The translations under genes were made by a program, and so were the position numbers. From assembly GCA_003551305.1 (NCBI GenBank), contig PUMJ01000298.1, positions 1-35,092 on the forward strand: a stretch of DNA of 35,092 nt, given 5' to 3'. How positions within the stretch are numbered: the stretch's first letter is position 1; every line of letters begins with the position of its first letter. The DNA is from Candidatus Brocadiaceae bacterium. GTDB lineage: Bacteria > Planctomycetota > Brocadiia > SM23-32. A model generated the notes under the pieces. It searched no databases. It worked only from the letters and a program-made list of their open reading frames with translations, and was not told the DNA's origin. Shown here one piece after another: positions 1 to 35,092 of the stretch.

Positions 1-687
1 CCGCTCGGCGCATTCCCATCCGTCGCCCGTGCCCAGCGGGCAGAAGCATGCGGACTGGAGCTGCGCCAGCCACCTCTGGTAGGGCTTGTCGCCGTACTGC
101 CAGTCGTCCACGTCCCGTTCGCCGCAAGCGACGTCCGCGGCGAACCGCAGCCCGGCCCGGAACGCTTCGCAGGGGGTGAGGCATTTGTCCGCCTCCCGCA
201 ATATGTGCAGGCGCGAATCGCGCCTGATCCCGCAGGGACACTCAAGGTCGGCCGTGGAGACGACGGAACGCTGCGACAGGTCCTCGTTCCAGTCGGCCAG
301 GATGCTCCAACAGGGCCAACCCCGGTCGAGCACCACGGCGCCGTTGCCGGCGGCGCGACGCGCCCGCTCGGTGAACTCCCGGACTCCGGGAGCAGTCGGC
401 CCGGCGGCGCTCTCGACGCTGAAACCCAGGGCATAGCCCATGAATTCCAAGCGGATGTCCGGACCGTGGTTAGCCCGGCAAGCGGCGCAGACGCAATTGT
501 CCGGAATGCCCGGGGAAAACACCGCACCGGAAAGGCCCGCCACGTAGTCGTAGGAGACGGAACGGCCCCAGTAGGAAAGGGCCGCATGCACGCAGGCCGC
601 CAGGGAATCCACCTCGTAGAAGCGCCCGGTGACATTCGTGAGCCGCGGTGGGGCGTCGGCTGTCGACCGTTTCGGGAGGGAAGACAT
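1..687 (-). CDS. Hypothetical protein, possibly papain-like/BtrH- or C39-like cysteine-peptidase fold (partial, runs off left edge)
   Basis: Not in the ORF track because it has no stop in the window. Reverse-strand reading from ATG at 687 is open for 229 codons: MSSLPKRSTADAPPRLTNVTGRFYEVDSLAACVHAALSYWGRSVSYDYVAGLSGAVFSPG... Cys-containing N-terminal segment (ACVHAALSYWG) resembles BtrH/C39-like N-termini; family call is tentative. Confidence 0.6.
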   Translation of the reverse strand, partial: MSSLPKRSTADAPPRLTNVTGRFYEVDSLAACVHAALSYWGRSVSYDYVAGLSGAVFSPGIPDNCVCAACRANHGPDIRLEFMGYALGFSVESAAGPTAPGVREFTERARRAAGNGAVVLDRGWPCWSILADWNEDLSQRSVVSTADLECPCGIRRDSRLHILREADKCLTPCEAFRAGLRFAADVACGERDVDDWQYGDKPYQRWLAQLQSACFCPLGTGDGWECAER

Positions 688-830
688 CTGCGCTGGGAAC
701 CCGTCTTTCGTAGCAAATGTTACGCGAAAAACCGGTTACGTTCTCAGCCGTGCGCCGCTGGTGATGCAGAGCACTACGCCAATTCCATGTTATCCGAACA
801 CGTCCATTTTCGCAAATCATATTCTGCGCC

Positions 831-859
831 TTGGCGAGGGGCGCCCGTGGTCCTAAAAT
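831..859 (+). promoter_or_regulatory. Putative sigma70-like promoter TTGGCG-N17-TAAAAT
   Basis: Hexamers at 831-836 and 854-859 with 17-bp spacer, about 43 bp upstream of the ATG at 902. Confidence 0.4.
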
Positions 860-901
860 GAGCCGTTGCTCACCGCCCGATTTTTCCCGGAGGAACGGAT
901 A

Positions 902-1462
902 ATGTCCTGGCCGACCCGGCAGGAAGCCCTTGACCTGCTGTACGAGTGGACGAAAAACAAGAACTTGCGCAAGCACGCCTACGCTGTCGAAGCTGCGATG
1001 CGCGCCTACGCGCAACGTTTTCGCGAAGACCCCGACAGGTGGGGCGTGGTGGGACTGCTGCACGATTTCGATTACGAGAAGCACCCTGACATGGAGGAGC
1101 ATCCTCGTGTCGGGGCAGAACACATACGCCGGATAGGCTGGCCCGAGGAACTGGCACAGTCAGTGCTTGCCCATGCCGAGCATACCAGCGCCGAGCGGAA
1201 CACGGCGATGAAGAAGGCGATATTTGCCGTGGACGAGCTGACCGGCCTCATCGTGGCCGTCGCGCTGGTCAGACCCTCGAAGAAACTTGAAGACGTAACA
1301 GTCGAGTCCGTGATGAAGAAGTGGGATGAGACCCGTTTCGCGGCCGGCGTTGACCGCAACCTCGTCGAACGGGGCGCCGAGGAACTGGGCGTGCCGCTCG
1401 AGGAGCACGTTGGCGTCGTGCTGGACGCCATGAAGGGCGTCTCCGACGAGCTCGGCCTCTGA
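902..1462 (+). CDS. HD-domain (HDIG-type) hydrolase
   Basis: Translation MSWPTRQEALDLLYEWTKNKNLRKHAYAVEAAMRAYA...VGLLHDFDYEKHP...AHAEHTSAE; HD motif (LLHDFDYEKHPD). Start 902 preferred over the 866 ORF start. Confidence 0.85.
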   Translation: MSWPTRQEALDLLYEWTKNKNLRKHAYAVEAAMRAYAQRFREDPDRWGVVGLLHDFDYEKHPDMEEHPRVGAEHIRRIGWPEELAQSVLAHAEHTSAERNTAMKKAIFAVDELTGLIVAVALVRPSKKLEDVTVESVMKKWDETRFAAGVDRNLVERGAEELGVPLEEHVGVVLDAMKGVSDELGL

Positions 1463-1488
1463 AAATCAACTGAACGGAGATGGATGGG

Positions 1489-2154
1489 ATGCGAGTGCTC
1501 ATGTCGCGGCATTCGGAAGGCTTCGAGCATGCCTTCTTGCCGCACGCCGAAGTGGCCATCAAGAAACTGGGGCGGGGGTCCGGGCTGTTCGAGACCGTAA
1601 CCACGGCCCGCAGCCGGCTCATCACTGCCGAGGAACTGGCCGACTATGACGTGCTGGTGTTCGCCACCACGGGTGAGCTCCCCTGGGGAGAGAGCCAGAA
1701 GCAGGCCCTGCTGGACTTCGTGCGCGGGGGCAAGGGCTTCGTCGGCATCCACAACGCCACTGATACCTTCTACGAGTGGTCCGAGTACGGCCGGATGGTC
1801 GGTGGCTACTTCGCCGCCCATCCCTGGACGCAGCGAGTAACGGTCAACGTGGAGGTGCCCGACCATCCCGCCGCAGCCATGCTCGGAGAGTCCTTCGAGG
1901 TCTACGATGAGATCTACACCTTCAAGAACTGGGAACGCGACCGGACCAACGTCCTGATGAGCCTGGACAACGATTCCGTTGACTTGACGAAAGGGACGCG
2001 TGAAGACCACGACTACGCCCTCGGATGGTATCACCCGTACGGGGAGGGCCGGGTCATCTACACCGCGCTGGGCCATCCGCCGGAGTTATGGGGAGAAGAG
2101 TGGTTCCTGAAACACGTCTTTGAGTGCATCAAGTGGGCCGGCCAGGTGACGTAG
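1489..2154 (+). CDS. ThuA-like (trehalose-utilisation) domain protein
   Basis: MRVLMSRHSEGFEHAFLPHAE...GKGFVGIHNATDTFYEWSEYGRMVGGYFAAHPW...HPYGEGRVIYTALGHPPELW, typical ThuA motifs (GIHxAxDTF, GGYFxxHP, G(R)VxYTxLGH). Confidence 0.85.
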   Translation: MRVLMSRHSEGFEHAFLPHAEVAIKKLGRGSGLFETVTTARSRLITAEELADYDVLVFATTGELPWGESQKQALLDFVRGGKGFVGIHNATDTFYEWSEYGRMVGGYFAAHPWTQRVTVNVEVPDHPAAAMLGESFEVYDEIYTFKNWERDRTNVLMSLDNDSVDLTKGTREDHDYALGWYHPYGEGRVIYTALGHPPELWGEEWFLKHVFECIKWAGQVT

Positions 2155-2210
2155 CCTCTGTCCCCCCGTTCTGCAAGATTCGCCCATTTGCTCGTGCAAA
2201 GGGAGGCCGT

Positions 2211-3977
2211 ATGCGTGCTTCGACAAACCGTCGTGGCGGACGACCGATGGTCATGGGGCGGCGAGGCGTTGTCGCCGCCGGCCACTACCTGGCAGCGGAG
2301 GCCGGCGTGCACATACTGAGGTCCGGTGGCAACGCCGTGGACGCCGCCGCGGCAACCGCCTTCGTGCTGCAGGTGGTGGAACCCCACCAGAACGGACTCG
2401 GCGGCGAGGTGCCCGTGCTGTTCTGCGCGGCCGGCTCCGACCGGGTCTGGGCCATCAGCGGCAACGGCACTGCGCCGGCGGCCGCGGACATCGCCACTTT
2501 TCGCTCGCTCGGCGTCGAAGGCGCCATCCCTGGCGACGGATACCTGCCGGCGCTCGTGCCGCCGGGCCCGGCCACCTGGACAGCAGTTTTGCGGCGGTTC
2601 GGCACCATGCGGCTGGCCGAAGTGCTGGCTCCGGCCGTGGAACTGGCCGAAAGCGGTTTCCCGGTCGGCGACAGCCTGCACGAAGTTATTGCCGGCAACG
2701 CAGGGCGCTTCGAAGAAGAATGGCCCACCTCGGCCCGCAACTATATGCCCCGGGGCCGGCCTCCCGGCGTGGGCGAGGTCTGGCACCAGCCGGACCTGGC
2801 GGCCACTTTGCGCAAGCTCATCGAGGCGGAGGAAGGGGCGGCAACGCGAGAGGCGGGCCTCAAGGCCGCGTGCGACCGGTTCTACCGGGGGGACATGGCC
2901 GCGGCCATCGTGGACTGCGCCCGCAGCACCCCTGTGCGGGACGCGACCGGACGGGAGCACACGGCTCTTCTGACAGAGGACGATTTCGCCGGGTTCGCGG
3001 CCCGCCTTGAGGAAACCGTGGCCGTCGAATGGGGCGACCTGACGGTGCACAAGTGCTCCTCCTGGACCCAGGGGCCCGTACTACTGCAGTCCCTGAGGTT
3101 GCTGGAAGGCCTCGATGTGGAAAGGATGGGCCACAACACGCCCGACTACATCCACACCGTGGTCGAGTGCATGAAGCTCTCGTACGCGGACCGCGAGTTC
3201 TACTACGGCGATCCGGAGTTCGTGGACGTGCCCTTGGAGCGATTGCTCAGCAGCGAGTACGCAACCCAACGGCGCGGGTTGGTGGAGGCGCGGCACGCCT
3301 CCATGGAGCTGCGCCCCGGCGGCCGTGCCCCCATCATGGCGAAGGACATCCGCGACGAATGGGCGGCCTTCGAGGCAGACTGGCCCCACGCGACGGGGGA
3401 CACCACCAAACTCGAGGTGGCCGACGCCGAGGGCAACATGGTCTCGGCCACGCCCAGCGGCGGGTGGCTGATGAGTTCGCCGACGTTGACGGGGCTGGGC
3501 TTTCAGCTCGGCACCCGCGGGCAGATGTTCGAGATGGCCGAGGGCCATCCAAATGCTCTGGCGCCCGGCAAGCGCCCGAGGGCTACTCTCACCCCGTCCC
3601 TGGCCACGCGCGAGGGGACCCCGTACCTGGCGTTCGGCAGCCCGGGCGGCGACTGCCAGGACCAGTGGGCGCTGCAGTTCCTGCTGAACGTCACCGTCTA
3701 CGGCATGTCCCTGCAGGAGGCCGCGGAAGCCCCGGTGTTCTACACCGCGCACTTCCCGAATTCGTTCTACCCCCGTGCGGCCGAACCGGGTGTGCTTTAC
3801 GTGGAGGGCCGTATCCCGGACCAGGTTCGTCGTGACCTGCAGGGCCGCGGCCATATCATCAAGGTGACCCCGGCCTGGAACGAACAACAGGTCCTCGGCG
3901 CTATGCGCACAGCATGCGGCGCCTTCTGCGCCGGCGTTTCCCCGCGGCGGGACGCCGGCTACGCGATCGCGTTCTGA
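2211..3977 (+). CDS. Gamma-glutamyltranspeptidase family protein
   Basis: GRRGVVAAGHYLAAEAGVHILRSGGNAVDAAAATAFVLQVVEPHQNGLGGEV; GDTTKLEVADAEGNMVSATPSGG (nucleophile-Thr region); GSPGGDCQDQWALQ. Start at 2211 preferred over 2124. Confidence 0.9.
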   Translation: MRASTNRRGGRPMVMGRRGVVAAGHYLAAEAGVHILRSGGNAVDAAAATAFVLQVVEPHQNGLGGEVPVLFCAAGSDRVWAISGNGTAPAAADIATFRSLGVEGAIPGDGYLPALVPPGPATWTAVLRRFGTMRLAEVLAPAVELAESGFPVGDSLHEVIAGNAGRFEEEWPTSARNYMPRGRPPGVGEVWHQPDLAATLRKLIEAEEGAATREAGLKAACDRFYRGDMAAAIVDCARSTPVRDATGREHTALLTEDDFAGFAARLEETVAVEWGDLTVHKCSSWTQGPVLLQSLRLLEGLDVERMGHNTPDYIHTVVECMKLSYADREFYYGDPEFVDVPLERLLSSEYATQRRGLVEARHASMELRPGGRAPIMAKDIRDEWAAFEADWPHATGDTTKLEVADAEGNMVSATPSGGWLMSSPTLTGLGFQLGTRGQMFEMAEGHPNALAPGKRPRATLTPSLATREGTPYLAFGSPGGDCQDQWALQFLLNVTVYGMSLQEAAEAPVFYTAHFPNSFYPRAAEPGVLYVEGRIPDQVRRDLQGRGHIIKVTPAWNEQQVLGAMRTACGAFCAGVSPRRDAGYAIAF

Positions 3978-4066
3978 CGGGGCCCTCGCGTTGGGAAAAT
4001 ACGCCCCCGGCTGGTATCATGGGGGAGGTGACCGGTCAGCTAACCAGGTCCGGAGGGGTGCGCCCC

Positions 4067-5686
4067 ATGGGAAAGCGCGTGAGACTGATTCTGATGATTG
4101 CTGCCGTTGTGTCGCTGGCGGGGCTGCCGGGCGGTGCCGCCTTCGCTGAAGAGGGTGCGGAAGAGCTCTTGCGGGATGACTGGTATGCCGCCTACCTGGG
4201 TGGGCAGAGGATAGGCCATGCCAACGAGAGGGCCGTCGTGGAGACCGGCCCTGACGGTGTGCGCTATCGAACGACAGTGCGGCAGGAGTTTGCCATCGGC
4301 CGCGGGGAGCACGTGCTCCGTTTTCTTAGCGAGACGGTCATCCTCGAAGACACGGAGGGGCAGCTGCTGGAGTTCGAGCACACGCAGCAGCAGGGGCCCA
4401 CCTCGCAGATCACAAAAGGGCGGGTCGAGGGGGACGAACTGATTGTGCGGGCCGGGGCCAGCCCGCGACTCACCGAGACACGCCTGCCGGTGCCGGACGG
4501 TATCTCCCCGGAGGCGCAGCGCAGGCTCCGCCGGGGAAAGGGTTTTGAACCCGGCACCAGCTATAGCATTGATGTATTCGTGCCGGAGTTCGTAGGCCAT
4601 GGGGTGACCGTTGACGTGGAGGTGGGGGCGAAGGAAGAGGTGGAGGTCTTCGGTGTCACCAGGATCCTGCAGCGCATTGAGAGCCGGCTCAGCGTTCTGC
4701 CCGGCCTGCGCCCGGTCGAGTGGGTGGACGCCGAGGGCAACCCCGTGCTGGTGCGGGTGCCGATGGCGCCGGGTATGGACGTGGAACTGCGGTTGACAAC
4801 CCGCGCCGCCGCCACCGCCCCGACCGAAGAGGTGGACATCATGGCTCTGGCGGTCATCCGGCCCGAGGGTGTGATTGAGCGGCCCGAGGCCGCCGAGCGC
4901 GTGCGGCTGCTGGTGAAAGCGAGAGACGGCCGGGCCGACCTGTCCGATATACCCGAGGGGCCGCATCAGTCCGTGGAGAGGACGCCCGAGGGCGCCGTCG
5001 TGACCGTGACCCGGGCCCGTCCGCCCGTCCGGGGCGGTTACACGCTGCCGTACGACGGCCGAGCGCACGAGCACCTGCTGCGGGCCAACCGATGGCTTGA
5101 GGTGGACGATGCCCTGATACAGGAGTTGAGCCGGGAGGCGTTGGATGACGAGACAGACCCCGCGAGGGCGGCGGCGCGTATCGAGTCCTTCGTCGCCGCG
5201 TACATCGAACAGAAAGACCTGAGCCTGGGCATGGCCACGGCCGCCGAAGCGGCCCGGCATCGGACCGGTGACTGCACGGAACACGCCATGCTGGCGGCTG
5301 CCCTGGCGCGCGCGGCCGGCATGCCCGCACGTGTCGTCAATGGCCTGGCCTACGTGCCCATGCCGGGGGAGGGCGGCTTGTTCGGCTACCACTCCTGGAC
5401 CGAGGTCTACGTGGGCGAGTGGCTGCCCATAGACTCTGCCCTGGGCGGGCACAGCGCCACGCATATGGCGTTGGGGCGCACTGACCTGAACAGCCCCGGC
5501 AGCCTGTCGGACATGACGGACTTCATCCCGTTCATAGGCAGGATTGATATCGAGATTCTCGAGGTCAGCTACGCCACAGGACGGCAGGGGCGCGCCCGAT
5601 TTGCCCCGGCGGGGGACGAAGCAACCGGGCTGACCCCGTGGGCTGCCCTCCCCGCGGGCGGAACGGGCGCCCCGTCCGGTCCATAA
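4067..5686 (+). CDS. Exported transglutaminase-like (transglut_core) domain protein
   Basis: Signal-like N-terminus MGKRVRLILMIAAVVSLAGLPGGAAFA; C/H/D triad context HRTGDCTEHAMLAAALARAAGMPARVVNGLAYVP...GYHSWTEVYVGEWLPIDSALG. Confidence 0.85.
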   Translation: MGKRVRLILMIAAVVSLAGLPGGAAFAEEGAEELLRDDWYAAYLGGQRIGHANERAVVETGPDGVRYRTTVRQEFAIGRGEHVLRFLSETVILEDTEGQLLEFEHTQQQGPTSQITKGRVEGDELIVRAGASPRLTETRLPVPDGISPEAQRRLRRGKGFEPGTSYSIDVFVPEFVGHGVTVDVEVGAKEEVEVFGVTRILQRIESRLSVLPGLRPVEWVDAEGNPVLVRVPMAPGMDVELRLTTRAAATAPTEEVDIMALAVIRPEGVIERPEAAERVRLLVKARDGRADLSDIPEGPHQSVERTPEGAVVTVTRARPPVRGGYTLPYDGRAHEHLLRANRWLEVDDALIQELSREALDDETDPARAAARIESFVAAYIEQKDLSLGMATAAEAARHRTGDCTEHAMLAAALARAAGMPARVVNGLAYVPMPGEGGLFGYHSWTEVYVGEWLPIDSALGGHSATHMALGRTDLNSPGSLSDMTDFIPFIGRIDIEILEVSYATGRQGRARFAPAGDEATGLTPWAALPAGGTGAPSGP

Positions 5687-5708
5687 GCCCCCAGTTCCGG
5701 AGGCAGAT

Positions 5709-8438
5709 GTGCACAGGAAGAGCGTCATCCTGGCGGCCGTCGGCGTTGCGATTGTCCTGGCGGTTGTACTGGTACTCAGGCTTTTGTCCGGGGTGCTGGT
5801 AGACTACTGGTGGTTCGGTGAGCTGGGCCAGACGGCGGTTTTCACTCGCATCCTGTGGACGAAGGTCTGGATGTGGCTGGCCGGCTGCGCGGTCGGGTTC
5901 GGAGCCGTGGCGCTCTGCATCTGGCTCGTCAGCCGGGGTATCCCCTCGGAGCAGGCCACCTTCTACCGTTGGGGGCGTTGGACGATCCGCGTGCCTTCCA
6001 TGCGGCGCTTCGGCATGCTGGCCTGCTGGGGCATTGCGGGCTTTTCCGGTATCGTGGGCGGCGGGCTGGCCGTGGCGCTCTGGCACCGCGTGCTGCTGTT
6101 CATGCACCGCGTCCCGTTCGGCGTGGCCGATCCCATATTCGAGAACGACATCGGGTTTTACGTGTTCACCTACCCTCTATTGAGCACGCTGCAACCCATG
6201 CTCCAGGTGCTGGCCTGGGTCTGTTTGGTGGTGACGGCAACGCTGCATTTTACGGCGGGGGCGGTTACCGTCAATAGCATCGAACAGATGCCTCGGCAGA
6301 CCTTTTCGCACCTGGGACGCATCGTCGCGGTGATATTCGTCATCAGTGCGGCCGGTTACTTCCTGGACCGTTACGGCCTGCTCTACAGCCAGGCCGGCAC
6401 CGTGTACGGGGCCGGCTACAGCGATGTAAGGGCCCGGCTGCCGGGCCTCTGGGTCATGGTGGCGGCCAGCCTCGCCGCTGCGGCCGTGTTCTTCTCAGTC
6501 AGGTCCAGCCGCCACCTGCGGCGGGCCATAGTGGCCGTAGCCGCGTGGTTCAGTTGCGCCGTGGTCTTCTTGCTCTTCATCCCGTCGGTGGTGCAGTCGG
6601 TTCGGGTGGAGCCGAACGAACTGGAGCTGGAGCGGCCTTTCATTGCCCACGGTATCGAGATGACGCGGATGGCATACGGGCTGGACGCCGTGCGTCAGGA
6701 GAGCTATCCCGTGCGGGACGACCTGACGCTGGAAGACATCCTGGCCGAGGAGGCGACCATCGATAACGTGCGCCTCTGGGACCGGCGGCCGCTGCATGTC
6801 ATCTTCCAGCAGCTTCAGGCGATACGGCCTTATTACGAGTTTACGAACGTGGCCGTTGATCGCTACCTGTTGGAGGATGGCTACACCCAGATGATGCTGG
6901 CATTGCGCGAACTGAACCATGACGCGCTGCCCGCCCCGGCGCAGACTTGGGTCAACCGCCGCCTGCAGTTCACCCACGGCTATGCGGGCACGGCCAGCCC
7001 GGTGAACCGGCACACGGAGGAAGGGATGCCCGATTTCCTGATGCGGGACATTCCTGTCGAGGCGCCCGAGGGCATGGAGCTGGCCCGCCCCCAGGTCTAC
7101 TATGGCCTGCGTTCCGGGGATTACGTGTTTACCAACACGCGCACCGATGAGTTCCACTACGCGGCCGAGGGGGAGAACGTCTATACCCGCTACGAAGGGA
7201 CGGGCGGAGTTCCCGTTTCCGGCCTGTTCCGCAAGATATTGCTCGCGATGCACCTGCGGGACATGAACATCCTGCTCTCTGATGACCTGGTGGACGGCAG
7301 CCGGATCATGTACCGCCGGCTTGTGCAGGATCGGGTTCAGGAACTGGCTCCTTACCTCCGGCTTGACAGCGACCCTTACGCGGTGGTGCACGACGGGGGT
7401 CTCGTGTGGATCCAGGACGCCTACACGACCAGCAGGTATTTCCCCTACAGCGATCCGACGCCGCTTGGTGGCATTGGCCGCATCAACTACATGCGCAATA
7501 GCGTGAAGGCTGTGGTTGACGCCTATAACGGCAGCGTGACCCTCTACATGGCTGACCCGGACGATCCGTTGATTCAGGCCTATGACCGCATGTTCCCTGG
7601 TCTCTACCGGCCCATGGAGCAGATGCCCGAAGGGCTGCGCCGGCACGTGCGCTATCCGCGGGATATCTTCAACGTCCAGGCGGGCAAGTACCGCGCCTTC
7701 CACGTGCAGGACCCACGCGTCTTCTACAACCGGGAAGACCTCTGGGAGATACCGGTGGAGCAGTACCGAGGGCGCGAGCAGCCTGTCGAGAGCTACTACG
7801 TGACGATGCGGCTGCCGGACAGTGAGGAGGCTGAGTTTCTGCTGATGCTGCCGTTCACGCCGCGTGGGCGCCCAAACATGATCTCCTGGCTGGCGGCCCG
7901 CTGCGACGGGGAACGCTACGGCGATCTGGTGGTGTTCATGTTCCCGCGGGGGCGAACCATCCACGGCCCGAACCAGGTGGAGGCGTTCATTGACCAGGAC
8001 CCGCTCATCTCCCAGCAAATCACCCTCTGGGGGCAGAGGGGCAGCGAGGTCATCCGCGGCAACCTGCTGGTTATCCCTGTGGCTGGAGGCGTGCTCTATG
8101 TGGAGCCCCTTTTCATCCAGGCGGATTCGCCGGCCGTGCCCCAGATCAGGCGGATCATCACCGCCTTCGGCGGGCGGGTTGCCATGGCCGAGAGCCTGGA
8201 GGCTTCCCTGGAGGCCCTCTTTGCCCGCCCTGTGGCGGAGGCGCCCGACGAGGCACCGGCGCTTCCGGCCGAAGTGCCGCTGACCCGTAGCGCAGAGCTC
8301 CTGCGGCAGGCCATGGAGCACTATGACGCCGCCCAGGTGGCTCTTCAGGAATACGGTCGACGCATGGAGCAGTTGAGAACGGCACTCCAACAGCTTGAAG
8401 AGACGCTTGAGCCCGCCGAGGAGGGGTTGCAGCCGTGA
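5709..8438 (+). CDS. UPF0182 family membrane protein
   Basis: GTG start; multiple N-terminal TM segments; VRVEPNELELERPFIAHGIEMTRMAYGLDAVRQESYP, TPLGGIGRINYMRNSVKAVVDAYNGSVTLYMADPDDPLIQAYDRMFPGL, typical of UPF0182/COG1615. Confidence 0.9.
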   Translation: MHRKSVILAAVGVAIVLAVVLVLRLLSGVLVDYWWFGELGQTAVFTRILWTKVWMWLAGCAVGFGAVALCIWLVSRGIPSEQATFYRWGRWTIRVPSMRRFGMLACWGIAGFSGIVGGGLAVALWHRVLLFMHRVPFGVADPIFENDIGFYVFTYPLLSTLQPMLQVLAWVCLVVTATLHFTAGAVTVNSIEQMPRQTFSHLGRIVAVIFVISAAGYFLDRYGLLYSQAGTVYGAGYSDVRARLPGLWVMVAASLAAAAVFFSVRSSRHLRRAIVAVAAWFSCAVVFLLFIPSVVQSVRVEPNELELERPFIAHGIEMTRMAYGLDAVRQESYPVRDDLTLEDILAEEATIDNVRLWDRRPLHVIFQQLQAIRPYYEFTNVAVDRYLLEDGYTQMMLALRELNHDALPAPAQTWVNRRLQFTHGYAGTASPVNRHTEEGMPDFLMRDIPVEAPEGMELARPQVYYGLRSGDYVFTNTRTDEFHYAAEGENVYTRYEGTGGVPVSGLFRKILLAMHLRDMNILLSDDLVDGSRIMYRRLVQDRVQELAPYLRLDSDPYAVVHDGGLVWIQDAYTTSRYFPYSDPTPLGGIGRINYMRNSVKAVVDAYNGSVTLYMADPDDPLIQAYDRMFPGLYRPMEQMPEGLRRHVRYPRDIFNVQAGKYRAFHVQDPRVFYNREDLWEIPVEQYRGREQPVESYYVTMRLPDSEEAEFLLMLPFTPRGRPNMISWLAARCDGERYGDLVVFMFPRGRTIHGPNQVEAFIDQDPLISQQITLWGQRGSEVIRGNLLVIPVAGGVLYVEPLFIQADSPAVPQIRRIITAFGGRVAMAESLEASLEALFARPVAEAPDEAPALPAEVPLTRSAELLRQAMEHYDAAQVALQEYGRRMEQLRTALQQLEETLEPAEEGLQP

Positions 8439-8516
8439 TGCCTGCCGGACCGTCAGGGCATGCTGAGCCTGTGTAAGACCCGTTGGGCAGGCGCGTCGCG
8501 GGGGTTGATGCGGTGC

Positions 8517-8545
8517 TTGCCGCTTCCGGCAGAGGCCGATACACT
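8517..8545 (+). promoter_or_regulatory. Putative promoter TTGCCG-N17-TACACT (overlaps a TATAAT at 8545-8550)
   Basis: Hexamers read directly; upstream of the UspA gene. Confidence 0.4.
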
Positions 8546-8612
8546 ATAATCGTTGCGCAACCCGTGGCTCCGGCTGGTTGCGGGCAGGCAAACCTGTTCG
8601 GAAGGAGATTCT

Positions 8613-9113
8613 ATGCCTCACGACTCGTCTTCGACCGATCCGCATGCCACCGAGGATGAGACGCGGGCGGGCGTTGTGATGCTGGCGCTTTCCACCTTCC
8701 GCCACTCGGAGCATGCCGTCGCGCTGGCCCTGGACAAGGCCGCTGAAGGCGGGGAACTCGTCATCGCCTACATCGCGGACATCAACGTGGCCCGCTACCT
8801 CGTCGGGACGGATGTCGGCCTGTATCCGGACCTGAAAGAGGAGACTGAGAAGGCACTTCTCGAGGAGAGCGAGCGAAGGGTGCAGTCCAAGATCGAAAGC
8901 ATCGCCCAGAGGGCGGCCGAGCGAGGCGTGCCCGTGCGCACTTACGCGCGCATCGGCCGCTTCGCCCCCGAGTGTATGGAGATCATCGAGCAGGAACAGC
9001 CCGACCTGGTCGTCACCACCCGCTCACAGCGCTCGGACTGGTTCCGCCGCTTCCTGGGCTCCCCGGTGGACAGGCTCCGCCAGCGGGCCGGCCGACCGGT
9101 CATCGAAGCCTGA
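8613..9113 (+). CDS. Universal stress protein (UspA family)
   Basis: ATG at 8613 preceded by GGAAGGAGA; STFRHSEHAVALALDKAAEGGELVIAYIADIN...RFAPECMEIIEQEQPDLVVTTRSQRSDWFRRFLGSPVDRLRQRAGRPVIEA. Confidence 0.8.
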   Translation: MPHDSSSTDPHATEDETRAGVVMLALSTFRHSEHAVALALDKAAEGGELVIAYIADINVARYLVGTDVGLYPDLKEETEKALLEESERRVQSKIESIAQRAAERGVPVRTYARIGRFAPECMEIIEQEQPDLVVTTRSQRSDWFRRFLGSPVDRLRQRAGRPVIEA

Positions 9114-9150
9114 GTGGTCCCCGGGGGGAATGCACCATGGCCGCTTCCTT

Positions 9151-9179
9151 TTGAACGCAGAACCCGCGCTTGCTAAACT
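9151..9179 (+). promoter_or_regulatory. Putative promoter TTGAAC-N17-TAAACT
   Basis: Hexamers at 9151-9156 and 9174-9179, upstream of ATG 9238. Confidence 0.45.
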
Positions 9180-9237
9180 CACGGCCTCACTCGCCGGGCA
9201 GAGGAATCCCGGGCACAACCGATGGAGAAACGCATCT

Positions 9238-10650
9238 ATGGCGGAAGCCAGGGTCAGGATTGGTTTGATGTCGTTCTCGGACGGGCGCCGGCGCGTCCAC
9301 GAGGGACTCCGCCCCCGGATACAGCAATACCAGGACCGCGCTGAGGGGATGATCCGCGCGGCGGGCGCTGAGCCTGCCGTGGCCGAGGAGATCGCATGGT
9401 CGCCCCGGCGGGCGGTCCGGCAGGCCAAACGTCTGCTGGCCCGGGACGTGGCGGCAGTGGTCTTCAATATCTCCGTCTTCTCGTTTCCCAGCTTCGCGGC
9501 GCTGGCGGCGCGAGTCCTGCAGAAGCCCGTGGCCATTCTGAGCGCGGGCGAGGCCGCTCTGCCCGGCATGGGTGGTATGCTGGCTGCGGGCGGGGCCCTG
9601 CACCAGATGGGCTTGTTCCAGCAGCGTATCTGGGGTAAGTTCGGCAGCGAGGAATCACAGAAAAAACTCGACACGTTCATCCGCGCCACTGCCGCCGCGC
9701 ACGCCCTGGAAGGCCAGGTCTACGGCCAGATCGGCGGTCGCTCCATCGGGATGCTCACCGGCGTCTCCTCGTCACCGGCCGAGTGGCTGAGGGTCTTTGG
9801 TGTGGACATAGACCACGCGGACGAATCCGAGATACTGCGACTGGCCGAGGAAGTGGACCCCGCCGAGCGAGCCCGCATCGTGGACTGGCTGGAGGACAAC
9901 GTCCGGAGCGTGCGATACGCCGAGGGCACCAAGCTGACCCGTGAGAACCTGGAATACCAGGCCGCCGCGGCAGCGGCCGTCAAACGCATCGCCCGGGAGC
10001 GCGAGTTCGACTTCCTGGGCATCAAGTGCCATTTCGACCTCTCCGAGTACTACTGCACTCAGTGTCTCTCGGCGGCCTTTCTGCCGAGCTGGCTCGACTG
10101 GGACGGCCACAGAGCCCCCATGGTCTGCGCCTGCGAGGCGGACGGCGACGCCGCCCTGACGATGCAGATACTCCAGCTTATCTCCGGCCTGCCGGCCCTT
10201 TTTCTGGACCTGCGGCACTATGAGGTGGAATCCGGCCACTGGGTGCTGTGCAACTGCGGCGGGCAGTCCGTCTATTACACCCGGCGCAGCGAGCAGCCGG
10301 AGGAGAACCTGAAGGCGGTGGACCTTGTGCCCGTGATCCCGAAGTACGGCGGTGTCGGTGCACACGTCCGTTACGTGGGTTGCGAGGGTGAGATGACCTT
10401 CGCCCGCATCCAGCATGACGAGAAGCAGCCTTCGCTCATCGCCTTCCGGGGGAGGGCGGTGCCCGGCCGGCAGGAGTGGCTGCAGAAGAGTTGCCCCGCC
10501 TGGCCGCACGTTTTCGCCTCCGTCGCTGCAGACCACCAGGAGATCCTGGCGCACCTGCACGCCAACCATATCCACGCGGTGGGCGGGGACTGGCTGGATG
10601 AACTGAAGCTGTTCGCCTGCGTGGTCGGAATACCCTTCAAAGCCCTCTGA
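9238..10650 (+). CDS. L-fucose isomerase-like protein (sugar isomerase family)
   Basis: MAEARVRIGLMSFSDGRRRVHEGLRP...GIKCHFDLSEYYCTQCLSAAFLPSW...APMVCACEADGDAALTMQILQLISGLPALFLDLRHYE...NHIHAVGGDW, FucI-type E/D/H metal-site context. Confidence 0.75.
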   Translation: MAEARVRIGLMSFSDGRRRVHEGLRPRIQQYQDRAEGMIRAAGAEPAVAEEIAWSPRRAVRQAKRLLARDVAAVVFNISVFSFPSFAALAARVLQKPVAILSAGEAALPGMGGMLAAGGALHQMGLFQQRIWGKFGSEESQKKLDTFIRATAAAHALEGQVYGQIGGRSIGMLTGVSSSPAEWLRVFGVDIDHADESEILRLAEEVDPAERARIVDWLEDNVRSVRYAEGTKLTRENLEYQAAAAAAVKRIAREREFDFLGIKCHFDLSEYYCTQCLSAAFLPSWLDWDGHRAPMVCACEADGDAALTMQILQLISGLPALFLDLRHYEVESGHWVLCNCGGQSVYYTRRSEQPEENLKAVDLVPVIPKYGGVGAHVRYVGCEGEMTFARIQHDEKQPSLIAFRGRAVPGRQEWLQKSCPAWPHVFASVAADHQEILAHLHANHIHAVGGDWLDELKLFACVVGIPFKAL

Positions 10651-10679
10651 GGAGCTTCTGCAAGCAGGAAGGCTGCACG

Positions 10680-11465
10680 ATGTGGGAACGGCCCGCCGAG
10701 GAGATGCGGCCCGAACAGATTGTGGCGGCGCGTGACGGCTCCGGCTGCGCGTTCATGCCCGTGGGGCCCGCGTTCGAGTGGCACTCTTTCCACCTGCCGA
10801 TAGGCGCCGACGCGCTCATCGCGGAAGCCGTCTGCCGCTCGGTGGCCCGGCGCGTCGGCGGCATCTGGTTCCGACCGCTTTCGTTCGGGCTGGACTCTTG
10901 GCGCGGTGAGGACCTGCGGGAGCAGTGGGGCTTTGCGCCCGACGAGCGGGTCTTCGGCATGCGGTTCCCGGAACTACCGGTCTGCAGCGAGTACTGCGAG
11001 ACCGAGGAGATGTCGTCCGCCGTGCGCAATCGCCTGCATGCTCTGCGACGAACGGGCTTCCGGCATGTGTTCGTTGTCAACCATCACGGTGGCCGGGGGC
11101 AGTTCGAGATGCTGGATGCCGTGGCCGCCGATGCCTCCCGCGAGGACTTTGCGGTCCGCGCTGTCAGGACGTACGAGTTCAATGACCTGCAGGAGGAGAG
11201 CCTCCTCGTGGGAGGGCACGCCGGACTGGCCGAGACGACCTGGGTTCTGGCGTTCCGGCCGGAACTGGTGGAGCTGGCGAAAGTTCCGGAAGGGGAGTTG
11301 TCCGTGCGCCGGACGGGCATCCTGCACCGGCGGCCTGCCATCGAGGCGCGCCACAACCCTCGCAACGTATCCGCCGACGTGGCCGCCAGGCTTCGGCAGC
11401 GGGTGCTGGACCGCTTCGCCGACTATGTGAGGGAGAGGGCCTGTCTCCCTGATCCGTTACCCTGA
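10680..11465 (+). CDS. Creatininase family protein
   Basis: FMPVGPAFEWHSFHLPIGADALIAEAV and VFVVNHHGGRGQFEMLDAVA correspond to creatininase metal-binding motifs (E-x-H-(G)-x-HLPxGxD; VNxHGG). Confidence 0.8.
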   Translation: MWERPAEEMRPEQIVAARDGSGCAFMPVGPAFEWHSFHLPIGADALIAEAVCRSVARRVGGIWFRPLSFGLDSWRGEDLREQWGFAPDERVFGMRFPELPVCSEYCETEEMSSAVRNRLHALRRTGFRHVFVVNHHGGRGQFEMLDAVAADASREDFAVRAVRTYEFNDLQEESLLVGGHAGLAETTWVLAFRPELVELAKVPEGELSVRRTGILHRRPAIEARHNPRNVSADVAARLRQRVLDRFADYVRERACLPDPLP

Positions 11466-11488
11466 TGTCGAGGAGGTTGCACGAGACA

Positions 11489-11692
11489 ATGGAATGCAAG
11501 AAGGACGAGAATCTGGACCGATGTAACTGCAGCTATCCCGGCTGCTCGCGCAAAGGCATGTGCTGCGAATGCCTGCACTACCACCTGAGGATGCGGCAAC
11601 TGCCGGCGTGCTGTTTCCCGGACGACGTGGAGCAGACCTACGACCGCAGTTTCGGCAAGTTCGCCGAGCTCGTCGGCGAAGGCGCGGTCTGA
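11489..11692 (+). CDS. Small Cys-rich protein (DUF6485-like)
   Basis: MECKKDENLDRCNCSYPGCSRKGMCCECLHYHLRMRQLPACCFPDDVEQTYDRSFGKFAELVGEGAV: dense Cys pattern; family name from memory. Alternative start 11465 overlaps the creatininase stop as TGATG. Confidence 0.75.
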   Translation: MECKKDENLDRCNCSYPGCSRKGMCCECLHYHLRMRQLPACCFPDDVEQTYDRSFGKFAELVGEGAV

Positions 11693-11833
11693 GCGTTCGC
11701 TTCTTGTCCTGCGCTGATCGCTCCGGCCCGATCCTCGCGCGCAGATCCGGCCACTCTTGTTCGCCGGCCCGTGTGGGGGTGGAGGGCCTGTGCCTCGTTC
11801 TAAGCTCCTACTCGTTCAAACCAGAGTGAAAAG

Positions 11834-13528
11834 ATGAAGATCCTGACTGTTCTGCTTTTGGGATTTTGTGCCGCGGCCCTGGCTGCCGGTGCTGTGCACG
11901 CTGAGAACCTCGACCGGAGGGGAGGACATACGGACATGAACGGGAGCGACAGTGGACTGATGATCGGATGGGGCCAGGCGGACATTACCCCCGAGTTGCC
12001 GGCTTTCGTGAGCGGGCAGTTCAACGCGCGTATCGCCGAGAGGGTGCGCGACCCCGTCACGGCCACGGTGCTGCTGCTGGAGTCGGTGCGCGACGGCGAG
12101 CCGCGCGAACGCGTCGTGATGGTCAGTTGCGACCTGAGTTCGATCCAAGCAGAGGTGCTGGAGGGGGTGCGGGAGCACCTGCGCAGGGAACTACCCGAAC
12201 TCGACCCCAACTGCGTCTTTTTGAACGCCACGCACACTCACGCCGGTCCCTACACCGCCATCAGGCCGCGCTACCGGCCGGACTTGCCCGACGACTACGA
12301 AGACACCGACCCCTACGGGTTGGGCGTGAAGGTCACCTCAGCGGCCGAATACGTCGCGTTTGCCACGCGCCGCATCGCCGACGCCGTCCTGCAGGCGTGG
12401 GAGAACCGGGCTCCCGGTGGCGTGGCGTTCGGCCTGGGCCACGCCGTCGTGGGCCACAACAGGCTGACCGCCTACACCGACGGGACGAGCCGCATGTACG
12501 GGGGCACTGACAGCCCCCGGTTCAGCCACCCCGAAGGCTCCGCGGACCACTCCCTTCATGTGCTGGCCACCTACGACACGGACGCGCGCCTGACGGGCCT
12601 TATCGTGAACCTGGCCTGCCCCTCGCAGGTGACCGAGCACCTGTTCGAGATCAGCGCCGACTTCTGGCACGAGACGCGCCAGGAACTGCGCGGCCGGTTC
12701 GGCGAAGACTTGTTCGTGCTCGCCCAGACGGCCCCGGCCGGTGACCAGTCTCCGAGGGACCTGATCAACCGCGCCGCCCAGGAGCGTATGTGGCGGCTGG
12801 CAGACCGAGACCAACGCCGGGACATCGGCGTGCGGATAGCCGACGGGGTCGCCGCTATACTGCCGCACATCGAAAAGGAGATAGACTGGAATCCGCCCCT
12901 GCGGCACCGCGTCGAGACGGTCGAACTCGACCGAAGGCGCATCAGCGAGGCCGATGCGGAGGAGGCCGCCGCCGAGGCGGCGGCCCAGAGGGAGCGGTAC
13001 GAGACCCTGATCCGTGAACATGAAGTGGAACCCGAGGCCGCCAGGCGGGACTCGAGCTGGTACATGCGGGCCGCCGTCAGCGAGGCCGAGCGGCGTGAGC
13101 GGGACGGCACGAAGATCGGTCAGGACGCAGACTCCGTGCGGCGTGACCCGCGCTGGTATGTGCCCATCAGTCGGGCCTACCGCCTTTGGCGACGCAACGA
13201 GCGCGTCGTAAACCGCCTCCGCCTGCAGGAAGAGCACCCGACCATTCCGATCGAGCTCCACGCGGTGCGGCTGGGGGACGTGGCCTTCGGCACGAACCCG
13301 TTCGAGTTCTACCTCGACTACGGCCTCCAGATACAGGCTCGCAGCCGGGCGGTGCAGACGTTCCTGGTCCAGCTTGCCGGGCCGGGTTCCTACCTGCCGA
13401 CGAAACGCTCTATCGAGCGGGGCGCCTACGGCGCGGTGCCGGCCAGCACGGAGGTCGGCCCCGAGAGCGGCCGCACGATAGTTGAATGGACCCTCGAGTC
13501 CATCGAAGGCTTCTGGGCCGGCGAATAG
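11834..13528 (+). CDS. Exported protein, neutral/alkaline non-lysosomal ceramidase N-domain-like
   Basis: Signal peptide MKILTVLLLGFCAAALAAGAVHA; GWGQADITPELPAFVSGQFNARIAERVRDPVTATVLLLE...VMVSCDLSSI...VFLNATHTHAGP. Confidence 0.75.
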   Translation: MKILTVLLLGFCAAALAAGAVHAENLDRRGGHTDMNGSDSGLMIGWGQADITPELPAFVSGQFNARIAERVRDPVTATVLLLESVRDGEPRERVVMVSCDLSSIQAEVLEGVREHLRRELPELDPNCVFLNATHTHAGPYTAIRPRYRPDLPDDYEDTDPYGLGVKVTSAAEYVAFATRRIADAVLQAWENRAPGGVAFGLGHAVVGHNRLTAYTDGTSRMYGGTDSPRFSHPEGSADHSLHVLATYDTDARLTGLIVNLACPSQVTEHLFEISADFWHETRQELRGRFGEDLFVLAQTAPAGDQSPRDLINRAAQERMWRLADRDQRRDIGVRIADGVAAILPHIEKEIDWNPPLRHRVETVELDRRRISEADAEEAAAEAAAQRERYETLIREHEVEPEAARRDSSWYMRAAVSEAERRERDGTKIGQDADSVRRDPRWYVPISRAYRLWRRNERVVNRLRLQEEHPTIPIELHAVRLGDVAFGTNPFEFYLDYGLQIQARSRAVQTFLVQLAGPGSYLPTKRSIERGAYGAVPASTEVGPESGRTIVEWTLESIEGFWAGE

Positions 13529-13536
13529 CGGCGGGC

Positions 13537-14607
13537 TCAGGGCGAGTGGGTGTCGGTGGCGGTCGGGTCCAGTTCAACCTTGCACGCCCGGCCCGTGAGG
13601 ATGGCCTCCATGGCCTGCTCGATACCCGACAGGGGGAAGGTGTGCGTGATCAGGGGCCGGATGTCCACGTTTCCCTCCGCCAGCAGGGCTTCCGCCTTAC
13701 GCCATGTGCGGTACATGCGGCGCCCGTGCAGGGTCTTCAGAGTCACCTCTTTATGCATGAAGTCGCGCATGACGTTCGTTACCTTGACCGGTGCCTTGGG
13801 GTTGCCCAGCACCACGAGGCGACCGCCTTTGCGCAGGCAGGCCAGGCATTGAGCAACGGCGCCCGCTGCCCCGGAAGCCTCGATGACGCAACCCGCTCCG
13901 TCCCTGGAGGTGGCGTCAAGCACGGCCTCGCGCACATCGGTCTCTCGCGGGTCGAACACGAGGTCTGCCCCCATTCTCCGGGCCAGCTCAGTGCGCACCG
14001 GGTTCACCTCCGTGGCGATGACACGGCGCGCCTGCGCAGCTTTTGCCGCCGCAACGGCCCCCAGGCCGATCGGTCCGCACCCGTAGACCAGCAGATCTTC
14101 GCCCTGCACTTCCGCCGCCTCGACACCCCGCAGCGAGACGCCGAAGGGTTCCAGCAGGGACGCCACCTCCGGCGGCAGGTCGCGCGTGAGCACGTACACC
14201 GAACCGGCCGGGACGCGCGCGTACTCCGCAAAGCAGCCGTCCGTCTGGTGGCCGAACAGGACCAAGTTGCGGCAGATGTGCGGCATGCCATGGCTGCACT
14301 GGTAGCACTGGCCGCATGCAATGTGGGTCTCGGCGCAGGCGCGGACCCCGACGGGAACATTCTCCACCTCGGCTCCCACCGCAACGACCTCCCCGCAGCA
14401 CTCGTGCCCGGGGATGAAAGGCAGGGAAGCGACGAGCCCGTGCACCAGAGGGTCCCACTTGTAGAGCAGGATGTCGGTGCCGCAGACGGCGGCACGCTCC
14501 ACGCGCAAAAGCACCTCGCGAGGGCCGGGTCGGGGCATCTCCTTCTGCAGGACTTCGTAACCGGGTTCGCGTCGCACCTTGGCGACGGCGGTCATGGTTT
14601 CAGTCAA
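13537..14607 (-). CDS. Zinc-dependent alcohol dehydrogenase (threonine/sorbitol dehydrogenase-like MDR)
   Basis: LLRVERAAVCGTDILLYKWDP...PFIPGHECCGEVVAVGAEV...DLLVYGCGPIGLGAVAAAKAAQARRVIATEVNPVR, MDR catalytic Zn and Rossmann motifs. Confidence 0.9.
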   Translation of the reverse strand: MTETMTAVAKVRREPGYEVLQKEMPRPGPREVLLRVERAAVCGTDILLYKWDPLVHGLVASLPFIPGHECCGEVVAVGAEVENVPVGVRACAETHIACGQCYQCSHGMPHICRNLVLFGHQTDGCFAEYARVPAGSVYVLTRDLPPEVASLLEPFGVSLRGVEAAEVQGEDLLVYGCGPIGLGAVAAAKAAQARRVIATEVNPVRTELARRMGADLVFDPRETDVREAVLDATSRDGAGCVIEASGAAGAVAQCLACLRKGGRLVVLGNPKAPVKVTNVMRDFMHKEVTLKTLHGRRMYRTWRKAEALLAEGNVDIRPLITHTFPLSGIEQAMEAILTGRACKVELDPTATDTHSP

Positions 14608-14645
14608 AGTCCTCTCCTTTCGGACAGGAGCCGGGCCGCGGCACC

Positions 14646-16091
14646 TCAGCGCCCGCGCTCCCGGCTCAGGATGTCCCAGTAGGCCCCTCGGGCGCCATCA
14701 CGTATGGCCTCGCACAGGGCCGCGTTGTCGTTGTAGTTGTAGTCCTCGACCTGCTGCGGCGCCGCGGGCGGGAAGAACCTGCGGTCCTCGGCGATGATGT
14801 TCCGCACGAGCCGCGCCGGCTCCGGGCCGAGTTCGGGACTGATGTAGAAAACCGGCATGAGCAAGGGGGCGTCGGGGCCGACCGAACCTCCCAGTACGTG
14901 CACGCCGGGCCGGTTGGGCAGGCCGCCGTCCGCGCGCAGCCGACGGGTGAGCGGTGTGCCGGGATAAAGCCTCACGCCCAGCGCCGCGCCCACGCAGTCG
15001 GGGTCCGTGGCCTTCATGAAGCCGATGCTCTCGCGCACCGTCTCCGGCGTCTCCCCGGGGCCGCCCAGCAGCAGATCAACCATCACGCGCATGCCGTTCT
15101 CTTTGCAGAGGCGCACGGCCCGGGCAATGTCCTGCTTGCCGTGGCGTCGGCCGTAGACGCGCAGCATGTCGGCGCTCGCGCTGTCCGTCCCGAAGTTTAC
15201 CCCCACGCATCCGGCGCGCCGCATGGCACGGGCCAGCTCTACGCTGAAGGGCACTACGGCGGCGTAGGTGTACCACCGGAGGCGTTCGCCCAGTCCGCGC
15301 CGTGCGAACTCCCGGCAGACGGCAAGCGCATGCTCTTCATCGGCGTTGAACTCGCTGTCGCACAGGTGCAGCACGTCCACCCCCCGGGCCAGCAGGCTCT
15401 CGGCTTCGTCGGCGACTTCGCCGGGGGGCCTTCCCCGCACGATGGCCCCTTTGATGAGTGGGTCGGCGCAGTAGGCGCAGTGCCTGTCGCAGCCGCGCGC
15501 GGTTTCCAGACCCACCTGACCGCCCTCGCGGAAGTAGCGCGCGTTGTCCGCTACGTCTCTCGCCGTGGGAAGAGACAACGGGCGCGGATACTCCTGCGGG
15601 TTGATGCGGCACGGGCCACCATCGTGCGGTCGCCAGACCAGGCCCGGCACGTCGGCCGGTTCGCGACCGGCTTCCAGAGCGTCCAGCAGGCGGACGATGA
15701 CGGCTTCCCCCTCTCCGGCGATGCCGAACTCACAGCCGGTCGCCTCCACTATGGCCCGGGGGAAGACGCTGAAACCGGCCCCGCCGAGCACGACCGGGGC
15801 GTCGGTATGGCGCCGAACACAACACAGAATCCCCTGCAGCCCGGGGACGAACGACTGCCCGCTGGGCCAGAAGCAATCGTCGGTATTTCGAAAGCTAACG
15901 CCCACCAGCAGGGGGGTGGCGTTCCTGAGTCCGGCTTCCAACGCCTTCGCGGCGTCCTCGGCCAGGTTCAAGTCTATCAGGCCGACGCGCCGGCCCGATC
16001 GCCGAACGGCGCCGGCCAGGTAGTCCAGCCCGATTGGCGCTATGGGTGGGCGGACCTCGTTGGCGTTGATGAGTATGAGGTCGTCCGGCAT
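14646..16091 (-). CDS. B12-binding-domain-type radical SAM protein
   Basis: MPDDLILINANEVRPPIAPIGLDYLAGAVRRSGRRVGLIDLN (B12-binding-like N-domain); GLETARGCDRHCAYCADPLIKG (CxxxCxxC); CVGVNFGTDSASADMLRVYGRRH; MVDLLLGGPGET. Confidence 0.85.
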   Translation of the reverse strand: MPDDLILINANEVRPPIAPIGLDYLAGAVRRSGRRVGLIDLNLAEDAAKALEAGLRNATPLLVGVSFRNTDDCFWPSGQSFVPGLQGILCCVRRHTDAPVVLGGAGFSVFPRAIVEATGCEFGIAGEGEAVIVRLLDALEAGREPADVPGLVWRPHDGGPCRINPQEYPRPLSLPTARDVADNARYFREGGQVGLETARGCDRHCAYCADPLIKGAIVRGRPPGEVADEAESLLARGVDVLHLCDSEFNADEEHALAVCREFARRGLGERLRWYTYAAVVPFSVELARAMRRAGCVGVNFGTDSASADMLRVYGRRHGKQDIARAVRLCKENGMRVMVDLLLGGPGETPETVRESIGFMKATDPDCVGAALGVRLYPGTPLTRRLRADGGLPNRPGVHVLGGSVGPDAPLLMPVFYISPELGPEPARLVRNIIAEDRRFFPPAAPQQVEDYNYNDNAALCEAIRDGARGAYWDILSRERGR

Positions 16092-16111
16092 GGGACGCAT
16101 TCCCTTTGTAG

Positions 16112-16139
16112 TTGCCCTCTCGAGTCCGGCCGGTATTAT
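16112..16139 (+). promoter_or_regulatory. Putative promoter TTGCCC-N16-TATTAT; -10 overlaps a minus-strand TATAAT (16140-16135)
   Basis: Read directly in the divergent intergenic region between ATG 16091 (-) and ATG 16215 (+). Confidence 0.35.
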
Positions 16140-16214
16140 AGACGCCTCAGGCACTTTGTGCATCATACCGGCCAGCGCACGCCTGTGGGCGTAACCCGGC
16201 CGGGGGAGGGAAAG

Positions 16215-17804
16215 ATGAGAAGGTCATATGTGGCGATTGCGGTGTTGCTTGTTCTGTGTGCCGGCGCCCCTGTGCGGGCCGATTTCGAACTACCTTCCAT
16301 CATCGGCGACAACATGGTGCTGCAGCGCCGAACCGACGCCTCTGTCTGGGGATGGGACGAACCCGGGACGAGAGTGATCGTGGTTTTTCGCGACGAGGAG
16401 GTTGCGGTCCGGGCCGGCGAGGATGGCCGATGGACGGCGCGCGTGCCGACCGGGGAGGCCGGTGGTCCGTTCGAACTCAGGATCCGCGGCACCGAGCACA
16501 GGACGCTGGGTAACGTCATGGTGGGCGAGGTCTGGGTGGCCGGCGGGCAGAGCAACATGTGGTGGTTTGTGAGCCGATGCCTGAACGCGGAGGAGGAGAT
16601 CGCGGGGGCCGACTTCCCGGACATCCGCTTCTGGGACGCCAACACGGGCCCGCGGCAAGCTGGCTGGCCTGCTGACCGGCCTCAGCGCACCGTGCAGACC
16701 CGCTGGCAGGTTACCAGTCCCGAGGTTGTGGGTGAGTTCAGCGGCGTGGCGTACTTCTTCGCACGGGCACTGCACCACGAGCTTGGGGTTCCGGTCGGTA
16801 TCGTTCATCTTGCGGTTCCCGCTGCCCCCATTGAGCCCTTCCTGAGCGAGGGGTTTGCCCGTGCTCACCTGCCGGAGCAATTGGAGAACCTGCGCTTGAG
16901 ACGCCGGCTCTATCCCGACGATCTGAGGCGTTACGAGCAAGCCGTGAGGGAGTGGGAAGAAGAGCGCGACGCCGCAGAACAGGAGGGGCGGGAGCCACCT
17001 GACAGGCCCCGTGCTCCGGCGGATCCCGACGCTGCGCGTGGGCCGGGCAGCCTGTTTAACGGGATGGTCTGGCCGGCGCACCCGTTCACCATGCGCGGTT
17101 TCCTGTGGTATCAGGGCGAGAGCAACGCCTCGCGCAGCCTGCAGTACAGCATGCTCTTCCCGGCGCTTATTGAGGAGTGGCGCGAACTCTGGGATGACCA
17201 CAGCGCCCCCTTCCTGTTCGTCGAACTGGCCCAGTTCCTGGATGAGCAGCGCCGCCCCGTTGAGGATGCCACCTGGCCGGCCCTCCGTGATGCCCAGCAT
17301 GCCGCGTTGAGGTTGGACAACACCTACATGGTTTCGGCCATTGACGTGTTCGCCGACGGAGAGTCGGCCCACGACATCCACCCGCCCAACAAGCAGCTTG
17401 TGGCGCACCGCCTGTTCAAAACGGCTCTGGCCAACATATACGGCCGCGATGAGGTTGTCTGGTCCGGACCGCTGTTCCGGTCGGCCGACTTCGACGGAGC
17501 ACGGGTGACCGTTCGATTCGACCACGCCGGGGGCGGGCTGGTCGCCCGCGGGAGCACCCTCAAGGGCTTTGCCCTCGCCGGGGCTGACCGGCGCTTCCAC
17601 TGGGCCGATGCCGAGATCCGAGACAATAGCGTGGTGCTCGTCAGCGAGCGGGTGCCCCAACCCGTCGCGGCGCGTTACGGGTGGGCGAACAACCCCATTG
17701 GCAATCTTTATAATGAAGCGGGCCTGCCGGCGTTTCCGTTCCGCACGGACCACTGGATACCGGCCGTTGGCCGGCATCGCTGGTATGTGCCGCAGGACCA
17801 GTAA
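16215..17804 (+). CDS. Sialate O-acetylesterase-like (SGNH/SASA) exported protein
   Basis: Signal peptide MRRSYVAIAVLLVLCAGAPVRA; FELPSIIGDNMVLQRRTDASVWGWDEPG; GEVWVAGGQSNMWW; GFLWYQGESNA; DIHPPNKQLVAHRL. The 14898-16214 part of the ORF is antisense to the radical SAM gene and is not coding. Confidence 0.9.
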   Translation: MRRSYVAIAVLLVLCAGAPVRADFELPSIIGDNMVLQRRTDASVWGWDEPGTRVIVVFRDEEVAVRAGEDGRWTARVPTGEAGGPFELRIRGTEHRTLGNVMVGEVWVAGGQSNMWWFVSRCLNAEEEIAGADFPDIRFWDANTGPRQAGWPADRPQRTVQTRWQVTSPEVVGEFSGVAYFFARALHHELGVPVGIVHLAVPAAPIEPFLSEGFARAHLPEQLENLRLRRRLYPDDLRRYEQAVREWEEERDAAEQEGREPPDRPRAPADPDAARGPGSLFNGMVWPAHPFTMRGFLWYQGESNASRSLQYSMLFPALIEEWRELWDDHSAPFLFVELAQFLDEQRRPVEDATWPALRDAQHAALRLDNTYMVSAIDVFADGESAHDIHPPNKQLVAHRLFKTALANIYGRDEVVWSGPLFRSADFDGARVTVRFDHAGGGLVARGSTLKGFALAGADRRFHWADAEIRDNSVVLVSERVPQPVAARYGWANNPIGNLYNEAGLPAFPFRTDHWIPAVGRHRWYVPQDQ

Positions 17805-17846
17805 CGGGAACGAGCCGGGCATTTGCTGACCGAAAGGAATCCGACT

Positions 17847-19244
17847 ATGAGCGAAGAAGCGAACGGCAAGCGTCTATTCAGCGCGGGTGGAGTGATACCG
17901 AATCTGGCGCTCAGAGCGGAGCTTGGCCCGCCCCGCAGCGAATGCGGGGTGGGGGCGCTCATGCCCTGGGCCGGGCGCCTCTGGGTGGTGAGCTACGTGT
18001 CGCACAAGAAAGGGAGCGGGGTCGGCACGGGGTTCTACGAGATCGACGACGATTTCAACCTGACTAAACGCCCCGAGAGCCGCGTCGGCACCTACACAAA
18101 CCGTATGGTCCACTACCCCTCCAATCAGCTCATCATGGGCCCGCATGTCGTTGACGCCGAGCGCAACGTGCGCACCGTGGAGGAACTGACTGACGTCCGG
18201 CTCTGCTCGACCATGAGGCACCTGGAAGACCCCGACAACATGGTGTACATGCTGGGCATGGAGGGAAAATTCTTCGAGATGAACGTCGAGACACTCGAAG
18301 TGACTCACCTGTTCGACCTGACCGAGGAACTGCGCGTCGAGGATCCGCCCTTCGTCCATTTCAAGGCCGGGTACTGCGCGATGGGCAGGGTGGTCGTCGC
18401 CTCGAACAACTATTCGGAGGCCGACTTCCTGGGCACGGCCCAGGAGGGCCGGCTGGCGGAGTGGCAGGGGCAGGAATGGCGCATCCTGGAGCGCAAGCCG
18501 TTCGTCGAAGTGACCGGCCGGGGCGGCTTCGCCGGGACGATGTTCGCCACGGGCTGGGACCGCGCCTCCGCCATCCTGAAAGTCTACACCGACGACGACC
18601 GGACCTGGCGCACCTACCGCCTGCCGAAGGCCAGTCACACGTTCGACCACCTGTGGCAGACTGAGTGGCCGCGTATCCGCGAGACCGAGCACGAGCGGTT
18701 CCTGATGGACTGCCACGGCATGTTCTACGAGCTCTCCCCCTGGGCCTACGAGAACCGGATCTGGGGCGTGCGGCCCATCTCCACTCACCTCTGGGTGCTG
18801 GGTGACTTTTGTAGCTGGCGCGGAATGCTTGTACTCGGGGCCGACAACGCGTCGCCCTCCGGCCGGTTGAACCACCTGGCCGGAGAGCCCCAGTCGGGGC
18901 TCTGGTTCGGCAAGACCGACGACCTATGGCAGTTCGGCAAGCCCGCCGGATGGGGAGGACCCTGGTGGAAGGACACCGTCGAGGCCGACCGGCCCTCTGA
19001 CCCCTATCTGATGACCGGCTTTGACAGGAAGGTCCTGCACCTCTCGCACGGCGAAGCCAGCCTCGTGACCTTTAAAGTTGAAGTGGACTTCCTGGGCGAC
19101 GGGACGTGGCGGGCCTATGACGAGTTCGAAGTGGCCGCTGCGGGTTACGTACACCACGAATTCGCCCCCGGTTTCAGCGCGCACTGGCTGAGGGTGAGCG
19201 CCGACACCGACTGCCGGGCGACAGCCTATTTGCACTACACGTGA
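17847..19244 (+). CDS. Hypothetical protein (possible beta-propeller plus C-terminal sandwich)
   Basis: MSEEANGKRLFSAGGVIPNLALRAELGPPRSECGVGALMPWAGRLWVVSYVSHKKG...; long open frame with good start and repeated W/G-rich blade-like segments; no family recognised. Confidence 0.7.
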   Translation: MSEEANGKRLFSAGGVIPNLALRAELGPPRSECGVGALMPWAGRLWVVSYVSHKKGSGVGTGFYEIDDDFNLTKRPESRVGTYTNRMVHYPSNQLIMGPHVVDAERNVRTVEELTDVRLCSTMRHLEDPDNMVYMLGMEGKFFEMNVETLEVTHLFDLTEELRVEDPPFVHFKAGYCAMGRVVVASNNYSEADFLGTAQEGRLAEWQGQEWRILERKPFVEVTGRGGFAGTMFATGWDRASAILKVYTDDDRTWRTYRLPKASHTFDHLWQTEWPRIRETEHERFLMDCHGMFYELSPWAYENRIWGVRPISTHLWVLGDFCSWRGMLVLGADNASPSGRLNHLAGEPQSGLWFGKTDDLWQFGKPAGWGGPWWKDTVEADRPSDPYLMTGFDRKVLHLSHGEASLVTFKVEVDFLGDGTWRAYDEFEVAAAGYVHHEFAPGFSAHWLRVSADTDCRATAYLHYT

Positions 19245-19413
19245 TGCCCGAGGAGGTGTACGGTCTGTCGCCGTTTGCGTGGCGCCGTTGCCATCCTGCC
19301 ACCGTGCGGTCCTGTTCGTTGCGCTGTGACCGTCGTGTCCGCCCCGCGGTGGGCAGACGGAGTGGTCAGCCTGTGCCGTCCGTGCCCGGGTCGGTCACCG
19401 GCGGAGAATGCAG

Positions 19414-19442
19414 TTGACTTCCGGATACTTAGCGGCTAGAAT
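19414..19442 (+). promoter_or_regulatory. Putative strong sigma70-like promoter TTGACT-N17-TAGAAT driving the riboswitch leader
   Basis: TTGACT 19414-19419, 17-bp spacer, TAGAAT 19437-19442; predicted start about 19449, immediately before riboswitch 1. Confidence 0.65.
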
Positions 19443-19449
19443 GCTGGGT

Positions 19450-19612
19450 ACGTGGATGGCCCGGGAGGGCCCCCTGAAGAGGGAAGAGCGGTGCAACTCC
19501 GCCGCGGACCCGCCGCTGTGACCGGGGACGAAAGCCGCAAGTGAGCCACTGTCCCGCCCGCGGGACGGGAAGGCGCGGCCGGTAGGACGATCCGGAAGCC
19601 AGAAGACCTGTC
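19450..19612 (+). ncRNA. Cobalamin riboswitch 1 (transcription-terminating type)
   Basis: GAGCCACTGTCCCGC...GGGAAGGCGCGG...GGAAGCCAGAAGACCTG (B12 box and 3' conserved AGCCAGxAGACCTG); P5/L5 GCGG-TGCAACT-CCGC; CCCGCCGCTGTGACCGG. Confidence 0.9.
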
Positions 19613-19692
19613 CACGGCTTGCTGCGTGCCGGGTGTTCCCGTGGCCTGGAACCTCGTGGAGACGGTGCGCACCAGAGGATGGAATACGGCAT

Positions 19693-19725
19693 CCCCGCAA
19701 CCCGCAAGGGTTTCGGGGTTTTTTT
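19693..19725 (+). terminator. Rho-independent terminator between the two riboswitches
   Basis: CCCCG-C-AACCC-gcaa-GGGTT-T-CGGGG followed by TTTTTTT. Confidence 0.9.
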
Positions 19726-19747
19726 GTTGGGCGGCGCCGCGTCGGGG

Positions 19748-19902
19748 TCGCTAGGGAACGGACATCGGATCAAGGGAAGGGAGTGCGAATCTCCCGCTGC
19801 CCCGCAACTGTATCCGTGACGAAGGCCGCATCAGGGCCACTGTCCCGCCCGCGGGATGGGAAGGCGCGGCCGGAGGATGAGCGGAAGCCAGGAGACCTGT
19901 TC
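19748..19902 (+). ncRNA. Cobalamin riboswitch 2 (immediately upstream of the TonB-dependent receptor)
   Basis: GGGAGTGCGAATCTCCCGCTGCCCCGCAACTGTATCCG...GGGCCACTGTCCCGCCCGCGGGATGGGAAGGCGCGG...GATGAGCGGAAGCCAGGAGACCTG matches the cobalamin riboswitch consensus. Confidence 0.95.
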
Positions 19903-19921
19903 CGACGTCCCATCTGTAACC

Positions 19922-19950
19922 CGCACTCCCCGAGGGGGGAGAAAGGAGTG
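19922..19950 (+). promoter_or_regulatory. Candidate expression platform of riboswitch 2 overlapping the Shine-Dalgarno
   Basis: CACTCC (19924-19929) complementary to GGAGTG (19945-19950, contains the SD) and CTCCCC (19926-19931) complementary to GGGGAG (19936-19941); mutually exclusive. Confidence 0.5.
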
Positions 19951-19954
19951 AAGC

Positions 19955-21922
19955 ATGTGGCGGATCGGTTGCCTTCTGCTGGCTGTGGGACTGTGTGCGT
20001 TGGGACCGGTGGCGAGGGCATCAGAGGAGCCCGAAGAGGAAACGCCCTCCGGGGAAGTCGAGCTTGCGCCCGAGGCGCTGGAGGTGGATCCGGAGCGTAT
20101 CGTCGTCACCGCCACGCGCATATTGACACCCGAACGGGAAGTCGCCAGTTCCATTACCGTGATCGACCGACAGGAGATCGAGCGCAAGCAAAGACGCTTC
20201 GTGGTCGACCTCCTGCGCGAGGCGCCCGGGGTCGACGTCGTGCAGAGCGGCGGCCCGGGCCAACCGTCCCAGGTCTTCCTGCGGGGGGCTAAACCGGAAC
20301 ACACCCTTGTCCTCATAGACGGCATCGAGGCCAACGACCCCTTCTCGCCGGGGCGCACCTTCAACTTTGCCGGGCTCACCACTGACAACATTGAGCGCAT
20401 CGAGATCATCCGCGGCCCCCAGAGCACCCTCTACGGCTCCGACGCCATGGGCGGGGTCGTCAACATCATAACCCGGCGCGGAGTCGGCCCCCCCAGCGGT
20501 TTCGTCACGGGTGAGGCGGGCTCACGGGACACCTACCGCACTGCCGTCGGCCTTCGCGGCGCCCAGGGTGCCTTCGATTACTCACTCAGCCTCAGCCATT
20601 ACACCACTCGCGGCATTTCGGCCGCCGACGCCTCCCTGCCCGGCAACACAAAGCGCGACGGATATGAGAACACCACGCTTTCGAGCCTGCTGGGCTGGAC
20701 CCCGAACGATGCTTTCAGCCTCGACCTCATCCTGCGCTACAGCGATGGAGAGGGCGAACTGGACCAGTTCGGCGGCCCTTTCGGGGACGACCCGAACTAC
20801 TTTTTCAGGGACAAGGCATTCTTCGGTCGCCTCCAGGGAACCCTGGTCACGCCGGATGGCCGTTGGGAGCAGAAGCTCGGCGTCTCGTTCACGGACTACG
20901 ACCGGCGTTTCCGTGATGATCCGGACCCGATGCGCCCGATGACGATGCTCCGCAGCAAGTACAAGGGCCGGATCCTGAAACTCGCCTGGCAGAGTGATTT
21001 CTACCTGAGCGACGTGCACACCATCACCTTCGGGCTCGAGACCGAGGAAGAATCCGGCCGTTCGCGGATCCACTCGGAGAGCGAGTTGGGGCCGTTCACC
21101 AGCGTCATCCCCGAGCAGAAGGCCCGCACCAACAGCGCCTATTTGCAGGACAGCATCAACATCGGGGACACGTTCTTCGCCACGGTCGGCGCCCGCATTG
21201 ACGACCACGAGGAGTTCGGGTCCGAGACCACGTACCGCATTGCGCCGGCCTACCTCATCGAAGAGACCGGCACCAAGCTGAAAGGAAGCTGGGGCACCGG
21301 CTTCAAGGCGCCGACGCTGTTCCAGCTTTTCTCCGAGTTCGGCGACCCCGACCTCGACCCCGAGCGGAGCAAAGGATGGGACGTCGGGGTGGAGCAGCAT
21401 CTGGCCGGGGACCGGCTGATGGTGGGCGCCACGTACTTTCACAATACGTTCGACGACCTGATTGATTTCAACCCGGCCACATCCACCTACTTCAACATTG
21501 ACAGGGCCCGCACCCGGGGCGTGGAGCTGACGGGGGCCGTCAGGGCAACAGACGATCTCTCGTTCCGGGCGACTTACACGCGGCAGGACACCGAGGACCG
21601 AAACACGGGCGAATCCCTGCTGCGCCGCCCGGAGGACCAGGTCAGCTTCGACGTGAACTACACCCTCCGCCGTAAGACGAACCTCAACCTGAACGTGGTC
21701 TATGTGGGGCGGCGCGAGGACATGGACTTCAATGTGTTCCCTGCCGAGCGCGTGGACCTGAGCAGCTACATGCTGGTGAACCTGGCCGCTGTGCACGACG
21801 TCAGCGATCGGTTCCAGCTCTTCGGGCGGATTGAGAACGTGTTGGACAAGGACTACCAGGAGGTCTTCGGTTTCGGCACGCCGGGACGCGGTTTTTTCGG
21901 CGGAGTGACGGTCAGATTCTGA
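19955..21922 (+). CDS. btuB: TonB-dependent outer-membrane receptor, cobalamin (BtuB-like)
   Basis: Signal peptide MWRIGCLLLAVGLCALGPVARA; TonB-box-like ERIVVTATR; plug VVDLLREAPGVDVVQSGGPGQPSQVFLRG, NIERIEIIRGPQSTLYGSDAMGGVVNIITR; terminal FFGGVTVRF; downstream of a cobalamin riboswitch. Confidence 0.92.
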   Translation: MWRIGCLLLAVGLCALGPVARASEEPEEETPSGEVELAPEALEVDPERIVVTATRILTPEREVASSITVIDRQEIERKQRRFVVDLLREAPGVDVVQSGGPGQPSQVFLRGAKPEHTLVLIDGIEANDPFSPGRTFNFAGLTTDNIERIEIIRGPQSTLYGSDAMGGVVNIITRRGVGPPSGFVTGEAGSRDTYRTAVGLRGAQGAFDYSLSLSHYTTRGISAADASLPGNTKRDGYENTTLSSLLGWTPNDAFSLDLILRYSDGEGELDQFGGPFGDDPNYFFRDKAFFGRLQGTLVTPDGRWEQKLGVSFTDYDRRFRDDPDPMRPMTMLRSKYKGRILKLAWQSDFYLSDVHTITFGLETEEESGRSRIHSESELGPFTSVIPEQKARTNSAYLQDSINIGDTFFATVGARIDDHEEFGSETTYRIAPAYLIEETGTKLKGSWGTGFKAPTLFQLFSEFGDPDLDPERSKGWDVGVEQHLAGDRLMVGATYFHNTFDDLIDFNPATSTYFNIDRARTRGVELTGAVRATDDLSFRATYTRQDTEDRNTGESLLRRPEDQVSFDVNYTLRRKTNLNLNVVYVGRREDMDFNVFPAERVDLSSYMLVNLAAVHDVSDRFQLFGRIENVLDKDYQEVFGFGTPGRGFFGGVTVRF

Positions 21923-21938
21923 AAGGGGGTAGTCGGGC

Positions 21939-22559
21939 ATGTACGAAGTGTTCAGCAGAGGCGGCCCGCTGATGTGGCCGCTGTTGCTGTGTTCGGTGGT
22001 CTCGCTGGCCATCGTCATAGAGCGGGCGCTGTTCTGGTGGCGGCTGGGGCGCAACCGCGACGACGGTGTCGTTGAGGACATGCTGCAGCGGGCCGAGCAG
22101 GGGGACTTCGAGGGGGCGGTGCGGCGCGGCGCCGGCATCGGGGACGTGGTGGCCGAGGTGCTGGCGGCTGGGCTCGCCCATCGCGACCACGGCCTGACTG
22201 AGGCCATGCAGGTGGCCGCCGAGGACCAGGTGGCGCGTCTCAAGCGCGGCGTGAGGGTGCTCGACACTATCATCACCCTGGCGCCGCTGCTGGGTATCCT
22301 CGGCACCGTCCTGGGCATCATCCAGTCCTTTGACATGCTCGGCCAGGCCGGTATAGATGACCCGCGCGCCGTCACCGGCGGCATAGCCCAGGCGCTCATC
22401 ACTACAGCGGCCGGCCTCTCGATAGCCATCATCACGCTCATCCCGCACAACTACCTGGTCCATGCCGTGGAGCGGGCGGTCGTGCGCATCGAGAGCATGG
22501 CCACGAGCATGGAGGTGGCCTACCGGAGAGGTCTGGAGAACGGCGATGAAGCTGCGTAG
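21939..22559 (+). CDS. exbB: MotA/TolQ/ExbB proton channel family protein
   Basis: GGPLMWPLLLCSVVSLAIVIERALFWWR...RGVRVLDTIITLAPLLGILGTVLGIIQSFDMLGQAGIDDPRAVTGGIAQALITTAAGLSIAIITLIPHNY. Confidence 0.92.
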   Translation: MYEVFSRGGPLMWPLLLCSVVSLAIVIERALFWWRLGRNRDDGVVEDMLQRAEQGDFEGAVRRGAGIGDVVAEVLAAGLAHRDHGLTEAMQVAAEDQVARLKRGVRVLDTIITLAPLLGILGTVLGIIQSFDMLGQAGIDDPRAVTGGIAQALITTAAGLSIAIITLIPHNYLVHAVERAVVRIESMATSMEVAYRRGLENGDEAA

Positions 22560-22959
22560 CGGTTACGAAAAGCACAAGGCCCGTGTCGAGATGCTGCCCC
22601 TGATAGACATCGTATTCCTGCTGCTCGTGTTTTTCATCTACGCCATGCTCTCAATGGTGGTGCACAGGGGGTTGCCGGTCAACCTGCCCGGGGCCGCCAC
22701 CGCTGAGCCGGACCAGCGGGACTACGTTGGCATCACGATCACGGCCGACGAAGCCGTCTATTTCAACAGGGAGCTTGTAGAGCCCGACGAACTGCCCCGG
22801 CGTATACGCGCGGTCCGGGAGGAGCATCCGGAGATGCCGGTCTTCATCAGCGGGGACGTCAGGGCCAGTTTCGGCCTCAGTGTGCAGGTGCTCGACCTGT
22901 TGCGCCAGGCCGGGGTGAGCGAAGTGAGTTTCGAAGCCCGGGAGGTGAGCGAACCGTGA
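22546..22959 (+). CDS. exbD: ExbD/TolR family protein
   Basis: MKLRSGYEKHKARVEMLPLIDIVFLLLVFFIYAMLSMV; ATG overlaps the end of exbB. Confidence 0.92.
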   Translation: MKLRSGYEKHKARVEMLPLIDIVFLLLVFFIYAMLSMVVHRGLPVNLPGAATAEPDQRDYVGITITADEAVYFNRELVEPDELPRRIRAVREEHPEMPVFISGDVRASFGLSVQVLDLLRQAGVSEVSFEAREVSEP

Positions 22960-23798
22960 GGGGGCGCTACGGGGTGTCATTCCTGGTCTCCCTTCTGCTG
23001 CACGGGCTTTTGCTCGGCCTTGCCGGGTGGTATGTTGCCCCGGAGGTCATGTTCGATCCCGGGGCGGCGGCGGTCACTCTGAGCGTGATGCCATCCGTGG
23101 CCAGCCGCGCCGGTGATCCCGAACCGCGGACGGAGACGCAAAGCGCCGAGCCGGCGCCTCCCGAAACCCCTCCGCCCGCGGAAGAGCCTCCGCCACCCGC
23201 GGAAGAGCATGCGCCGCCGGAGGAGGTGCCGGCTCTGCCGCAGGTTGTGCAAAGGCCCCCCCGGCCGCGGCCGCTCCCCGAACCGCCGGATCCGACCCCG
23301 CAGACGCCCCCAAACGCCGAAACCGCCGAGCAGGACAGGCCGGAAGAGAGTTTCGAAGCCGCCCGCAACGAGGCGCCGCAACAGGAAGAGACAGAACCGC
23401 AGGCAGAGCGCGAACCGGATGCGACTGGCGAAGAGAGCGCTGTCGCCGCCCCACAGTCTGAGTCCGAGCTGGACTCGGTGGACGCCGACGCCGACCCGCG
23501 TGAGACGGGCGTCACCGCCCCGGCGCGCACGGCCCGGCCGCCCAGCCCCACGTATCCTCTGCTGTCGCGCCGTCGGGGAGAGGAAGGCGACGTGGTGCTG
23601 GAGGTGCTCGTGCTGCCAAGCGGCGAAGCGGCAGAGGTGACGGTCGTGCGCTCCAGCGGGCACCGGCGGCTGGACCGCGCCGCTGCGCGCGCCCTGGAGG
23701 AGGCAGAATACGTCCCCGCCCGGCGCCGCGGCGTTCCCGTCGAGGCGCGTCGGCGCCTCACCATATCCTTCCGCCTTGACGGTGTGGATGGGCGGTGA
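22956..23798 (+). CDS. tonB: TonB family energy-transducing protein
   Basis: N-terminal TM, long Pro/Glu-rich linker, C-terminal TYPLLSRRRGEEGDVVLEVLVLPSGEAAEVTVVRSSGHRRLDRAAARALEEAEYVPARRRGVPVEARRRLTISFRL (TonB_C). GTGA overlap with exbD. Confidence 0.9.
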   Translation: MRGRYGVSFLVSLLLHGLLLGLAGWYVAPEVMFDPGAAAVTLSVMPSVASRAGDPEPRTETQSAEPAPPETPPPAEEPPPPAEEHAPPEEVPALPQVVQRPPRPRPLPEPPDPTPQTPPNAETAEQDRPEESFEAARNEAPQQEETEPQAEREPDATGEESAVAAPQSESELDSVDADADPRETGVTAPARTARPPSPTYPLLSRRRGEEGDVVLEVLVLPSGEAAEVTVVRSSGHRRLDRAAARALEEAEYVPARRRGVPVEARRRLTISFRLDGVDGR

Positions 23799-23839
23799 CG
23801 GCACAAACCGCAAGGTTGTGCAATCGAGGAGGACAGGCG

Positions 23840-24781
23840 ATGCTGGACTCACCTCTCGGCAAGGCTGTCGTGGTAGTGATCGCGTTCGCCGCAGGCCTGG
23901 CGGCGTCCATAGGTCTGGCGCGCCTCCGGCCCGGCCCGATGGCTCCGCTGACCGGGGAAACCGAAGCCGCACAGGAACCTCGCCGGCGCCACTACGAGCG
24001 CATCATCTGCATGTCGCCGGCCGCCACCGAGATAATCTTCGCCATCGGGGGGGGGCCACAGGTCGTGGGTGTCAGCCAGCACACCGTGTGGCCGCCGGAG
24101 GCGCTGGACAGGCCTCGCTGCGGCGGCTTCTTCAACCCCAGCTACGAACGCATTCTGAACCTGGAGCCGGACCTCATCGTAACGCAGGGGGAGGCGGCCG
24201 GGCTGTCCGCTTTTGGGGAATCGCACGGCATAGACGTGTTCCGCCTGAGGCTCACGGACCTGGACTCCATTTTCGCCGAGGTCAACCGTGTGGGACGGAT
24301 TCTGGGGCAGGAAGCCGGCGCAGAGCTGGTGAGCGCCGAGATGCGCTACCGGCTGGCCCGGGTGCGGGCGAGGATCGCTGACAGGCGCCCCGTACCTGTG
24401 CTCCTGGTCACCGGGCGGCAGGCGGACACACTCAGCGACATCCGGACCGCGGGCAAGGGCACTTTCCTGCATGATCTGGTCGAAGCGGCCGGGGGTCTCA
24501 ACACCTTCGGTGACATGGACGAAAGCTATGGGCTGGTCAACAAAGAGGCGCTGGTGGAGCGCGCCCCGGAAGTCATCGTGGAACTGCACGGGGAGGGCGG
24601 CGACCCGGCGAAGGCCCTCTCTGAGGCGCGGGCGGCATGGGGCGAGATGGCGTCCCTGCCGGCCGTGCGACAGGGGCGCATCCACGTCATCGAGGCCACC
24701 TATGCCATGATACCCGGGCCGCGCGTGGTCGAGCTGGCCGAGCGCCTGGCCAAAATGCTCCACCCGGAGGAGGCCCCATGA
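23840..24781 (+). CDS. btuF: Cobalamin/iron-chelate ABC transporter substrate-binding protein (BtuF-like)
   Basis: RIICMSPAATEIIFAIGGGPQVVGVSQHTVWPPEA...NPSYERILNLEPDLIVTQGE...; N-terminal hydrophobic segment. Frame also open from 23795 (GTGA overlap with tonB). Confidence 0.85.
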   Translation: MLDSPLGKAVVVVIAFAAGLAASIGLARLRPGPMAPLTGETEAAQEPRRRHYERIICMSPAATEIIFAIGGGPQVVGVSQHTVWPPEALDRPRCGGFFNPSYERILNLEPDLIVTQGEAAGLSAFGESHGIDVFRLRLTDLDSIFAEVNRVGRILGQEAGAELVSAEMRYRLARVRARIADRRPVPVLLVTGRQADTLSDIRTAGKGTFLHDLVEAAGGLNTFGDMDESYGLVNKEALVERAPEVIVELHGEGGDPAKALSEARAAWGEMASLPAVRQGRIHVIEATYAMIPGPRVVELAERLAKMLHPEEAP

Positions 24782-25581
24782 GCGAAGTGCTGCTTTCGGC
24801 CCGGGGCTGCTCATACGTTTACCCGGACGGAGGTTTCCGCCTCGATGACGTCTCGCTGGACGTGCATGCCGGAGAGGTTCTGGCCCTGGTCGGCCCCAAC
24901 GGATCGGGCAAGAGCACTCTGGTGCGAGTGATGAGCGGGTTCTACACGCCGGACGGAGGTATGGTGTTGCTGGACGGGCGGCCCATCCACAGGATGCCGC
25001 GCCGCAAACTGGCCAGGGAGCTTGCCTTCCTGCCCCAGGAGATCCCGGCTGCTTTCCGGTTCAGCGTCCGCGAGGTCGTCGCGATGGGGCGGTTCCCCTA
25101 CCAGAGCGCCTTCGGTTTCGTCTCCGCAGAGGACGCGGCCGTCGTGCAGCAGGTGATGGAGGAGACGGGCACGACCGGGTTGGCCGATCGCGTATTCAGC
25201 ACGCTGTCCGGGGGGGAAAAGCAACGCGTCCTGGTGGCGGGCGTGTTGGCCCAGCAGCCGCGCGTAGTGCTGCTGGACGAACCCACCGCCGCCCTGGACA
25301 TCCACCACCAGGCGGACGTGCTGGACCTGCTGTGGCGGCTCTCGCGCAAAGGCATCGGCGTCGTGACCGTCACGCACGACCTGAACGCCGCCAGCCAGTT
25401 CTGCGACCGGCTTGCGCTGCTGTCGCGGGGGCGCCTGGTGCGGGTGGGTCGGCCGGCGGAGGTCATAGACCAGGATTTGCTGTGCAACGCATATGGGGCT
25501 GACGTGCGCGTGCTGGAGAACCCGCTGACGGCGGGGCCGCTGGTGCTGGTGCCCGGGGAGGCCGCTCATGAGTCGCGATAG
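24778..25581 (+). CDS. btuD: ABC transporter ATP-binding protein (BtuD/FecE family)
   Basis: LALVGPNGSGKSTLVRVMSG (Walker A), TLSGGEKQRVLVAGVLAQQPRVVLLDEPTAALD (signature and Walker B); ATGA overlap with btuF. Confidence 0.92.
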   Translation: MSEVLLSARGCSYVYPDGGFRLDDVSLDVHAGEVLALVGPNGSGKSTLVRVMSGFYTPDGGMVLLDGRPIHRMPRRKLARELAFLPQEIPAAFRFSVREVVAMGRFPYQSAFGFVSAEDAAVVQQVMEETGTTGLADRVFSTLSGGEKQRVLVAGVLAQQPRVVLLDEPTAALDIHHQADVLDLLWRLSRKGIGVVTVTHDLNAASQFCDRLALLSRGRLVRVGRPAEVIDQDLLCNAYGADVRVLENPLTAGPLVLVPGEAAHESR

Positions 25582-26599
25582 GGGGCACGTGACAGCGCGG
25601 GCCCTGGTGCTCTCCCTTCTCGGAGGGCTGGCGCTGTGGGTTGTGGTGGGTGCTGGATGCCTGTTTTTCGGCCAGGTGCCTCTGGCGGCAGGGCAGGTGG
25701 TGCGTGTCCTGACCGGGGGCGAGGCACCGAGCGTAACGGCCGGTATTGTGCTGACCCAGCGGATGCCGCGCGTGCTGCTCGCCTTGCTGGTTGGGGGGGG
25801 GCTTGCGGTGGCCGGCGCTGCCTTCCAGGCCTTGCTTCGCAATCCCCTGGCCACGCCGCATACGCTGGGCATCTCAGCGGGGGGCGCCCTGGGGGCGGTG
25901 GCTGCCCTTGCGTTCGGCTTGCCGGCCCCCTCGCTGGGCCCGCTGGGGCCGGTTCAGTTCTTCGGCCTGCTGGGTGCGCTGGTCAATGTGGGTATCATCT
26001 ACATGCTGGCGCGTAGCCGGCGGGCCATCTCCCCCCTGAAGTTGCTGTTGGCCGGCGTCACCCTCAGCCTCATATGTTCGGCCCTCATTTTGTTCGTCCG
26101 GTTCGTCAGCGATCCACACTTGCTGGTGATGGTGGACCGCTGGTTGATGGGCGGGCTGGACGTGCAGGGGTTCGGCGGCGTGGCGTCCGTGCTGCCACTG
26201 CTGCTGCCGGCGCTGGCGCTGATGGGTCTGGAAGCCAATGCCATGAACCAGCTTGCCCTGGGGGAGGAACTGGCGGTGGGGCGCGGGGTCAGCGTGGGCG
26301 CGCTGCAGACGGAGGTCTTTCTGGCGGGCTCGGTCTTGACGGCAGGTGTTGTGTCAGTGGCCGGCCCCATCGGGTTCGTCGGGCTCATCATCCCCCACGC
26401 CGTGAGGGGGCTGGCCGGTCCGGACCACCGCCTGCTGCTTCCGCTGTGTTTGTTCGGGGGCGGGGCGTTTCTGGCGGTGGCCGACACGGTGGCCCGCTCG
26501 GCCTTTGCGCCGACCGAGATGCCGGTAGGCGTGCTGACGGCTATGCTGGGCGGCCCCTTCTTCCTGCTGATCCTTGTGACCCGACTCGGCGAGATGTAG
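25568..26599 (+). CDS. btuC: FecCD-family ABC transporter permease (BtuC-like)
   Basis: QRMPRVLLALLVGGGLAVAGAAFQALLRNPLATPHTLGISAGGALGAVAAL...GPIGFVGLIIPHAVRGLAGPDHRLLLPLCLFGGGAFLAVADTVAR; overlaps the btuD end. Confidence 0.92.
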   Translation: MSRDRGHVTARALVLSLLGGLALWVVVGAGCLFFGQVPLAAGQVVRVLTGGEAPSVTAGIVLTQRMPRVLLALLVGGGLAVAGAAFQALLRNPLATPHTLGISAGGALGAVAALAFGLPAPSLGPLGPVQFFGLLGALVNVGIIYMLARSRRAISPLKLLLAGVTLSLICSALILFVRFVSDPHLLVMVDRWLMGGLDVQGFGGVASVLPLLLPALALMGLEANAMNQLALGEELAVGRGVSVGALQTEVFLAGSVLTAGVVSVAGPIGFVGLIIPHAVRGLAGPDHRLLLPLCLFGGGAFLAVADTVARSAFAPTEMPVGVLTAMLGGPFFLLILVTRLGEM

Positions 26600-26621
26600 A
26601 GTTGCCCGACGGCTTTGAGTC

Positions 26622-26650
26622 TTGACCATCTGGTGCGATGCCGCTACACT
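26622..26650 (+). promoter_or_regulatory. Putative promoter TTGACC-N17-TACACT
   Basis: TTGACC 26622-26627, 17 bp, TACACT 26645-26650, between the btuC stop (26599) and the radical SAM start. Confidence 0.5.
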
Positions 26651-26771
26651 CAAGATTGAGCCATCGAAATAAGGACGGAAGACCGGTTTCCGAAAGCAAG
26701 TGCTACGAGGCGGCGCGCGGGGTGAAGTGTTGGTGCGCCGGTTCTTGTTACTCGCATGGGGGAACGGACGC

Positions 26772-28193
26772 ATGGTTTTCGAGAGGGCGGCACAACTTGC
26801 AAAGGCTTCTGTTGCAGAGCAAGTCAGTGAACTCATAGCGCACTCCTCGCCGGAGTCACTGGCGCGCATATGGTGGGTTTTCGAGAAGGTTGCTTCCCAA
26901 AAGTCGGACAAGCTCCAGGCCAGGCGCTTTCGGTGGTTGGTCGAGACAGGCCATCCTTTCGGCCAGTGGCTCCAGCGTGTATCAACCGAACTCAATCCGA
27001 AGGCCCGTGCGGGCCTCATCCGCAACCTTTACGGGCATGCCTGGTTCCTAGGCCGGGGCACGCAACGCAGATTCCAGGAGAAGCACGGCTTCCAGCCGCC
27101 GGACATCATCGTCATTGACGTAACCAGCCGGTGCAACCTCAACTGCGAGGGTTGCTGGGCGGCCACATACGGCAAGGGCCCGGACCTGCCCCTGGACCTG
27201 CTGGACCGGGTGGTCACGGAGGCTGAGCAGGAGATGGGCGTACATTTCTTCGTCATCTCCGGCGGCGAACCTACGATCCGAGAAGACCTCTACGAATTCT
27301 ACCAGCGGCATCCGGACTCACAGTTCCAGATTTATACCAACGGCACCCTGATTGACGATCAGATGGCGGCCCGGTTTGCCGAATGCGGCAACGTGATGCC
27401 CATGCTGAGCATCGAGGGCGACGCTGTGTTGACCGACGACCGCCGCGGCGAGGGCACTCACGCCCGGGTGCTGCGTGCCATGGAGCACCTCCGGGAACAC
27501 GGCGTGTTGTTCGGTTTCAGCGCCACGGCCACCCGCAAGAACGCTGATTCCATCATGCTCGACGATTTCATCGAGCGGATGATAGAGCTCGGATGCCTTT
27601 ACGGCTGGTACTTCCAGTACATGCCAATCGGGCGGAGTCCCAACCTGGACCTGATGGTCACCGCCGGGCAGCGCGAGACGATGCGCAGGCGCACCTACGA
27701 ACTGCGCAACTCCTATCCCATCTTTCTCGCGGACTTCTGGAACGACGGCACCGAGGTCAACGGCTGCATGGCCGGGGGCAGGCGCTACTTCCACATCACC
27801 AACAACGGCGATGTCGAGCCGTGCGTTTTCTGTCATTTCGCGGTGGACAATATCCGCGACACAACGGTGACCGAAGCGCTGAAGCACCCGTTTTTCCGGG
27901 CTATCCGTGAGGGCATCCCCTATGATGGGAACCTGTTGAGGCCCTGTATGCTCATTGACAGGCCCGATGTTTTCAGGCAATACGCCCGCGAGCACGGCGC
28001 CAGACCCACCCACCCAGGAGCGGAGACGCTTATCGAGGACCTGGCCCCCGGATTGGACCGGCATGCGCGGGCATGGGCCAAGATAGCGGACCAACGCTGG
28101 GAGGCGGGGGAGCAACTGCCCCTCTACCCCTACCCGCCCGGGGAACTGCCTGAACACCTCGAGCGCTCGGCGCTGGCGCGTGCCGACCGTTGA
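26772..28193 (+). CDS. Radical SAM protein with SPASM-like C-terminal Cys cluster
   Basis: IDVTSRCNLNCEGCWAATYGK (CxxxCxxC), FFVISGGEPTIREDLYEF, IYTNGTLID; C-terminal CMAGGRRYFHITNNGDVEPCVFCHFAVDNI. Frame open from GTG 26700; ATG 26772 with GGGGGA upstream preferred. Confidence 0.85.
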   Translation: MVFERAAQLAKASVAEQVSELIAHSSPESLARIWWVFEKVASQKSDKLQARRFRWLVETGHPFGQWLQRVSTELNPKARAGLIRNLYGHAWFLGRGTQRRFQEKHGFQPPDIIVIDVTSRCNLNCEGCWAATYGKGPDLPLDLLDRVVTEAEQEMGVHFFVISGGEPTIREDLYEFYQRHPDSQFQIYTNGTLIDDQMAARFAECGNVMPMLSIEGDAVLTDDRRGEGTHARVLRAMEHLREHGVLFGFSATATRKNADSIMLDDFIERMIELGCLYGWYFQYMPIGRSPNLDLMVTAGQRETMRRRTYELRNSYPIFLADFWNDGTEVNGCMAGGRRYFHITNNGDVEPCVFCHFAVDNIRDTTVTEALKHPFFRAIREGIPYDGNLLRPCMLIDRPDVFRQYAREHGARPTHPGAETLIEDLAPGLDRHARAWAKIADQRWEAGEQLPLYPYPPGELPEHLERSALARADR

Positions 28194-28266
28194 CTCTGCC
28201 ATCGGGCACAAGCGATGACCACGCTGCGGAGCTTCGGCCCCTTTCTGCGTTGCCAGAGACCTGCTC

Positions 28267-30579
28267 ATGTCCGACAACGACAAGAACCCTGACGTGCTGC
28301 CACTGATCGCTTTGCGGAATCTGGTCGTGTTTCCCGGCGTGATGACGGTTCTGCGCGTGGGACGGCCGCGGTCGCTGGCCGCGCTCGAGCAGGCGCGGCA
28401 AGTGGGCGGGCGCGTGGTGCTCCTCGCACAGAAAGAGGCAAAGGTTCAGGAACCGGGGCCTGAGGACCTCTACGACGTGGGCGTTGTGGCGTTGCTGCGC
28501 GGGGTCAACCCGAAGGAACAGGCCTGGAACGTTCTTGTCGAAGGGCATGAACGTTGCCGGGTCGCGGCATACGAGCGGACGGAACCCTACCTCGCCGTGC
28601 GGTGGGAACGGTGGCCTGACACCGACCCCAGCGTGCCATCCGAACTCAAGGAACGGCTGCGGAAGCTTTCGACAGCTGTCCACGGGGTGGCGGTGGAACA
28701 CGATGTGCTGGTCGAGTCCGAGCATCTGGAGTATGCCGTCGCATTCGGGCTGGAACTCCCTGTCGAGGGCAAACAGCAGCTCCTGGAGCAACGCGTTGCG
28801 GAAGACCGCTACCGCGTGCTGCTGCCGGTGCTGGAGACGGAGAGCCGCATCACGGCTGCCAGGGGCCGCCTGCAAGAGGATGCGCCGAAAGGCGCCACCG
28901 AGCAGGACAGGCGCCGCTACCTGGAGGAAAGAAAGAATCGCATCGAGAGGGCGCTGGACGAACTGGGCGGAGCGGGAACGGACCTGGAGGAGATACGCCG
29001 CCAGCTCGGTGAGGCCGATCTGCCCGAAGAAGCACGCCGCGAAGCCGACCGCGAGCTCGACCGACTGAGCCGTATGCACGCCGGCGCCCCCGAGATGAGC
29101 GTGGTCATGGACTACCTGGAGTGGCTCAGTGAACTGCCGTGGAACAAGACGACCGAAGCCGTCGTGGACCTGACGGAAGCTCGGCGTGTGCTCGACCGCG
29201 ACCACTATGACCGCGACGAGGTCAAGGAGCGCATCCTGGAGTACCTGAGCGTGCGGAAACTGCGCCCTGAGCGGGACGGCGCCCTGCTGTGCCTGGTCGG
29301 GGCGCCGGGAGTGGGCAAGACATCGCTGGGGCGGTCCATTGCCGCGGCGACGGGGCGCCGCTTCCAGCGTATCTCCCTGGGCGGCGTGCGCGACGAGGCG
29401 GAGATCCGCGGTCACCGCCGCACTTACCTCGGCGCTTTGCCCGGTCGCATCATCAGGGCCCTGCGGCAGGCGGGCGTAGCTAACCCCGTGATGATGCTGG
29501 ACGAAGTAGACAAGCTGCAGATCAGCTTCCGCGGCAACCCCACCTCGGCCCTTCTGGAAGTGCTGGATCCAGAACAGAACCGCGAGTTCGTGGACAACTA
29601 CCTCGCCGTGCCCTTCGACCTCTCTCGCGTTATGTTCATCGGCACCGCCAACACCACGGGCACGATACCGGCGGCCCTGCTGGACCGCCTGGAGGTCATC
29701 GAGCTTTCCGGTTATTCGACGGAGCAGAAGATGGCCATCGCCCGTGAGTACCTGCTGCCCCGGCAGCTTGAGCGGACGGGCCTGCAGGCCGATTCCCTGA
29801 GGTTGACCGACGAGGTCCTGGAGATGCTCATAGAGAGTTACACACGGGAAGCGGGGGTGCGGAGCCTGGAGCGCCAATTGGCCTCCATCTGCCGAAAGCT
29901 GGCCCGCGAGCAGGTGGGCGGCCACTGGTGCCTGCAGCAGATTGACACCGAGCGTGTGGTGGACCTGCTCGGCCCCCCACAGCACTTGCCGGAGGGGGCG
30001 GAGCGGCCGGACCGCCCCGGCATCTGCCCGACGCTGGCGGTCGGGCCGGCCGGCGGTCGGCTGCTGATGGTGGAGGTCAGCCGTGTCCCCGGCATAAGTA
30101 AGCTCATTGTCACCGGTCGGGCGGGGGACGCACTGAAGGAAAGCGCCAGCCTCGCCTTCAGTTTCTGGCGAAGCCAGGCCGGCAAGTTCGGGTTCGAACC
30201 CGACGTGCTGGAACAGTCCGACTTTCACGTTCACCTACCGGCGGGGGCGCAGCCCAAAGAGGGCACCTCGGCAGGGCTGGCGATCGCTCTGGCTTTCGCC
30301 TCGATTCTCGCCGACAGGGCGGTGCCGGAGGATGTAGCCGCCGTGGGGGAGGTGACACTGCGCGGGCGTATCCTGGGGGCCGACCGGCTGCCGGAGCGGC
30401 TTATGGCTGCGCGCCGCGCGGCGGTCGGGCGTGTTCTGGTGCCTCACCGTAACCGCCCGGATGTGGAGAAAACGCGGCGCGAGCAGACCCTGGAGGACGT
30501 GCAGGTCGAGTTTGTCGACAGCGTCGAACAGGCCGTTCGCCTGCTTTTTGACCTGACAGAGACAGCAACCCGAAGGTAG
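28267..30579 (+). CDS. lon: ATP-dependent protease La (LonA)
   Basis: DVLPLIALRNLVVFPGVMTVLRVGRPRS; GAPGVGKTSLGRSIAAATGRRFQRISLGGVRDEAEIRGHRRTYLGALPGRII; VMMLDEVDKL; PKEGTSAGLAIALAFASIL (Ser/Lys protease domain). Confidence 0.95.
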   Translation: MSDNDKNPDVLPLIALRNLVVFPGVMTVLRVGRPRSLAALEQARQVGGRVVLLAQKEAKVQEPGPEDLYDVGVVALLRGVNPKEQAWNVLVEGHERCRVAAYERTEPYLAVRWERWPDTDPSVPSELKERLRKLSTAVHGVAVEHDVLVESEHLEYAVAFGLELPVEGKQQLLEQRVAEDRYRVLLPVLETESRITAARGRLQEDAPKGATEQDRRRYLEERKNRIERALDELGGAGTDLEEIRRQLGEADLPEEARREADRELDRLSRMHAGAPEMSVVMDYLEWLSELPWNKTTEAVVDLTEARRVLDRDHYDRDEVKERILEYLSVRKLRPERDGALLCLVGAPGVGKTSLGRSIAAATGRRFQRISLGGVRDEAEIRGHRRTYLGALPGRIIRALRQAGVANPVMMLDEVDKLQISFRGNPTSALLEVLDPEQNREFVDNYLAVPFDLSRVMFIGTANTTGTIPAALLDRLEVIELSGYSTEQKMAIAREYLLPRQLERTGLQADSLRLTDEVLEMLIESYTREAGVRSLERQLASICRKLAREQVGGHWCLQQIDTERVVDLLGPPQHLPEGAERPDRPGICPTLAVGPAGGRLLMVEVSRVPGISKLIVTGRAGDALKESASLAFSFWRSQAGKFGFEPDVLEQSDFHVHLPAGAQPKEGTSAGLAIALAFASILADRAVPEDVAAVGEVTLRGRILGADRLPERLMAARRAAVGRVLVPHRNRPDVEKTRREQTLEDVQVEFVDSVEQAVRLLFDLTETATRR

Positions 30580-30586
30580 GGCACCT

Positions 30587-31195
30587 ATGAAGCTGCTGGT
30601 CGCGACGGGCAACCCCGGAAAACGCAGAGAGATAGAAGCGTTGCTGCGCGGACTGCCCGTGGAGGTTCTTTCTCTGGTAGATTTGCCGGACGCTCCGGAG
30701 GTGGAAGAGGACGGGGCGACGCTGGAAGAGAACGCAGCGAAAAAGGCGGCGGAGATGGCGCGCTTCGCCGCCTGCTATGCGATGGCGGACGACTCCGGCC
30801 TGTTCGTGGACGCGCTGGGCGGGGCGCCCGGTGTGCACAGCGCCCGTTACGCAGACGGCGAGCCGACCCCGGACAACCTCTGCGGCAAGCTGCTGCGCGA
30901 GATGGCGGACGTTCCGGACGAGGAGAGGGGGGCGCACTTCCGCTGCTGCATCGCCCTGGCCGAACCCGAGGGCAGGGTGCGGCTCACCGCGGCCGGGCGC
31001 TGCGACGGCAGGATTACGCGCCGTATGCTGGGAGACGGAGGCTTCGGCTACGACCCGGTCTTTTACTACCCGGAGGCGGGATGTACATTCGCGGAGATGG
31101 CGCCGGAAGAGAAGAACGCCGTCAGCCACCGCGGCCGGGCGCTTCGCGAATTCCGGCGCCGCTTCGCCGATTTCGTACGTTGCCCGTCTGATTGA
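30587..31195 (+). CDS. rdgB: XTP/dITP diphosphatase (non-canonical purine NTP pyrophosphatase, RdgB/HAM1)
   Basis: MKLLVATGNPGKRREIEALL; ATLEENAAKKAAEMARF; ADDSGLFVDALGGAPGVHSARYA; GGFGYDPVFYYPEAGCTFAEMAPEEKNAVSHRGRAL. Confidence 0.95.
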   Translation: MKLLVATGNPGKRREIEALLRGLPVEVLSLVDLPDAPEVEEDGATLEENAAKKAAEMARFAACYAMADDSGLFVDALGGAPGVHSARYADGEPTPDNLCGKLLREMADVPDEERGAHFRCCIALAEPEGRVRLTAAGRCDGRITRRMLGDGGFGYDPVFYYPEAGCTFAEMAPEEKNAVSHRGRALREFRRRFADFVRCPSD

Positions 31196-31220
31196 CGAAA
31201 CAGGCGTCGCGCCATATCAT
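31192..31220 (+). promoter_or_regulatory. Putative promoter TTGACG-N17-TATCAT overlapping the rdgB stop codon
   Basis: TTGACG 31192-31197; 17 bp; TATCAT 31215-31220; upstream of the GH3 gene. Confidence 0.5.
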
Positions 31221-31302
31221 TCGGACTCTGTCCCGGATGGGCCTCTGCCCCGGAGGGCGCTGGATGCGTGAGACCATCCACCACGACTGGAGAGGAGACT
31301 CC

Positions 31303-33051
31303 ATGGATACCGCGAAGGCTGTTGACGACGTGCTGTCGCGCATGACGCTCGAGGAGAAGGTCGGTCAGTGCCTGACGCAGTCATGGCGGGGCTCGGTCAT
31401 CACGCCGTGCCTCGTGGAGACGCTTGAGAAGCTGCACGCCGGCGGCCTGCGCATCGAGCCCTACACGACGGAGGCGACCTCCAGCAAGGCGTACGGACAC
31501 GCCATTGACACCGGCGACTGGGAGCCGCCCGAGGGCTACTTCGAGGTCACCGAGACCTACTGGCGCATCAAGCACCCGGGCTTCAACATCCCGGCCACGG
31601 AGTACGCCCGCCGCCTGAACAAGGTCAAAGAGATCGCCATGAACCGCCCCTCCGGTGTGCCGCTGCACATCACGACGGATTTCGAGGGCGACTTTTCGCA
31701 CGATTACCCGTTCGACGGCATCAACATGTTCCCCGCCCCGATGGGGCTCCGCGCGGCGGGCGGGCCGGAACTGAGCTATCGCGTGGCCAACGCGCTCGGA
31801 CGTCAGCTCGCCGCCCTCGGCGTCAACATGATGCACTCGCCCGTCTGCGACGTGAACATCAACCCGGAAAACCCCGAGATCAACATCCGTGCCTTCACCG
31901 ACGCCCCCGACGTATTCTCAGACCACGCGCTCCAGTTCATGAAGGGGCTTGAGGATGCCGGCATCATCGCCACGGCGAAGCACTTCCCCGGGCGGGGTGA
32001 TTCCGCCATTGACGCCCACGACGAACTGCCGGTCATTGAGGCGGAGCGGGACCGCCTGGAGAGCGTCGAGCTGGCGCCGTACCGTCGCCTGATCGCCGAA
32101 GGGCTGCGGGCCGTTATGATCGCGCACAACGCCTACCCCGCGCTCGACCCGGAACTCGTGCCCGCCACCGTCTCGCGGGACATCATCACGGAACTGCTGC
32201 GTGAGGAGATGGGCTTCGATGGGGTGATCACCACGGATGCCATGGGCATGGGCGCCATCGTGAAGCGCTGGGGGGTGCCGGTGGCAAGCGCCATGGCCTT
32301 CAAAGCCGGCGTGGACCTGATACTGCTGAAGTTCGACAACGAACTGCGCAGTCAGGTCTTTTTCGAGCTGAAGCGCTGGGTGGAGCAGGGACGCATTACG
32401 GAGGACGAACTGGACAATTCGGTACGCCGCGTTCTGGCGCTGAAGATGCGCAGGGGCCTCTTCGAGGATGGCGGGATGGTGGATGCCGAGAAGGCGACTC
32501 CGACTCTGCGGGACCGGGAGGTCGTCGACCTCTCCCAGCAGGTCGCCCGGGATGCCGTCATGGTTTTGCGGGACCGCGACGGTCTGCTGCCGGTGCGCGC
32601 CGAACAGCGGGTTATGGTCGTCGAGCAGCTCATCATCCCCGAGTTCGTGCCGGAAAACGTCCACTACCACGCGCACTCCTTCGGTGAGGCCATGCTGGGC
32701 CATTCGCTGAACGCCGTGCCGGTGGACTGCGACTTCGAGGCTTCCGAAGGAGACCGCAGGACGGTGCGGAGTCTTCTGGACAGGGTAGACGTGGTCGTGA
32801 TGACGAACTGGTTCTGGCGTGTCATGGGGGCCAGCAATGAAGCGCTGGTGCGGACCGTTGTCGAGTCCGGCAAGCCGGTGGTGGTCGTAACGAACAATCC
32901 CTATCCGATGGGGGCCACGCCGGAGGCGGGCACCGTGGTTTGCACTTACAGCGTGACGCCGGAGTCGCTCAAGGCAGCGGCCGACCTCGTCTATGGCGAG
33001 CTCGAGCCCCGCGGCGAATGGCCGCTGGTCAACTACAAGCTGCCCGGCTGA
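31303..33051 (+). CDS. Glycoside hydrolase family 3 protein (beta-N-acetylhexosaminidase/NagZ-like)
   Basis: MTLEEKVGQCLTQSW; KHFPGRGDSAIDAHDELPVIEAERDRLESVELAPYRRLI; GFDGVITTDAMGMGAIVKRWG. Start 31303 (ATG after GGAGAGGAGA) preferred; 31264 also possible. Confidence 0.88.
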   Translation: MDTAKAVDDVLSRMTLEEKVGQCLTQSWRGSVITPCLVETLEKLHAGGLRIEPYTTEATSSKAYGHAIDTGDWEPPEGYFEVTETYWRIKHPGFNIPATEYARRLNKVKEIAMNRPSGVPLHITTDFEGDFSHDYPFDGINMFPAPMGLRAAGGPELSYRVANALGRQLAALGVNMMHSPVCDVNINPENPEINIRAFTDAPDVFSDHALQFMKGLEDAGIIATAKHFPGRGDSAIDAHDELPVIEAERDRLESVELAPYRRLIAEGLRAVMIAHNAYPALDPELVPATVSRDIITELLREEMGFDGVITTDAMGMGAIVKRWGVPVASAMAFKAGVDLILLKFDNELRSQVFFELKRWVEQGRITEDELDNSVRRVLALKMRRGLFEDGGMVDAEKATPTLRDREVVDLSQQVARDAVMVLRDRDGLLPVRAEQRVMVVEQLIIPEFVPENVHYHAHSFGEAMLGHSLNAVPVDCDFEASEGDRRTVRSLLDRVDVVVMTNWFWRVMGASNEALVRTVVESGKPVVVVTNNPYPMGATPEAGTVVCTYSVTPESLKAAADLVYGELEPRGEWPLVNYKLPG

Positions 33052-33152
33052 GGGGACGTTCCGTTCCCCATAGGCCCGAGGCGGTGAACGTGCGCAGAGG
33101 CACTGTGCCCCGGCGCCGATTGCTCGGGGAGAGCCGGGCCTCGCCCGATGGC

Positions 33153-33860
33153 CTATTGCCCCAGGGTGAGGTCGTGCGGCAGCCCGAGTTCGTCGTATTT
33201 CCTGGCCCGGCTCTGCCGGTCGTTTTCCTGGATGCCACGCGCGACCGGCAGGGCGTCCTCCACCAGATCGGCCGGTATCACCATCACCCCGTCACCATCG
33301 GCTACCACCAGGTCACCGGGTTGGACGTACACCCCGCCGCACTCGATGGGCTGCTGGTATGAGTCCACGCGCACGCGGTTGGGCTGAATGCCCCGGCAGA
33401 AACCGTTGTGGTACACGGGCACGCGCTGCTTTATCAGTTCGTCGGTGTCGCGGGCGCCGGTGTTGCTGACGCAGCCAACCACACCCCGGGTGAGCCAACC
33501 CATCGAGTTGTTGGAACCGATGAAGCCGCAGCCCGGATTGCCGCTACCGTCGAAGACGATCAGGTCGCCCGCCTGAAGGTCATGGGCCCAGGGAAGCTGC
33601 GAGCCGTACCACTCATTGACTTTGCGCTGGTATTCCTCGGTAGTCTCTGCCGTAAAGCGTTCCCTTGCCGGCACGTAGCGCACCGTAAAGGCGAACCCCA
33701 CGATGCAGTGTGACAGGTTCTCGATGTCCCGCCACAGGGGGCGGATCGCCGGATCCATCAGGCCCCGGTCGAAGTATCCCAGCGCGTCGACCGCGTCGTG
33801 CCAGTCCGTGACGCGGATGCCCTTGCATTGTTCCAGCAGGCCTTTCCGTTCAGGGTCCAT
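33153..33860 (-). CDS. RraA-like family protein
   Basis: MDPERKGLLEQCKGIRVTDWHDAVDALG...DLIVFDGSGNPGCGFIGSNNSMGWLTRGVVGCVSNTGARDTDELIKQRVPVYHNG...GGVYVQPGDLVVADGDGVMVIPADL, RraA/aldolase-like fold motifs. Confidence 0.82.
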   Translation of the reverse strand: MDPERKGLLEQCKGIRVTDWHDAVDALGYFDRGLMDPAIRPLWRDIENLSHCIVGFAFTVRYVPARERFTAETTEEYQRKVNEWYGSQLPWAHDLQAGDLIVFDGSGNPGCGFIGSNNSMGWLTRGVVGCVSNTGARDTDELIKQRVPVYHNGFCRGIQPNRVRVDSYQQPIECGGVYVQPGDLVVADGDGVMVIPADLVEDALPVARGIQENDRQSRARKYDELGLPHDLTLGQ

Positions 33861-33934
33861 GAACTGCCCTCCGATTGTCAGTGATACGGGGCGGATCCAG
33901 GGGGCACCGGCAACTCCCACAGGGTATCAGCGGC

Positions 33935-35092
33935 CTATTCTTCGAGCATGGCTACCTCTGCGCCCGCCGCGCGCAGTAGATCGCAGAACTCGGGGAACGT
34001 GACTGAAACCGACTCGGCGGTGTCGATGAAGGTCTCCCCCTCGGCGGCGAGACCTGCGACAGCCAGCGCCATGACGATGCGGTGGTCGCGGTGGCCGTCC
34101 ACCTCGGCGCCCCGCAGGCGGCCGCCGCGGACCACCAGTCCGTCGGGCCGTTCCTCCACGTCGGCGCCCATTTTCGCCAGTTCCGCCGCCATGACGGCGA
34201 TGCGGTCGGTCTCCTTCTGCCGGGCCTGGGGGACATTGAGCAGCCGGGTTGTGCCGGCGGCCACGGCGCCCGCCACAGCCATGGTCGGCAGGGCGTCAGG
34301 TGTTGCGTTGAGATCGAAGGTCGCGCCTTCCAGCTTGTCGGGGCCTTCGATTGTCACCTCCCCGTGGTCACGGCTGACCGAGCAGCCCATCTCCACCAGC
34401 ATGTCCACGACGGCCTTGTCGCCCTGGACATCGTCCATGTCGAGTCCCGTGAAGTGGAGTCGGGAGGCGGTGATGGCCGCTGCTGCCAGAAAAAAGGTAG
34501 CGCTCGAGAAATCCCCGGGGATCGCGCGGGTGAAGCCGGGATAGCGCTGTCGGCCGGGGATATGAAAGCGCGAGTAGTCGCTGGCGGCCTCATACTCGAT
34601 GCCCAGTTCGTCCAGCCACTGGAGCGTCATGGCTACATAGGGCTTTTCATTCAGCAGCGGCACGTCTATGACGGTGTCGCTTTCGGCCGGGGGACAGCCG
34701 ATCAGAAGGCTGGAGAGATACTGGCTGGTCGGGCATTCGATCTCGACGTGGCCGCCCCTCAGCGGGCCGCGTAGCGAAAGGGGTGGACAGTCATTGCCGG
34801 CCAACGAACGCGCCTCCGCCCCAAGACCCTCCAGCGCCCGCAGCAGGGGGCCGGCTGGTCGGCGCCGGATCTGCTCGTCGCCGGTGAAGCGTGTCTCACC
34901 CTCGGCCAGGGCCGCGGCCGTGAGGCCGAGGTAGAGTGTCGTTCCGGAATTGCCGACGTCAATAGGCTCCTGCGACGGACACGGCCGGCCGGCCCTTCCG
35001 AGGATGCGCCAGGCGTCGACCGACTCCGCGTTGACCTCCGCGCCGAGCGCTTCGCACGCGCGCAGGCAACTCAGAGTGTCGCTCGAGACCAG
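33935..35092 (-). CDS. aroA: 3-phosphoshikimate 1-carboxyvinyltransferase (EPSP synthase), partial, N-terminus beyond right edge
   Basis: The minus frame stays open to 35092 (LVSSDTLSCLRACEALGAEV...IDVGNSGTTLYLGLTAAALAEGETRFTGDEQIRRRPAGPLLRAL...); ORF track 33935-34804 shows IECPTSQYLSSLLI, RFHIPGRQRYPGF, DGHRDHRIVMALAVAGL. Confidence 0.93.
   Translation of the reverse strand: MVSSDTLSCLRACEALGAEVNAESVDAWRILGRAGRPCPSQEPIDVGNSGTTLYLGLTAAALAEGETRFTGDEQIRRRPAGPLLRALEGLGAEARSLAGNDCPPLSLRGPLRGGHVEIECPTSQYLSSLLIGCPPAESDTVIDVPLLNEKPYVAMTLQWLDELGIEYEAASDYSRFHIPGRQRYPGFTRAIPGDFSSATFFLAAAAITASRLHFTGLDMDDVQGDKAVVDMLVEMGCSVSRDHGEVTIEGPDKLEGATFDLNATPDALPTMAVAGAVAAGTTRLLNVPQARQKETDRIAVMAAELAKMGADVEERPDGLVVRGGRLRGAEVDGHRDHRIVMALAVAGLAAEGETFIDTAESVSVTFPEFCDLLRAAGAEVAMLEE

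Follow-up and report, generated by a model that had tools for sequence, protein, structure and literature searches.

The window, by which we mean the whole stretch of DNA analysed (35,092 nucleotides), carries on its forward strand a group of genes headed by that for a TonB-dependent receptor. The first-pass annotation had taken this receptor, with an ATG at 19955, to be BtuB-type, and the start codon as well as the plug and barrel domains agree with that assignment. The best NCBIfam match of the receptor was TonB-B12 (TIGR01779; 366 bits, under the 600-bit cut-off of that model). Genes for ExbB, ExbD and TonB, and then for the parts of an ABC importer, lie downstream, and this content (BtuB-ExbB-ExbD-TonB-BtuF-BtuD-BtuC) marks the group as a corrinoid (vitamin B12) uptake operon. 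The leader in front of the receptor gene contains two cobalamin riboswitches in series, and its features, together with the genes, are as follows (positions in the window).

19414-19442, + strand: sigma70-type promoter, TTGACT-N17-TAGAAT, 10/12 consensus matches
19437-19629, + strand: cobalamin riboswitch aptamer 1, type A (GCGGACCCGCCGCUGU, CCAGAAGACC, P2 present), RF00174, 96.6 bits
19508-19512, + strand: L5 of aptamer 1 (ACCCG), kissing-loop partner of L13
19603, + strand: J6/3 junction of aptamer 1 with the type-distinguishing A (type B has G); 27/27 first aptamers have A
19623-19671, + strand: P13 hairpin of riboswitch 1, outer stem 19623-31/19663-71, inner stem 19635-39/19648-52
19693-19725, + strand: intrinsic terminator of riboswitch 1, stem 19693-19718, U-tract 19719-19725
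19749-19920, + strand: cobalamin riboswitch aptamer 2, type B (GCUGCCCCGCAACUGU, CCAGGAGACC, P2 absent), RF00174, 93.4 bits
19800-19804, + strand: L5 of aptamer 2 (CCCCG), kissing-loop partner of L13 at 19931-19936
19892, + strand: J6/3 junction of aptamer 2 with the type-distinguishing G (type A has A)
19919-19950, + strand: P13 of riboswitch 2 and outer pairing, stem 19926-31/19936-41, L13 CG-A-GGG at 19931-36; the stem covaries across relatives
19945-19948, + strand: Shine-Dalgarno GGAG, 6 nt before the ATG at 19955
19955-21922, + strand: BtuB-type TonB-dependent receptor (plug and barrel), first gene of the operon
21939-23798, + strand: ExbB, ExbD and TonB genes
23795-26599, + strand: BtuF-, BtuD- and BtuC-like ABC importer genes

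Besides the operon, we noticed a gene for a radical SAM protein with a B12-binding domain on the reverse strand (14646-16166), ~3.3 kb upstream of the riboswitch leader.

Anatomy of the leader

The Rfam covariance-model search of the window returned two separate and significant matches to one family model, RF00174, at 96.6 and 93.4 bits (E values of 4e-23 for aptamer 1 and 4e-22 for aptamer 2; curated cut-off, 31.5 bits). Both extend over model positions 1-189, that is, its full length, they are 119 nt apart, and they are the only RF00174 matches in the whole genome from which the window derives. Two head-to-tail cobalamin riboswitches had been proposed here in the first-pass annotation; the search bears this out, and the coordinates given for the leader were correct to a few bases.

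The promoter at 19414-19442 was the sole promoter-like site in 18900-20100 (shuffled sequences average 0.1), with a predicted transcription start near 19449-19450, at the base of stem P1 of aptamer 1. Most relatives likewise have a comparable TTGACA promoter ahead of aptamer 1. In the gap between the two aptamers we found no promoter-like pair with at least 3+3 matches, and both riboswitches are thus predicted from the promoter scan to lie on one transcript. The scan agrees with the earlier proposals of a single upstream promoter and of no promoter between the terminator and riboswitch 2.

A strong intrinsic terminator had also been placed between the aptamers, and its stem (19693-19718; CCCCG-c-AACCC gcaa GGGTT-t-CGGGG, -17.5 kcal/mol) is indeed followed by seven T residues at 19719-19725, the sole T7 in a window of 66% GC. 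A standard terminator scan missed it because of the mismatch in the stem. Taken alone, the window terminator was matched by 1 of 40 shuffles, indicating that it is strong and not extreme. For the preceding P13 of riboswitch 1, there are two candidates for L13, namely CGUGG at 19640-44 in the loop of the inner hairpin and CGGGU at 19630-34. Among the candidate pairings in riboswitch 1 of the window, no unique antiterminator could be identified, and the strongest candidate pairs with the 3' arm of the terminator, which is kinetically awkward.

Riboswitch 2 is arranged differently in that its P13 lies at the ribosome-binding site. Nucleotides 19919-19922 are involved in an outer pairing with the Shine-Dalgarno region, and a competing helix (CACUCC 19924-29 with GGAGUG 19945-50) likewise covers the Shine-Dalgarno. 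No strong intrinsic terminator was found within 110 nt 3' of aptamer 2 in the window and in 50 other pairs from its relatives. The local fold hides the Shine-Dalgarno modestly, as 33 of 45 type-B platforms fell below the shuffle mean (unpaired, 0.35 vs 0.44; the window's own row is uninformative, its Shine-Dalgarno being misassigned there). Strong sequestration by the local fold alone was thus rejected, and the putative translational step would lean on a docked P13 and not on strong pairing. We also rejected a ligand-free state in which the P4 strand 19779-19787 pairs with 19922-19930: although it offers nine perfect pairs, the best fold is more stable by 14.6 kcal/mol, and the pairing is absent in the relatives checked, in which the longest complement is 5-7 nt.

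Corrinoid-bound aptamers are experimentally established to clamp P13 through an L5-L13 kissing loop, leading to a terminator or to occlusion of the ribosome site (PMC10653944). Among the elements compared, L5 reads CCCCG, ACCCG, UACCG, UCCCG or GCCCG. In 97% of cases, the P13 region of the same element contained a five-pair complement of its L5 (bulge of 0-2 nt), whereas complements of the other variants were present in 7%. The complementarity is kept in both elements of the window, and the covariation between L5 and L13 is the best evidence supporting both as working riboswitches. Duplicated elements can persist as remnants, and in one relative (G019b) the first element is degenerate and lacks a terminator, so that one of the window aptamers might be a decaying duplicate without function. 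We regard this as very doubtful, however, as both aptamers exceed 90 bits and have intact L5-L13 complementarity, and as each type is separately conserved across families.

Tandem pairs across the class

Defining a pair as two RF00174 elements on one strand with a gap of <350 nt, we found 56 close pairs, four of which contain an element under the curated cut-off, in 49 of the 65 genomes of the class with RF00174 matches. Genomes with a pair numbered 3 of 5 in f1 (the family of the window), 0 of 1 in f2, 0 of 2 in f3, 1 of 1 in f4, 24 of 31 in f5, all 8 in f6, 12 of 15 in f7 and 1 of 2 in f8; most of these genomes are fragmented draft assemblies, and pairs within one family are not independent. 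One genome (G069) has an additional pair with a 649-nt gap. A sample of 23 genomes taken elsewhere in the phylum yielded no tandem, with at most two matches per genome and never two on one contig, and six genomes of other groups encoding relatives of the receptor yielded 16 RF00174 matches and no close pair. Same-class tandem cobalamin elements had been called uncommon in the first-pass annotation. This holds for bacteria at large, in which they occupy <1% of leaders (PMC2258182) and 26 AdoCbl doublets were counted, filed as pseudo-cooperative (PMC9481103), but not for this class, in which tandems are the rule.

Hydrazine-synthase alpha (PF18582) was present in the tested genomes of f5, f6 and f7 except G013, and was absent from the f1 genomes tested, including that of the window. 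On this distribution f5-f7 were taken as anammox bacteria (class Candidatus Brocadiia, Planctomycetota), and the window is assigned, on the same indirect ground, to a family of this class that is not anammox. G009 and G011, which belong to the class but not to f5-f7, have 16 and 11 HZS_alpha-like matches, respectively, mostly in large ORFs; these numbers far exceed those of anammox-type genomes and probably reflect a paralogous expansion, and the marker by itself is therefore no proof of anammox. Judged from the genomes compared, the tandem is apparently a two-stage device conserved across the class, anammox bacteria included, and not a local oddity.

The anatomy of 55 pairs was scored together, and the order of aptamer, terminator, aptamer and gene proved to be nearly invariant. 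A strong terminator (-13 to -28 kcal/mol) follows aptamer 1 in 54 of the 55, the sole exception being G019b with its degenerate first aptamer, and in the 27 pairs tested each of these terminators was matched by at most 1 of 40 shuffles. After aptamer 2, a terminator of this strength occurs in four pairs only (G022, G015, G013 and G033). Aptamer 2 adjoins the start codon in 51 of the 55 pairs, mostly at a distance of ~25-35 nt, and 49 of these 51 have a short hairpin (typically YYYC-CGAGGG-GRRR) immediately adjacent to the Shine-Dalgarno. When the alignment was anchored on the loop, the first four positions of the type-B P13 stem were paired in 46/46, 46/46, 46/46 and 42/46 distinct sequences, with C-G, U-A and U-G as alternatives. 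The idea put forward in the first-pass annotation, transcription termination at stage 1 followed by a probably translational gate at stage 2, is supported by this comparison, since the terminator is tied to aptamer 1 and nearly all pairs without a second terminator have a conserved L13 hairpin at the ribosome-binding site.

An alternative is that both elements act on transcription, the second via Rho or an unrecognised terminator within the gene, and that the pair gives a steeper dose-response and not two levels of control. Translational riboswitches can also trigger Rho, and four relatives truly have two terminators in series. The survey of doublets likewise lists AdoCbl doublets only as pseudo-cooperative (PMC9481103). 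Against such a pseudo-cooperative pair stand the lack of a strong intrinsic terminator after aptamer 2 in the window and the 50 other pairs, and the P13 hairpin abutting the Shine-Dalgarno in nearly all pairs without a second terminator. We thus consider this alternative improbable, and control at two levels remains the preferred reading.

Two aptamer types and their history

In an alignment of the first 27 pairs, later extended to the pairs scored together, four columns split the aptamers into type A (GCGGACCCGCCGCUGU, CCAGAAGACC) and type B (GCUGCCCCGCAACUGU, CCAGGAGACC). The first aptamers were type A in 27 of 27 cases, and the second aptamers are type B except for exactly those four with their own terminator, which are type A. 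Two of the diagnostic columns are partners in the short stem closing L5 and change together, from U-A to G-C, and the fourth is located in J6/3. Type B is also without stem P2: a fold below -4 kcal/mol was obtained for the P2 region of 93% of the first aptamers vs 14% of the type-B aptamers. Aptamer type tracks output, as judged by sequence and comparison: A goes with a terminator and B with a ribosome-binding site. Type A is not confined to tandems: in other groups, the single riboswitches that we checked likewise have GAAGACC. When the type-B 3' core together with L13 was sought beyond the class, the exact matches resembled coding sequence that fits by chance and were discarded.

In the aptamer tree, the label 'second aptamer' needs 2 changes vs 34.6 in shuffles. 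Constraining all 46 type-B aptamers to one clade was not rejected (p-AU 0.78) and even raised the likelihood. From the tree, the two aptamers look like distinct and old types whose split predates the families. The accessory arms of the two window aptamers nevertheless share 37 of 38 bases (19545-19582 vs 19836-19873), as a recent local duplication in the window lineage would leave behind. Such a duplication is hardly credible, because in the tree aptamer 2 of the window falls among second aptamers from sister genomes and aptamer 1 among first and single aptamers, rather than the two beside each other, and because the identity is confined to one arm and has counterparts in other pairs, as gene conversion would give. 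The tree thus rejects a recent duplication, except for the arm, and the homogenised arm looks like the product of gene conversion. Similar near-identity patches between both aptamers of one leader were seen in G060, G066, G028 and G045.

The fixed differences between the types raise the possibility that they sense different corrinoid forms, distinguished by upper ligand or lower base, which would be compatible with a two-level mechanism. The types differ at four core positions, one of them in J6/3, a junction that bears on the question of ligand differences, and P2 was lost in the second type. In other cobalamin riboswitches, corrinoid selectivity is influenced by the aptamer domain and, in one scaffold, by P2-L2 (PMC9600662). 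On the other hand, one model fits both types from end to end, the large P6 accessory region included, and a broad sensitivity to corrinoids is described for cobalamin riboswitches (PMC9600662); the differences may merely reflect coupling to different platforms. We therefore regard a gate with two ligands as possible and on balance unlikely, and the same holds for its class-wide form, namely a device of two anciently diverged subtypes, each locked to one output level and sensing a different corrinoid form. If true, transcription and translation of the B12 uptake genes would read different chemical signals, making a two-input gate out of one riboswitch class.

A putative two-stage switch and known systems

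The leader is probably a two-stage OFF/OFF cobalamin switch of the 'bi-mechanism' kind that shuts down the corrinoid-uptake operon. From one promoter, an RNA would be made in which aptamer 1 folds first. If corrinoid binds there, the L5-L13 kissing loop would hold P13, the terminator at 19693-19725 would form, and transcription would stop before aptamer 2; the efficiency of termination and the size of its effect, like the antiterminator partner, are predictions at this point. Transcripts that escape would carry aptamer 2, on which corrinoid binding would clamp P13 by its kissing loop, and the ribosome presumably could not start, as the 3' side of this P13 abuts the Shine-Dalgarno.

Same-class tandems are usually explained as steepening the dose-response. 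The many natural replicates, the covarying kissing loops and the rule linking type to output make a direct test possible: whether two levels give more than steepness, such as a later and reversible brake on existing mRNA, and whether both elements share a ligand. For anammox bacteria, which are difficult to grow in culture and important in the nitrogen cycle, the proposed switch offers a suggestion of how B12 uptake may be controlled.

Tandem AdoCbl riboswitch doublets were reportedly described by Sudarsan et al. in 2006. The doublets counted in PMC9481103 resemble the window in having two cobalamin riboswitches per leader, each with its own expression platform, whereas neither a type split linked to terminator and ribosome site nor class-wide conservation, both found here, is reported in the accessible part of that source; the 26 doublets may include members of this class. 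The same source names a class of 'bi-mechanism' tandems with SAM-II/SAM-V as its example, for which by the authors' account not all doublets were evaluated, and it also mentions mixed-platform SAM-II/SAM-II doublets (PMC9481103). In SAM-II/SAM-V, as in our reading of the window, the first element terminates transcription and the second controls translation, with the same ligand there and a presumed one here; the SAM aptamers, however, belong to different classes, whereas those of the window are two subtypes of one class (cobalamin), each tied to one output (PMC9481103). In Desulfovibrio (PMC545781) and at tenA of Bacillus anthracis (PMC12121620), tandem THI (TPP) elements are, as here, same-class and in series, each a full riboswitch, but both elements terminate transcription, unlike our reading of the window. 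The L5-L13 kissing loop of the Priestia megaterium metE cobalamin riboswitch stabilises P13 and favours the terminator, as proposed here, although this single cobalamin element is in tandem with a SAM riboswitch (PMC10653944). Cooperative aptamers of the glycine type share one expression platform, unlike the window with its terminator between the aptamers, and a pseudo-cooperative tandem has an intrinsic terminator at the end of the second riboswitch, which the window lacks and G022, G015, G013 and G033 have. A 2025 survey of contiguous riboswitches gives an expectation for control at different levels, and the passages of it that were searched contain no cobalamin example of the two-level kind (PMC12452182). 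Our literature search found no description of tandem riboswitches in anammox bacteria. Cobalamin doublets and bi-mechanism SAM systems were thus known already, and what we did not find described in the accessible literature is a bi-mechanism cobalamin tandem that is same-class, subtype-specialised and class-wide.

Several variants were observed among the loci compared. Four (L143, L144, L145 and L154) show the order aptamer-terminator-aptamer-terminator, i.e., the pseudo-cooperative version, with two type-A elements. In f6 and part of f5 (L138, L140, L147 and L155), an OprB-like porin (PF04966) follows the tandem in place of the TonB-dependent receptor, which suggests a B12-regulated porin in anammox bacteria. 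In f5, a start-stop mini-ORF, consisting of a purine run like a ribosome-binding site, an ATG and an immediate stop (e.g., AAAGGAGTGTATATGTAA), lies ~20-45 nt upstream of the aptamer at L144, L145, L148, L149, L150, L151, L153, L155, L156, L157, L158, L190 and L193-L196; riboswitches with it are mostly without a good promoter of their own, and it is absent in the window. A single type-A riboswitch in G004, G005, G010 and G012 (L131, L132, L134 and L135) is followed by an ORF with a prepilin-like start (MRRQAFTLMELLVVISII...), with a gene for a corrinoid ABC transporter ATPase farther downstream in G004. A Desulfuromonas MAG (L162, 5873-6147 and 6362-6542) has a match to a group II intron immediately downstream of a cobalamin riboswitch.
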